This document shows positions 1 to 52,879 of a stretch of DNA of 52,879 nt, piece by piece. Location of the stretch: contig JADFQV010000011.1 in NCBI GenBank assembly GCA_022561635.1, forward strand, positions 1-52,879, given 5' to 3'. The first letter of the stretch is position 1, and every line of letters starts with the position of its first letter. Under the pieces are notes generated by a model. That model had not been told where the DNA came from. It did not search any database and saw only the letters and a list, made by a program, of their open reading frames with translations. The translations under genes were made by a program, and so were the position numbers. The stretch comes from Chloroflexota bacterium (GTDB taxonomy: Bacteria > Chloroflexota > Dehalococcoidia > SM23-28-2 > RBG-16-64-32).

Positions 1-1323
1 GCGGACGTCTCGCGGCGGGTGATGCTCTCCGACGCGACTACTACGGGAGTGCAGTCAGCGTGCGCGAACGCCGTGCGGACGGTGCTTTCCGGTCCGGCGG
101 CGGGTGTGACGGCGGCGTTCTCGCTGGCGTCGGCACACGGCCACAGCCGGGCGCTGACGTTCGACATGGGAGGGACATCCACCGACGTTGCCTTCTGTGA
201 CGGCGAGGTGGCGCTGCGGCGAGACGTGCTTGTCGGCGGGCTGCCGATCGCGACGCCGACGGTTGACGTGCACTCGGTCGGCGCCGGCGGCGGCTCTATC
301 GCCTATGTCGACGAGGCGGGCGCGCTGCGAGTGGGGCCGGAGAGCGCGGGCGCGGACCCGGGACCGGCGGCGTACGGAAGGGGCGGCCCGCCAACGGTGA
401 CCGACGCCCAGATAGTCCTGCGCCGCATCACCCCGGACCGCTTCCTCGGCGGGCGGATGGAGATCGACACGGAGGCAGCACAGGCCGCGATCGGTCAGCT
501 GGCCGCTGAACTCGATAGCGACGTTCATAGCGCCGCGGCGGCGGTGATCGACGTGGCGAACGCGGAGATGGAGCGGGCGGTACGAAGAGTGACGGTGGAG
601 CGCGGGCATGACCCGCGCGACGCTGCCATGGTGGCTTTCGGGGGCGCCGGGCCGATGCACGCCTGCGAGCTGGCGATCGCGTTCGGCATCTCTCGCGTGC
701 TCGTGCCGCCGCACCCCGGCCTGCTGTCCGCGCTCGGCCTGGTGATCGCCGACGAGGCGGTCGACGCTGTGCTACCGGTCTACGAGGAAGCCCGCCGCGA
801 GGACGACCAGGGGCTGGCGACGAGGCTCGAAGTGCGTATCGCGCAGGCGGCCGGCGACCTTGGCTCGCGCATAGCCGCGGGGGCCGAGAGGAAGCCGGTG
901 ACGCAGCTGTTCGTCTCGATGAAGTACCCCGGTCAGGCGCACGAACTGCTGCTGACGGCGCCGTCGCTCGATCTCACTGCCCTGTGCCTGAGCTTCGACG
1001 AGGTTCACCGCCAGCGCTTCGGGCACGCCGATGTCGAGAGCCCGGTAGAGATCACGACCGTGCGCGTGCGGATCTCGGTGCCCGCTGAACGAGCGATGAA
1101 GGTCAGCGCACGACCGCGGGCCACCGCATCTGCGGAGCCGACGAGCGTGTGGGCGGACGGTGACTGGCGGGATGGCCACCGGTATGCGCGGGACGACCTT
1201 GGCGTCGGCGCTGAAGTCGTGGGGCCGGCGGTGATCCACCAGATGGACGCAACGACGCTCGTGCCCCCCGGCTGGCATCTGCGCGTCGCGGACGACACGA
1301 GCCTGCTACTGGAGCGTCTGTGA
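1..1323 (+). CDS. Hydantoinase/oxoprolinase HyuA-like subunit (5' truncated by window)
   Basis: Open from the window edge in frame 1; motifs FDMGGTSTDVAF, GGGSIAYVD, AFGGAGPMHACELA typical of HyuA/5-oxoprolinase subunit A. Confidence 0.9.
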   Translation, partial: ADVSRRVMLSDATTTGVQSACANAVRTVLSGPAAGVTAAFSLASAHGHSRALTFDMGGTSTDVAFCDGEVALRRDVLVGGLPIATPTVDVHSVGAGGGSIAYVDEAGALRVGPESAGADPGPAAYGRGGPPTVTDAQIVLRRITPDRFLGGRMEIDTEAAQAAIGQLAAELDSDVHSAAAAVIDVANAEMERAVRRVTVERGHDPRDAAMVAFGGAGPMHACELAIAFGISRVLVPPHPGLLSALGLVIADEAVDAVLPVYEEARREDDQGLATRLEVRIAQAAGDLGSRIAAGAERKPVTQLFVSMKYPGQAHELLLTAPSLDLTALCLSFDEVHRQRFGHADVESPVEITTVRVRISVPAERAMKVSARPRATASAEPTSVWADGDWRDGHRYARDDLGVGAEVVGPAVIHQMDATTLVPPGWHLRVADDTSLLLERL

Positions 1324-2894
1324 GCGCCGAGCGGCCGGCCGCCGACCTTTCGATCTTCGCCGCTCTCTTCGGGTCTGTCGCCGAGGAGATGGGGAGGAGC
1401 TATTGCCTGAGTTCGCTTTCGCCGAACATCAAGGAGCGGCAGGACTATTCCTGTGGCGTGTTCGACGGGCGGGGGCGGATGGTGGCGATGGCGCCGCACA
1501 TTCCGCTGCACCTCGGCTCGATGCCGGCCGCGGCCAGGAACGTATTGGGGCTGGGGCCGTTCAAGCGGGGCGACGTGATCATCCTCAACGATCCGTACCT
1601 CAGCGGGACTCACCTGCCAGACGTGACGATGGTAGCGCCGGTGTTTGTCGATGGCGGTGAGGAGCCGGCGTTCTTCACGGTGTCGCGGGGGCACCAGGCG
1701 GACATCGGCGGTTCGACGCCGGGATCGATGGGGGCAGCTCGCGAGCTGTATCAAGAGGGTTTGATCATTCCGCCGGTGCGTCTGTACGACGGTGGCGATC
1801 TCGTTGAAGACGTGCGCAGTGTGATCCTGGCGAACGTGCGCACGCCGGAGGAGCGCTGGGGAGACCTGCGCGCGCAGGCGGCGGCGCACGCGATCGGAGA
1901 TGAGCGCCTTCAGGGACAGGTGTCTCGCTTCGGCCTCGAGACGTGCTGGCAGAAGATGTCCGAGCTGATGGATTACACGGAGCGCATGACGCGCCTGGCG
2001 ATCGCGCGCATCCCCGCCGGCACCTACGAGTTCACGGACTACATGGACGACGACGGGTTCGGCACGCAACGGATCGGCATCTCAGTTCGGGTTTCGGTGC
2101 GGGGCGATGAGCTGACGGTGGACTTCGAGGGCTCTTCGCCGTTGGTCCAGGGGTCGCTCAACGCCACCGCCGCCGTCACGACCTCCGCCGTGCACTACGT
2201 CGTGCGCTGCCTGCTGCCGCGCGAAGTGCCAGCAAACGAGGGGTCGGCTCGGCCAGTGACGGTCGTCCTGCCGGAGCGGTCTGTCGTGAACGCCGCAGCA
2301 CCGCACGCAGTTGCCGGGAGCATCGAGACCGCGCAGCGCATCGTCGATGCGCTGCTCGGAGCGCTGGGAGAGGCTCTTCCCGATGAGATGCCGGCGGCGA
2401 GCAACGGGAGCATGAACAACATCACGTTTGGTGGATGGGACAGCGAGAAGGGTAAGGCGTTCAGCTACTACGAGACGGTGGGCGGGGGCGGCGGTGGCAG
2501 CAGAGGAGCCGAGGGAGCAGACGCGATGCACTCGCACATGACTAACACGCTGAACACGCCGGTCGAAGTGCTGGAGATGTCATACCCGCTGCGTATCCTT
2601 GAATACGCCGTGCGCGAAGGGAGCGGGGGCGCTGGTGAGCACGCGGGCGGTTCTGGCACGAGACGATCGTGGCAGGCGCTCGTGCCCTGCACCGTGTCCC
2701 TGCTGGGAGACCGGCGCGTCACCGGCCCGTGGGGCGCCCGGGGCGGTGAGGCGGGGCAGCCGGGACGAGACCGTCTCGTCGGCGAGGCGGGAGAGCGCGG
2801 CCTTGGGTCGAAGGAGTCGGTGCAGCTGGAGGCGGGCGACGTAGTGATCATGGAGACGCCCGGCGGTGGTGGCTGGGGCTCGGCACGGGCTTAA
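1320..2894 (+). CDS. Hydantoinase B/oxoprolinase family protein
   Basis: 4-nt overlap with the preceding HyuA-like ORF (GTG start); NDPYLSGTHLPDVTMVAPVF, GSAEGAGEH-type SGGAGEHAGG and C-terminal TPGGGGWG typical of HyuB. Confidence 0.9.
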   Translation: MSAERPAADLSIFAALFGSVAEEMGRSYCLSSLSPNIKERQDYSCGVFDGRGRMVAMAPHIPLHLGSMPAAARNVLGLGPFKRGDVIILNDPYLSGTHLPDVTMVAPVFVDGGEEPAFFTVSRGHQADIGGSTPGSMGAARELYQEGLIIPPVRLYDGGDLVEDVRSVILANVRTPEERWGDLRAQAAAHAIGDERLQGQVSRFGLETCWQKMSELMDYTERMTRLAIARIPAGTYEFTDYMDDDGFGTQRIGISVRVSVRGDELTVDFEGSSPLVQGSLNATAAVTTSAVHYVVRCLLPREVPANEGSARPVTVVLPERSVVNAAAPHAVAGSIETAQRIVDALLGALGEALPDEMPAASNGSMNNITFGGWDSEKGKAFSYYETVGGGGGGSRGAEGADAMHSHMTNTLNTPVEVLEMSYPLRILEYAVREGSGGAGEHAGGSGTRRSWQALVPCTVSLLGDRRVTGPWGARGGEAGQPGRDRLVGEAGERGLGSKESVQLEAGDVVIMETPGGGGWGSARA

Positions 2895-2994
2895 GTGCCG
2901 GGGCCGCGGCGGCGCGATCGAAGCGTCCGACGTGTTCCGGGCCTTACCACCGATCCCCGGTGGCAGACGTACGCCTAGTCGCGAGGCTCTTCCG

Positions 2995-4233
2995 CTAGCA
3001 GGACTCGCCGCCCTTGTCGTAGACGTTGTCAAGGGGGACGCCGTCCCAGGTGAGACCCGCGGCATCAACGTTGGTGACGTCAGTCGTGTAACAGCCGGCG
3101 GAGGCGTTTTTCAGGGAAAAGGTGACCGTGCCGCCGGCGCCAGTTGTGCCCGTGGCCGAGGCGATCCAGGAGCTGTCACGGAACAGTTCGATCGACACGG
3201 AAGCGCCGCTGACCGGGTCGTTCAGGTCGTCCACGAGGGCGACTGTAATCAGCAAGTGCTTGTCCTTGTTCTTGCCGCCCTCAGTGGCGTAGCTAACATC
3301 ATCAACGATCGCATTAGACCCGGATGGAGTGGGGCTTGGTGTTGCTATCGGAGTGGGCGTGGGCACGGGCGTGGCTGCTGGAACGGCCGTTGGCACCGGC
3401 GTCGCCCCAGTGCCTGGATAGAGAGCGGAGATGCCGTTGATGTCGTCTTGATCGAGGTCACACTGGGCACTCAGGTATGGAGTCGCCATCACCGCGTTGA
3501 CGTCGGGCGAGTGCCCCAGTCCAACCACGTGGCCGATCTCGTGCAGGAGAACGCTCTCAGCGTCAAACGCGGGGCCGGCGGTGTTGCAATCGTGAACCCA
3601 GTTGACTTTCGTGTTGAGGGCCACGTCAGCTTCGTCGACTGAGGTGCTGTACCAGGTCACGCCAAGCGTGCAGCCCAACCTGAAGTTGCAGGGCCCTGCC
3701 AGACTGAAGAAGGTCACGTCGTTGAATCCGTCGAACGTTTGCGGTCCCTGACATTCGTCAAGGAGCGACGGGCAACGGTTGGTCAGGCCACCGAACGATA
3801 GCACGAACGAGGAGGTTGAGACGGCGCTCCACGTGGCCTGAGTGTTGGTCAAGACGCTCAGACCGTCAACGCCGGTCGGGTCCTTACTATCGTTGTAGTT
3901 CTGGGTCACGACGTTTCCAGGCAGCCCGTCACTGAACTGGTCCCAGACCAGGCCGGTAGTCGTGAAGTCAGCGGATTGCAGGTCCGCAGGCGTCGCCGGC
4001 CGCGCCCGCTGAGCGTTGAGAGCCGCGTCAGCGACGACGCGCTCGTCGACGCCGGGCGGCACAAACAGTGTGATGTGAATGATGAGGTCGCCGGCCCGGG
4101 TCTCTTTCACACCGAAGACCGAGGCGAGGCGAGACTCCGTGGCGGCGTGTCCTTCACCCCTGCTCTGGGTGATAACGAGAGCGCCCGCAATGACCACCGT
4201 CAGTGCCAATGCGATAGTCAATGACTTCTTCAT
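2995..4233 (-). CDS. Secreted matrixin-like zinc metalloprotease with Pro/Thr linker and C-terminal Ig-like domain
   Basis: N-terminal signal-like helix; LLHEIGHVVGLGHS (HExxHxxGxxH) followed by Met-containing NAVMATPYLS; PVPTAVPAATPVPTPTPIATPSPTP linker; beta-rich C-terminal domain ending in Cys. Confidence 0.85.
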   Translation of the reverse strand: MKKSLTIALALTVVIAGALVITQSRGEGHAATESRLASVFGVKETRAGDLIIHITLFVPPGVDERVVADAALNAQRARPATPADLQSADFTTTGLVWDQFSDGLPGNVVTQNYNDSKDPTGVDGLSVLTNTQATWSAVSTSSFVLSFGGLTNRCPSLLDECQGPQTFDGFNDVTFFSLAGPCNFRLGCTLGVTWYSTSVDEADVALNTKVNWVHDCNTAGPAFDAESVLLHEIGHVVGLGHSPDVNAVMATPYLSAQCDLDQDDINGISALYPGTGATPVPTAVPAATPVPTPTPIATPSPTPSGSNAIVDDVSYATEGGKNKDKHLLITVALVDDLNDPVSGASVSIELFRDSSWIASATGTTGAGGTVTFSLKNASAGCYTTDVTNVDAAGLTWDGVPLDNVYDKGGESC

Positions 4234-4417
4234 GATCTCTCTCCGTGCGTCGCCAAGCGTTCCATGGCCTTCAATTATACGTCAAACCCCCACCATGAAG
4301 CCCAACATTAGGTGTATTTTCGGTTGTCACGAGCGCGACAGGGACGAGCGGGCGCCTACGGAGGAAATGAGAGCGCGGGAAAGAGAACCACACGGAGCGG
4401 CCCGTGCGGGTGGCCAC

Positions 4418-6514
4418 CTACGTGGTGGCGGTGAACGACACGGTCGCGGTGTCGCCGTCGGCCGCTTCAGAGGAGTCGCGTCCGGTGCGTTTGAGTACGG
4501 CGAGGAAGGCCTCGACCACCGTCGGGTCGAACTGGGTGCCGCTGAAGCGCTTGAGCTCTTCGATGGCATCGGCCACCGGCATCGCTTTGCGGTAAGGACG
4601 ATCCTCGGTCATGGCGTCGAAGGCGTCGGCGACGAGAAGGATGCGGGCGCCGATGGGGATGTCATCACCGCTGAGGCCGTGCGGGTATCCGGTGCCGTCG
4701 AAGCGCTCGTGGTGGTGAAGGATGACGGGTACGGCGTCGGCGGCGGTCGGGACGTTGGAGAGCGTGTTGGCCCCGTCCGAGGGATGACGCCTCATCCGCT
4801 TCATTTCGGCTGCGGTCAGCGGGCCGGGCTTGAGCAGGATCTCGTCGGGGACGACGATCTTGCCGATGTCGTGAAGGAGTGAGGCGACGCGCAGTACGGA
4901 GACCTCAACGTCGGAGAGGCCAAGCTCTGCAGCGAGTTCGCCGGTGTACCAGGAACAGCGCTCTGCGTGATCTTTTGTCTGGGGGTCCTTGGCGCGGAGG
5001 GCGCTGGTGAGGGAGGCGACGACGTCGGCATAACGCCGGCCAGAGTCGTCGTTGTGAGGGGCGATGCCGCCGAGATGCTCGGCGAGCGAGCTGCCCCAGA
5101 CGTTAACGCGATTCTTGCCGGTGGCCTTGGCGTTGTACATCGCCATGTCGGCGCGGTAGACGATCTCCTTGGCCGTGGCGCCGGATTCCGGGAAGATGGC
5201 GACGCCGACGCTGGCGGTTACTCCGGGTCCGCCGTCAACGGGCATGTTCTCTATGGCGGCTCTGACGCGCGTGGCGAACTCAGTGGCCGCTGAACGATCG
5301 GCGCCCGGCACAAGGATGGCCAGTTCGTCGCCACCGTAGCGGAAGCAGTACTCCTTGCAGTGCCGTTCGCAAAGCTCCTTGCAGTTTTGTGTGCAGGTCG
5401 GCGTAACGGTCACTTCCGTCAGCACCTTCGCTACGTTGCGCAGCAGTTCATCGCCCGCCTGGTGACCGCGAGAGTCGTTGACGTCCTTGAAGCTGTCGAG
5501 GTCCAGGAGGATAAGGGCAAGGGAGGAGCCGGACTGGCGCGCAGCTTCGACGTGCTCTTGCAGTTGCTTGTGGAAGGCGCGGTGGTTCCCGAGGCCAGTG
5601 AGGGGGTCCGTGGCGGCCTGGCTGCGGGCGTCTGTTAGCTGGCGGTGCCTGTGCTGGAGTTCTTGGTTGGCGTGTCGCAATTTCTCGGTCTTTTGCTCGA
5701 CCGCGTCCATCATGTCGTTGAGGACGACGCCGAGGTGGGCGAGTTCGCCCGGCCCGGACGTAGGCGCCCTGGCCGATAGATCACCGTCGGAGGCGCGCCG
5801 AGCGGTGTCCTCAAGGGCGGCGAGCGGCTTGAGGATGGAGCGCGCAAGCAGGTATCCTCCGGTGATAATTAGCGTGCCGCCGATGGCACCCAGGGCGATC
5901 AGCAGCAGTACGGTGAGCTGCGCGGTCGAATTCGCCTCCTCGCGAAGCGCGGCGACTTGATCCAGCTCTGAGGCTGCCAGGGCCTCGAGCTGAAGGCGGT
6001 ATTCACGGAACAAGGGAACGATCTGTTCGATCAGGGCCTCCGCCTCGGCGACGTTGTCGGTAAGTCGCAGCTGGGTCGTACGCGCGGCGTCCTGTACGAG
6101 AAGCGTACCGGCGGCATAAACGGCGTCGAGCCCGACGACGTTGCCACGAGTGAGCGCCTCGTTCATGCTCGCCTGGGCGACGTCTGCGTGCTCCTGGATC
6201 TCGGCCACGTAGACTTCGTCGCCGGAGATCACGTAGCGCTGAAGAAGGAGGCCAGTTACGGCCGCGTTTGCCTCCGCGGTCTGAAGCAGCGACGCTGTCT
6301 TTGAGTGGTCCTCAAGTTCCGTGAGGGCGGACTGGTGCACTTGAGCCTGCCAGGTGGTCGCGCCGATGACGCCAACGAGAAGGAGCGTGACCATGCCAAA
6401 GCCAATGATGATGCGGCCTTTAACCGAGCTCAGGGGCGTATTCGCCCACAGGCGATCACGGAAGCCGTTTCGCCCGCTTATCTCATGCAGTTCGCCGGAG
6501 CGCGCGCTCAACAT
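4418..6514 (-). CDS. Membrane sensor with HAMP, GGDEF and HD-GYP domains
   Basis: Two TM segments flanking a helical periplasmic domain; RYGGDELAILVPG (GGDEF-type); HDIGKIVVPDEIL...HHHERFDGTGYP...DAFDAMTEDRPYR (HD-GYP). Confidence 0.93.
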   Translation of the reverse strand: MLSARSGELHEISGRNGFRDRLWANTPLSSVKGRIIIGFGMVTLLLVGVIGATTWQAQVHQSALTELEDHSKTASLLQTAEANAAVTGLLLQRYVISGDEVYVAEIQEHADVAQASMNEALTRGNVVGLDAVYAAGTLLVQDAARTTQLRLTDNVAEAEALIEQIVPLFREYRLQLEALAASELDQVAALREEANSTAQLTVLLLIALGAIGGTLIITGGYLLARSILKPLAALEDTARRASDGDLSARAPTSGPGELAHLGVVLNDMMDAVEQKTEKLRHANQELQHRHRQLTDARSQAATDPLTGLGNHRAFHKQLQEHVEAARQSGSSLALILLDLDSFKDVNDSRGHQAGDELLRNVAKVLTEVTVTPTCTQNCKELCERHCKEYCFRYGGDELAILVPGADRSAATEFATRVRAAIENMPVDGGPGVTASVGVAIFPESGATAKEIVYRADMAMYNAKATGKNRVNVWGSSLAEHLGGIAPHNDDSGRRYADVVASLTSALRAKDPQTKDHAERCSWYTGELAAELGLSDVEVSVLRVASLLHDIGKIVVPDEILLKPGPLTAAEMKRMRRHPSDGANTLSNVPTAADAVPVILHHHERFDGTGYPHGLSGDDIPIGARILLVADAFDAMTEDRPYRKAMPVADAIEELKRFSGTQFDPTVVEAFLAVLKRTGRDSSEAADGDTATVSFTATT

Positions 6515-6577
6515 CGTTTCAAGGTCCTCTTCTGTGTCCTGTCTGTTGTCAGTGGCTGCGTGACATAGTGACGTGAC

Positions 6578-7228
6578 TTAGCTGGTTGAGGGTGCGCCGA
6601 CAGTGCCGCGGCGACGCACGTTGCCGATGAAGATAACGGCGGCGGCCAGAACCATGACAGCGGCCACTACGCCGGCGCTGATCGCCAGCCACGAGGCTAT
6701 CGTGTTCGCGTCTTCGGCGCTGCTCGTCGCAGTGACGGCGGCGACGCGCTCAGAGTCCGCGAATTCCTCTAGCCCAGCGAGCAGCGCGTTGAAGCTCGGG
6801 GAGAGCTCCTCGAGCGCGGCGCCGGCTGCCTCTACCTCACCGACCTGTCGCAAGGCGATGACTCCTGCGAGCGCCTCGATCGCGGAGGATCCTTGAGCAA
6901 GGAAGCCGCCTTCGTCAGAGCCCGCTTCGGCGATGGCGGCGGAGAGGTTCTGCACGGCGGTGGCCGTGACTGCCTGGATCTCGGGAATCAACGCCTCGTC
7001 GCCGGAGACGACGTACTCGTTGAGAAGAGCGCCAGAGGTCGTGCCGTCGGCCAGCGCCTCTCCGATCAGAGTTGAAGTGAGAAGGCTCGATTCCGCTTCG
7101 TCTATCTTCGACTGGCTGGTGTTCTCCTGCCACACTGAGGCGGCGAAGAGAGCGACCACGACGCAGACGCCGATGACGGCTGCGATGGCCACGAACTTGT
7201 TTGACTTGCCGATGCTGTTGTTAGCCAT
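6578..7228 (-). CDS. Membrane protein: stand-alone helical sensor domain paralogous to the sensor of the adjacent GGDEF/HD-GYP protein
   Basis: Start placed at MANNSIGKSNK (cctcct RBS complement at 7235-7240); LLNEYVVSGDEALIPEIQ matches LLQRYVISGDEVYVAEIQ of the neighbour; second TM then short cytoplasmic tail. Confidence 0.8.
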   Translation of the reverse strand: MANNSIGKSNKFVAIAAVIGVCVVVALFAASVWQENTSQSKIDEAESSLLTSTLIGEALADGTTSGALLNEYVVSGDEALIPEIQAVTATAVQNLSAAIAEAGSDEGGFLAQGSSAIEALAGVIALRQVGEVEAAGAALEELSPSFNALLAGLEEFADSERVAAVTATSSAEDANTIASWLAISAGVVAAVMVLAAAVIFIGNVRRRGTVGAPSTS

Positions 7229-7389
7229 GTTTTGCCTCCTGGGCGAACCGCGAATTCGCCGCCGCTGGCGTGGGTTCGGCCCTACTTCCTTACTAGATGT
7301 GGATTCAACAGCTTCGTTGCACCGTAAGGCTGACGCCAAGCCGCCTCGCAGGCTTGCTGCGTGCGGGCCGGTTGGAGGTGCGGTGCGGC

Positions 7390-8406
7390 TCAGGAGTGGA
7401 GGCGCGCGGCTGCGGCCGCGCGCCAGTCGCCAGCGATTTCGGTGTTGACGGCGTTGTCGTTGACGGCGCCGGCGAGGCTTGTGAGGAGGTTGTCGGCAGC
7501 CAGGCGGGCCATCTCGGAGCGGGTGGCGATGCTGGCGGAGGCGATGTGCGGGGTGATAACGACGTTGTCCAAGGCGAGGAGCGGGCTATCGGCGGGCAGA
7601 GGCTCGGGGTCGGTGACGTCGAGCGCGGCGCCGGCGATTTCGCCCGAGCGGAGCGCCTCGTAGAGGGCGTCGTGATCGACGAGGGGGCCACGCGCGGTGT
7701 TGATGAGGATGGCACTCGGCTTCATCAGGCCGAACTGGCGAGCAGCGATGAGGCCGCGGGTGTCATCCGTGAGCGCGGCGTGGATGGAGACGAAGTCGGA
7801 CTGGGCGAGGAGCGCGTCGAGATCGGCGTAGGCGGCGCCGACCTCCTTCTCCGCCTGAGTGTTGCGGCTGCGGCCGTGGTAGAGGACGCGCATGCCGAAG
7901 CCGGCGGCGCGGCGGGCGACGGCGGCACCGATGCGGCCGAGGCCGATGATGCCGAGGGTGGCGCCGTGGACGTCGGGGCCGAGCATGATCTCGGGTCCCC
8001 AGGTGCGCCAGTTGCCGGCGCGGACGTAGCGGTCGCCCTCGGCGATACGACGGGCGGCGGCGAGGAGGAGGCCGAAGGCGAGGTCGGCGCTGGTCTCGGT
8101 GAGGACGCCCGGCGTGCGAGACACGAGGACGAGACGGCGGCTGGCGTCGGCGACGTCGATGTTGTCGTAGCCGGTGGCCATGTTGCTGACGGCGATGAGA
8201 TTTGGAGCGGCGGCGAGCAGGGTGGCGTCGATGTGGTCGGTGAGGAGGGTGAGGAGGCCGTGGGTGGTGGCTGCTTCGCGGCGGAGGTCGTCGGGCGACG
8301 GCGGCAGCTGGTCGGGCCAGACGGCGACTTCGCATGTCTGTCGCAGGAGGCCAAGTGCGTCGCCGGGAAGGTTGCGGGTGACGAAGACGCGCGGGCGATC
8401 TGGCAT
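7390..8406 (-). CDS. D-2-hydroxyacid dehydrogenase (glyoxylate/hydroxypyruvate reductase type)
   Basis: [35 protein letters not shown] fold; [33 protein letters not shown]. Confidence 0.93.
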
Positions 8407-8459
8407 CGGGGCTAATGTAGCATGGGCCTGGACGAGAGCGACGATGAGAGGAGACCCGG

Positions 8460-8867
8460 ATGAACGAGGAGCAGAGGAAGTTCGCGGCGGAGGTGAACGT
8501 GGCGGTGCTGGCGACGGTGGACGGCAAGGGCCGGCCTCACGCGACGCCTATCTGGTACATGCTGGACGGTGACGAGATCGTGCTGAGCGTGGGCCGCGGC
8601 GGCCAGAAGCACCGCAATCTGGAGCGCAACCCGGAGGTAACGCTGGTGATCGACTCGCGGAAGGTGCCCTATTACGCGATCATGGTGGCCGGGCGGATGG
8701 AGATCGGGCCGCCGCTCAACGACGAGCAGAGGCTGGCGCTGGCGACGCGCTACCTGGGCGAGGAGATCGGCAAACGTTATGTCGAGACGACGGCGGGCGA
8801 CGACTCCGTTTCGCTGCGGCTGAAGGCGCGGAAGGTGATGGAGTTCAACGGGGGTGCGGGCAGCTGA
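8460..8867 (+). CDS. Pyridoxamine 5'-phosphate oxidase-fold / PPOX-class flavin-type protein
   Basis: [51 protein letters not shown]. Confidence 0.88.
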
Positions 8868-8978
8868 GCCTGTCCGGGCTAGTGGCGCTTGAGGACTCTG
8901 CAGAGCTGAGCTCTGCGGGTGTCCCCGCTGGCGGACGGCGAACTCATGGGCTCGGACCACCGTCCACTCGAGATGACA

Positions 8979-9506
8979 CTAATCCTGCGTGACGATCAAC
9001 TTCCCTTCCATCCCTGCGGCCTGGTGTCCGGGAACCGAACAGTAGAAAACGTACTCGCCGGGTTCGTGGATCTTCAGGTGAACGATGCCGCTGCCGGCCT
9101 CAGTCAGCGCGAAGTGGACGTCGGCGGCCTTCGCTTGCTCCTCGTGTCCGTGCAGCCCTGTACCGCCGAGGTACGAGATGTGGACATCGGCGTCGACCTC
9201 GTCGATTGTGAAGTCGTGAAGTGTGGCTTCGGGGTTCTGAATAGCGATCTCGACAACTTCGCCCGCCTTGACTTCGAGCACGTCAGGGGTGAACGAAAGC
9301 AGCGACATGTCGACGAGGAACAGCGACTCCTTGGGCGCCGCCTCAAGGTACGCCTGAGCACCAGGGTCGTGGTCGTCGGCAGCCTGGGGATCGTCCGTCG
9401 GGTCCGCGCCATCGTTGGCCGAATCGCCGCACGCGGAGACGAAAACAGTGGCGGCAACGATCAGTGTTGTGATTGCGAAGAGCTTTAGGGTCGTCGTGAT
9501 CCTCAT
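8979..9506 (-). CDS. Secreted cupredoxin-domain lipoprotein
   Basis: Lipobox-like VFVSACGDS; C-terminal blue-copper ligand pattern YVFYCSVPGHQAAGMEGKL. Confidence 0.88.
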   Translation of the reverse strand: MRITTTLKLFAITTLIVAATVFVSACGDSANDGADPTDDPQAADDHDPGAQAYLEAAPKESLFLVDMSLLSFTPDVLEVKAGEVVEIAIQNPEATLHDFTIDEVDADVHISYLGGTGLHGHEEQAKAADVHFALTEAGSGIVHLKIHEPGEYVFYCSVPGHQAAGMEGKLIVTQD

Positions 9507-9685
9507 GGCTTCACCTTCCTTCCTCTAAACTTGCGAGCTTCATGTCTAGGCCTGCCTATAGAGGTTCTCTATTGTTGACCTATCTTAATATTAACACAGT
9601 CTATAGTCAGAGAGAGCCGGCACGCTCAGGGCGGTGGTGTGGGCCGGGCGGCACCGAAGCGTCTAGCGTGGCGAGGAGACGACGG

Positions 9686-9814
9686 CTAGTCGATCTCGAC
9701 GATGACCGTCGCGACGATGAGGGCGACGATGCCGAGGCTCAAAGCCAGCGCGGTGAGGTTGATGAGCAGCCGAACGGCGCTGCTTCCGAAGCCGTCGTCA
9801 CTTTCACTTGCCAT
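9686..9814 (-). CDS. Small single-TM protein
   Basis: Start at MASESDDGFGSS overlaps the end of the upstream DUF3054-like gene; AVRLLINLTALALSLGIVALIVATVIVEID TM helix. Confidence 0.55.
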   Translation of the reverse strand: MASESDDGFGSSAVRLLINLTALALSLGIVALIVATVIVEID

Positions 9815-10223
9815 GCGCTCGTACCTCCTCTGGTCGCCGGTCTGAGCGGGTCGCCCACCAATTGTACATAGCGCGCCAGGCGGCGAGGAAGAGGCCGGCA
9901 CCGGTGATGCCGATGGCGAAGAAGGCGGTGAAGAGCTCGCGGTCGAAGAGGAGGGCGCGGCCGCCCATGGCGAGGACGCCGGCAGCAGCCCAGATCATGA
10001 GGACGTTGGCGACGGGGTAGCGGCCCTCGGCGGCGCGGGCGCTGAAGGCGCCGAAGAAGGGGGCGATGAGGAGCCAGGCGACCGGGAACGGGAGGATGGC
10101 GCGGGCGAACGTCGTCTGGGTGAGGGCGTCTTCGTGGCTGGCGAGGCCGAGGAGGCCGAAGGCGACGAAGGCGGCGACGTCGCCGGCGACGAGGAGAGCG
10201 CGCCGCGTTGGTGCTCCGCTCAT
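9804..10223 (-). CDS. DUF3054-like membrane protein
   Basis: ALLVAGDVAAFVAFGLLGLASHE... multi-TM; resembles DUF3054 by eye. Confidence 0.7.
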   Translation of the reverse strand: MSGAPTRRALLVAGDVAAFVAFGLLGLASHEDALTQTTFARAILPFPVAWLLIAPFFGAFSARAAEGRYPVANVLMIWAAAGVLAMGGRALLFDRELFTAFFAIGITGAGLFLAAWRAMYNWWATRSDRRPEEVRAHGK

Positions 10224-10247
10224 CCTTCGAGAGCCTCAGGACGAGCG
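10217..10247. repeat. Dispersed hairpin repeat copy A (CGCTCATCCTTCGAGAGCCTCAGGACGAGCG)
   Basis: Core CCTTCGAGAGCCTCAGG recurs at several intergenic sites in this window; nested inverted complementarity. Confidence 0.85.
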
Positions 10248-10281
10248 GGACGGAACGCAGTCGCGTTGGAGATGCTCGTGA

Positions 10282-10590
10282 CTACATCTCCATCACTTCT
10301 GCGACTTTGATCGTCCCCATGTCGAGGAACGGGCATGTCTTGGCCATCTCCAGAGCAGCGTCCATGCTGTCCGCTTTGACGATGGAGAATCCCGTCAGCG
10401 GATCGGGCCCGGCATCGTCTGAAACGCCGCCGGTGGTGACGACCTTGGCCTTTCCCAGGGGAGTGCCCGGGCTGACCACGGCGTCGCCGAGACCGGCGAG
10501 CCAGGCCTGCCATTTCGCCATCCCTTCGGCGCCTTGTTCGGGGCTCTCAGGCTCACGTCCGCCGTGATAGGCGATGATGTAGTTCGGCAT
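10282..10590 (-). CDS. YCII-related / DGPF-like domain protein
   Basis: Start at MPNYIIAYHGG; GFSIVKADSMDAALEMAKTCPFLDMGTIKVAEVMEM. Confidence 0.75.
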   Translation of the reverse strand: MPNYIIAYHGGREPESPEQGAEGMAKWQAWLAGLGDAVVSPGTPLGKAKVVTTGGVSDDAGPDPLTGFSIVKADSMDAALEMAKTCPFLDMGTIKVAEVMEM

Positions 10591-10671
10591 AGACTCCTCT
10601 CCTTGCGTTGGTTGCGCCTTACCGTTAGTCACAATTTACTGCTACTTAAGCCGCCCGTTCGAATTACCGGA

Positions 10672-12327
10672 TCACGCCGAGAGCAGCTGGCGGCCGATGA
10701 CCTTGAGTTCGACGACGGGCTTGACGCCTTCGAAGATGGGGAGGACGAGGGCGTCGACGGTGTAGCGGGCGATCGGGTCCTCTTCGGAGTAGCCCCAGCC
10801 GCCGTGGATGAGCATCGCCTCCTGGCTGACCCAGACGGCGACGTCGGAGGCGAAGACCTTGCACATCGCCGCTTCGAGGTTGGCGCGCTCGTCGGACTGC
10901 ATGATGCGGGCGGCGGCGTAGGTGAGGTGGCGGCCGGCGGCGGTGTACGCGGACATGCGGCCGATCTTGTACTGGGTGAGCTGGTAGTCGGCGAGGGGCT
11001 TGCCGAACTGCTGGCGGTCGCTGGCGTAGTTGCAGGCCTTTTCGACCGAGGCCTGACTGACGCCGGTGGCGCGGGCGCCCGTCTGCAGGCGGCCGGCCGC
11101 GAAGCCGCCCATCTGCAGGTAGAAGCCGCGGCCGAGGCCGTCCTCGCCGCCAACGAGGTTCTCTGCCGGCACGAAGTAGTTGTCGATCGCCAGCGTGAAC
11201 GAGTGCATGCCGCGGTAGCCGGGGGTCGGGTTGGCGATGCCACTGATGGCGCCGCCGCCGGGCTGAGTGTGGTTGAAATCGTGGCCGTCGTACGGGTCCT
11301 TGGGGACGATGAAGAGCGAGAGGCCCTTGGCGCCGGAGCCGGCATCGCCGGTGCGGGCGAGGAGCGCGAGGATGTTGGCGCGGCCGGCAAAGGTGGCCCA
11401 GGCCTTCGCTCCGTCGATGATCCAGCCTTTGACGCCGTCGCGCTCACCGGGGGAAGCCTTGCACATGAGCGAGGCGACGTCCGAGCCGACGTCTGGCTCG
11501 GTGACGGCGATGCCCACGAGCAGCTCGCCGGCGGCGATGCGTGGGAGCCAGGTCTGGCGCTGGGCCTCGGTGCCGCCGGCGAGGAGGGCGCGGGTGAGGA
11601 TCTCGGAGCGGGTGATGAGGCTGCCGGCGACGAGGGAGATGGTCGAGAGTTCTTCGGTGAGGACGACCATCGTGAGGAGGCCCATCTCGGTGCCGCCGTA
11701 GGACTCGGGGATGGAGGAGCCGAAGAGGCCGATGGCGGCCATCTTGGCGATCAGGTCTTCGGGAAAGAGGTGGTCCTGGCGGTGCATCTCCTGGGCGATC
11801 GGGGCGACCTCCGTGCGGGCGAACTCGCGGGCGTGGTCGCGGGTCATGTTAGCGATCTCGTCGTCGAGCACGGCGGTGAATGCGCCACGGGCGTCGATGA
11901 CGCGGCGGCCAACAGCGGCGATGCGCGTGACGGACAGGCCGTTGCGGATGAGGTTTCGCGCTTCGTCGGCGGCGAGCGTCGTGGTGACGGCGTCGCCGAC
12001 GGCGAACGTGTCGGGGTCGGCCTCGACAGCGTTGCGGGCTTTGTGGAGGGCCTCGGCGGCGAAGATCAGCGCCTGTTCGTCGACGAGATCGTCGGCCTGG
12101 CCGGCGTCGGCTCGCGACTCGGCGTAAGCGGTGAGTTCAGCGGCGGCCTGGGCTTCGGTAGCGATCTGGGCGAGGCGTGAGACGTGCGCCTGATGGGCGT
12201 CGATCTCCTTGCCGCCGTTGGTCAGGCGCGCGGCGGAGGCGACGGCGCTGTCGGCGAGCTGTCGCGCAATGTCAGTGAGTGACCGCGCGGCGGTTAGGGA
12301 CTCACTGCGTGTCTCTGCGCTGGTCAT
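10672..12327 (-). CDS. mcd: Acyl-CoA dehydrogenase with long N-terminal extension, (2S)-methylsuccinyl-CoA dehydrogenase-like
   Basis: 551 aa; ACAD core (GLFGSSIPESYGGTEMG, TRSEILTRALLAGGTEAQRQTWLP, ITEPDVGSD-like AVTEPDVGSDVASL) plus ~160-aa N-terminal extension as in Mcd. Confidence 0.75.
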   Translation of the reverse strand: MTSAETRSESLTAARSLTDIARQLADSAVASAARLTNGGKEIDAHQAHVSRLAQIATEAQAAAELTAYAESRADAGQADDLVDEQALIFAAEALHKARNAVEADPDTFAVGDAVTTTLAADEARNLIRNGLSVTRIAAVGRRVIDARGAFTAVLDDEIANMTRDHAREFARTEVAPIAQEMHRQDHLFPEDLIAKMAAIGLFGSSIPESYGGTEMGLLTMVVLTEELSTISLVAGSLITRSEILTRALLAGGTEAQRQTWLPRIAAGELLVGIAVTEPDVGSDVASLMCKASPGERDGVKGWIIDGAKAWATFAGRANILALLARTGDAGSGAKGLSLFIVPKDPYDGHDFNHTQPGGGAISGIANPTPGYRGMHSFTLAIDNYFVPAENLVGGEDGLGRGFYLQMGGFAAGRLQTGARATGVSQASVEKACNYASDRQQFGKPLADYQLTQYKIGRMSAYTAAGRHLTYAAARIMQSDERANLEAAMCKVFASDVAVWVSQEAMLIHGGWGYSEEDPIARYTVDALVLPIFEGVKPVVELKVIGRQLLSA

Positions 12328-12357
12328 GGGCGGTTCCTCCGGGGTCGGGGTTGGTGC

Positions 12358-12825
12358 TCAGGCGGCAGGCGTGCCGGACTCGGCGAAGAGCTTGCGGATG
12401 CGCCTTGCCCGATAGTCGAAGATGTGCTTGAGCTGACGGGCGACGATCAGCCGGTGAGCTATCGAACCAAGAATACCGAACGGAAGCTCGTACTGCACCC
12501 GATCGCGCATGAGCGTGCGATCACCAAGGTCCTCGAAGGAGTGCTCGTGCCTCCACAGGCGATACGGCCCCTTCGCCTGAACGTCGGTGAAGCCCCGGGG
12601 CGGGTCATACTCCTCGAAGATAGTGACCCATCTGATGGGCAAGAAGAGCCACTTGATGGTGTAGGCGATGCGGAAGCCGGGCTTCACCGGCAGGTCGTCG
12701 ATCTCGCGGATGGAGAAGTCCATCGCCTTCGGGGTGAGCTTCTCGAGGTTGCGCGGATTCTCGAAGAAGGCGAAGACCTCGTCACGGGGCGCGGGGATGA
12801 TTGTTTCGCGTTCGAGAACGGGCAT
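12358..12825 (-). CDS. SRPBCC / polyketide cyclase-like ligand-binding protein
   Basis: Start MPVLERETIIPAPRDEVFAFFENPRNLEKLTP; ATGA overlap with the upstream gene. Confidence 0.88.
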   Translation of the reverse strand: MPVLERETIIPAPRDEVFAFFENPRNLEKLTPKAMDFSIREIDDLPVKPGFRIAYTIKWLFLPIRWVTIFEEYDPPRGFTDVQAKGPYRLWRHEHSFEDLGDRTLMRDRVQYELPFGILGSIAHRLIVARQLKHIFDYRARRIRKLFAESGTPAA

Positions 12826-13733
12826 CAGTCTATCTTCTGGAGGTATGTGGCGAGGCCTTCGCGAAGAGGCGTCGGCGTAAGGCCAAGCTTCTCGCTCATA
12901 TCGGCCGGGTCGGCGAGGGCGTCCATCGTAATGAAGTCGACGGCGTCCGGCGTGAGAGGTCTGCCGGGCAGCAGCTGGACGACAGACGCCAGCGCCTTCA
13001 TCACGAACTTCGGCGCGGGGAGAAGCAGGCGGCGACGGCCGACGACCCGAAGAGCCGTCTTGACGACGTCCGACATGGAGAGGACGTCCGGGCCGCCGAC
13101 TTCGAAAGTCTGGTTCGCAGCGGCCGGGTTGTCGAGGCACTCGGCGGTGGCGCGGCCAACGTCATCGATGAAGACGGGCTGCATCATTTGCTTGCCGACG
13201 GCACCGATGAGAGGGACGAACGGCTGGAAGCGCGACATGGCGAGGAAGCGGTTGAGGGCGCGATCCTCCGGGCCGTAGACCCACGACGGGCGCAGGATGG
13301 CGTAGGTGAGGCCGCTGTCGCGGACGGCCTGCTCGGCGCGCCATTTGGCCCGGAACCAGTGGTAGCCCTCGGGCGCGGCGCCGGCGGCGCTCAGGTAGAC
13401 GTATCGCTCCGCGCCGGCGGCCTGAGCGGCGGCGACGAGGTTCTCGGTGCCGCGGGCGTCGACCTCCTCGAAGGTGCGGCCCTTCCTGGGGTTCTCGATC
13501 GGTGAGTTGGGGAACTGCTGGGTGCCGATGACGGCGTCTACGCCGACCATCGCCGCCTGGAGTGAGGAGGGATCGCCCACGTCGCCTTCGCGGTACGTGA
13601 TGGCGAGGCCGGGAAAGCGATCCGCGGAACGCGCCGCGTCTCGGGTGAGGACAGCGAACTGCTGGCCCCGCCGGGCGAGCTCGCGGACGATGCCGCCGCC
13701 GACGAATCCGGTGCCGCCTGCTACGAGGATCAT
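12825..13733 (-). CDS. NAD(P)H-binding NDUFA9-like / atypical SDR protein
   Basis: MILVAGGTGFVGGGIVRELARRG; complex I NDUFA9-like subfamily appearance. Confidence 0.88.
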   Translation of the reverse strand: MILVAGGTGFVGGGIVRELARRGQQFAVLTRDAARSADRFPGLAITYREGDVGDPSSLQAAMVGVDAVIGTQQFPNSPIENPRKGRTFEEVDARGTENLVAAAQAAGAERYVYLSAAGAAPEGYHWFRAKWRAEQAVRDSGLTYAILRPSWVYGPEDRALNRFLAMSRFQPFVPLIGAVGKQMMQPVFIDDVGRATAECLDNPAAANQTFEVGGPDVLSMSDVVKTALRVVGRRRLLLPAPKFVMKALASVVQLLPGRPLTPDAVDFITMDALADPADMSEKLGLTPTPLREGLATYLQKID

Positions 13734-13851
13734 GATGGAGCCTCCTGCTTCTGCCACTCCCCCGCTGAACGCTGTTGCGACCTATTGTGGGCTTTTGTGA
13801 TGTTTTGCACAAGCGTTATGGAGTGCCCTCGCCACGTGCCATACTGGCAGC

Positions 13852-14364
13852 ATGCCGCAGGAGACGCAGACGACGACCGATGCCGGGACGCGCAACGGCT
13901 GGCTGAGGCTGGACGACGCGGGCTTGCTGGCGCAGTGCGAGGAGCACGGCTACCGGTCGAGCGGGCCCGGCGGTCAGCGCCGGAACAAGGTGGAGACGGC
14001 GGCGCGCGTTCGGCACAGGCCGAGCGGCATCGAGGCGCACGCGGCAGAGACGCGAAGGCGCGAGGACAACCGGAAGCGCGCCCTGCGACGGCTGCGGGAG
14101 CGAATCGCGATCGAAGTGAGGTCGCCGTACGAGGAGCCGCCGGAGCTGGCTACGTACCGCCGGGACAAGCGCCTGTCGATCAACGCCCGCAATCCGGCGT
14201 ACCCGGTCGTGCTGGCCGCGGTGCTGGACGCCCTGGCCGACGCGGACGGCAGCTACGCCGGCGCAGCGAAGAAGGCGGGGACGACGACGAGCCAGCTGCT
14301 GAAGTTTCTGCAGGCGGACCGGGAGGCCTGGCGATCGGTGTCGGAGGCACGCCCGAGGAAGTAA
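13852..14364 (+). CDS. Peptide-chain-release-factor-like protein with GGQ motif and C-terminal helical/HTH-like region
   Basis: SSGPGGQRRNKVETAARVRHRPSGI; C-term YAGAAKKAGTTTSQLLKFLQADREAWRSV. Confidence 0.82.
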   Translation: MPQETQTTTDAGTRNGWLRLDDAGLLAQCEEHGYRSSGPGGQRRNKVETAARVRHRPSGIEAHAAETRRREDNRKRALRRLRERIAIEVRSPYEEPPELATYRRDKRLSINARNPAYPVVLAAVLDALADADGSYAGAAKKAGTTTSQLLKFLQADREAWRSVSEARPRK

Positions 14365-14483
14365 TGTGACAAGTCGCGCGCTATCTGGCAGGATGGGGAG
14401 CAACAGAAAGCGCCCGGATCAAACCGCCCGGGCGGAAGATCGCCAGCAGGCCGGGAAACGCGACCGATGCAGGAGGTAGGCCG

Positions 14484-14720
14484 ATGCGAATGAGTGGAGT
14501 TCTCTTTGGAGTGGCGGTTGGCGCCACGCTGATGTACCTGTTCGACCCCCGCCAGGGCGTGGAACGCCGCGAAGTCTGGGGCGAGCGTCTGAAAAAGGGC
14601 CGCGAGCAGGCCCAGAGCGCCGTCGAGACCGGCCGCACGCGCGTGTCCGAGTACCGCCACCGCAACGACGACGGTGCGCTGTCGTCCGTGGCCTACAACG
14701 GCGAAACAGCCGAAGCCTAG
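14484..14720 (+). CDS. Small YtxH-like/membrane-anchored protein
   Basis: GVLFGVAVGATLMYLFDPRQGVERREVWGERLKKG. Confidence 0.6.
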   Translation: MRMSGVLFGVAVGATLMYLFDPRQGVERREVWGERLKKGREQAQSAVETGRTRVSEYRHRNDDGALSSVAYNGETAEA

Positions 14721-14732
14721 CACACCCCGGCG

Positions 14733-15014
14733 CTAGTGGCCGCGGGCGAGGAGCCAGTGGGAGTCCAGCGTGGGCCCATGCCCGGACCAGACCGCGAACT
14801 CTGCGACGAATACGTGATCGCCTGCCGATAGGCGCTCGCGGAGACGATCGCGGATCGCGGCAGCCGGCTCAGCCGTGTGGACGACGCTGGCATCGTCGCC
14901 GAGCGTGCGAATCTCCTCCTGCGGCACGATTTCGAGCAGAGCATCGCGGACGAGCGAGCAGAGGTTGCGGCTGTCGGACCAGGCGACGACGAGCTTGAGG
15001 GTGGGGTCGCTCAT
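14733..15014 (-). CDS. Hypothetical protein, 93 aa
   Basis: Start MSDPTLKLVVAW; ATGA overlap with the upstream dienelactone hydrolase. Confidence 0.6.
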   Translation of the reverse strand: MSDPTLKLVVAWSDSRNLCSLVRDALLEIVPQEEIRTLGDDASVVHTAEPAAAIRDRLRERLSAGDHVFVAEFAVWSGHGPTLDSHWLLARGH

Positions 15015-15718
15015 GCGGCCAGGTAGCGGTTGAACCAATCGATCGTGCGGCGCCAGGCGTCGCGCGTGGCCTCTTCGCGGTAGCTGGGGCGGCCTTCGTT
15101 CATGAAGCCGTGACCGGCGCCGGCGTAGCTCTGAAACTCGTGCTCCACGCCGAGGCGCGTCATCTCGGCGTCGATCTTCGCGACCTCGGTCGGGGCCGGG
15201 GCCAGATCGTCCTCGCCGAAGAGGCCGAGGACGGGACACGAGATGTCGCCGGTGAGGTCGAAAGGCGCCGGGCCGTCGCCCCAGGCGACCAGGCAGTTGC
15301 CGCCCCAGCAATCCACGGCGGCTTTGAAAGCGTCGCTCTTCGCCGCCATCAGATAGGTGACGCGGCCGCCCATGCAGTAGCCGGTGATGCCGAGGCGGGC
15401 GCCGTCGATCTCGGGCAGCGATTGCGCGTGCCCGACGGCGGCGTTGACGTCGGCGGCTACGGTGTCGTCGCGCAGGCGCATCATGCGGGTCATGGGGTCG
15501 TCGGCGGAACCGGGCTCCTCGCGGTGATAGAGGTCGGGCGAGACGGCGGCGAAGCCTTCGGCGGCGAAGCGGTCGCACATGCCGCGGACGAAGTCATCGA
15601 CGCCGCCGGCGTGCTGGATGGCGATGACGCCCGGGAAAGGCCCGTCGCCATCGGGTGTGCTGACGTAGACGCGCATGTCTGCGCCGTCAACGGATACGTT
15701 GTCCCAGCGTGAGGGCAT
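15011..15718 (-). CDS. Dienelactone hydrolase family protein
   Basis: GITGYCMGGRVTYLMAA (GxCxGG), DWCWGG-like region, GHGFMNEGRP. Confidence 0.92.
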   Translation of the reverse strand: MPSRWDNVSVDGADMRVYVSTPDGDGPFPGVIAIQHAGGVDDFVRGMCDRFAAEGFAAVSPDLYHREEPGSADDPMTRMMRLRDDTVAADVNAAVGHAQSLPEIDGARLGITGYCMGGRVTYLMAAKSDAFKAAVDCWGGNCLVAWGDGPAPFDLTGDISCPVLGLFGEDDLAPAPTEVAKIDAEMTRLGVEHEFQSYAGAGHGFMNEGRPSYREEATRDAWRRTIDWFNRYLAA

Positions 15719-15742
15719 TGGGTACCTCCTTCAGTTGCCGGT

Positions 15743-15811
15743 AAGGATACCTCAGTCGGCGATGCGGGCTTTGGCGAAGTAGGCGAGGGCGAGGCGCACC
15801 TTCTCCTCGAT
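15743..15811. repeat. Direct repeat copy 1 (69 bp; duplicate of ruvA 3' end)
   Basis: 68/69 identical to 16201-16269. Confidence 0.97.
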
Positions 15812-15826
15812 CTCGGCGGCCCTCGC

Positions 15827-16168
15827 TCAGTGACTCTCGCCGAAGTATTCACTCATGCCGGCGTCTGTGGCCCCGACTCGCGGGTGAGTATGGCTTGTCG
15901 GTAGCTGCCACGTCCGGGGGTCATTTAGAACGACTTCAGCCTCTGTCGCAGAGTACGGAGCACACTCGTTCGCCTGAGGTGTGAACTCACACAGATAGAC
16001 GAGCCCTTCCGCAATCAGTCGCAACACTTCCTGCCTCACGACCTCTTCAACGGCCTCCTTGTCCGCGCCGGACAAGATCCGCTCGCAGGTGCTAACGATC
16101 TCCCACAGTGCGTGCCAGTCCTCTGTGGCAGAACTTAGGATTTCGAATGCGACTTCTTGATTGCTCAT
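15827..16168 (-). CDS. Hypothetical protein, 113 aa, lying between the ruvA-end repeats
   Basis: MSNQEVAFEILSSATEDWHALWEIVSTCERIL...; compositionally distinct from neighbours. Confidence 0.7.
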   Translation of the reverse strand: MSNQEVAFEILSSATEDWHALWEIVSTCERILSGADKEAVEEVVRQEVLRLIAEGLVYLCEFTPQANECAPYSATEAEVVLNDPRTWQLPTSHTHPRVGATDAGMSEYFGESH

Positions 16169-16200
16169 CGCAGAGTCGTATCTCCCTCCAGCGGTATAGC

Positions 16201-16269
16201 AAGGATACCTCAGTCGGCGATGCGGGCTTTGGCGAAGTAGGCGAGGGCGAGGCGCACTTTCTCCTCGAT
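16201..16269. repeat. Direct repeat copy 2 (69 bp; native 3' end of ruvA)
   Basis: 68/69 identical to 15743-15811. Confidence 0.97.
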
Positions 16270-16797
16270 GGCGGCGTCTTCGGGGAAGTCGGCGCGAGCG
16301 ACGGCGTCGGTGGCCTCGGCCTGGGAGTAGCCGAGGGCCATCAGCGCGCCGACGATCTCTTCCGACTCGACGCCGGGCGTGGTGGCAGGCGCGGCGGCGG
16401 ACGTCATCTTGTCCTTGAGCTCGACGACGACGCGGGCCGCGAGCTTCTGGCCGACGCCGGTGGCGCGGGCGAGCGAGGCGGCGTTGCCGGAGGCGATGGC
16501 GAAGGAGAGTTCGTCGGCGTCCATGACCGAGAGCAGCGCCAGGCCGACTTTGGGGCCGACGCCGGAGACGGAGGTGAGGGTCTGGAAGAGGCGGCCTTCA
16601 TGGGCGTCGAGGAAGCCGTAGAGGGTCATCGAGTCCTCGCGGACGACGAGGTGCGTGTGGAGCGTAATGTCGGAGCCGACGCTGGTGGCCGCGATAACGC
16701 TGACCGGCGCGTGGACGAGGTAGCCGACGCCGCCGACGTCGACGACGAGGCTGTCTGCGCCGAGGTCGAGGACGGTGCCGGTGAGACGGGCGATCAT
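16210..16797 (-). CDS. ruvA: Holliday junction DNA helicase RuvA
   Basis: MIARLTGTVLDLGADSLVVDVGGVGYLV; LTSVSGVGPKVGLALLS; adjacent to ruvC. Confidence 0.96.
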   Translation of the reverse strand: MIARLTGTVLDLGADSLVVDVGGVGYLVHAPVSVIAATSVGSDITLHTHLVVREDSMTLYGFLDAHEGRLFQTLTSVSGVGPKVGLALLSVMDADELSFAIASGNAASLARATGVGQKLAARVVVELKDKMTSAAAPATTPGVESEEIVGALMALGYSQAEATDAVARADFPEDAAIEEKVRLALAYFAKARIAD

Positions 16798-17348
16798 CGG
16801 CGGGACCTGGGACGGGAGCCTGCGGGAGACGGGGTGGCGGCAGCGGCGGCGACGAGAGCGTCCGCGCCGCGCTTGAGGGCGTGGCAGACGGCGACGGCGA
16901 GGGCGTCGGCGGCGTCGGCGGGCGTCGGTAGCTCGCTGAGGCCGAGGAGCGACTGCACCATCATCGCCACCTGCTCCTTGGAGCCGCGGCCGTAGGAGGT
17001 GACGAACTGCTTGACCTCGGATGGCTTGTAGAGGGTCACCGGCAGGCCGGAGCGGGCGGCGGCGAGGGTCGCGGCGGCGCGCGCTTCGCCGACGGCCACG
17101 GCGGCGCGAGTGTAGCCGAGGATGAAGTCCTCGATGGCGACTTCCCGCGGTTGGTATTCGGTGATTATGTCGAGAATGCCTTCGTGGATGCGCATGAGGC
17201 GCTCGGCATGGGGTGCCTTTGTGGGTGGGCTGATGGCGCCGAAGCCGGCGGCGGTGTGCGAGGAGCCTTCGGCGATGATGATGCCGTAGCCGGTGACGGT
17301 GAGTCCGGGGTCGATGCCGAGGATCGTGACTGGGCCTGATCCGGGCAC
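16794..17348 (-). CDS. ruvC: Crossover junction endodeoxyribonuclease RuvC
   Basis: ILGIDPGLTVTGYGII; VAIEDFILGYTRAAVAVGEARAAA; DAADALAVAVCH. Confidence 0.96.
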   Translation of the reverse strand: MPGSGPVTILGIDPGLTVTGYGIIIAEGSSHTAAGFGAISPPTKAPHAERLMRIHEGILDIITEYQPREVAIEDFILGYTRAAVAVGEARAAATLAAARSGLPVTLYKPSEVKQFVTSYGRGSKEQVAMMVQSLLGLSELPTPADAADALAVAVCHALKRGADALVAAAAATPSPAGSRPRSRR

Positions 17349-17351
17349 AGG

Positions 17352-18104
17352 CTAGGCCGCCGCGTACTCCAGAAGCGCGGCCTCCGGGAAGTCCGCGTTG
17401 GAGTAGACCTTCTGCACGTCATCGAGGTCTTCGATTGAGTCGAGGAGACGCAGCGCCTGCCTGGCGGCCGACTCGTCGAGGGGGATCATATTCGTGGGCA
17501 GCATCGAGAGCTCCGCGCTGGCGATCTTGAAGCCGCCTGCCGTGAGCTTGTCGCGCACCTCGGCCAGTTCGTTGGCGACGGTGTGGACTTCGATGATCTG
17601 GCCCTCGACCTGCACGTCTATGGCGCCGGCGTCGATGGCCAGGAGGGCGAGTTCTTCCGGATCGGCCTCCCCGGCATCGAGCGTGATCAGGCCCTTGCTC
17701 TCGAACTGCCAGGCGACGGAGCCGGACTCGCCCAGGTTGCCGCCGCCGCGGGTGAGGGCAGTGCGGAGGTCGGAGACGGAGCGGTTGCGGTTGTCGGTGA
17801 CGACTTCGACGAGGATGGCGACGCCGCCGGGGCCGTAGCCTTCGAAAGTGATCTCCTGGAGGTTGGCCGCATCGCCACTGCCAGCGCCGCGCTCGACGGC
17901 GCGTTTGATGGTGTCGGCGGGCATGTTGCCTTCCTTCGCCTTTTCGAGGGCGAGACGAAGGCGGGCGTTCATCGCCGGGTCAGCGCCGCCTTCGCGAGCA
18001 GCGACGGAGACCTCGCGGGAGAGCTTGGTGAAGAGCTGGCCGCGCTTGGCGTCAGACGCGCCCTTCTGACGCTTGATCGTGGACCAGTGAGAGTGTCCGC
18101 CCAT
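17352..18104 (-). CDS. yebC: YebC/PmpR family transcriptional regulator/translation factor
   Basis: MGGHSHWSTIKRQKGASDAKRGQLFTKLSREVSVAAREGGADPAMN. Confidence 0.96.
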   Translation of the reverse strand: MGGHSHWSTIKRQKGASDAKRGQLFTKLSREVSVAAREGGADPAMNARLRLALEKAKEGNMPADTIKRAVERGAGSGDAANLQEITFEGYGPGGVAILVEVVTDNRNRSVSDLRTALTRGGGNLGESGSVAWQFESKGLITLDAGEADPEELALLAIDAGAIDVQVEGQIIEVHTVANELAEVRDKLTAGGFKIASAELSMLPTNMIPLDESAARQALRLLDSIEDLDDVQKVYSNADFPEAALLEYAAA

Positions 18105-18140
18105 ACGTTCGGAATTGTACCGCGCTGAGAGGGTAGGCGG

Positions 18141-18656
18141 TCAAGACTTGGGCGGCGCCTGGGGCTCCGGCGTGAGGACGAAGAGCTGGATCGCGCGGTC
18201 GGTGTATGTGCGGTACTTGCCGTAGCCGGGGTAGAACTCGACGGCGGCCTGCCAGAGGCGCTCGCGCTCTTCGCCCGCGGCGATGCGAGCCGTGTACCGA
18301 CCGCTGACCTTCTTCGCCCAGACGCGGACCCGCGGGTTCGCCTTCAGGTTGAAGAACCATGCCGGGTGACGTTCGTTGCCGCCGTACGAGGCGACGATGA
18401 CCACGTTGTCGCCATCACGGAAGTAGAGGAGCGGTGTGCGGCGCTTCTTGCCTGATCTGGCGCCTTCATGCTCGATCACGAGAACCTGCTGACCGAACGT
18501 GGTCGAGAGACGGCCGTTTGTCATGGGGATCAGCCGGCGATCGATCGGCGAGGCGATCTTCATGTAGACCTGCACGACGCGCCGGCCACCGATGGCGTCG
18601 ACGATCGGCTTGAGAAATGAGGGTGTCTTGCCCTGGTCTCGTGTCTTCTCAGCCAT
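18141..18656 (-). CDS. Nitroreductase/quinone reductase family (deazaflavin-dependent-type) protein
   Basis: Start MAEKTRDQG; VLVIEHEGARSGKKRRTPLLYFRDGDNVVIVASYGGNERHPAWFFNL. Confidence 0.9.
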   Translation of the reverse strand: MAEKTRDQGKTPSFLKPIVDAIGGRRVVQVYMKIASPIDRRLIPMTNGRLSTTFGQQVLVIEHEGARSGKKRRTPLLYFRDGDNVVIVASYGGNERHPAWFFNLKANPRVRVWAKKVSGRYTARIAAGEERERLWQAAVEFYPGYGKYRTYTDRAIQLFVLTPEPQAPPKS

Positions 18657-18685
18657 TGCGCCGGTATTATGGCACAGGAGCGACG

Positions 18686-19165
18686 ATGACGAGCACGACA
18701 ATCCAGTTTGGTGACGAAGAGCGGCAGTTCCTCTACCGCACGGCGGCGGTGGCGCTGAACGGCGACCTCGTGTTGCTGCAGCGCATCGGCGACGCCAAGT
18801 TCTGGTGCCTGCCGGGCGGCCGCATGGAGATGGGGGAGACGGCCGAGGCGGGCCTGAAGCGCGAACTGCGCGAAGAGACCGGCATGGAGGCAGATATCGG
18901 CCGGCTGGTCTGGGTGATCGAGAACTTCTACGGACAGGGCAGCCTGCGCCTGCACGAGATCGGTCTGTACTTCCTCGTGCGGTTCGAGCCGACATCATCG
19001 GCCTATAAGCAGGAATGGACCGGGCAGGAGGAGGACGGAACGGAGCTGACGTTCCGCTGGTGGCCGGTGGCGGACCTGGTGCGGGTGAATCTGCTGCCGG
19101 AGATGCTGAGGCGCGCGCTGCGCGAGGTCCCGAACGCGCCCGAGTACCACATCGCCGTCGAGTAG
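18686..19165 (+). CDS. NUDIX hydrolase
   Basis: LPGGRMEMGETAEAGLKRELREETGMEADIG Nudix box. Confidence 0.95.
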   Translation: MTSTTIQFGDEERQFLYRTAAVALNGDLVLLQRIGDAKFWCLPGGRMEMGETAEAGLKRELREETGMEADIGRLVWVIENFYGQGSLRLHEIGLYFLVRFEPTSSAYKQEWTGQEEDGTELTFRWWPVADLVRVNLLPEMLRRALREVPNAPEYHIAVE

Positions 19166-19170
19166 GGGAC

Positions 19171-19198
19171 GCCCTTCGAGAGCCTCAGGGTGAGCGGG
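19171..19198. repeat. Dispersed hairpin repeat copy B
   Basis: GCCCTTCGAGAGCCTCAGGGTGAGCGGG between convergent NUDIX and panC; supplies the panC stop codon. Confidence 0.8.
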
Positions 19199-20042
19199 CT
19201 ATGCGCGGCAACCTTAGCAGCGTGTTGTCGATGAGGCGCGTGGCGCCAACGCGAGCCGCGAGAAGAAGCAGCGCCGGGCGGTCGATCGTCTCTAGCTCGG
19301 CGAGCGTTTTTTCGTCGGCAACGCTGACATAGTCGACGCCGACGCCGGCCGCATCGAGAGTGCGCCGGGCGGCGGCACGGATGCGCGACGCGTCTCGCTC
19401 GCCCTCGCGGACGCTCTGCTCGGCTTCGGCCAGTGCGCGGGAGAGGGAGAGAGCGCGCGACCGCTCGTCCGTGGAGAGGTAGGCGTTGCGGGAGGACATG
19501 GCGAGGCCGTCGGGCTCGCGGACGATGGGCAGGCCAATGACCTCGACGGGGAGGCCGAGATCGGCAGTCAGGCGGCTGATGACGCGCAGCTGCTGGGCGT
19601 CCTTTTCGCCAAAGTAGGCGCGATCCGGGCGCACGATGCGGAAGAGGCGGGCGACGACGGTGGCGACGCCGCGGAAGTGGCCGGGGCGGTGCTCGCCCTC
19701 GAGGCGCTCGGCGATGGGGCCGCCGACCTCGACCCAGTCGTCGAAGTCCGGTGGGTAGATCTCTTCCGGCGGCGGCATGAAGACGAGGTTCGTGCCCTCG
19801 TCGCGGAGGAGGGCGAGGTCGCGCTTCTCGTCGCGGGGGTAGCGGTCGAGGTCTTCGCCGGGGCCGAACTGCGTGGGGTTGACGAAGATGCTGACGGTCA
19901 CCGTGTCGCAGCCGGCGCGGGCGCGGCGGACGAGCGAGAGGTGGCCTTCGTGGAGTAAGCCCATCGTGGGCACGAGGCCGACCGTGCCGGCCGCGGCATC
20001 ACGCGCGGTGGTCATTTCGGCGACGGTGGTGATGGTGCGCAT
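19185..20042 (-). CDS. panC: Pantoate--beta-alanine ligase
   Basis: GLVPTMGLLHEGHLSLVRRA; VSIFVNPTQFGPGEDLDRYPR; FGEKDAQQL. Confidence 0.96.
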   Translation of the reverse strand: MRTITTVAEMTTARDAAAGTVGLVPTMGLLHEGHLSLVRRARAGCDTVTVSIFVNPTQFGPGEDLDRYPRDEKRDLALLRDEGTNLVFMPPPEEIYPPDFDDWVEVGGPIAERLEGEHRPGHFRGVATVVARLFRIVRPDRAYFGEKDAQQLRVISRLTADLGLPVEVIGLPIVREPDGLAMSSRNAYLSTDERSRALSLSRALAEAEQSVREGERDASRIRAAARRTLDAAGVGVDYVSVADEKTLAELETIDRPALLLLAARVGATRLIDNTLLRLPRIARSP

Positions 20043-20061
20043 GTGGGTCGGGCGCCGCGCT

Positions 20062-20094
20062 CCGCTCATCCTTCGAGAGCCTCAGGACGAGCGG
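20062..20094. repeat. Dispersed hairpin repeat copy C
   Basis: CCGCTCATCCTTCGAGAGCCTCAGGACGAGCGG between panB and panC. Confidence 0.85.
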
Positions 20095-20122
20095 CGAGAG
20101 ACGTGGAAGCAGTTGTGTTGTA

Positions 20123-20971
20123 CTAGAGGGCCGTTTCGGCCTCGGTCGGCGTTTGTGCGGGCGGCTTCTTGACGAAGGACTCCTTCTCGGTCGGGAAGGC
20201 ACCGTCGCGGACGTCGGAGGCGTAGGCCTTGAGCGCCTCGACGATCGTTGGGCCGAGGTTGGCGTAGCGCTTGGCGTGCCTGGGCACGAAGTCGTTGAAG
20301 AGGCCGAGGAGGTCGTGCCAGACCTGCACCTGGCCATCGCAAGCCCAGCCTGCGCCGATGCCGATCGTCGGGATGTCGAGCTTGTCGGTGATGATCTCGG
20401 CGACGCGGACGGGCACGGCCTCGAGGACGATGGCGTAGGCACCCGCCTCCTGAAGCGCCATGGCGTCGTTGAGGATGCGGACGGCGGCGGCGGGCGTCTT
20501 GCCCTGGACCTTGTAGCCGCCGAGCTGGTTGATCGATTGGGGCGTGAGGCCGAGGTGGCCCATGACGGGGATGCCCGCCTGGGTGAGGCGGCGGACGGTA
20601 TCGGCGACGTGCTTGCCGCCTTCGAGTTTGACGGACTGTGCGCCGCCCTCCTTGAGCAAGCGCGCGGCGTTGCGGAGGGCGTCTTCGGGGCCGCCCTGGA
20701 AGCTGCCGAAGGGCATGTCGGCGACGACGTGCGTGCGTTCCGTGGCCCGGACGACGGGCTTCACGTGGTGCACCATCTCGTCCATCGTGACGGGGATGGT
20801 GGAGTCGTAGCCGAGGACGACGTTGCCGAGGCTGTCACCGACGAGGATGAGGGGGATGCCGGCCTCTTCGGCGAGGCGGGCGGAGGAGTATTCGTAGGCG
20901 GTGATCATGACGATCTTCTCGCCGCGCTGCTTCATCGCTTTGAGGTCTGTGATTGCGGTTCGCTTCTTCAC
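20123..20971 (-). CDS. panB: 3-methyl-2-oxobutanoate hydroxymethyltransferase
   Basis: MITAYEYSSARLAEEAGIPLILVGDSLGNVVLGY; MGHLGLTPQSINQLGGYKVQGK. Confidence 0.96.
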   Translation of the reverse strand: MKKRTAITDLKAMKQRGEKIVMITAYEYSSARLAEEAGIPLILVGDSLGNVVLGYDSTIPVTMDEMVHHVKPVVRATERTHVVADMPFGSFQGGPEDALRNAARLLKEGGAQSVKLEGGKHVADTVRRLTQAGIPVMGHLGLTPQSINQLGGYKVQGKTPAAAVRILNDAMALQEAGAYAIVLEAVPVRVAEIITDKLDIPTIGIGAGWACDGQVQVWHDLLGLFNDFVPRHAKRYANLGPTIVEALKAYASDVRDGAFPTEKESFVKKPPAQTPTEAETAL

Positions 20972-21020
20972 TTGTCACCTCCCGGTGGGCGCCCGAAGGG
21001 GTCGCCGCCTGCGGTTGTGG

Positions 21021-21836
21021 TTACCAGGTGATTCCCAGTTGCTGGCGCATCGCTTCCTCGAACTGCTCGTCGGTCATCGCCTTGCGTGCGGTGAGTACGA
21101 ACTCTGCGTCCGGAGTAGCAGGATATCGGAACTTGTTGCCGTTTTCGACGGCGTCTACGATCACGCCGGCCACGGCATCCGGCTGCGCCGCTCCGTCAGG
21201 GGTCAGGCGCTGGCCAGCCTGTTCCCACTGGCTGATCAACTCGGAGTACGGCGACTCCTCGCCGGCGCCGGCGCCGACGAGGCGGCGGTTGTCGCCGAAG
21301 GGTGTTTCGACGCCGCCGGGCTCGATCAGGTGGACACGAATGCCAAAGTGGCTGATCTCGTACTTCAGGGTCTCGCTGAGGGCCTCGAGCGCCCACTTTG
21401 AGGCGGAATATAGGCCATTTATGGGCGCCGCGACGCGGCCGGCGACCGAGGAGACGTTGACGATGACGCCAGCGCCACGGTTTCGCATGCCGGGAAGGAC
21501 GCCGAGAATCAGGCGGAAGGGGCCGTAGACGTTGGTCTCGAACTGGTCTTTGAGGTCGTCGACGGTCGTCTCTTCGAGCGGGCCCCAGACCTCGAAGCCG
21601 GCGTTGTTGACGAGGACGTCGACGTCGCCGACTTGAGCGAGGGCGGCGTCGACTGAGGCCTGCTCGCGAACGTCCAGCTCGAGGACGGTGACGTTCTCGG
21701 CTGAGGCGAGGTCGCCGGCCTTCGCCGCGCTGCGGACGGTGGCGAAGACGTTGTAGCCCTTCGCGGCGAGCTGGGTGGCGGCGGCATGACCGATGCCGCC
21801 GGTGGAGCAGCCGGTGATTAGTACGGACTTGGCCAT
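21021..21836 (-). CDS. SDR family oxidoreductase (within pan gene cluster)
   Basis: VLITGCSTGGIGHAAATQLA; VLVNNAGFEVWGPLEET; YSASKWALEALSETL. Confidence 0.92.
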   Translation of the reverse strand: MAKSVLITGCSTGGIGHAAATQLAAKGYNVFATVRSAAKAGDLASAENVTVLELDVREQASVDAALAQVGDVDVLVNNAGFEVWGPLEETTVDDLKDQFETNVYGPFRLILGVLPGMRNRGAGVIVNVSSVAGRVAAPINGLYSASKWALEALSETLKYEISHFGIRVHLIEPGGVETPFGDNRRLVGAGAGEESPYSELISQWEQAGQRLTPDGAAQPDAVAGVIVDAVENGNKFRYPATPDAEFVLTARKAMTDEQFEEAMRQQLGITW

Positions 21837-21849
21837 GGGTCGATCCTCC

Positions 21850-22230
21850 TCAGACTGGTAGGGACTCGCGTACGCCGTCGGAGGTGCGGGCGATGCGGTT
21901 GTCTCCGTCGACGTAGACGAGTCGCGGGCGGTAGTCGCCGAGTTCGGACTCGGCGAGTTGCTTGTAGCTGATGATGATGACGATATCGCCGGTGTTGATT
22001 AGCCGGGCGGCTGCGCCGTTGAGGATGACTTCGCCCTCGCCGCGCGTGCCTTCGATGGCATAGGTGACGAGCCGGGCACCGTTGTTGCAGTCGACGACGT
22101 GAACCTGTTCGTGAGGCAGGATATCGGCCGCCTCCATGAGCACGGGGTCAAGGGTGATGGAGCCTTCGTAGGCGACGTCTGCGCCGGTGCAGATCGCCCT
22201 GTGTATCTTGCTCTTGAGCATGGTCCGCAT
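21850..22230 (-). CDS. panD: Aspartate 1-decarboxylase
   Basis: LKSKIHRAICTGADVAYEGSITLDPVLMEAADILPHEQVHVVDCNNGARLVTYAIEGTRGEGEVILNGAAARL. Confidence 0.96.
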   Translation of the reverse strand: MRTMLKSKIHRAICTGADVAYEGSITLDPVLMEAADILPHEQVHVVDCNNGARLVTYAIEGTRGEGEVILNGAAARLINTGDIVIIISYKQLAESELGDYRPRLVYVDGDNRIARTSDGVRESLPV

Positions 22231-22261
22231 GCCTTGTTCCTCCCGTCCAGGCCCACGAAAA

Positions 22262-22284
22262 AACCCCTTCGGCAGGCCGAAAGG
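22262..22284 (-). terminator. Terminator-like hairpin with U-tract inside the panD 5' leader (candidate attenuator)
   Basis: Minus strand reads CCCTTTCGGCCTGCCGAAGGGGTTTTTTCG upstream of panD start. Confidence 0.7.
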
Positions 22285-22403
22285 GCACGGGATCGCGCGC
22301 TGAGCGCTCTATGTGCCGTCTCGGCCGTTATGGTCCAAGCGGGTCCTGGCGTCTGTTGGCCCTTGCGGGCATTTTGTGGCCGCCCCTAGAGGTCGGCGGA
22401 TTA

Positions 22404-22431
22404 AGTGTAGCAAAGGGGGGAAAGCTGTCAA
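22404..22431 (-). promoter_or_regulatory. Sigma70-like promoter for panD cluster / leader RNA
   Basis: Minus strand TTGACA (22431-22426), 16-nt spacer, TACACT (22409-22404). Confidence 0.65.
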
Positions 22432-22451
22432 CGTTGTGCACTGGCGCACAA

Positions 22452-22486
22452 AGAAAAAGGAGCCCCGTAGAAGGGGCTCCGTTTTC
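22452..22486 (-). terminator. Intrinsic terminator after the 61-aa gene (possibly bidirectional)
   Basis: GGAGCCCC-gtagaa-GGGGCTCC perfect 8-bp stem with TTTTTCTTT on the minus strand and GTTTTC on the plus strand. Confidence 0.85.
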
Positions 22487-22516
22487 AAAGGAGGCCAAGC
22501 ATGGTGTGCTTGCGAG

Positions 22517-22702
22517 TTAGAAACGGCCGGACGGGGAGTTGAAGCCCCGGAACGTGACCTGTTGGGTGACCGATCGGCGAGTGATCGAGAGGTCGATCAC
22601 TTCGCTGCGAACCTGGTTCGTTGACTGGGACTTGCCGTCGTGCTTAATGATGGCTGTCTTTGTCGGGTTGCCTTTCGGCTTGTGGCGAAACAGGTTCAGC
22701 AT
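22517..22702 (-). CDS. 61-aa hypothetical protein with C-terminal FRGFNSPSGRF motif
   Basis: Start MLNLFRHKPKGNPT with AAGGGAC RBS-like sequence; followed by terminator; C-term resembles that of the 942-aa protein at 40349-43177. Confidence 0.75.
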   Translation of the reverse strand: MLNLFRHKPKGNPTKTAIIKHDGKSQSTNQVRSEVIDLSITRRSVTQQVTFRGFNSPSGRF

Positions 22703-22764
22703 TTCTTGTCCCTTCAGGTTGCGTCTGCTGTCCGGTCGTTTGAAGCTAGTTTCCTCCCTCCAGG

Positions 22765-22813
22765 TGAACAGGCGGGTTAACCGGCGCTCAACCGAGGTTA
22801 ACGAAGGGTAAAC
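22765..22813 (-). promoter_or_regulatory. PHO-box-like array of five ~11-bp direct repeats
   Basis: Minus strand GTTTACC-cttc-GTTAACC-tcg-GTTGAGC-gccg-GTTAACC-cgcct-GTTCACC; spacings 11,10,11,12. Confidence 0.65.
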
Positions 22814-22906
22814 GGTTGTGGCGGCGCTAAGAGCGAGATCCGGCGCTATGCTAGACTGACGCCTGCCAAGCAGAAGATACGTAAGCACCAGGAGGGTCGC
22901 CCTATC

Positions 22907-24151
22907 ATGCGAGAAGCAGTGCTCGTAGACATGATTCGAACGCCATTCGGCCGCGCCGGCCAGCGCGGTGTGTTCCGCGACATCTCGCACGTCGAGATGG
23001 TCGTGCCGCTGATGAAGAACGTCCTCGATCGCAACAACATAGGCGGCGAGGAAGTGGACGAAGTGCTGTGGGGCTCCGTCGGCATCGCCGGTATGCTCAC
23101 ACGCTCGCGGCTCTACGTGCTCGAAGCGGGCCTGCCGCACACGATCTCAGCGACGGACATGAACAAGCAGTGCGGGTCGTCGCTGCAGGCGAGCGCGCAG
23201 GCGGCGTTCGCGGTGATGGCCGGGATGTCGGACGTCGTGATCGCCGGTGGGGTGGAGACGATGGACCGGGTGAACCCTATCCCGCCCGGCGACGAGACGA
23301 ACCTGCAGCAGGTCCAGACGGCTGAGGTGATGGCGAAGGAGTTCCTGCAGCCGTGGCCGGACAAGGACAAGGCGCCGGTCTGGGCGAAGCGCTGGTACCA
23401 GGTAACGGAGCCCTGGATCATGGACATGGGCCAGACGGCGGAGAAGCTGGCCGCAGAGCGCGGTGTCTCGCGAGAGGACGCCGACCGGTTCTCGCTGGAG
23501 AGCCACAAGAAGACGATCCGCGCGCAGAAGGAAGGGCTGCTGGCGGACGAGATCAACCCGATCGAGATCTCCTACTCTGACGGTTCGAGCGTGACGGTGG
23601 ATACGGACCAGAACCCGCGCGAGAACACGTCCCTGGAGAAGCTGGCGAGTCTGAAGCCGGCATATACGGCTGACGGCCAGGTTACGGCGGGCAACGCGAG
23701 CCCGCGCACGGACGGGGCGACGATCTGCCTGATCATGGAGAAGGAGATGGCGAAGGAGAAAGGCCTGAAGCCGCTGGCGACGATCCGCCACGCGGCGTCC
23801 GTGGGGGTCGACCCGACGATCATGGGCATTGGCCCTGTGCCGGCGACGCAGAAGCTGCTGAAGCGCAGCGGGATGACGCTGGACGACTTCGACATCATCG
23901 AGATCAACGAGGCGTTCGCCTGCCAGGTGCTGGCCTGCGGCGCGGAGCTGAAGTGGGACTGGGACAAGGTGAACCCGAACGGCGGCGCGATCGCCATCGG
24001 TCACCCGCTGGGGGCGACGGGGACGCGGTTGATCGGGACGATCGCCTACGAGATGCGGCGCCGCGACGCGGAGTGGGGCCTGGTGACGCTGTGCATGGGC
24101 GCGGGGATGGGCATGTCGCTGGCGCTGCAGCGCGAGCACTACGACTGGTAG
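22907..24151 (+). CDS. Thiolase (acetyl-CoA C-acyltransferase) family protein
   Basis: VDMIRTPFGRAGQRGVFRD; NKQCGSSLQA catalytic Cys region; EINEAFACQVLA; NPNGGAIAIGHPLGATGTRL; CMGAGMGMSL. Confidence 0.95.
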   Translation: MREAVLVDMIRTPFGRAGQRGVFRDISHVEMVVPLMKNVLDRNNIGGEEVDEVLWGSVGIAGMLTRSRLYVLEAGLPHTISATDMNKQCGSSLQASAQAAFAVMAGMSDVVIAGGVETMDRVNPIPPGDETNLQQVQTAEVMAKEFLQPWPDKDKAPVWAKRWYQVTEPWIMDMGQTAEKLAAERGVSREDADRFSLESHKKTIRAQKEGLLADEINPIEISYSDGSSVTVDTDQNPRENTSLEKLASLKPAYTADGQVTAGNASPRTDGATICLIMEKEMAKEKGLKPLATIRHAASVGVDPTIMGIGPVPATQKLLKRSGMTLDDFDIIEINEAFACQVLACGAELKWDWDKVNPNGGAIAIGHPLGATGTRLIGTIAYEMRRRDAEWGLVTLCMGAGMGMSLALQREHYDW

Positions 24152-24270
24152 CGCGGAAGCGGGCCTATTGTAGGCTGCGGGCAGACGCGGACAACGACGT
24201 AGAGGTGCGGCCCTGAAGTGGAGCTGACGAGCCAGCGCCAACAAGTGAGCGGCGTTCGGCGCGTGCGACA

Positions 24271-24307
24271 TTAACATCTTCTAATCGTCTCTTCATCCTG
24301 ACCTAAC
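24271..24307 (+). promoter_or_regulatory. PHO-box-like array of four ~11-bp repeats
   Basis: TTAACATCTT-CTAATCGTCTC-TTCATCCTGAC-CTAACG; spacings 10,11,11. Confidence 0.5.
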
Positions 24308-24330
24308 GAGCGCCTCGGACACTGGCCCCA

Positions 24331-25326
24331 ATGGAGGCGAGAAGGCAACCGTGGTCAGTTAAGAACGAGCCGCTGATCGGAGGGCTGGCGATCGCCGCGA
24401 TCATGGTCGCGATCTTCTCGGCGACCGGTTGGTGGTTGGCCGGAGCTGAAGAGCGCACCGAAACAGCTCGGCAAGAGACCGGCCGGAGGATCGTGCGTCC
24501 AGCGCGAGCCCAGATGGTGGCTCTAAGGAGCGCCTTCGGGGCCGGCCCCGCCGCGGCGGTGGGGGCCATACAAGAGGACCCCGATGAGCCAGCGGCAGCC
24601 GCGATACTGCCGTTGGATGCGCTTTCCTCGGAGGCGGCAGATTACGCGGCGGGGCTTCCCTGCTGCGTGTCTATCGCGGTGGTGGTGCCGGAAGAGGGGT
24701 TGGCTTATGAATTCGAAGGTGACGTTACCTCGCCCCTCTTGAGCGTGGCGAAAGTGCCGATCATGACGATGGTTCTGGGCCAGGCGATCGAGGACGGCCG
24801 AGAGCTGACCGCGACGGAGAGTGAGCTGCTGAGCTTGATGATCCGGTCCAGTGACAACGAGGCAGCGTACTCGCTCTGGTACGCCATGGGAGGCGCAGAG
24901 GCGATGGTCGCTCTGTTCGAGTCGGTGGGTCTGGGCAGCATCACGACCTATGCGGACAGCTGGGGATCGACGCTTGCCTCGCCGCTGCAGATGGCGAGCC
25001 TGCTGGCGATGATCGTGCAAGGCGATGTACTGGACGAAGCGGCCCGTATGACGGCGATGGACGTTCTCTCGGCGGTCGACCCGTCCCAGGCCTGGGGGGC
25101 TCTTTCCGGTACAGAAGGGCTGGTGACAGAGACTGGCGTCAAGAACGGCTGGTACCCGGAGCCGAGCGGGTGGTCCCTGAACAGCCTGGCGTATGTGGCG
25201 CCCGACGATGGGGCCGCGTACACAATGGCGATTTTCACGCAGGGCAGCGCGATCATGTCAGATGGCATTGCGACGATCGAGGAGATCGCCCGCGCCATCA
25301 ACGAGCAGATGCTCCTGAGATTCTAG
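24331..25326 (+). CDS. Membrane-anchored serine hydrolase, class A beta-lactamase-like
   Basis: N-terminal TM; LLSVAKVPIM (SxxK), SSDNEAAYSLW (SDN), KNGWYPE. Confidence 0.82.
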   Translation: MEARRQPWSVKNEPLIGGLAIAAIMVAIFSATGWWLAGAEERTETARQETGRRIVRPARAQMVALRSAFGAGPAAAVGAIQEDPDEPAAAAILPLDALSSEAADYAAGLPCCVSIAVVVPEEGLAYEFEGDVTSPLLSVAKVPIMTMVLGQAIEDGRELTATESELLSLMIRSSDNEAAYSLWYAMGGAEAMVALFESVGLGSITTYADSWGSTLASPLQMASLLAMIVQGDVLDEAARMTAMDVLSAVDPSQAWGALSGTEGLVTETGVKNGWYPEPSGWSLNSLAYVAPDDGAAYTMAIFTQGSAIMSDGIATIEEIARAINEQMLLRF

Positions 25327-25641
25327 CCGCGGAAGGGTCGATTATTCCTGCCGGGCGCACTCGCCGGGCGCACTCGCCGGGCGCCACACCTTTCGGCGCA
25401 CAACTCCAGCGGCGCCGTGACGTAGGGCGCTACGCTCACTGCCGTTCCGTGGGGAAGGCCAGCTGACGCGAGGACTTTCATGGAGATGGCCGATGTCGGG
25501 CATCGCCTGCCGCTGCCACCAGCTTCCAATCACTGCGCGCCCCTTACGGTTGGTGTTCTATACCTGATTCGGGACGAGTATGGCTTAGAATGTCGTCAGT
25601 CGGTGGGCCGAAGTGGCGCACCAAGTACCAGAGGAGGACCC

Positions 25642-26136
25642 ATGAAAGCGAAGGACTACGCCCGCAGCCAGGTGGAGGGAGCACTCGACTTCCTGGCGAC
25701 CTGCGCCAAGGACATGGACGAGGCTCAGTACAACCACAAGCCCGATGGCACCTGCAACTCCGCGGCCAAGCTGCACGCCCACGCCCTCTCCGGCGCCGAC
25801 TTCTTCGTGACGGGGATCCTCGCCGGTCAGCCGTCGAAGTGGCCGGAGTTCGCCTCACAGACAGGGTTGCCGGAAAACGCGATGGAGATCTGGGGCAGCG
25901 ACGCGACGATCTCTCTCGAGGTGATGCAGGCGTACGCCGAGGCGATCAAGGGCCCGATACTGGAGTACGTTGACTCGCTGAGCGACGAGGACCTCGATCG
26001 GGAGATCGATACTCGCTTCGCCGGCACCCAGACGATCGCCTGGGTGCTCCAGCTCGTAGGCTCGCACACGCTTGGACACGCCGGCGAGATAAGCGCCGTA
26101 AAGGGAACGCAGGGGCTGAAGGGCCTGCCGTTCTAG
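25642..26136 (+). CDS. DinB-family protein
   Basis: Start MKAKDYARSQVEGALDFL after AGGAGG; AKLHAHALSGADFFVTGIL; LVGSHTLGHAGEISAVKGTQGLKGLPF. Confidence 0.85.
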   Translation: MKAKDYARSQVEGALDFLATCAKDMDEAQYNHKPDGTCNSAAKLHAHALSGADFFVTGILAGQPSKWPEFASQTGLPENAMEIWGSDATISLEVMQAYAEAIKGPILEYVDSLSDEDLDREIDTRFAGTQTIAWVLQLVGSHTLGHAGEISAVKGTQGLKGLPF

Positions 26137-26313
26137 GCCGGAGCGATCGAGTGCCGGCAGCGGCTTCGACGGGCCCCTCAGACGAGTTGGGCCCCGTGAA
26201 CCCGTGACGCAGCGTGGCGTTTTCTCAGACGCTCGTGCCGCGATGCCGGTGCGGCCGTAATTCTTCGACAAGTTCAGACCAGGCGGAAACGCAAGACGAT
26301 AAGGAGAACAGCG

Positions 26314-27132
26314 ATGGCGAAGCGGATTCTGGTTACGGGAGCGGCGACGGGGTTTGGGAGGGGGACGGCGCTGGCGCTGGCGAAGCGCGGGCACACGGTG
26401 ATCGCGGGCGTGCAGATCGCCCCGCAGGTGACCGAGCTGATGAAGACCGCGGATGAGGCCGGCGTGCAGATGAAGGTTCAGGTGCTGGACATCACGGACG
26501 AGGGGGACCGGCAGGCGGCGTTCGCGAACGAAGTGGACGTGCTGATCAACAACGCGGGCGTGATGCAAACGGGGCCGGTGGCGGAGATTCCGATGGAGAA
26601 CGTGCGCCGAAACTTCGAGACGAACGTGTTCGGGACGCTGGCGCTGACGCAAGGGTTCGCGCGGCAGATGGTGAAGCGCGGGTCGGGGAAGATCGTGATG
26701 GTGACGTCGATGGGCGGCCTGGTCACGGTGCCGTTCGCGGGCGTCTATTGCGCGACGAAGCACGCTTTGGAAGCGCTGGCAGAAGCGTTGAAGGCGGAGC
26801 TTGCAGGCACGGGCGTAGAGGTGTGCACGGTGAACCCGGGCGTGTACGGCACAGGCTTCAACGATCGCGGCGCGGAGACGATGATGCGGTGGTTCGACAT
26901 GGCGAATTCGCTGACGCGGCCGGAGGTGCTGGCGGCGGCGGCGACGGGGCTGGGGACGCAACTCGACCCGCAGTCAATGATCGATGCCTTCGTGCGAATT
27001 GCCGAAGAGGACGGGTCGAAGTTCCGGAATGTGGTGCCGGACGAGACGGCAGAGTGGATCAAGGGAATCCAGGAGAAGACGTGGGCGGCGGGGAAGGACG
27101 AGGCGATTTGGAGCTCCCCGCCTACAGGGTGA
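26314..27132 (+). CDS. SDR family oxidoreductase
   Basis: ILVTGAATGFGRGTALALAKRGHTV; VLINNAGVMQTGPVAEIP; YCATKHALEALAEAL. Confidence 0.93.
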   Translation: MAKRILVTGAATGFGRGTALALAKRGHTVIAGVQIAPQVTELMKTADEAGVQMKVQVLDITDEGDRQAAFANEVDVLINNAGVMQTGPVAEIPMENVRRNFETNVFGTLALTQGFARQMVKRGSGKIVMVTSMGGLVTVPFAGVYCATKHALEALAEALKAELAGTGVEVCTVNPGVYGTGFNDRGAETMMRWFDMANSLTRPEVLAAAATGLGTQLDPQSMIDAFVRIAEEDGSKFRNVVPDETAEWIKGIQEKTWAAGKDEAIWSSPPTG

Positions 27133-27187
27133 GCGGCAGGTCGCGGTGCCAGGTGCCGTCTACCGACGCAGTGCGGGCAGCGCCGCG

Positions 27188-27880
27188 TCAGAAGCGGAGT
27201 TCGGCTTCGTCTGCTTCGATCGCTTCGCGAACGGCCTGCAGCGCCTTTTCCCGGGCGCGTAGCTTGGTGGCCGTGTGCGCGGGCATGCTCAGTCCGGCCA
27301 GGGCCGTCGCCTTGTCGCGGGCGGCAGCGACCAGGTCATCTTCCGGGACTACTTCGTCGAGAAAGCCCGCCTCGATGGCGCCGGCAGGCGAGTAGATTTC
27401 GGCGGTGATGACGGCGCGGTGGAAGTGGGCGGGCGCCAGGCGTTGCCGGCAGATCTCCACGCCGAAGCGCGGCATCGTCATGCCGATCGACACTTCGTTG
27501 GCCCCGATCTTGTAGGCGCCGTCCGCACCGATGCGATAGTCGACCGACAGCAGGAGAAACGAGCCCATGGCCAGGGCATGGCCCGTGCAGGCGATGACGA
27601 CCGGCATGGGAAACGAGAGCAGGCGCTCGGACAGGCGGAATCCGCCGATCAGCATGTCGACGGCTTCGTTTCCGCCCCTGCCGACTACCGCGAGGTCGAA
27701 GCCGGCGCTGAACTTGCCCTGGCGACCGGCCAAGACCACGATCGCACCGTCCTTTTCGGCCTGATCCAGCGCGGCATTGATCTCGTCAAGCATCTGCGGA
27801 GACAGGCAGTTGACCTTGCCGTCATCGAGGGTGATGGTGCAGATCGGTTGCTCAAGCTTGTAGGCTACGATGTCGCTCAT
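27188..27880 (-). CDS. Enoyl-CoA hydratase/isomerase family protein
   Basis: Start MSDIVAYKLEQPI; GRQGKFSAGFDLAVV; CTGHALAMGSFLLLSVDYRIG. Confidence 0.92.
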   Translation of the reverse strand: MSDIVAYKLEQPICTITLDDGKVNCLSPQMLDEINAALDQAEKDGAIVVLAGRQGKFSAGFDLAVVGRGGNEAVDMLIGGFRLSERLLSFPMPVVIACTGHALAMGSFLLLSVDYRIGADGAYKIGANEVSIGMTMPRFGVEICRQRLAPAHFHRAVITAEIYSPAGAIEAGFLDEVVPEDDLVAAARDKATALAGLSMPAHTATKLRAREKALQAVREAIEADEAELRF

Positions 27881-27964
27881 TTGAACCTTCCCTTTCCCGG
27901 TGCCTTGAACAGGGTAAACAAGGAAGCGGGACAACGCCAGTAGTTCCAGCGACGCCTCGGTTGT

Positions 27965-29017
27965 CTAGCGTTCGTCGAGGTCCAGTGAGAGGCTGTTGAT
28001 GCACCAGCGTTGGCCGCCGCGATCCCGGGGGCCGTCGTCGAAGACGTGGCCAAGGTGGGAGTCGCACCGTGCGCAGCGAACCTCGGTACGGACCGCTCCG
28101 AGCGAGCGGTCCTCAATTAGCGTGACGGTTTCGGGGGATAGAGCTTCGGTGAAGCTGGGCCAGCCGCAGCCGGAATGATACTTCGCGTTGCTCTCGAAGA
28201 GGGGGGCGCGGCAGGCGGCGCAGCGGTAGGTGCCGTCGTCCTCAGTATCGACGTACTCGCCCGTGAAGGGGCGCTCGGTGCCGGCCTGACGGAGGACCTC
28301 GTACTGCTCCGGGGTGAGGCGGTCCCGCCACTGCTGGTCGTTATCAGCGAGCGGCAGCAACCTACCGTCCTGGCCGGTGTCTTCGGGGGCTACGCCTGCG
28401 GCGTCTGGAATCGAGCAGGAGACGCCGGTGCCCTCAAGGCCGCAGTATCCGCGGGGCACCTTGTGGAGGTATTGCTGGTGATCCTCTTCGGCGTAGTAGA
28501 AGGGCCCGGCGGGTTCGATCTCGGTAGTGATCGGGTCGAAGCCGGCGTCCCGGATCGCGTCGTTGTAAGCGTCGCGGACCATTTCAGCGAGGCGGCGCTG
28601 TTCGTCGCTGGCGTAGTAGATGGCGGAGCGATACTGGGTGCCGACGTCGTTGCCCTGGCGCATGCCCTGTGTCGGGTTGTGCTCTTCGAAGAAGGTCTTG
28701 AGGAGGTCCTCGTAGGTGACCTGCGTTGGGTCGAAGGCGACGAGGACGGCCTCGGCGTGTCCGGTGCGGCCGGAGCAGACTTCCTCGTAGGTGGGGTTCT
28801 TGGTGAAGCCGCCTGCGTAGCCGACGGCGGTGGTGTATACGCCGGATGTTTGCCAGTAGAGGCGCTCGGCGCCCCAGAAGCAGCCGAGGGCGAAGACGGC
28901 GGTCTCGATGCCCTCGGGGAACGGGGGCTGGAGGGCGGCGTCGAGGACCTCGTGTCGCTCGGGGATAGGGAAAGCCGGCTGGTCGCGGCCGGGCAGGGCG
29001 TCTTCGGTGTCGATCAT
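27965..29017 (-). CDS. msrAB: MsrA-MsrB fusion methionine sulfoxide reductase
   Basis: Msr[16 protein letters not shown]...GYAGG; Msr[25 protein letters not shown]...[13 protein letters not shown]...RWCINSLSL. Confidence 0.95.
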
Positions 29018-29085
29018 CGTTTTCTCCTGGTGGCTCAAGAGCATTATAGGCTGAATCGAGATAGGAAAAGAGCGGTTAGAGCGCC

Positions 29086-30051
29086 TCAGACGGTGATGAC
29101 GACTTTTCCTTGGACGTGTCCCTGTTCGATATAGCCAAGGGCCGCAGGGGTCTCGCGCAACGGGTACGTCTTGTCGATGACCGGCCTCAGCTTTCCGGAC
29201 TCAACAAGCTTCGTCAGAACGACCAGGTCTTTCCGATTCGCGACCGAGAGATACCGGCGAAGGTTCTGGCGCGCAAACGGTGACAACACGAGCGGCTTGG
29301 CCAGGCGAACCAGCATTGCGATCCCCTGCGCCCCCGTACCGCTGTTGAGTATGAGAGTCCCGCCGGGCGTGAGCGCGCGCCTGCATTCTGACAAGGAGCG
29401 GTTCTCCACGTTATCGAAGATGAGATCGTAACGTCGCCCACCCTGAGTGAAGTCCTCTTGCGTGTAATCGATCACGTGGTCTGCGCCGATCGAGCGGACC
29501 ATGTCGACGTTCCTCGTGCTGCACACGCCGGCCACTTCCGCTCCGAACGACCTGGCGATCTGTACGGCGAATGTTCCCACGCCTCCGGACGCGCCGTTGA
29601 TCAGGACCTTCTGCTCTGGCTGTAACTTCCCCACATCGCGAAGGGCGTGGAGGGCGGCGAGCGCGGAGGTCGGCATGGCCGCCGCTTCCTCAAACGTGAG
29701 GTTATCGGGCTTCGGTGCGAACTTGTCTTGTCCGGCGCAGGCATACTCGGCGCAGGTGCCGTTGCACGCCCCGTACACTTCATCGCCCGGCTTGAAGTGC
29801 TTCACGTCGGTGCCGACGGCCTCGACGTGCCCCGCAACGTCGTAGCCCGGAACACCGTATTTTGGTTTGAGCAGGCCGGAATACAGGCGCATCGCAAAAG
29901 GAGCACCTCTGACGCTGAAGCAATCGCCGATGTGGAGGCCCGCCGCGCGAACGCGTACCAGCACATCGTCGTCCTTGGCCACAGGCTTGTCGATGTCCCT
30001 GAGTTCCAGGCCATCTGGTGGGCCGTACTTATCCTGGACGATCGCCTTCAT
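29086..30051 (-). CDS. NAD(P)-dependent quinone oxidoreductase-type MDR dehydrogenase
   Basis: [47 protein letters not shown]. Confidence 0.93.
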
Positions 30052-30061
30052 GGCGGGTCAC

Positions 30062-31867
30062 TCAACTGCGGAACGCTAGACCCGCGAAATCGCCAGACGA
30101 GCGCCAACGTTCGAGATAGTCAAAGTACGCGACTGGGCCATTAGGGTAACCGCTCCCGTTGAGCCGCTCGCGGCGCCCGATTGGGCCCCCCTCGTTGTTG
30201 TAGTACCCGGGCGTGCAGTCGGGGTTTGCCAAGAAAGACCCCACGCCGTTGTCCAAGAGATCGACCCATGCCCCTTCGGCGTCGCTAGTGACCTCTACCT
30301 GCTCCGAGCCCTCCGCTTCCGCATGCTTGACGATCGCGCTGATCGCCGTCGCCGCGTGGACGAAGTTATGTGGAATGTTGGAGATGAGGTTAGCCCCCTG
30401 GGCGACCCCCAATATAAAGAGGTTTGGGAATCCGTGTACGTGGATTCCGTGCATGCTGAGCATACCTTCGGACCAATGCTCCGTGAGGGTGCGTCCGTGG
30501 CGGCCAACGACTTCAAATCCGGCGCGCCGCGAGTGCTCCGTGCCGACCTCGAACCCGGACGCGAAGATCAGGCAGTCGAGGTCATAGTGCTGTTCCGCCG
30601 CCCATACGCCGGTCTCATCGATGCGCTCGACACCGCGGCCGTCTGTGTCGACGAGATGCGCACCGGGCTGGTTGTACGCTTGCAGGTACTCATCACTGAA
30701 GCAGGGGCGCTTGCAGAGCTGCCGATACCACGGTTTGAGCGCTTCGGCGGCGGCCGGATCACGCACAATTTCATCCACGCGCGATCTGATCTCGTTCATC
30801 TTCTCGTCGTCGCTTTCCTCATACGCACGTTGGACGGTGTCCGGGCCCGGCCGGGCGCCCGAAGCCATGACTTCGAGGACCCGGTCGCGGATTCGCTGGG
30901 CAATGTCTGTCCAGCCGTCTTTCACGAGGTCTTCGTCGGCAAACCCGCCGGTCTGTAGGGTGGCAAAGTTCTCGAGCCATTTCTTCTGCCAACCGGTCTC
31001 GAGCGACGCGTACCAGTCAGGTTCGAGCGCCTGGTTGTTCCGCACGTCGATCGAGGAGGGCGTGCGCTGAAAGACGAATAGCTCGCTCGCAGTCTTCGCG
31101 AGGTGGGGTATGCACTGGATCGCGGTGGCACCCGTCCCGACGATGCCGACCCGCTTGTCCGCGAGGCCTTCCATCGGCGCGCCGTCCGGGCCGCCGCCCG
31201 TGTAGTCGTAGTCCCAGCGGGCCGTGTGGAACGTGTGCCCCGCGAAGGTATCGATGCCGGGTATTCCGGGGAGCTTCGGACGATGAAGGGGACCAGTCCC
31301 CATTGCGATGAACCTGGCGCGCAGCTCATCGCCACGGTCAGTACAGATGATCCACCTCGAAGCGTCGTCATTCCACGTGACGCTCGTGATGCCAGTCGAG
31401 AGGAGCGCGTTTTCGTACAAGCCGAACGTCGTTGCGATGCGACGCGCGTGCGCGAAGATCTCGGGCGCCTTCACGTACTTCATCGAGGGAACTGTGCCCG
31501 TCTCTTCCAGCAGCGGGAGATAGACCATGGCGGCGGTGTCGCACATCGCGCCTGGGTAGCGGTTCCAGTACCATACGCCGCCAACGTCGCCGGCCTTGTC
31601 GATGATCCGCACATCGCTAATGCCAGCCTGCTTGAGGCGAGCGCCCGTCACGAGTCCCGCGAAACCGCCGCCGATCAGGGCGACAGTGACTTCCTCACGC
31701 ACGGGTTCGCGGGGGACGGCCTCGACGTACGGGTCTTCGAGCAGGTCTGCGAACCGCCCCTTGGGTTGCACGTACTGCTCGTTGCCATCGGGACGGAGCC
31801 GCTTATCGCGTTCGGAGCGGTATCGCTCGCGAAGCGCTTCGCGCTCAGTCTCAGTTAGGGAATTCAT
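30062..31867 (-). CDS. Flavin-containing Baeyer-Villiger-type monooxygenase
   Basis: VALIGGGFAGLVTGARL; GGVWYWNRYPGAMCDTAA; FAGHTFHTARWDYDYTGG; GTGATAIQCIPHLA. Confidence 0.93.
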   Translation of the reverse strand: MNSLTETEREALRERYRSERDKRLRPDGNEQYVQPKGRFADLLEDPYVEAVPREPVREEVTVALIGGGFAGLVTGARLKQAGISDVRIIDKAGDVGGVWYWNRYPGAMCDTAAMVYLPLLEETGTVPSMKYVKAPEIFAHARRIATTFGLYENALLSTGITSVTWNDDASRWIICTDRGDELRARFIAMGTGPLHRPKLPGIPGIDTFAGHTFHTARWDYDYTGGGPDGAPMEGLADKRVGIVGTGATAIQCIPHLAKTASELFVFQRTPSSIDVRNNQALEPDWYASLETGWQKKWLENFATLQTGGFADEDLVKDGWTDIAQRIRDRVLEVMASGARPGPDTVQRAYEESDDEKMNEIRSRVDEIVRDPAAAEALKPWYRQLCKRPCFSDEYLQAYNQPGAHLVDTDGRGVERIDETGVWAAEQHYDLDCLIFASGFEVGTEHSRRAGFEVVGRHGRTLTEHWSEGMLSMHGIHVHGFPNLFILGVAQGANLISNIPHNFVHAATAISAIVKHAEAEGSEQVEVTSDAEGAWVDLLDNGVGSFLANPDCTPGYYNNEGGPIGRRERLNGSGYPNGPVAYFDYLERWRSSGDFAGLAFRS

Positions 31868-31961
31868 GGCGCACCTCCGTCTCCTGAGTATAGAAGCGCC
31901 GCCCGTGATGATCTAATGCCGAATAGCCTGTCTGTAGGTCTAGTCGCCCTTATCAATCAGA

Positions 31962-32010
31962 TGGAGCGGGAGACGGGATCGAACCGGCGACCCTCTGCTT
32001 GGAAGGCAGA
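31962..32010 (-). pseudogene. tRNA-Gly 3'-half remnant
   Basis: 49 nt matching 33351-33400 with a single 1-nt deletion (CCA end through anticodon loop). Confidence 0.92.
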
Positions 32011-32162
32011 GCGGTCGGAATTGTTGCCCCGGCGCGTTCGCCCAGGCAACTCCCGCCCCAAAACAGGCCGTTTTGGGCATCTGACTCAGGACGTGCTGAG
32101 CATCTGATTGAAGCTTGCCTGGAGCCTTGACGAGCCCGGGCCACATGGCCATTAGGCCGCCC

Positions 32163-33017
32163 TCAGACATCCAATCCGTAGCGATCGAGCGCTGCCCGCA
32201 TCTCGCCGAGCCACTCTGTGCCCAGTTGCCGCCCGTTCGGGAGTTGGTCGTCTCGATCCCAGCGCCGCGTTGCGATCATCGCAAGCATTAGGATCCGACA
32301 CTCGCGAAGCAGGTCTTGATTAGCAGCCGGATAGTGCTCGCTGATTTCCTCGGGCGCATGGGCGATGTCGAACTCGACAGGTCCGCGGCAACACGTCTCG
32401 AGGTCTACAAACAGCAGCCCGTTCTTCGTCCTGAGCAAATTGCCAGGGTGCGGCTCGCCGTGCAGCAGCTGCTCGGAGGCGCCCCGCTGACCGATCGCCC
32501 ACCTCATCTTTCGCAACGTGTTGCTCAGGAGCTCCCGGTCCGCATCTCCGAGCTCCGGAGTCTGGGCGCGGTTGCCAATCAGCCGCTGCATCTCCGCGAC
32601 TCGATCCGTGAAGTGCGGCGCAGGGAGATCGATTTCCCGCATGCCAGCGTGCAGCCGCGCGAGCGCCTGCGCGTACTCGGCTGGCGCGACGTCTTGAGGC
32701 GATACAGGCTCGTAGTAGGTCCATAACGTAACGACGAAGCCGTCCCGCACGTAAACGCGCGGCTCCACCCGAGGCTCAAGCGCAGCCACCGGGCCATCGG
32801 TTTCGGCGAGACGGCGAGCAACCTCGACTTCGAACTCCGCGCTGGTCTGATACGAGAGCGGCGCGACCCGAGCGAGAACGTCACAAGGGGTCAGGCGAAG
32901 GACGATCCGGTTCGAGTTGTGGACAACGACCGCATCCTCGACTCGAAGGCCTAGCGTGGAGGCCGCCGACCTCCCGGCCTCAATTGCGCGCTGGACTTCT
33001 GATGGTTCCATCGCCAT
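32163..33017 (-). CDS. Aminoglycoside phosphotransferase/choline kinase-family protein
   Basis: LLHGEPHPGNLLRTKNGLLFVDLETCCRGPVEFDIAH (Brenner-type HGDxHxxN...D variant). Confidence 0.85.
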   Translation of the reverse strand: MAMEPSEVQRAIEAGRSAASTLGLRVEDAVVVHNSNRIVLRLTPCDVLARVAPLSYQTSAEFEVEVARRLAETDGPVAALEPRVEPRVYVRDGFVVTLWTYYEPVSPQDVAPAEYAQALARLHAGMREIDLPAPHFTDRVAEMQRLIGNRAQTPELGDADRELLSNTLRKMRWAIGQRGASEQLLHGEPHPGNLLRTKNGLLFVDLETCCRGPVEFDIAHAPEEISEHYPAANQDLLRECRILMLAMIATRRWDRDDQLPNGRQLGTEWLGEMRAALDRYGLDV

Positions 33018-33350
33018 CGTCCGATCTGGAGTGACCCGGGTTTGACGGATACTTTGGTGGGTGGTTCATGGCCGCCTGGATGAAGGCGACAACGTGGTTG
33101 CCGCACTTGCCGCTGAGTTGCTTCTCGCGGAGTGCTGGGAATAGTCGAGTCCGCTTGGTCATGGCGCGAATTGTACAACCAGGTGCGCGAGCAGCGCGTG
33201 GACATCTGCCTGCATGTCAGGATGGCCTCGAATTCGTATCTACGTGAAGTCAGAGGTGCAGCCCGCCAGATACAGAACCGGGGTGGGGAGAACATCTGAC
33301 TACTGGAAAACCAGCGGAATTTTGGGACTCTCGATGGCAGAAATCGTATC

Positions 33351-33425
33351 TGGAGCGGGAGACCGGGATCGAACCGGCGACCCTCTGCTTGGAAGGCAGA
33401 TGCTCTACCGCTGAGCTACTCCCGC
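33351..33425 (-). tRNA. tRNA-Gly (anticodon TCC), CCA encoded
   Basis: GCGGGAGTAGCTCAGCGGTAGAGCATCTGCCTTCCAAGCAGAGGGTCGCCGGTTCGATCCCGGTCTCCCGCTCCA folds as a standard cloverleaf. Confidence 0.97.
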
Positions 33426-33572
33426 TCGCAGGTCGATTGTATAGCGGAAACGGGCGCGATGACGAACCCCGTCCGGGCGCCGGCTACGCCCTGTAGAATA
33501 GCTCGCAGGTCGCAGCCGTGAGGCCGGAGTACAGGCCCGGTTCATGCTGGAAGGCCGACTAGGAGGGCAAGG

Positions 33573-34010
33573 ATGGCTACCGGGCAGCGGAAGGCGAAGG
33601 CTCAGCCAGTAGGCAAGAGAGCGGCCGATTCGAAGAAGTCCACTTACGCCAGAGGTCACCGGTTGTCCGGTAAGAAGCTGGAGTTCTTGCTGAAGGCCGA
33701 AGACGAGACCCTCCGCGAGCGCGCGGCCGGAGCGGCTTCCGGGCGAGCGGCGAAGACGCTGGCGAAAGAGGGTCGGCTGCGTGCTCTACTAGTCGCCTTG
33801 AATCGCGGAACGGTTCTCAAGCAGCACCACACGGACGGGCCCGTTTCGATTCAGTGTCTGAGAGGCAACGTGGTCATCACGGTCGGTGATGAGTCCACCG
33901 AGCTAACATCTGGCGGACTTTTGATCCTGGCCTCGAAGGTGCAGCACGAGGCGAAGGCGTTGAGGGATTCGTCGATCCTGATAACGATGAGCTTCCTGCG
34001 GGGCAAGTGA
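33573..34010 (+). CDS. Cupin-like protein with basic N-terminus
   Basis: TVLKQHHTDGPVSIQCLRGNVVITVGDESTELTSGGLLILASKVQHEAKAL. Confidence 0.75.
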   Translation: MATGQRKAKAQPVGKRAADSKKSTYARGHRLSGKKLEFLLKAEDETLRERAAGAASGRAAKTLAKEGRLRALLVALNRGTVLKQHHTDGPVSIQCLRGNVVITVGDESTELTSGGLLILASKVQHEAKALRDSSILITMSFLRGK

Positions 34011-34060
34011 TGCGGGGCCGCTAGCGCGGGACGTCGGCGACTCGGCGGAGGGGCTGATCG

Positions 34061-34543
34061 CTACCGGACTTCGATACTGCCGGTCATGACGTCGGGATGG
34101 AAGTCGCAGCGAAACTGTATCTCGCCGGGGCTGTCCGGCGCAGTCCAGACGAGAGTTCCCGTGTCGCCTGGGAGGAATCGTAGCTCGTGATCAGAGATGG
34201 TGTCGTCAGCCGTGCCGAACGCACCGTCTCCTCCGTCGACACGCATGTTGTGCCAGCTCAGGCCGTCGTTGGTGATGTTGAACGTCACCTGCTGCCCGGT
34301 GCTCACGATGAAGGCGGCAGGCTCAAACCTCTGAGATCCGCTGGTGACGAGCCCGTCAACGGAGTCTTCCCGCTGGGATATTTCGAAGGTCGCAGCACTG
34401 TTTTCGGGCGCCTCCTGCGCTTGCGACGTCGGCGTCTCGGTCTGGGGAGGTTCGTCTCCATCGTCGCCACACGCCGCAACGCCCACGAGGATCAGCGCGA
34501 ACAGGAACGAGACGACGATTACTTGAGACTTCATGGTGACCAC
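34061..34543 (-). CDS. Secreted cupredoxin-domain lipoprotein
   Basis: VGVAACGDD lipobox; FNITNDGLSWHNM...FRCDFHPDVMTGSIEV. Confidence 0.85.
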   Translation of the reverse strand: MVTMKSQVIVVSFLFALILVGVAACGDDGDEPPQTETPTSQAQEAPENSAATFEISQREDSVDGLVTSGSQRFEPAAFIVSTGQQVTFNITNDGLSWHNMRVDGGDGAFGTADDTISDHELRFLPGDTGTLVWTAPDSPGEIQFRCDFHPDVMTGSIEVR

Positions 34544-34673
34544 CCTGCCAGCCAGCAGCAGGCGCCTGGCTGCGCCGCCGACCCTCTCGCCTGGTGACGA
34601 GAGTATAGCAGCTGGTGGGCAAGGCTATTGCGACTCACAGGAGCTGCGCGAACGTAGGGCGGAGGACGATGGG

Positions 34674-35348
34674 TCAGTTGGCCGGGGCGTCGGTGCGGAG
34701 GCGGTAGCCGCGGCGGGGCAGGTTCTGGATGAGGTCTGGCGCGCCGATGGAGGCGAGCTTGGCGCGGATGGCGCGGATGTGGGTGCGCAGGGCGTCGGTG
34801 CTGCGGACTTCGGTGGCCCAGATGCGGTGCATCATCTCGTCGGTGGGGACGACTGCGCCGCGCGCCGAGGCGATGGTGCGCAGGATCTGTACTTCGCGGC
34901 CGGTGAGGACGGCGCTGCGTTGGCCAAGCGTGATGGTATCGGCGGCGGAGTCGAGGACAACGCCGCCGGGTAGTTCGATTTCGCGGGTGCCACCGCTGCC
35001 CCGGACCAGAAGTTGGAGGGCCTGGCGCATTTCGCGCAGGTCCAGCGGCCGCCGGAAGATCTGGACGGCGCCACGGGGAAGGCGCCAGCGGTTCCAGCGG
35101 GTGGCCTCGCCGGCGATGACGGCTAGCGGCACGTCGCGGCCGGTGCTGGCGATGAGGCGGCGAGCTTCGGTAACGTCTTCCGGCCAGAGGGCGTCGGCGA
35201 CGACGGCGTCGACGCGCATCGTAACGAGTGCGCGCGTGGCGGCGTCACTGTCTTTGGCGACGGCCACGTCGACGCCGCTGCCAGACATGGCGCGTCTGAC
35301 GAGGTTGCCGAGTGATGTGTCCGCGGTGATGAGAAGTGCGCCTGCCAT
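34674..35348 (-). CDS. OmpR-type winged-helix regulator with atypical receiver
   Basis: C-terminal wHTH LTGREVQILRTIASARGAVVPTDEMMHRIWATEVRSTDALRTHIRAIRAKL...RRGYRL; receiver has VVADALWPE and FRRPLD instead of KP. Confidence 0.85.
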   Translation of the reverse strand: MAGALLITADTSLGNLVRRAMSGSGVDVAVAKDSDAATRALVTMRVDAVVADALWPEDVTEARRLIASTGRDVPLAVIAGEATRWNRWRLPRGAVQIFRRPLDLREMRQALQLLVRGSGGTREIELPGGVVLDSAADTITLGQRSAVLTGREVQILRTIASARGAVVPTDEMMHRIWATEVRSTDALRTHIRAIRAKLASIGAPDLIQNLPRRGYRLRTDAPAN

Positions 35349-35369
35349 AGAAGCTACCCCCTTATGAGC

Positions 35370-36266
35370 CTATGATTGGTTGTATGAGTTCGCTGCAAGG
35401 AGCGAGGCATTGAGGCTGGGGATGGTGCGCGTCGCCTGGCTCGTGCTCGCGATTCTGGCTGCGTTCGTGATATTCGTTGAGTGCCTGGCGGATGTCGGTG
35501 GAAGCGCGACGCCGATCCCGCGGCCGACGCCCCAGGTCAGCGAGCCGTTGCCGCTGTACTCGATCAGCTCGAATATCTGATCTCCGTTGTCGTAGCGCAC
35601 GAGGATGTGCGCGTCGTCTGTTGTAAACCACGCCTTCTGATCGCGGCCGGCGTCGATTTCGAGGCGCCAGGTGTCGAAGCTGCCGGCCGGCACGTCGATC
35701 GTCTCGCCCCCGGTAACTTCCAGCTTGACTGCCAGCCGCTGTGGTGGCGCGGGCGCCTGGCAAGCGACGATGTCCGCATACTCGGTCTCGAACCCCTGTG
35801 AGAAGTCGATCGTGCGCCAGACGAAGAGGTCGGACCAACTGTCGTAGGCGACGTGCGGAACGTCCAGCGTGTCGGTACGTTCGCCGTCTTCGCGTACGTT
35901 GACGACTGTGACGTCGCTGCCCACATAGTCGGCGCTGCAGCTGGCGGCACCGTCGGGCCCGTCGATGACGTAGGTGGTGTTACGAGGCTGCAGGTCTGCT
36001 CGACCGACGACGACCGCGGCGTTGTTGGTGAACTCGGTTCCGGGGAAGACGTAGTCCTGGCGTAGGAGGTAGGCGTCGTCGCCCTCGGGATCGACGCTCA
36101 TCTGCAGCGTGCCGACTTCTTCGCCATCGTCGTCGAGCACGCGGTAGGTGGCGCGCTCTTGGTCCGGCCAGGGGATCTCAGAGACGATATCGGTGGCCTT
36201 GATGTTGTCCTCGGTGCAGGCGGCGAGGAGCAGAACGGCGGCGAGGGCGATGATGATGAGGCGCAT
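35370..36266 (-). CDS. Lipoprotein, DUF3108-like (C-terminal boundary uncertain)
   Basis: LIIIALAAVLLLAACTED lipobox; DVPAGSFDTWRLEI; KAWFTTDDAHILVRYDN. Confidence 0.7.
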   Translation of the reverse strand: MRLIIIALAAVLLLAACTEDNIKATDIVSEIPWPDQERATYRVLDDDGEEVGTLQMSVDPEGDDAYLLRQDYVFPGTEFTNNAAVVVGRADLQPRNTTYVIDGPDGAASCSADYVGSDVTVVNVREDGERTDTLDVPHVAYDSWSDLFVWRTIDFSQGFETEYADIVACQAPAPPQRLAVKLEVTGGETIDVPAGSFDTWRLEIDAGRDQKAWFTTDDAHILVRYDNGDQIFELIEYSGNGSLTWGVGRGIGVALPPTSARHSTNITNAARIASTSQATRTIPSLNASLLAANSYNQS

Positions 36267-36272
36267 CGCGGC

Positions 36273-37307
36273 CTAGGTCCCCGCCGCGATGACTTCGCGG
36301 GTGCGGGCGAGCGCTTCTTCGACGTGGCTGCGCTCGATGCCGAAGTGCGTCACCCAGCGGATGCGGCGGCGGCCCTCGTCGAAGCAGAGGATTCCTTTCT
36401 CGGCGAGACGCCTGACGAAGAGGCCGGTGTCCCAGCCTTCGATTGAGAAGTAGATGAGGTTCGATTGCGGTTCTGGGTCGAGGCTGACGCCGGGCATCTC
36501 ACGGAGACCGTCGGCGGCGAGGCGGGCGTTCTCGTGGTCCTCGGCGAGACGGTCGACCATGTTGTCGAGGGCGTAGATGCCGGCGGCGGCGAGCACACCA
36601 GCCTGTCGCATGCCGCCTCCCAGCAGCTTGCGGTTGCGCCGTGCCTCACGGATAAAGTCGCGTTCACCGCAGATGACGGAGCCGACGGGGCAGCCGAGGC
36701 CCTTGGAGAGGCTGAAGCAGACGGAATCGGCGTGAGCGGCGAGGCTGGCCGGCGCGACTCCGAGGGCGACAGCGGCGTTGAAGATGCGTGCGCCGTCCAT
36801 GTGGACGGGGAGGCCGTGGTCGTCGGCAAGCCGGCGGACGGAGGCGAGGTCTTCTTCGTCGAGGACGGCGCCGCCGCAGCGGTTGTGCGTGTTCTCCACG
36901 GTGATCAGGCCGGTTCGCGGGAAGTGGTCATCGTCGGGCCGTATTTTGGCGCGGGCCTCGGCCAAGTCCAAGCGGCCTTTGGCATCGTTGCGGACAGGCC
37001 GCAGGCCGATGCCACCGAGGGCCCAGGCGCCGCCCTGCTCGAAGAAGAGGATGTGCGCCTCATCGCCGACGATGACTTCGGCGCCGCGGCCACAGTGTGT
37101 GAGGAGCGCGATGAGGTTGCTCTGCGTGCCGCTGGAGGTGAAGAGCGCGGCTTCCTTGCCGAGGCGCTCGGCAGCCATCTCCTGGAAGCGGTTGATGGTG
37201 GGGTCCTCGGCGAACACGTCGTCGCCAAGCTCGGCCGCGGCCATCGCCGCGCGCATCTCGGGAGAGGGCAGCGTCAACGTGTCGCTGCGCAGGTCGATCG
37301 GGTCCAT
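36273..37307 (-). CDS. Low-specificity L-threonine aldolase family (PLP beta-eliminating lyase)
   Basis: MDPIDLRSDTLTLPSPEMRAAMAAAELGDDVFAEDPT; ENTHNRCGG; FSLSKGLGCPVGSVICG. Confidence 0.95.
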   Translation of the reverse strand: MDPIDLRSDTLTLPSPEMRAAMAAAELGDDVFAEDPTINRFQEMAAERLGKEAALFTSSGTQSNLIALLTHCGRGAEVIVGDEAHILFFEQGGAWALGGIGLRPVRNDAKGRLDLAEARAKIRPDDDHFPRTGLITVENTHNRCGGAVLDEEDLASVRRLADDHGLPVHMDGARIFNAAVALGVAPASLAAHADSVCFSLSKGLGCPVGSVICGERDFIREARRNRKLLGGGMRQAGVLAAAGIYALDNMVDRLAEDHENARLAADGLREMPGVSLDPEPQSNLIYFSIEGWDTGLFVRRLAEKGILCFDEGRRRIRWVTHFGIERSHVEEALARTREVIAAGT

Positions 37308-37309
37308 TC

Positions 37310-37729
37310 CTACGGATCCGTTGGACAGTCGTTCGTGCCTGCGCGACCGTAGTCGTCTTCAAGGCGGACGATGTCTTCGAGTTCGGGAGTCGAGACCTCG
37401 AAGAGGCGGGCGTCCTCCAGCGCTTCCATGCGGTGGACGGCGCCGGGCGGAAGGACGACGACGGTGCCCGGCCCGGCGATCACTTCGCGGTATTCGCCCG
37501 GGCGGTCGCTGGAGCCGAGCGTGAACTTGATGCGGCCCGAGTCGACGTACTGCACTTCGTGCTTGCGCTCGTGGTACTGGAGGCTGAGGCGGTGGCCCTT
37601 CTTGATGGTCAGTATCTTGCCGGCGTAACGGTCGGTGCGGGCGAACCGGAGCTCTTCGCCCCAGGGCTTGGGGACTACCCTGGGCTTGCCTATCTGCGCT
37701 TCAGCGGGGGCGGATGGCTCGGTGGTCAT
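37310..37729 (-). CDS. Cupin, mannose-6-phosphate isomerase type II-like
   Basis: VPKPWGEELRFARTDRYAGKILTIKKGHRLSLQYHERKHEVQYV; PPGAVHRMEA. Confidence 0.88.
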   Translation of the reverse strand: MTTEPSAPAEAQIGKPRVVPKPWGEELRFARTDRYAGKILTIKKGHRLSLQYHERKHEVQYVDSGRIKFTLGSSDRPGEYREVIAGPGTVVVLPPGAVHRMEALEDARLFEVSTPELEDIVRLEDDYGRAGTNDCPTDP

Positions 37730-37739
37730 CCCCGGCGGG

Positions 37740-38177
37740 CTATTCCCGGCGCTCCCAGAGCGTCTGGTAGCTCTCGCCGCCGCGGATGGCGGTGGCGACT
37801 TCGCGCTTCTCGCGGCCGGCGAGATCGTCGAAGGCCTTCTCGGCCTTGGCGGTCATCTCCTCGCCGCCGATGCTGACGAGGCGGTCGGTGATGCGCTGGG
37901 CGAGGCCGGAGCGACGGAAGGTGCCGATGTGGCGGGGCCACATGAAGGACATGATCTTCTCGGGCAGAGGGAAGCGTGGGCGCAGTTTCTTGAGCGACTT
38001 GAAGCGCTCTTCGACGGAGCCTGCCTTGTCGACGACGATGATGAGGGGGCCGTCGTGATCATCGGTGCGGGTATCGACGAGTAGGCGCTTGTCGAGTATG
38101 GCGAAGCGAACGATGAGCACGTCGGCCGAATCGATCACGCGGGTAGCCTCATCCATGTCGAGGCCGTAATCATCCAT
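37740..38177 (-). CDS. Hypothetical conserved-looking protein
   Basis: Start MDDYGLDMDEATRVIDSADVLIVRFAILDKRLLVD; compact operon context. Confidence 0.7.
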   Translation of the reverse strand: MDDYGLDMDEATRVIDSADVLIVRFAILDKRLLVDTRTDDHDGPLIIVVDKAGSVEERFKSLKKLRPRFPLPEKIMSFMWPRHIGTFRRSGLAQRITDRLVSIGGEEMTAKAEKAFDDLAGREKREVATAIRGGESYQTLWERRE

Positions 38178-38227
38178 TGAGGAGATTGTACGCCCGCGCG
38201 TTTTTGGGAGCAACGAGGGCGATAGGC

Positions 38228-39313
38228 CTAGCCTGCGCGGCCGGCGACGGCGCGGAGGGCTTCGAGCTTTTCGGCGGCGGCGCCGGAGTCTATCGTCTGG
38301 CGGGCGAGGTCGAGGCCGGCGGCGATGTCGGGGGCGCGCTCGGCGAGCCAGAGGCGGACGGCGGCGTTGAGGGCGATGAGGTCGCGGTAAGCGCCCTTCT
38401 GGCCGGCGAAGATGCTTTCGGCGATCTCTGCGTTATGTCGAGCATCGCCGCCCTCCATCTCTTCCTTGGAGGCGGCTTCGAGGCCGTACTGCGAGGCGTC
38501 GATCGTCAGTTCGGTCGTCTTCCCCGAGGACCCGTTGGGCTGGCCCTCGCGGAGGTAGGCGCGGCAGGGGCGCGAGGTGGGAACGTCCTCGTTGCCCTCG
38601 ATGCCCTGCACGACGAGGACGCGCTCGAAGCTGTTGGCGCCGGCGGCGTCGAGCATTTTGTCCTTGTACGGCAGATGCGCGATGCCGATGATGCTGTAGC
38701 GGGCGGCGGCGATGTTGGCGATCTTCTCGACCGTGGCGAAGAGAGTGCGCAAGGCCACTTCTTCTCGCAGCTCGCGGGCGGCGTAGACAGCGGGAACGAA
38801 GCGCTCCTGGCGCATGTAGCCGAGGCCGTGGCTCTCGATGGCGCTCTGGACGGCGGCCGGCTCGCCGTCGACGTCGATGCCGAGCGCTTCAAGGACGTCA
38901 CCGACGGGGACGCCGTGCTTGGGTCCCATGTCCTTCTCGCCGTGGAGGACGACAGGCGCGCCGGCGGCGGCGACGACGATGGCAGAGGCCGAACTGACGA
39001 CGATGCTCTTCTTGCGGCCGTCGTAGGGACTGCCGATGTCGAGCAGGCCTTCGACGGCAGGGCGGATGAGGTTGGCGCGGGCGCGATAGGCGTCGACGAA
39101 GCCGAGCAGCTCGTCGACGGACTCGCCCTTGTAGCGCTGAAGCAGCAGGAAACCGCCGGCCTGCGCGGACGTGGCCTCGCCGTCGAGGATGAGGCCGATG
39201 GCAGAGGCAGCTTCTTCGCGGTTGAGGTCGCGGCCGGCGCGGGGGCCCTGGCCGATCTCTCTCAGGTAGGTGCGCATCTGCTCGTAAGGTGTCGATTGGG
39301 CGTCGTCGCTCAT
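38228..39313 (-). CDS. Anthranilate phosphoribosyltransferase-like glycosyltransferase
   Basis: LNREEAASAIGLILDGEATSAQAGGFLLLQRYKGES; HGEKDMGPKHGVPVGDVLEALGI; NAAVRLWLAERAPDIAAGLDLA. Confidence 0.87.
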   Translation of the reverse strand: MSDDAQSTPYEQMRTYLREIGQGPRAGRDLNREEAASAIGLILDGEATSAQAGGFLLLQRYKGESVDELLGFVDAYRARANLIRPAVEGLLDIGSPYDGRKKSIVVSSASAIVVAAAGAPVVLHGEKDMGPKHGVPVGDVLEALGIDVDGEPAAVQSAIESHGLGYMRQERFVPAVYAARELREEVALRTLFATVEKIANIAAARYSIIGIAHLPYKDKMLDAAGANSFERVLVVQGIEGNEDVPTSRPCRAYLREGQPNGSSGKTTELTIDASQYGLEAASKEEMEGGDARHNAEIAESIFAGQKGAYRDLIALNAAVRLWLAERAPDIAAGLDLARQTIDSGAAAEKLEALRAVAGRAG

Positions 39314-39353
39314 GCGTTCCAGTGTCCGGCGGGATGGCTGGGGCGTCAAATCG

Positions 39354-39380
39354 ATCCTTCGAGAGCCTCAGGATGGGCGG
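39354..39380. repeat. Dispersed hairpin repeat copy D
   Basis: ATCCTTCGAGAGCCTCAGGATGGGCGG. Confidence 0.85.
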
Positions 39381-39393
39381 TGAGTAGTAGGTC

Positions 39394-39420
39394 GTCCTTC
39401 GAGAGCCTCAGGATGAGCGG
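39394..39420. repeat. Dispersed hairpin repeat copy E
   Basis: GTCCTTCGAGAGCCTCAGGATGAGCGG, 40 bp after copy D. Confidence 0.85.
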
Positions 39421-39476
39421 TCGGGCGAGAGCGTCGCAAGCTACGCGATACGCTGGCGGGCGATATAATTCCGCCG

Positions 39477-40298
39477 ATGCCTGAGCTGCCGGAAGTGGAG
39501 ACGATACGGCGTGACCTCGTGCCCCTCTTGCGAGGGAGGACAGTACGTGACGCCTGGATCTCGCCGAACGCGCCGCGGCTGGCGCAGCTGATGACGCCAG
39601 AGGCGTTCTGCCGCGGCCTGCGCGGACGGCGAATCGAGGACGTGGGGCGGCGAGGGAAGTATCTGCTGATCCACCTCGACGGCGGTCTGACGTGGATCGT
39701 GCACCTGCGGATGACGGGGCGGCTGCAGCATGCGCGAGAGGGCTGCCCAGACGACCGGCATCTGCGGGCGAAGTTCAAGCTGGACGACGGCGGCTGGTTG
39801 TGCTTCATCGACATGCGCAAGTTCGGGACGATGTGGCTCGTCGACGACGTGGATCTGGTGACGGGGAAGCTGGGGCCGGAGCCGCTGGATGAGACGTTCG
39901 ACGTGGCGGCGTTTCACGGCTCGCTGAAGCGGCGGAGCACGGCGATTAAGGCGGTGTTGCTGGATCAGACGGTTCTGGCGGGCGTGGGCAACATCTACGC
40001 GGACGAATCGCTGTTTCGGGCGGGCATCGACCCCCGCAGGGCGGCGAACCGGATCTCGCGACCGGCGGCGGGGAGGCTGCACGAGGCGATCGTCGAGGTG
40101 CTGCTGGAGGCGGTGGGAGACCGGGGATCGAGCTTCCAGGACTACGTCGATGCGCGGGGCGAGGCCGGGTATTACCACCTGAAGGTGCGCGTGTTCCGGC
40201 GAACCGACGAGCCATGCCTTGTCTGCGGGACGGCGATCCGCCGCGTAAAGGTGGGCGGGCGCAGCACGCACTTCTGCCCAGGGTGCCAGAAGCGCTGA
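39477..40298 (+). CDS. mutM: Formamidopyrimidine-DNA glycosylase
   Basis: MPELPEVETIRRDL; KAVLLDQTVLAGVGNIYADE; C-terminal zinc finger CLVCGTAIRRVKVGGRSTHFCPGCQ. Confidence 0.97.
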   Translation: MPELPEVETIRRDLVPLLRGRTVRDAWISPNAPRLAQLMTPEAFCRGLRGRRIEDVGRRGKYLLIHLDGGLTWIVHLRMTGRLQHAREGCPDDRHLRAKFKLDDGGWLCFIDMRKFGTMWLVDDVDLVTGKLGPEPLDETFDVAAFHGSLKRRSTAIKAVLLDQTVLAGVGNIYADESLFRAGIDPRRAANRISRPAAGRLHEAIVEVLLEAVGDRGSSFQDYVDARGEAGYYHLKVRVFRRTDEPCLVCGTAIRRVKVGGRSTHFCPGCQKR

Positions 40299-40330
40299 AA
40301 GGGCCGCCCGCGGCAGCAGACGGCCCTTTC
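40297..40330. terminator. Hairpin terminator between convergent mutM and the 942-aa gene
   Basis: GAAAGGGCCG ... CGGCCCTTTC perfect 10-bp stem; short U-tract. Confidence 0.65.
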
Positions 40331-40348
40331 GTGGTTGCGTTGGTGCGG

Positions 40349-43177
40349 TTAGAAGCGGCCCGGCGGAGAGTCGAAGCTAGCGAACGGGCCTTTCTTGGCG
40401 GTGAAGCGGCCAGACTCGCGGAAGCGCCAAGTCTCGATAGCGGCAGCCGTCTCCTCGGCCGTGAGCCCCTCGTCGAGGGTATTCGACGTCGCAGCGGCAG
40501 CCTGTTCGGCGACCGTCCCTTTAGTGGGGGCCCTTGGAGCTGACTTGGGCTTGCCGTGACCGGCCTTGACCTTGGCCGGCTTCGCTGCGCCCTTCACGTT
40601 TGTGCTCTCTTTCGCTGACTCCGGCTTGGTGTTCTTCGCCACCGGCGCGGCAGGCGCTGACACGGTCGCGCCCGTGGCGGCCTCGACGGCCTGCTCGGCG
40701 GCCTCACTGGCGGCGGAGGCGACCTCTGGGCCCTTCGCCTTGCGGATAGCCGCGGTCACGGCCTTCATCGTCTTGTCGTCCAGGCCAGCCTGGGCGATGC
40801 GCACCTGGGCCTCCGCCACAGTGGCCTCGTTGAGCGCCAGCGCGGCGTTGTTCCAGGCCCGGCTCGCGGCGATCTCCCTGAGCCTGATCGGCACCGCCGT
40901 GGCGATGGCGACGGCGAAGGCGTTCCAGATGACGACGCTGCGATCGTGGCACACCTTCGCGGCGATGGCGTCTCCGAAGGCGACGGCGACAGCGTCCCAG
41001 GCGGCGATCGCGACGTCGCGGCGCTGACTTGCAGCGGCGGCCTCGGTAAGGGCCGTCGTCAGCCGCAGCCATGCCTGGCGGTAGGCCATCTGACGGACGA
41101 GGCAAGCCTGCGCAGCGTTCAGGCAGGCCCTTGCGATGTTGCGCCAGGCCCGAAGGAGCTTCTTCTGTTCGAGGTTGACGAGGGCGCCGTCGGCGAGTGC
41201 GAGCGTAAGGCTGTGCCAGGCGGCAAGCGCCCTGTTGTGACGCATCTGGGCGTCGGCGGAGTCGTGCAGCGCGCTGGCCGCGGCCTGCCAGGCGGCGACC
41301 ATGCGGTCGTGGTGGACTTTCGCGGCGGCGCCGGCGGACAGCGCTTCGGAGGCGTTTGCCCAGGCCCTGGCCGCGGTATCGCGCCGGACCTGCATGTCGG
41401 CGACGACGAGCATCTCAAGCGCCAGTACACGCCAGGCGCGGGCGAGCCCGTCGCGACGCGCGGTGGCGTCGACTGCTTCACCGATGGCGGCAGCGAGCCG
41501 AGCCCAGGCAGCGACGAGCCCATCGTGGTTAAGTTTGGCCGCGGTGTACTCGTCTAGTGCGATGCTGATGTTGGCCCAGGCAACGACGCTCCGCTCGTGA
41601 CGGAACGTGGCGACGGTGGCCTCGGCAAGGCATCTGCCGATCGAAGACCAGGCGAAGGCGAGTCCGGCGCGGCGGGCCTCGTGGGCCTTAGCGGCGTCGA
41701 GAGAGGCGACGGCCAGGCGCTGCCATGCCGTGCGCATTCCGCGATCGATGGCGTCCTGCGCGATGGCGGCGAGCGATACGGCGCTAGTGGCCGTGGACCA
41801 GGCCTGTTCGGCGATCTTTTTATCCTGCAGCCGCGCCGCGTAGACGCCTTCCTCGAGCGTCCAGGAGATGTTGGCCCAGGCCCGGCGCATGGCGCGGCGG
41901 CCAGACTTGCTCTCGGCGGCCTGGCGGAAGGAGAGGGCGATATTGCGCCAGGCTGTGGCGAGGCCGCGCTTACGCGCTGCCTGTATCGCCGCCCCGGCGT
42001 AGAGGGCCTCGCTGATTGCCCGCCAGGCCATGAGCAGGCGAACGCTGGCAGCGGCGGCGAGAGCGGTGGTGAGGCGGCGCCAGGCGATGGTGGCGCTGAC
42101 GCGGCGAGCGACGTGGGCGTCGATCGCACTGTCGATCGCGGCGCCGATGTTCGACCAGGCGGCGATGATGCCGCTTGCGGTCTCGTCCGATGCTTCGATC
42201 AGAGCTTCAGGCGCGGCGTGAAAGCCGTTGGTTGTGGGGCCTTCGGGGCTCCGCCGGAAGTCTGAGAGGGTGGTTAGCGTTTCCGGGTCGCGCCTGCCGC
42301 CAAAGACGTCGCCAAGGTTGACGTGCACTGTCTCGTGAGCGGCGTTTGCGGCGCCGTTTCCAGCGTCTGAGGGTACATCCGCTGGCTCGGCAGCGTCCTC
42401 CGGCAGGTCCGGCTCGCCGGCCGGCTGCGGCGAGTGCGATGCGGCGCGCAGGCCCTTCGCCTCGAGGATGTCGATGACGTTAGAGGTATCCGCGTCGTCG
42501 ATCGCCTTGTGTGCCGCTTCCTCGGCGGCTTCCGGCTTGTCGGCGGCCTGTGGCTCGTCGGAAACGAACTCCGGCGGACGGACGGGCGGCGTCTCGACGA
42601 TGTGCGTTTGGCTCGCGGTAGTCTCGTCGTGATCGGGCGCTGCGAGCGGTGAGGGCGCAGTAAGGGGTGCATCGCCATTCGCGGCGGGCTCGCGCGCGGG
42701 CGCCTTGCTGGGGCTGACGGTGATCTCGCCCCAATGGTTGGCCGTCGCCTCAGCGGGCACGGCCCAGAAGATGGCCGTCTGGTTCAGGTCGAGGCCGGCC
42801 TTCATCTCGTGCCGGACGAAGTCGTAGGCGGAGTCGAGATCGACGAATGAGAAGGTGTAGACGACTCCCGGGCGGCTGGGGTCGCGGATGAGGACGACCG
42901 GCTCTGCTTCAACGTCCCGGTGGCCGTTGTCCGACGGCCGCCAGGTGAGGGCCCAGAACATGATGGTGCCTTCCTGAACGTCGCCGCGGAGGATCGAGAC
43001 GAGGTACGCCTCGGCGTCACTGGCGGCGATGAAGGTGTGCTGCTGATAGGTGGCGATGCCTGAGGCGTCCGGCATCAGCATCATCAGATTTGCGGTCGTT
43101 GGCTGGACCGGCATGGTGGCGACAGCCGGTTCCTTATCACTCCCTTTGCGGGAGAAGAGATTCCTTACTATGCCCAT
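40349..43177 (-). CDS. 942-aa protein: N-terminal duplicated alpha/beta domain, linker, 19 Trp-anchored ~24-aa helical repeats, C-terminal FASFDSPPGRF motif
   Basis: Repeat consensus AWxxhxxALxxAxxAxxxRRxxhhx seen directly; repeat Trp codons at ~72-nt spacing from 42160 down to 40853. Confidence 0.9.
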   Translation of the reverse strand: MGIVRNLFSRKGSDKEPAVATMPVQPTTANLMMLMPDASGIATYQQHTFIAASDAEAYLVSILRGDVQEGTIMFWALTWRPSDNGHRDVEAEPVVLIRDPSRPGVVYTFSFVDLDSAYDFVRHEMKAGLDLNQTAIFWAVPAEATANHWGEITVSPSKAPAREPAANGDAPLTAPSPLAAPDHDETTASQTHIVETPPVRPPEFVSDEPQAADKPEAAEEAAHKAIDDADTSNVIDILEAKGLRAASHSPQPAGEPDLPEDAAEPADVPSDAGNGAANAAHETVHVNLGDVFGGRRDPETLTTLSDFRRSPEGPTTNGFHAAPEALIEASDETASGIIAAWSNIGAAIDSAIDAHVARRVSATIAWRRLTTALAAAASVRLLMAWRAISEALYAGAAIQAARKRGLATAWRNIALSFRQAAESKSGRRAMRRAWANISWTLEEGVYAARLQDKKIAEQAWSTATSAVSLAAIAQDAIDRGMRTAWQRLAVASLDAAKAHEARRAGLAFAWSSIGRCLAEATVATFRHERSVVAWANISIALDEYTAAKLNHDGLVAAWARLAAAIGEAVDATARRDGLARAWRVLALEMLVVADMQVRRDTAARAWANASEALSAGAAAKVHHDRMVAAWQAAASALHDSADAQMRHNRALAAWHSLTLALADGALVNLEQKKLLRAWRNIARACLNAAQACLVRQMAYRQAWLRLTTALTEAAAASQRRDVAIAAWDAVAVAFGDAIAAKVCHDRSVVIWNAFAVAIATAVPIRLREIAASRAWNNAALALNEATVAEAQVRIAQAGLDDKTMKAVTAAIRKAKGPEVASAASEAAEQAVEAATGATVSAPAAPVAKNTKPESAKESTNVKGAAKPAKVKAGHGKPKSAPRAPTKGTVAEQAAAATSNTLDEGLTAEETAAAIETWRFRESGRFTAKKGPFASFDSPPGRF

Positions 43178-43262
43178 CGACTAACCCTCCTGTGAGCCCT
43201 GCCCCGAGTTGTGTGCGGTGGCACGAACTGCGTGTTACAGGCACAAGTGTCTGATCGGCGGG

Positions 43263-43311
43263 TAAACACAGTGGTGAAGAGAGCCTTGGCGAAAGTAAAG
43301 GATCAGTAAAG
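43263..43311 (-). promoter_or_regulatory. PHO-box-like array of ~11-bp direct repeats upstream of the 942-aa gene
   Basis: Minus strand CTTTACT-gatc-CTTTACT-ttcg-(CCAAGGC)-tct-CTTCACC-actgt-GTTTACC. Confidence 0.5.
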
Positions 43312-43319
43312 AGAGTGGC

Positions 43320-44306
43320 TCAGGCGGACGGCCACTCGGAGGCCGAGGGAACGCCGGCCAGGCCGGTCGCCGTCTGAACGGCGCGGACGACGGCGCGTTC
43401 GACGGCGCGGGCGGCGAGAGTTCCGAGCTGGACGAGATCGGTCTCGGCGGCGCTGGCGCCGGTGGCGAGAGCGAAGATGATGTCGCCGTCGACAGGGGTG
43501 TTCACGGGGCGGATGGCGCGCGCCATCCCGGCGTGTGCCATCGCCGCCAGGCGCGCGCAGTCTTCTTTGGTCAGGGCAGCGTCTGTGGCGATGACGCCGA
43601 GGGTGCTGTTCTCCGACGCGTAGGGTGAGAGCGGCGGACGGGCGCGCACGGTTTCGATCGTGTCGGTGAAGCCGCGCTCTTCGGCGCGAGGGCCGGCGAC
43701 GACGCGCGCCGTGTCGGGGTCGACGACTTCACCCCAGGCGTTGACGGCCATGAGGGCAGCGAGCGCAACACCGGAGGCCGTGCGCTCGACGGCGGTGCCG
43801 ATGCCGCCCTGGACGGCGTGCTGCATGTCGAGCGCCTTGCCGACGGTGGCGCCGGTGCCCGCGCCGACCGTTCCTTCCGCGACGGGCCCCGCCGTCGCCG
43901 CTTCGCAGGCAGCGTATCCGGCGGCGGCATCCGGGCGGCTGTCGGACGATCCGAGGGCGAGGTCGAAGAGAGCGGCGGCCGAGACGATGGGGACGACACC
44001 GCTGCGCACAGGGAAGCCATGGCCGTGCTCCTCAAGCCAGCGCATGACGCCGGCGGCGGCGTCGAGGCCGAAGGCGCTGCCGCCTGACAGGAGCACACCG
44101 TGGACACGGTCGACGAGGTTACCGGGGCGCAGAACGTCAGTCTCACGCGTGGCCGGTGCGCCGCCGCGGACGTCGACGGAGGCGACAGCGCCGGCCGGGC
44201 AAAGGACGACGGTGCAGCCGGTGGCGGCGCTAAGATCGGTCCAATGGCCGACGAGCAGACCCTTTATGGCGGTAATTCCGGCGATTTCGGGCGATTCTGC
44301 ATCCAT
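43320..44306 (-). CDS. P1 family (DmpA/S58-type) peptidase
   Basis: TDLSAATGCTVVLCPAGAVASVDVRGGAPATRETDVL; GVLLSGGSAFGLDAAAGVMRWLEE; ANTPVDGD-like NTPVDGDIIFALATG. Confidence 0.92.
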   Translation of the reverse strand: MDAESPEIAGITAIKGLLVGHWTDLSAATGCTVVLCPAGAVASVDVRGGAPATRETDVLRPGNLVDRVHGVLLSGGSAFGLDAAAGVMRWLEEHGHGFPVRSGVVPIVSAAALFDLALGSSDSRPDAAAGYAACEAATAGPVAEGTVGAGTGATVGKALDMQHAVQGGIGTAVERTASGVALAALMAVNAWGEVVDPDTARVVAGPRAEERGFTDTIETVRARPPLSPYASENSTLGVIATDAALTKEDCARLAAMAHAGMARAIRPVNTPVDGDIIFALATGASAAETDLVQLGTLAARAVERAVVRAVQTATGLAGVPSASEWPSA

Positions 44307-44349
44307 TTCGTGTGCTGGCGCGTTCTTACTGTCAGACGGGGTAAACGGG

Positions 44350-44374
44350 CCTAGCGTCTATAATAGATGCTAGG
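44350..44374. promoter_or_regulatory. 25-bp near-perfect palindrome containing a TATAAT -10-like element
   Basis: CCTAGCGTCTATAATAGATGCTAGG, one mismatch between arms, TATAAT at 44359-44364, 24 bp before the sortase ATG. Confidence 0.65.
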
Positions 44375-44398
44375 CAGAGAAGCTGCCTCAAGATACTA

Positions 44399-45136
44399 AT
44401 GTCATTCTTCACAGAAGCCTCGCTCCCGCGAAAGGCAGTTCTCGTGCTGGGTGGGCTGGCCTTCTTCGTCGGCCTGGGCCTGATCGCGGTCGCCGGGCTG
44501 TCAGCTTTCAGCGGTGAGAGCGAGCCCAACGTCGAGCTGCGGGACCTGGGCGAGGTGCCGATCGTCGTCCCGAGCGACACGCCGACGTCGGCGCCAGTCA
44601 CCGAGACGCCAGCGCCGACGCCTGTGCCCGAGCCGCTGCTGGAACAGGGCTCGTACCAGATGATCATCGACGCGCTGGGCGTCAACGCGCAGGTGAACAC
44701 TTACGGCCTGGACCCGAACGCCGTGCCGGAGGTGCCGACGGGGCCGGGGGCAGCCGATGTCGTGGCCTGGTACAACTTCTCGGCAGAGCCGGGCACGGGG
44801 AGCAACGCCGTGTTTGCGGGGCATGTGACGTGGTTCGGCAACGCCGTGTTCCGGAATCTCGAAGCGATGGCGAACGGTGACGAGATCAGGCTGCTGGGAG
44901 CGGACGGGACGCAGCTCACATACGTGGTGAGCGATGTCTTCAAGGTGGATGCGAACGACCCCGAATCGCTGCAAGTGATGCGCGCGACGGACGAGGACGT
45001 GATCACGATCATCACTTGCAACGGCACCTTCGTCGACACGGGCGACCCGGTCTACGGTGGAGAGTACCCGCTCCGGCTCGTTGTGCGGGCTGCGCTGGCA
45101 GAGACCTTGCCGGGCGCGGTCAGCGCCGGCGGCTGA
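44399..45136 (+). CDS. Sortase (class D/E/F-like)
   Basis: VFAGHVTWFGNAVFRNLEAMANGDEIRL; VITIITCNGTF (TxxC). Confidence 0.9.
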   Translation: MSFFTEASLPRKAVLVLGGLAFFVGLGLIAVAGLSAFSGESEPNVELRDLGEVPIVVPSDTPTSAPVTETPAPTPVPEPLLEQGSYQMIIDALGVNAQVNTYGLDPNAVPEVPTGPGAADVVAWYNFSAEPGTGSNAVFAGHVTWFGNAVFRNLEAMANGDEIRLLGADGTQLTYVVSDVFKVDANDPESLQVMRATDEDVITIITCNGTFVDTGDPVYGGEYPLRLVVRAALAETLPGAVSAGG

Positions 45137-45212
45137 TTTCGCACAGAGATTGCGGAAATCGGCTCTAGATACAGCAACCTTGACGGGCAGCGATACGTTA
45201 CCTTAGTCAGGA

Positions 45213-45902
45213 ATGCCGTCACAACGCACCCCATCCCGCTATAAGTACACCGGCAAGCGACGCCTGTACGTGATACTGTCGTCGCTGTTTCTGCTCGCCG
45301 GTTTCGGGATGATCGGCGTGGCCACGTATGAGTTCGCCTACCAGGGGAACGACCCGACACAGCTGATCTGGGTGCGACCCGGCGAGCCGGTAGCGCCGGC
45401 GACCGCAGACGGAAGCCAATCGCCACCGCAGGCGCAAACCGTCGGCACCGAGCCCTTTCGGCTGGTGATCGACAAGATCGGCGTTGATGCGCCGGTATCC
45501 ATGTTCGGACTGGACACGAACGCCTTGCCGCTTGTGCCGTACGACGCTGACCTCGTGGCGTGGTACAACTTCTCCTCCTATCCGGGCGACGGAGATAATG
45601 CGGTGTTTGCCGGGCACGTGACGTGGAACGGCGACGCGGTGTTCAAGCGGTTGGGCGAGCTAGGGAACGGCGACCGCATTCGCATCCAGCGCGAGGACGG
45701 CAGCAACCTGATCTATGAGGTGACGGAGGTCGTGCTGATAGAGCCGGGCGACCCGACGGCGCTGGACTGGATGCGACCCGCCGGTGAGGACGTGGTGACG
45801 CTGATCACCTGCGGCGGCCAGAGATTTCTGACGGATGACATCGTCGGTGCCGACTATACGCACCGGCAGATCATCCGCGGGCGTTTGATAGCGGCTGCGT
45901 GA
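45213..45902 (+). CDS. Sortase (class D/E/F-like), paralogue
   Basis: VFAGHVTWNGDAVFKRLGELGNGDRIRI; VVTLITCGGQRF. Confidence 0.9.
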   Translation: MPSQRTPSRYKYTGKRRLYVILSSLFLLAGFGMIGVATYEFAYQGNDPTQLIWVRPGEPVAPATADGSQSPPQAQTVGTEPFRLVIDKIGVDAPVSMFGLDTNALPLVPYDADLVAWYNFSSYPGDGDNAVFAGHVTWNGDAVFKRLGELGNGDRIRIQREDGSNLIYEVTEVVLIEPGDPTALDWMRPAGEDVVTLITCGGQRFLTDDIVGADYTHRQIIRGRLIAAA

Positions 45903-45905
45903 CGC

Positions 45906-47363
45906 TCAGGCGAGCAGGCCGCGGGCGGCGCTGAGGCGCTCCAGGGAGAGGTCTCGCCCGAGGACTGCCATCGTCTCGAAGAGCGGCGGCGCTGCCGTCC
46001 TGCCGGTGACGGCGACGCGGATGACCGCGAACAGCTCGCCCGCCTTTACGCCCATCTCCTCGGCCAGCGGCCGGACCGCGCCCTCCAGCGCCTCGTGATT
46101 CCAGTCGTCCAGCGCTTCGACGGCGGCGATGACGCTGGCAAGAGCTTGGGCAGCGCGATCAGGGGCGCCGGCGAAGGACTTCTTGCCGAGGATAAGCTCC
46201 GGTTCGTAGTCCAGCGGACCTTCGGTGAAGAAGAAGCCGGCCATCTCGACGACGTCTTTCAGCGTCTTGATGCGCTCCTTGATGAGCGGGGCGATCTGTG
46301 CGAGCTTCTGGGCGTCGACGGGGCGGCCGAGGGCGCCTTCGAGGAACGGGAGGGCACGCTCGGCCAGGTTTTCGGGCGAGAGGTTGCGGATGTAGACGCC
46401 GTTCATCCACTCGAGCTTTTCGGCGTTGAAGACGGCCGGGTTGGTGAGCAGGCGGTCGATGTCAAAGGCACCGATTAGCGTGTCGATGTCGATGATCTCG
46501 GTCTTGTCGTCGAGCGACCAGCCGAGGAGGGCAAGGAAGTTGACGATCGCCTCGGGCAGGTAGCCCATCTCGCGGTAGGTAAGAGCGGCGTGTGCGCCGT
46601 GGCGCTTGGAGAGCTTGGCGCGGTCGCTGCCGAGGATGCGCGAGACGTGGGCGAAGACGGGCGGATCCCAGCCGAACGCCTGGTAGATGAGGACGTGCCG
46701 GGGCAGGCTGGAGATCCACTCCTCGCCGCGAAGGACGTGGGTGATCTCCATCAGGTGGTCGTCGACGATGGCCGCGAGGTGGTAGGTGGGATAGCCGTCC
46801 GACTTGAGGATGACGAAGTCGTCGAGCGTGTCGTTGGCGAAGGGGACCTCACCGCGAAGGGCGTCGTGGGTGAGCGTTTCGCCGTCGAGTGGCGTCTTGA
46901 AGCGGACGACCGCCGGTGCGCCGTCGGCCTCGCGTTGGGCCCGATCTTTGGCTGAGAGGTCGCGGCAGTGGCGGTCGTAGCGTGGCGGTTCCTTGCGGGC
47001 CTGCTGCGCCTTTCGCACCTCGGAGAGGCGCTCGGAGGAGCAGTAGCAGCGGTAGGCCCAGTCGCTGGCCAGCAGACGGCCGGCGTGGTCCTGGTAGATG
47101 TCGAGCCGCTCGGACTGGGTGTAGGGGGCGTGCGGGCCGCCCTTATCGGGGCCCTCGTCCCAGTCGATGCCCAGCCAGCGCAGCGTCTCCATCTGCGCCT
47201 CGACAGCGCCTTCGACGAAGCGCTGGCGATCGGTGTCCTCGATGCGAAGGAGGAACTGGCCACCGTTGTGCTTGGCCAGGAGCCAGGCGAAGAGGGCAGT
47301 GCGGATATTGCCGAGGTGCGGATCGCCGGTGGGGCTGGGCGCGTAACGGGTGCGTACGGTCAT
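45906..47363 (-). CDS. gltX: Glutamyl-tRNA synthetase
   Basis: RYAPSPTGDPHLGNIRTALFAWLLAKHNGGQFLLRIEDTDRQRF; AKLSKRHGAHAAL. Confidence 0.97.
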   Translation of the reverse strand: MTVRTRYAPSPTGDPHLGNIRTALFAWLLAKHNGGQFLLRIEDTDRQRFVEGAVEAQMETLRWLGIDWDEGPDKGGPHAPYTQSERLDIYQDHAGRLLASDWAYRCYCSSERLSEVRKAQQARKEPPRYDRHCRDLSAKDRAQREADGAPAVVRFKTPLDGETLTHDALRGEVPFANDTLDDFVILKSDGYPTYHLAAIVDDHLMEITHVLRGEEWISSLPRHVLIYQAFGWDPPVFAHVSRILGSDRAKLSKRHGAHAALTYREMGYLPEAIVNFLALLGWSLDDKTEIIDIDTLIGAFDIDRLLTNPAVFNAEKLEWMNGVYIRNLSPENLAERALPFLEGALGRPVDAQKLAQIAPLIKERIKTLKDVVEMAGFFFTEGPLDYEPELILGKKSFAGAPDRAAQALASVIAAVEALDDWNHEALEGAVRPLAEEMGVKAGELFAVIRVAVTGRTAAPPLFETMAVLGRDLSLERLSAARGLLA

Positions 47364-47441
47364 ACGGCCATTCTAGCAAGCACGGGGCGCAGGCTCACGG
47401 CGCTTGCTCGTGGGGCGGGTGAGCGGCTATCGTTGCAGCCG

Positions 47442-47741
47442 ATGGAAGGCGTGCAGGAGGTCAATGAGGGGCGGCTGGAGACGCTGGCGACGGACGGGAT
47501 GGAGTTGCCGTACATTGAGTACGGGCAGCTCGAGCCAGCAGTCAAGCTCGTCTGGAACGGCGAGGACTTCTGGTACCACAAGACGCTGCCGCTGAAGGGC
47601 TACAGCGCCGTGATGGCGGGCTATATCCGCGCGCTGGAGGCGGAGGGCCACAAGCCGCTGCTGGCGCGGTTCTACGACCGCATCTACATCTATGCTACCG
47701 GCATCACGCCGCTCGGCGCGGGCAAACCGCCCGGCGGCTGA
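47442..47741 (+). CDS. Hypothetical protein, 99 aa
   Basis: MEGVQEVNEGRLETLATDGMELPYIEYGQLEPAVKLVWNGEDFWYHKTLPLKGY...; coding-like composition. Confidence 0.6.
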   Translation: MEGVQEVNEGRLETLATDGMELPYIEYGQLEPAVKLVWNGEDFWYHKTLPLKGYSAVMAGYIRALEAEGHKPLLARFYDRIYIYATGITPLGAGKPPGG

Positions 47742-47773
47742 TCCGCCGCGGGGTAGCGCCGTCCGTTGGAGGT

Positions 47774-47808
47774 CCGCTCGCCCTTCGAGAAGCTCAGGAC
47801 GAGCGGGA
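47774..47808. repeat. Dispersed hairpin repeat copy F (variant)
   Basis: CCGCTCGCCCTTCGAGAAGCTCAGGACGAGCGGGA between convergent genes. Confidence 0.8.
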
Positions 47809-47826
47809 CGGGGTGCACCGCCCCTT

Positions 47827-48723
47827 CTATTCGCGCAGGTCGGCGAGGGCGGCGCGAAGGTCCGCCGGCAGTGGCGACTCGAAGTCTACGCGGCGGCCGC
47901 TGGGCATGACGAAGCCGAGGCGGGCGGCGTGCAGGAACTGGCGCCCGACGACGTTCGAGCGCTTGCCGTAGAGCGCGTCGCCGACGATGGGGTGTCCGAT
48001 GGCGGCGAGGTGGACGCGGATCTGGTGGGTGCGGCCGGTGATGGGCTCGGCTTCGAGCAGTGAGCGGTTGCCCGGCAGGGTTTCGCGCACTTTGTATTTG
48101 GTGCTCGCTTCGCGGCCGCCGGCGACCACGGCCTGCTTCTTGCGGTTCTTCGGGTGACGGCCCAACGGCGCCTCGATCAGCCCCTCTCGCGGGTCCGGGA
48201 CGCCTTCGACGACGGTGATGTAGGTCTTGTGGACCAGGCGCTCCTTGAGCTGCGCTTGCAGGGTGCGCATGGCGCGGTCGTTCTTGGCGACGACGATGAG
48301 GCCGGAGGTGTCCTTGTCCAGGCGGTGGACGATGCCGGGCCGCAGCGTGCCGGAGATGCCCTGCAGGTCTGGCACGATGGCCAGGAGCGCGTTGACGAGC
48401 GTGCCGCTGGGGTGGCCCGGAGCCGGGTGGACGGTGAGACCGGGCGGTTTATCGACGACGATGATGTCGGTGTCCTGGTAGATGATCGTCAGAGGGATGT
48501 CCTCGGGCTCGAGGGTCATCTCCTCCGGTGGTGGGATCTCGACCCGCAGTTGCGCGCCGACAGGCGGCTTCTCAGAGGGCTTCGGGACGCGGCCGTCGAT
48601 GGTGACGAAGCCGGCGTCGATCAGCTTGCGGACGTGGCTGCGCGAGAGCTCTGGCAGGAGCCTGGCGATGAGGGTGTCGATGCGCTCGCCGCCGTCGCCG
48701 GCGACGAGGTCAACTGTCCGCAT
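47827..48723 (-). CDS. rluD: Pseudouridine synthase RluD-type
   Basis: S4-like N-term SRSHVRKLIDAGFVTIDG; RPGIVHRLDKDTSGLIVVAKND; GRTHQIRVHLAAIGHPIVGDALYG. Confidence 0.95.
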   Translation of the reverse strand: MRTVDLVAGDGGERIDTLIARLLPELSRSHVRKLIDAGFVTIDGRVPKPSEKPPVGAQLRVEIPPPEEMTLEPEDIPLTIIYQDTDIIVVDKPPGLTVHPAPGHPSGTLVNALLAIVPDLQGISGTLRPGIVHRLDKDTSGLIVVAKNDRAMRTLQAQLKERLVHKTYITVVEGVPDPREGLIEAPLGRHPKNRKKQAVVAGGREASTKYKVRETLPGNRSLLEAEPITGRTHQIRVHLAAIGHPIVGDALYGKRSNVVGRQFLHAARLGFVMPSGRRVDFESPLPADLRAALADLRE

Positions 48724-49246
48724 CGGCCGAGGCGGGCGCTTCTTTACGCGCTTCGAGGAGGAAGTAGCCGATGATGATGATCGCCACGCCGACGGTGATC
48801 GACGAATCGGCGACGTTGAACGAGGGGAAGCGAGGGAAGTCGATGAAGTCGGTGACGCGGCCCTGGGTGATGCGGTCCAGGAGGTTGCCGACGGCGCCGC
48901 CGAGCATCAAGCCGATGGCCAGGGCGGCGAGCCAATGCTGAAACGGTGGATAGCGGTAGTAGACGTAGATGGCGGCGAGGCCGATGAAGGCCATGACGAT
49001 GAGAAACGCCGCCTGGTCCTGGAGGATGCCAAAGGCGGCGCCGGTGTTGGTGACGTATTTGATGCGCACGGGCCAGTCGGCGGAAGGCCAGATGTCGCCC
49101 CGGTCCATGGTCGTGCGGATGATCGTCTTGGTGGCCTGGTCGGCGGCGACGACGGCCAGGGCGGCGCCCCAGAACGCCCAACGATGGAGTGCCGTGAGCT
49201 GCGGTGTGGAGCCGCCCGTTTCAGGCGCGGCGTCGGGGGTATCCAT
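48710..49246 (-). CDS. lspA: Lipoprotein signal peptidase
   Basis: VVAADQATKTIIR; NTGAAFGIL; GGAVGNLLDRITQGRVTDFID; FNVADSSITVGV. Confidence 0.96.
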   Translation of the reverse strand: MDTPDAAPETGGSTPQLTALHRWAFWGAALAVVAADQATKTIIRTTMDRGDIWPSADWPVRIKYVTNTGAAFGILQDQAAFLIVMAFIGLAAIYVYYRYPPFQHWLAALAIGLMLGGAVGNLLDRITQGRVTDFIDFPRFPSFNVADSSITVGVAIIIIGYFLLEARKEAPASADADS

Positions 49247-49341
49247 CCGTTTCGATGATACGGCACGAGGTGGGTGTTGCTCACGCGCGAACGTCGGCAA
49301 AGCTGCCTGTGACGGCGGTTGAGCGCGTGCTATGCTCAGAT

Positions 49342-49974
49342 ATGACGCCCCGTAGTGAAGAAGGACGCCTGATGGTCTTGGATATCCTGTCCCGGCGCAA
49401 GAAGGACCGGGAGAAATACGGTGAGCGGCTGCCCGACGGCCAGAAGGTCGTCGAGGACTGGCCGGTCCTGACGTACGGCGGAACGCCGCGCGCTTCCACC
49501 GCCGACTGGCGTCTGCGCATCTTCGGCCTCGTGGAGAAGGAGATGGAGCTGGACTGGGAGGGGCTGACGGCGCTGCCCCGGACGAAGGTGCATACGGACA
49601 TCCACTGTGTGACGACGTGGAGCAAGATGGACACGAACTTCGAGGGCGTCTCTATCCCCGATCTGCTGAAGCAGGTGCAGGTTAAGCCAGAGGCGAAGGC
49701 CGTGATGGCACACTGCTACGGCGGCTACACGGCGAACCTGCTACTCGATGACTTTATCCGCGACGAGAACCTGCTGGCCTACATCTATGAGGGCGAGCCG
49801 CTGCCGGCGGATCACGGCGGCCCGTGCCGGCTGTTCGTGCCGCACCTCTACTTCTGGAAGAGCGCGAAGTGGGTGAACGGCCTGGAGTTCATCACCGAGA
49901 ACACGGCCGGCTTCTGGGAGCGCTACGGCTACCACATGCGAGGGGACCCCTGGAAGGAAGAGCGCTACTCATGA
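49342..49974 (+). CDS. Sulfite-oxidase/MsrP-type molybdopterin oxidoreductase
   Basis: WRLRIFGLVEKEMELDWEGLTALPRTKVHTDIHCVTTWSKMDTNFEGV; ADHGGPCRLFVPHLYFWKSAKWVNGLEF. Confidence 0.93.
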   Translation: MTPRSEEGRLMVLDILSRRKKDREKYGERLPDGQKVVEDWPVLTYGGTPRASTADWRLRIFGLVEKEMELDWEGLTALPRTKVHTDIHCVTTWSKMDTNFEGVSIPDLLKQVQVKPEAKAVMAHCYGGYTANLLLDDFIRDENLLAYIYEGEPLPADHGGPCRLFVPHLYFWKSAKWVNGLEFITENTAGFWERYGYHMRGDPWKEERYS

Positions 49975-51113
49975 CTCAGGAGGCGGCTCCGGTGCCGATT
50001 CCGCTGGAGCTGACGGATCCCGTCAACACGGCGATACTCGAGGTGTCGGAAGACAGGCTCGAAGGGTTCCAGCGCGATCCGTTCGCCGAGATCGCCCGGC
50101 GCTCGGAAGTGCCGCTGGACGACGTGATCGAGCGCATCCGGGCGCTGCTGGAGGCGGGGACGATCCGGCGGGTGCGGCAGACGCTGTTGCCGACGAACCT
50201 GGCGCAGGGCTCGCTCGTCGCCTGGCAGGTGCCGCAGGAGCGGCTGCAGCAGGCGTTCGACTTCATGTTCCAGCGCGACCCGTTCAGCGGCCACGTGGTG
50301 ATCCGCACGTCGGAGACGGCGACGGCCGGCTCGAAGTACAAGCTGTGGACGACGGTGAAGGTGCCGCAGGGGTTCGACATGCGCGCGCACTGCAACCTCC
50401 TGGCCACTCGAACGGACGCCGAGGCTTACTTGCTGATGCCGGCGAAGGCGCTCTTTGTGCTGGGCGTCGGACACACGCGGCGCCGCGGGATGGAGCCGGG
50501 CGCGAGGCTGGAGGAGCCGGCGGAGGTGATGTACCCGGAGCTCGTCGATCTGACGGACGGCGAGTGGCGGGTACTGACGGCGCTGAAGCGAGAGTTCGCG
50601 GTCGAGGAGATCGCCCGCGATCCGTGGCGCGCCCGCGCGGCTGAGGCCGGCGTGGACCTGCAGACGTTTTTCGCGGTGGCGGAGTCGCTGTACGACCAGC
50701 AGCTGCTCGGGCGCTTCTCGACGTTCCTGGAGCACGTCAAGGAGACGGCCTCGGGCGAGCGGGTGACGCGCTACAACGCGCTGTTCCACTGGGCGGTGCC
50801 GAAAGGCCGCGAGGTGGAGGCTGGGCGCGAGGTGGGCCGCCACCACATTCTGACGCACTGCTACTGGCGCGAGGCGGGCGCGGAGTTCAACGACGTGAAC
50901 ATCATGGGCGTGGCGCACGGCACAGACAAGGGTCTGGTGCTGGCGCACAAGGCGGCGATCGACGATCACCTGGCTTCGCTGGGGATGCCGGTGTCGTACA
51001 CGAACGTGTTCTGGGGCGGCCGCAGCGAGATCAAGCCGTCGGAGATTTCGCCGGTGGCGTACACGGCCTGGTGCCGCGAGATGGGCGTCGACCCGCGCCG
51101 AATGCGCGCCTAG
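49971..51113 (+). CDS. Lrp/AsnC-type two-half protein, siroheme decarboxylase (AhbA/B, NirDLGH)-like
   Basis: ATGA overlap with the oxidoreductase; N-term wHTH FAEIARRSEVPLDDVIERIRALLEAGTIRRVRQTL; C-term HHILTHCYWREAGAEFNDVNIMGVAHG resembles the SHcYeR..N...MvHg motif. Confidence 0.65.
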   Translation: MTQEAAPVPIPLELTDPVNTAILEVSEDRLEGFQRDPFAEIARRSEVPLDDVIERIRALLEAGTIRRVRQTLLPTNLAQGSLVAWQVPQERLQQAFDFMFQRDPFSGHVVIRTSETATAGSKYKLWTTVKVPQGFDMRAHCNLLATRTDAEAYLLMPAKALFVLGVGHTRRRGMEPGARLEEPAEVMYPELVDLTDGEWRVLTALKREFAVEEIARDPWRARAAEAGVDLQTFFAVAESLYDQQLLGRFSTFLEHVKETASGERVTRYNALFHWAVPKGREVEAGREVGRHHILTHCYWREAGAEFNDVNIMGVAHGTDKGLVLAHKAAIDDHLASLGMPVSYTNVFWGGRSEIKPSEISPVAYTAWCREMGVDPRRMRA

Positions 51114-51116
51114 GGG

Positions 51117-51971
51117 CTAGGACTCGGTTTCGGCGGACTCTTCGGCGCTGACTTCGCGCTTGAAGGTCACGTCGGCCAGGAGGGTGCGGCGGCCGGGGCG
51201 GATGAAGAGCTTCATCAGCCAGTCGGAGAGCTGCGGGACGAAGGCATCGGCGGCGACGGCGGCGACATCCTCCGGCGAGACGTAGGCGTCGCGCAGGTTG
51301 AAGCGCACGGCCTGGAAGATGCGCGTGGCGACGACGGCGGAGGAGACGAAGCGGGCGATGGGCGGGACGGCCGGCGCTTCGACTTCCTGCAGCATGTTCT
51401 CCATGAACGAGGTGTCGGTGAGGCCGGGGTAGATCGTGCTGACGCCGATGCCTTTGCTGGAGAGCTCGACGCGAAGGGCGTCGGAGATGGCGGCGAGGGC
51501 GTGCTTGGAGGCCGCGTACATGCCCATGTGCGGCGGCGATATGCGGCCGGCGACGGAGGAGACGTTGACGATATGGCCGCGGCGCTGGCTGATCATGTAG
51601 GGCGCGGCGGCCTGGATGCAGTTGACGGCGCCCCAGAAGTTGGCCTCGAACAGGTGGCGGGCGTTGTCGAGGTTGCCGTCGGCAACGGGGGCGAAGAGAC
51701 CGACGCCGGCGTTGTTGATGAGGACGTCGATGGCGTCGTACTCCTCGACGGTACGCCGCACGAGCGCTTCGACGGAGAGGCGGTCTGTGACGTCGACGGG
51801 GATGACGGTTGCCGCTTTGCCGATGTCGGCGGCGATCGCCTCTAGCTTCTCGCGGTTGCGTGAGGCGAGGACGACGTTGGCGCCGTGTTTGGCGAACTCG
51901 CGGGCCGTCTCGCGGCCGATGCCAGAGGAGGCGCCGGTGACGATGACGGTGCGGCCGGTGAGGCGGAACAT
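51117..51971 (-). CDS. SDR family oxidoreductase
   Basis: VIVTGASSGIGRETAREFAKHGANVV; VLINNAGVGLFAPV; YAASKHALAAISDAL. Confidence 0.94.
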   Translation of the reverse strand: MFRLTGRTVIVTGASSGIGRETAREFAKHGANVVLASRNREKLEAIAADIGKAATVIPVDVTDRLSVEALVRRTVEEYDAIDVLINNAGVGLFAPVADGNLDNARHLFEANFWGAVNCIQAAAPYMISQRRGHIVNVSSVAGRISPPHMGMYAASKHALAAISDALRVELSSKGIGVSTIYPGLTDTSFMENMLQEVEAPAVPPIARFVSSAVVATRIFQAVRFNLRDAYVSPEDVAAVAADAFVPQLSDWLMKLFIRPGRRTLLADVTFKREVSAEESAETES

Positions 51972-51974
51972 GCT

Positions 51975-52879
51975 TTAGAGGGAGCGGTGGGAAAACCAGT
52001 CGGCCATGCGCGGCCAGAGGCGGAACATGGCGTTCTTGCCGGCGACGAGGCTGACGTGACCGCCCTTGAGGACAATGTCTTCGGTGTCTTCGCTGCCGAC
52101 GATGCTGGTGAGGGGCCTGGTGGCGGCGAAGGGGGCGATGTGGTCGTGCTCGGCCATGGCGTGAAGGACGGGGATTTTGACGGCCTTGGTGTCGACGGGC
52201 CGGCCGTTGAGGGTCATGGTGCCCTTCATCAGCTTGTTCTCCCACATCAGGTCTTTGGTGAACTGGCGATAGGCCTCGCCGGGGAAGGGGATCTGTTCGT
52301 TGGTCCACTTATACATGATGCGGAAGCCGTTGACGAACTGCTCGTTCCAGAGGTTGTCGAGGAGGCGAATGTAGCCGCCCCAGCGGTCCATCGGACGCAG
52401 CATCTCGAACGAGCGGAGCATCATGTCCGGCGGGATGTTGCCGATTGAGTCGACGAGGTGATCGACGTCGAAGTAGCGCCTGTCGGTCCACTTGCGGAAG
52501 AGGCCCATGCCTTCCATGTCGACTGGCGTGGCGGCGCAGGCGAGGTTCTTGAGCGGGGCGTCCGGGTAGGCGCCGGCGTACATGAGGCCGAAGATGCCGC
52601 CCATGCAGTAACCGAGAATGCTGTAGTCCTCCTCGCCGGTGGCCTTCTGGACGTGCTCGAAGCAGTCGGGCATGAGATCCGTGACGTAGTCCTCGAAGCC
52701 GAGCTTCGTGTCCTCGGGACGGGGAACACCCCAGTCGATCATGAAGACGTCGAAGCCCTGAGCGAGCAGGTACTGGACGAAGCTCTGGCCGAAGGTAAGG
52801 TCGAGGATCCAGGGCTTGCTGACGAGGGACATGACGAGGACGATCGGCACGCGGTAGACTTCGTCGGACATTGGGTGGT
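51975..52879 (-). CDS. PHA-synthase (PhaC)-like alpha/beta hydrolase (N-terminus runs off window)
   Basis: VPIVLVMSLVSKPWILDLTFGQSFVQYLLAQGFDVFMIDWGVP; SILGYCMGGIFGLMYA (GxCxGG lipase box); HVSLVAG. Confidence 0.88.
   Translation of the reverse strand, partial: HPMSDEVYRVPIVLVMSLVSKPWILDLTFGQSFVQYLLAQGFDVFMIDWGVPRPEDTKLGFEDYVTDLMPDCFEHVQKATGEEDYSILGYCMGGIFGLMYAGAYPDAPLKNLACAATPVDMEGMGLFRKWTDRRYFDVDHLVDSIGNIPPDMMLRSFEMLRPMDRWGGYIRLLDNLWNEQFVNGFRIMYKWTNEQIPFPGEAYRQFTKDLMWENKLMKGTMTLNGRPVDTKAVKIPVLHAMAEHDHIAPFAATRPLTSIVGSEDTEDIVLKGGHVSLVAGKNAMFRLWPRMADWFSHRSL

Follow-up and report, generated by a model that had tools for sequence, protein, structure and literature searches.

A strictly conserved C-terminal module of scaffold-like and very small proteins, confined to one bacterial family

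We describe a protein tail that is a strictly conserved end-module on about 35 scaffold-like and tiny proteins and is found only in one bacterial family. Two of its carriers, of 61 and 942 aa, are encoded in the window, the whole stretch of 52,879 nucleotides analysed here, which comes from a draft genome of 1.81 Mb that is 84%-complete. We name the module the PPGRF tail. By analogy with known C-terminal tips, we lean towards the reading that it is a cytoplasmic docking tag, shared by tether-like proteins with a domain that we name FWAL and by microproteins that possess little besides the tail.

The tail and its distribution

The 61-aa protein ends with FRGFNSPSGRF and the 942-aa protein with FASFDSPPGRF, in both cases before a TAA stop. 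Thus, translation bears out the common motif F-x-x-F-[DN]-S-P-x-G-R-F-stop, which an earlier note on this DNA had pointed out. The PPGRF tail is defined here as F.[SW]P.G[RK]F-stop with F at −11 and G or S at −9, and both window proteins have this arrangement. The tags are located as follows.

22520..22555, minus strand: C-terminal tag of the microprotein, last 12 residues TFRGFNSPSGRF (from translation, pattern and tail comparison)
40352..40387, minus strand: C-terminal tag of the 942-aa protein, last 12 residues PFASFDSPPGRF
to about 40423, minus strand: extended tag of the 942-aa protein with its basic-aromatic lead-in (from comparison of tails)

The genome search proposed in the earlier note, run with a degenerate tail pattern, finds only these two places in the draft genome and nothing in the reversed control. 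With a slightly different pattern a third tagged protein appears in the same genome (G000:C22:3712-3741), ending in HGFGSPPGKF (...EEPFHGFGSPPGKF). Within the same family, 13 of 15 genomes have tails, with 31 matches and none in the reversed control (the pattern differs slightly from that of the genome scan), and the pattern scan finds none in the ten genomes from four other families of the order. Even with three mismatches allowed, a 39-base pattern has no control matches, hence the tails form a discrete set. In a scan of 85,488 species, one genome per species, 29 loci were found, 26 in Chloroflexota/Dehalococcoidia draft genomes and three elsewhere. The three loci outside Chloroflexota and five additional viral-contig matches are random frames. 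A chance origin of the tail is rejected by the empty reversed controls and by only three chance matches in 85,488 species, and a viral or plasmid origin is rejected since the five viral-contig matches are one random 12-aa frame with TGA. The motif therefore recurs at the C-terminus of many proteins in related genomes, which is the opposite of the outcome that would have spoken against the earlier note.

We aligned 35 distinct tails. Their last 24 residues approximate LLxx[KR]RWExR[ED]xPFxGFxSPPG[RK]F-stop. F(−1), G(−3), P(−5) and F(−8) are invariant (35/35), S(−6) and F(−11) are found in 34/35, R(−19) and G(−9) in 32/35, P(−12) in 28/35 and P(−4) in 27/35; position −2 is R or K. The conserved unit is thus about 20–24 aa long, so that the shared ending noted earlier stands, while the last eight residues are too short a description of it. 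The tails are basic (median net +4) and near-invariant, while all the sequence that precedes them diverges.

Synonymous codons are free to vary in the tails: S(−6) and P(−5) are each encoded by four different codons. The third codon positions differ freely among the 35 tails; selection therefore maintains the peptide and not the DNA, and the tail as a DNA element is ruled out. Stop codons are restricted: the tagged genes end only in UAA or UAG, i.e. the release-factor-1 stops, and TGA is used by 0/35 of them versus 52/136 other long ORFs at the same loci (Fisher P 6e-7, a value that is overstated as the tagged genes are related). In simple terms, the exact C-terminus, with its carboxylate, would matter and leaky stops would be avoided. 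The peptide with its free carboxyl end is …RRWEKREEPFHGFDSPPGKF-COOH.

Carriers of the tail and their loci

The carriers fall into two groups, FWAL proteins (group A) and microproteins (group B), both represented in the window.

40349..43177, minus strand: 942-aa tagged FWAL protein, MGIVRNLF...PFASFDSPPGRF, TAA stop (translation, paralogue search)
42686..43093, minus strand: FWAL domain, about residues 29–164, predicted EEHE-EEHEE fold, mean pLDDT 91.6
40787..42160, minus strand: spacer of about 19 tandem 24-residue repeats AWxxLxxALxxAAxAxxxxDxxxA, residues about 340–797
22517..22702, minus strand: 61-aa tagged microprotein gene, MLNLFRHKPKG...TFRGFNSPSGRF, TAA stop (translation, orthologues, synteny)
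22459..22480, minus strand: terminator-like hairpin followed by TTTTTC, 36 nt past the 61-aa stop, kept in G002 and G003

The members of group A are paralogues; a genome has up to six FWAL matches, and the tagged proteins are 300–942 aa long. They begin with a hydrophobic-then-basic N-terminus, continue with the ~130-aa FWAL domain (whose name, given here, refers to the conserved F-W-A-[LMF]) and a spacer, and close with the tail. Between the two conserved protein ends, the spacers are of unrelated types and lengths: some are acidic and disordered, others E/A/R-rich and coiled-coil-like, and the 942-aa protein has the 24-aa repeats. Even among orthologues of this protein the length varies (942, 877 and about 540 (541) aa). 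The carriers of the tag are many, and they are not a random unrelated set: they are one FWAL family and its apparent minimal derivatives. The N-termini, also proposed to be alike, are so loosely, being hydrophobic and then basic, and are not unusually amphipathic in comparison with shuffles. We do not claim an N-terminal amphipathic membrane anchor, as most of the proteins are indistinguishable from shuffles.

The FWAL domain has no match in Pfam or NCBIfam, and PHROGs and PADLOC profiles assign 0 families to both window proteins. The FWAL model finds nothing in the PDB and in a viral fold library at E ≤ 0.001; a sequence search of solved structures gives nothing meaningful, the best match being a nanobody with E 0.083. 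No match to FWAL was found in phages or plasmids. The domain is present in 14/15 family genomes, in 0/281 other genomes sampled from the class and in 0/398 sampled from the phylum, and its clade limit is that of the tail. FWAL domains are acidic, with a median net charge of −7.

A few FWAL proteins without the tail end in another module instead. In one of them (L045:1-2247, minus strand, G008; FWAL part nearly identical in G011) the domain is fused to a response-regulator receiver and a CpaE/ParA-like ATPase, which hints at a possible role of FWAL in the positioning of proteins. Another has a possible HTH below the Pfam cut-off (L049), and two have Yip1-like membrane domains, recognized by inspection in L054 and just below the Pfam cut-off in L057. 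The quick tree on gain and loss of the tail is weakly supported. In two genera (L087:7346-7614, minus strand; L088:4818-5087, plus strand), a small gene, named by eye as SelW/Rdx-like, lies convergent to a second FWAL paralogue.

In microproteins, of which the smallest has 48 aa, the tail is accompanied by a short N-terminus and in many cases by a helix-forming stretch. One of them (L156) keeps a FWAL-like N-terminus, MKWFGIGLRERR, without the FWAL domain. The 61-aa gene of the window is preceded by the RBS-like stretch GAAGGGAC. Its orthologues in G002 and G003 are 69% and 67% identical, and the locus and the tail are kept across genera, so that the ORF is conserved and not a spurious frame; lack of conservation is what the earlier note had named as a refutation. 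The start is supported by the RBS-like stretch and by small indels immediately before it, which disrupt any longer frame, and no indel falls inside the ORF. We regard the gene as real, with a caveat. Its dN/dS is about 0.9–1.2 within the genus, and the adjoining thiolase is under clear purifying selection (pN 0.02–0.03, pS 0.16–0.19). With a ratio near 1 the middle of the protein is under no constraint; what speaks for a function lies in the ends, which probably carry it.

The following neighbours of the two genes are conserved.

22907..24151, plus strand: thiolase, divergent from the microprotein gene (Pfam PF00108/PF02803; linkage conserved)
39477..40298, plus strand: mutM/fpg, formamidopyrimidine-DNA glycosylase, convergent with the FWAL gene (PF01149/PF06831/PF06827; linkage conserved)
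43320..44306, minus strand: S58-family peptidase, neighbour of the FWAL gene (Pfam PF03576; synteny)
44399..45136, plus strand: sortase 1 (Pfam PF04203; synteny)
45213..45902, plus strand: sortase 2 (Pfam PF04203; synteny)

The two genes had been described as distant, and in the window they are indeed 18 kb apart; in relatives they are neighbours. In L112 about 7 kb hold mutM, FWAL, S58 peptidase, sortase, thiolase and tagged microprotein in this order, and in L101 and L089 the FWAL and microprotein genes stand in tandem with the thiolase on one side and mutM on the other. The microprotein gene lies between thiolase and panD in genera g1, g2, g3 and g5, and in genus g4 it is on the same thiolase side, behind the FWAL gene. 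Two sortases and the S58 peptidase adjoin the FWAL gene across genera. As the two genes are neighbours in relatives, both appear to descend from one cluster, and we infer that the 18 kb separation in the window is most simply a rearranged form of it.

Other features were seen at these loci. In G014 a tagged microprotein (L094:1045-1206, minus strand) lies directly 3' of a gene named by eye as priA-like, a site that differs from the thiolase–panD position elsewhere. Downstream of the window thiolase, 24331-25326 of the plus strand encodes a Beta-lactamase2-family (PF13354) protein with an N-terminal hydrophobic segment. The leader before panD (22255-22431, minus strand) has a promoter-like TTGACA-16-TACACT (22431-22404), a strong fold (z −2.35) and, between the promoter and panD, a terminator-like hairpin with a T-run (22286-22263) that is kept in G002 and G003. 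It has no match in Rfam and is a candidate attenuator or riboswitch of the pantothenate operon.

Possible function of the tail

The tail consists of a basic-aromatic lead-in followed by PFxGFxSPPG[RK]F with its free carboxyl end, and we suggest that it is used in the cytoplasm. There, one common partner would most likely have a pocket that receives the invariant F, GF and SP together with the terminal G[RK]F-COOH. FWAL proteins would thus be tethered to this partner, with the spacer setting the distance, and microproteins would act as free ligands, competing for or adapting the same partner site. A candidate for the partner is the FWAL domain itself, which is acidic, in contrast to the basic tail, and shares its clade limit.

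The docking reading comes from the strictly kept free C-terminus, which follows a spacer of almost any kind. In the single-chain model FWAL is ordered, with pLDDT over 90, and the spacer is of low confidence, as expected for a tethered tail. Use in the cytoplasm is suggested by the lack of a hydrophobic C-terminal segment and by the fusion of FWAL elsewhere to the cytoplasmic CpaE/ParA-like ATPase. These observations retain one half of the original proposal of a short terminal address tag, namely a short conserved C-terminal tag outside any shared globular domain, and lend no support to the other half, i.e. secretion, cell-wall sorting or processing. Against a docking tag, the tail has low confidence in the single-chain model (pLDDT 51–54), the dN/dS of the 61-aa gene is near 1 within the genus, and the carriers are only FWAL proteins and microproteins and never unrelated enzymes, hence part of the spread of the tag is simple paralogy.

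A broader picture is conceivable, and we offer it tentatively. The family might possess its own cytoplasmic scaffold or compartment-organising system, where FWAL tethers with interchangeable spacers plug their PPGRF tails either into one hub or into the FWAL domains of one another, occupancy is controlled by tail-only microproteins, and the ATPase, HTH and membrane fusions link the system to positioning, gene control and the membrane.

An alternative, in which the tail binds the FWAL domain of the same or another member in a head-to-tail manner, would build a scaffold of variable mesh, with microproteins as chain terminators and the untagged FWAL fusions (CpaE-like ATPase, HTH, Yip1-like) as clients. 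It would account for the common clade limit of FWAL and tag, for the opposite charges (median net −7 and +4), for the location of tag-only proteins in FWAL genomes within the set examined and for the tandem genes of L101 and L089. However, the co-occurrence is partly trivial as both parts are on the same proteins, and the single-chain model that contains both leaves the tail undocked, a result of little weight given the shallow alignment of 16 sequences. We consider this assembly possible, although rather improbable.

Plain paralogy, where the tail is just the conserved C-terminus of one family and the microproteins are relics of domain loss with no separate tag function, agrees with the restriction to FWAL proteins and microproteins, with the FWAL-like N-terminus of L156 and with the dN/dS near 1 of the 61-aa gene in the genus. 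On the other hand, the tails are near-invariant where everything upstream of them diverges, and the microproteins of different genera occupy the same locus and have kept the tail, which is unexpected of relics and makes this explanation unlikely.

We give still less weight to a C-terminal degron, read by a protease or adaptor so that the tagged proteins are short-lived. The exact C-terminus is kept, its last residue is aromatic and TGA is avoided, as a degron would need. Typical C-degrons are short, though, and the consensus of 20–24 residues exceeds them in length and specificity; nor was a protease specific to the family identified.

The conserved sortase genes and S58 peptidase beside the FWAL gene bring to mind a secretion or cell-wall sorting signal read by the two sortases. 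We think this highly improbable, because the 31 tagged ORFs have no hydrophobic stretch in their last 60 aa (max KD19 0.95) and no LPxTG-type motif (one internal NPPT is taken as chance), so that the neighbouring sortases are not the readers of the tail by any known rule; in the window they are also divergent from the FWAL gene and not co-directional with it. Equally improbable is nascent-chain arrest at termination by PPG before a UAA/UAG stop: PPG is present in 27/35 tails and UAA/UAG are the sole stops, but P(−4) is replaceable by R, E, A or S, and in the window the terminator-like hairpin stands after the microprotein gene and a convergent gene after the FWAL gene, with no obvious regulated gene downstream. 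Finally, a peptide that loads cargo into a protein shell, either an encapsulin or a bacterial microcompartment, would resemble the tail in being a short conserved C-terminal peptide after a flexible linker, like encapsulin targeting peptides (PMC7925596), and is the least probable explanation, since encapsulin PF04454 occurs in 1/15 family genomes as one partial match (G007) and BMC shell PF00936 in 0/15 over the cut-off (two sub-threshold matches), which rules out both of these known shell types as a general receptor.

Comparison with known systems

Short C-terminal tags are one of the routes by which bacteria bring proteins to shared hubs. The C-terminal tip of SSB, one such tag, ends in Phe. 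It has 9 residues at the end of a disordered linker of 56 residues (PMC7145534), and its docking partners are many (PMC7145534, PMC10018359). The PPGRF tail is likewise a conserved C-terminal tip with a linker before it, and its docking is proposed by this analogy. However, the SSB tip is acidic, consists of a few residues and belongs to an OB-fold DNA-binding protein, whereas the PPGRF tail is basic, has about 20–24 residues and is found on FWAL proteins and microproteins of one family. The carriers have no Pfam match and the FWAL model has no library match at E ≤ 0.001, so that there is no sign of an OB-fold. In FtsZ a disordered linker is also followed by a conserved docking peptide (PMC12607630). 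Unlike FtsZ, the PPGRF carriers lack a tubulin domain or any Pfam match and comprise several paralogues and tail-only microproteins. Encapsulin targeting peptides are short, C-terminal and direct a protein to its partner (PMC7925596); in contrast to such cargo, the PPGRF proteins occur in a family where 14/15 genomes have no encapsulin.

LPXTG, PEP-CTERM and GlyGly-CTERM are conserved C-terminal signals on otherwise different proteins, as the PPGRF tail is. They need an exported protein and a hydrophobic segment, and the PPGRF proteins have no such segment. Pup and UBact are tiny disordered proteins with a conserved C-terminus. The microproteins are similarly tiny and conserved at the C-terminus, but all 35 tails end in G[RK]F instead of GGQ/GGE, and the same end is also found on proteins of 300–942 aa.

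None of the papers listed in a literature search describes the motif in bacteria, and the listed matches to the motif letters are unrelated. Thus, the kind is known, a C-terminal docking tag on a flexible linker, and the tag, its carriers and the FWAL domain are absent from the libraries searched. The SSB tip, the FtsZ peptide and the encapsulin peptides each opened up an interaction network. The PPGRF tag combines strict conservation, an orphan domain with no library fold, one uncultured family and natural tail-only proteins. Its receptor can be searched for directly with a 20-residue synthetic peptide, and this makes an otherwise unstudied cell biology testable.

Follow-up and report, generated by a model that had tools for sequence, protein, structure and literature searches.

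Leucine-rich repeat variant (LRV) proteins are built from all-helical units of 24 amino acids that contain proline and are anchored by leucine. Single-alpha-helix and coiled-coil segments, for their part, serve as spacers between functional ends. Tethers of the SepF and FtsA type carry an amphipathic helix at the N- or C-terminus and work by recognising a conserved C-terminal peptide (PMC8187382). Here we analyse a 942-aa protein that shares features with all of these, encoded in a window of 52,879 nt (the whole stretch of DNA analysed), read on the forward strand of contig JADFQV010000011.1 of a Chloroflexota bacterium (GCA_022561635.1).

The gene lies on the minus strand at 40349..43177. The earlier call of its strand, length and start was correct, and a strong ribosome-binding site, the Shine-Dalgarno-like AGGAGG (43186..43191, minus strand), stands 8 nt 5′ of the ATG. 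An orthologue shows GC contents of 0.67/0.54/0.83 at codon positions 1/2/3. Two orthologues, L073 and L074, are 78% and 65% identical to the protein, whose overall dN/dS is 0.30. The gene is flanked by an S58 peptidase gene and mutM; the surrounding genes are housekeeping and offer no functional hint. Two tandem sortase genes (44399-45136 and 45213-45902, plus strand) are found beside gltX and the S58 peptidase gene, and the sortase-S58 neighbourhood is seen again in other genera of the GTDB family.

The Trp repeat array (40787..42160, minus strand) consists of 19 units of 24-25 aa (one of 19 and one of 26), 18 of which start with AW and one with IW. The successive Trp spacings (25, 19, 25, 24, 5+21, 25, 25, seven times 24, 25, 24, 24, 24) confirm the arrangement described in the earlier note, and reveal in unit 5 an extra Trp, W439, absent from it. 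Our count of 16 Trp gaps of 23-27 aa compares with a best of 9 in 100,000 shuffles of the region, and the periodicity is hence far beyond chance. With Trp left out, self-identity of the array is 0.21 at lag 24 versus about 0.11 at other lags, showing that the units are homologous beyond their Trp. The 24-aa unit follows the consensus A-W-x-x-[LIA]-A-x-A-[LIF]-x-[ED]-A-A-x-A-[KTQ]-[LV]-[RN]-[HR]-D-[RGA]-[AL]-[VLA]-x, and the array as a whole is Ala-rich and amphipathic, with 3.3% Gly and a single Pro in 460 residues. Tandem Repeats Finder does not detect the array in the DNA, where the units are too diverged.

That this period fits no repeat family one could name, as had been claimed, was borne out. 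Pfam holds no family for the whole protein (E<=1) or for the array alone (E<=0.1), and at these same thresholds its LRV, HEAT, TPR, Sfi1 and GvpC profiles leave the array unmatched. NCBIfam gave no match to the Trp repeat or to any other part of the protein, a two-unit repeat profile matched none of the PDB sequences, and literature searches turned up no helical repeat of 24 residues anchored by Trp. The repeat could thus be placed in no characterised family by any of these searches, and the array is a real, previously unlisted 24-residue Trp-anchored helical repeat. Homologues with the same period were then sought with the two-unit profile across 396 genomes of the class. They are confined to the genus, three of whose four genomes carry the array gene; the fourth is 76% complete and split into about 340 contigs. 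Two marginal matches outside the genus (G029 and G297, E about 0.009) are regarded as noise, one lying in a frame with two stops and both lacking context.

The protein that hosts the array belongs to a new lineage-restricted protein family within one Dehalococcoidia family. When 41 genomes were searched with the whole protein, every relative proved to belong to the same GTDB family; those outside the genus resemble the two ends of the protein and not the array. The genomes of this family are metagenome bins labelled Chloroflexi or Dehalococcoidia, their soil type being inferred from isolate names. Profiles of the two ends, an N-terminal domain (N-domain) and a C-terminal peptide (the tag), both match the gene in the window. 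At the same locus in other genera, the gene between the S58 peptidase gene and mutM (L075, L076, L135) encodes an N-domain and a tag joined by disordered or acidic linkers, with no Trp array. Since orthologues elsewhere possess both ends without it, the array most likely arose within the genus as the spacer of an older protein, as judged from these sequence comparisons. A second paralogue, located between a PPOX-like gene and purA, occurs in the same genus and in G009, and other paralogues have a Glu/Arg/Ala-rich helix at the spacer position. In a third paralogue (L020:1312-3003, plus strand; L141:6428-7882, minus strand) the Ala/Glu/Lys repeat (AEAKAKAEAEA) is very long and extends beyond the contig ends.

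The protein begins with a hydrophobic and basic segment, MGIVRNLFSRKG (43142..43177, minus strand), that is membrane-targeting-like. Segments of this kind are more amphipathic, hydrophobic and basic than those of 22 other proteins of the window used as controls, with an amphipathic moment of 0.42 versus 0.23 and a charge of +3.3 versus -0.1 (Mann-Whitney, p about 1e-5 each, for family members that are homologous and so not independent samples). A hydrophobic-basic amphipathic start is present in all tagged N-domain proteins with a visible start and in most of the mini-proteins described below. Its character fits surface association and suggests a possible membrane role. The N-domain follows (aa ~29-161; 42695..43093, minus strand), delimited by alignment, profile search and AlphaFold2, which predicts two consecutive beta-beta-alpha-beta units, at a pLDDT of about 90 across most of this region. 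Fold searches against PDB and viral models gave nothing at E<=0.001 for this domain, Pfam and NCBIfam gave no match, and a SepF domain is not recognised by sequence. The sole match in a PDB sequence search, a nanobody at E 0.046, was taken as chance. The N-domain occurs in 14 of the 396 class genomes, all within the GTDB family, and in none of 398 genomes drawn from the rest of the phylum. Two stretches frame the array: an acidic, Pro/Ala-rich and probably disordered linker with a net charge of about -25 (aa 167-339; 42161..42679, minus strand) and, 3′ of the array, an Ala/Lys/Pro-rich segment (aa ~799-905; 40463..40783, minus strand) that is mostly missing in L073.

The tag, ESGRFTAKKGPFASFDSPPGRF (40352..40417, minus strand), has the consensus LxxRRWxxRxxPFxGFxSPPGRF and ends at the free C-terminus. 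Its profile finds 14 of the 15 family genomes at E<=0.5, strongly in 12, and most of these genomes encode two to four clear tagged proteins each. Some are mini-proteins that consist of little besides the tag. One of them, of 61 aa (MLNLFRHKPKG...FRGFNSPSGRF), is encoded in the window at 22517..22702 on the minus strand, between a thiolase gene and pan genes, and joins a basic N-terminus to the tag; its orthologues in other genera adjoin thiolase and panD. Next to mutM in two genomes (L137, L138), the gene of a tagged N-domain protein directly neighbours that of a tagged mini-protein, which suggests that both proteins are functionally linked. Outside the family but within the class, strict-level matches to the tag come from one contig only, that of a genome of another family (G255), where a tagged C-terminus is found beside mutM (L164:1-279, plus strand). 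This contig is probably mis-binned, its mutM being 84% identical to that of genus g2. Pattern matches in G016 and G027 were discarded, as their frames end in TGG with no stop. The tag was also compared with the tail of FtsZ, which in these genomes ends DTDLPTFLRRPASIR (DTDLPTFLRR) and is unlike it.

Our preferred reading, held tentatively and at somewhat less than even confidence, is that the protein works as a tether at the membrane surface: its C-terminal peptide would dock on a partner, and the Trp array would be an extended helical spacer. This reading stems from the amphipathic N-terminus, the nearly invariant C-terminal peptide and the replacement of the latter in paralogues. Indeed, L017 and L134 carry a receiver-ParA/MinD-type ATPase at the C-terminus in place of the tag, and the N-domain relative L034 (2378-3826, plus strand) has a match to the Yip1 membrane domain. 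Such swaps would follow if it is the C-terminal part that determines what is linked to the N-terminal part. The full architecture of L134 (1000-3435, minus strand) is an N-domain, an acidic repetitive linker, a receiver and a ParA/MinD/CpaE-type ATPase, with no tag; L036, L037 and L029 are, like L034, N-domain relatives with a multi-spanning C-terminal domain instead of the tag. As a tether, the protein would be a cytoplasmic adaptor of a Dehalococcoidia-lineage family. Its N-terminal segment would attach it to the inner membrane surface or to another lipid-like surface, its free C-terminal peptide would dock on a partner common to all tagged proteins, and the spacer would set the distance between both ends. 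In this genus the spacer would comprise 19 amphipathic helices, each of ~18 residues and with its Trp on the hydrophobic side; by packing on each other or on further copies of the protein, they may build up an extended rod or scaffold of helices.

The tether has to be weighed against other readings of the array. One of them takes it as neutral filler, a lineage-specific expansion of the linker by unit duplication with no function beyond length. The array is missing at the same locus in other genera and unit number varies between sister species, as this reading would have it, but the array is under purifying selection. Against the closest orthologue its dN/dS is 0.31, the same as that of the folded N-domain (0.30), with 0.12 over the last 37 residues of the protein. 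At a Ks of about 0.4 none of the 24 aligned Trp has changed, and filler is on these values improbable. Between the two closest species compared, the L073 array is shorter by exactly one 24-aa unit, and the sister species L074 has lost about two thirds of its units in frame, a strong loss that could mean that the array is dispensable and that also speaks against the tether. The earlier note had seen structural selection in the repeat: dN/dS and the retention of every Trp agree with it, and the losses in L074 and the repeat-less locus in other genera qualify it and identify the array as a genus-level spacer rather than a conserved core. Gain and loss of units with the tag and the frame preserved is, moreover, as expected of a spacer.

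Two further readings concern how the units fold. Amphipathy peaks in 18-residue windows starting at unit positions 20-21, so that each unit probably, on its sequence pattern, folds as a single amphipathic helix; Trp would lie on its hydrophobic side, and positions 16-21 would serve as a polar/basic hinge. Within a unit the best hydrophobic period is 3.72 residues, and the pattern resets at each unit. Over the whole array, hydrophobicity power is 0.41 at period 3.5 versus 16.4 at 4.02, the latter being a harmonic of the 24-aa unit. Of the long helices that had been anticipated, the helical character looks right by composition, and their length is doubtful, as the pattern resets and has no heptad component over the array. 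For the same reason, the absence of a continuous heptad stripe, a long parallel coiled coil dimerising the protein is very unlikely, in spite of the near lack of Pro and Gly, of a mean Trp spacing near 24.5 (seven turns at 3.5 residues) and of the Glu/Arg/Ala-rich helix that other paralogues have at the same place. An alpha-solenoid, in which the stacked units would make up a superhelix with a specific protein, peptide or nucleic acid as its ligand, is also unlikely. It would account for the regular spacing of the 24/25-aa units and for a contiguous unit face (positions 1, 4, 5, 8, 9 and 12, with Trp 2) showing the strongest conservation between species (permutation p 0.03). AlphaFold2 runs on the array of three orthologues yielded no usable model (pLDDT 38), and contribute only that helix breaks recur at unit position about 12-17, which a solenoid would also explain. 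On the other hand, a unit of 24 residues leaves little room for two helices, HEAT, TPR, LRV and similar families are without a Pfam match at E<=1, and in L074 the number of units collapses with the frame kept.

The last alternative, suggested in the earlier note as a phasin-like role, is a granule coat, in which amphipathic Trp units lie flat on polyhydroxyalkanoate (PHA) granules or lipid droplets in the manner of phasins and perilipins. The repeat is Ala-rich and amphipathic, PHA synthase is present in 15 of 15 family genomes, and it is encoded about 9 kb from the gene both in the window and in G002. The copy in the window (51975-52871, minus strand) is class III-like and cut by the contig end. 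However, no phasin model of Pfam or NCBIfam (PF05597, PF09361, TIGR01841, TIGR01985) matches the protein, and the PHA loci of five relatives carry a phasin-like protein of their own (a weak match to TIGR01985, E 5e-5) together with a PhaR/PhaE-like subunit. Furthermore, four more distant genomes (G018, G026, G032, G039) have PHA synthase without the tagged family, and array-less orthologues sit in equally PHA-positive genomes. Since the lineage's PHA loci have their own phasin-like protein and PHA synthase occurs without the tagged family, a phasin role is made less likely, and we hold a granule coat to be quite improbable. Besides the PhaR-like subunit and the phasin-like gene, the PHA loci of relatives include a PadR-type regulator. 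The wider idea of a membrane- or granule-associated scaffold consequently survives in part: the family-wide hydrophobic-basic amphipathic N-terminus fits association with a surface, and the phasin-like role is the part left unsupported.

A broader form of the tether, which we put forward as a rather unlikely possibility, is that several membrane-surface proteins per cell dock through the common C-terminal peptide on one hub, the array being a new Trp-stacked single-helix rod of adjustable length. If the tether reading holds, the array is a helical repeat that is new, has a very short unit and arose within one genus; its birth, growth and loss can be traced from one sister species to the next, and the simplicity of the units would suit protein design. 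A short single-helix Trp unit would be unusual to repeat-protein specialists. The common peptide, in turn, would indicate that the tagged proteins of this uncultured soil lineage share a docking partner, and the tag would be a short, testable handle on the cell organisation of bacteria unstudied by cell biology.

Compared with known systems, the array has a 24-residue helical period in common with LRV, and differs from it in having no Pfam match at E<=1 and almost no Pro. With phasins the protein shares Ala-rich amphipathic helices in a PHA-producing lineage, and is set apart from them by the separate phasin-like protein at the PHA locus and the lack of a model match. Like single-alpha-helix and coiled-coil spacers, the array is a long helical spacer low in Pro, and paralogues have Glu/Arg/Ala-rich helices at its place; in contrast to them, it is hydrophobic-amphipathic and strictly periodic at 24-25 residues rather than charge-alternating. 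Pfam does not recognise the N-domain as SepF, and the tag differs from the tail of FtsZ. The order of parts, a predicted amphipathic stretch at the N-terminus and then a small alpha/beta domain, in a system with a conserved C-terminal peptide, would resemble tethers of the SepF and FtsA type, with the difference that here the membrane-targeting-like segment and the C-terminal peptide are carried by one and the same protein.
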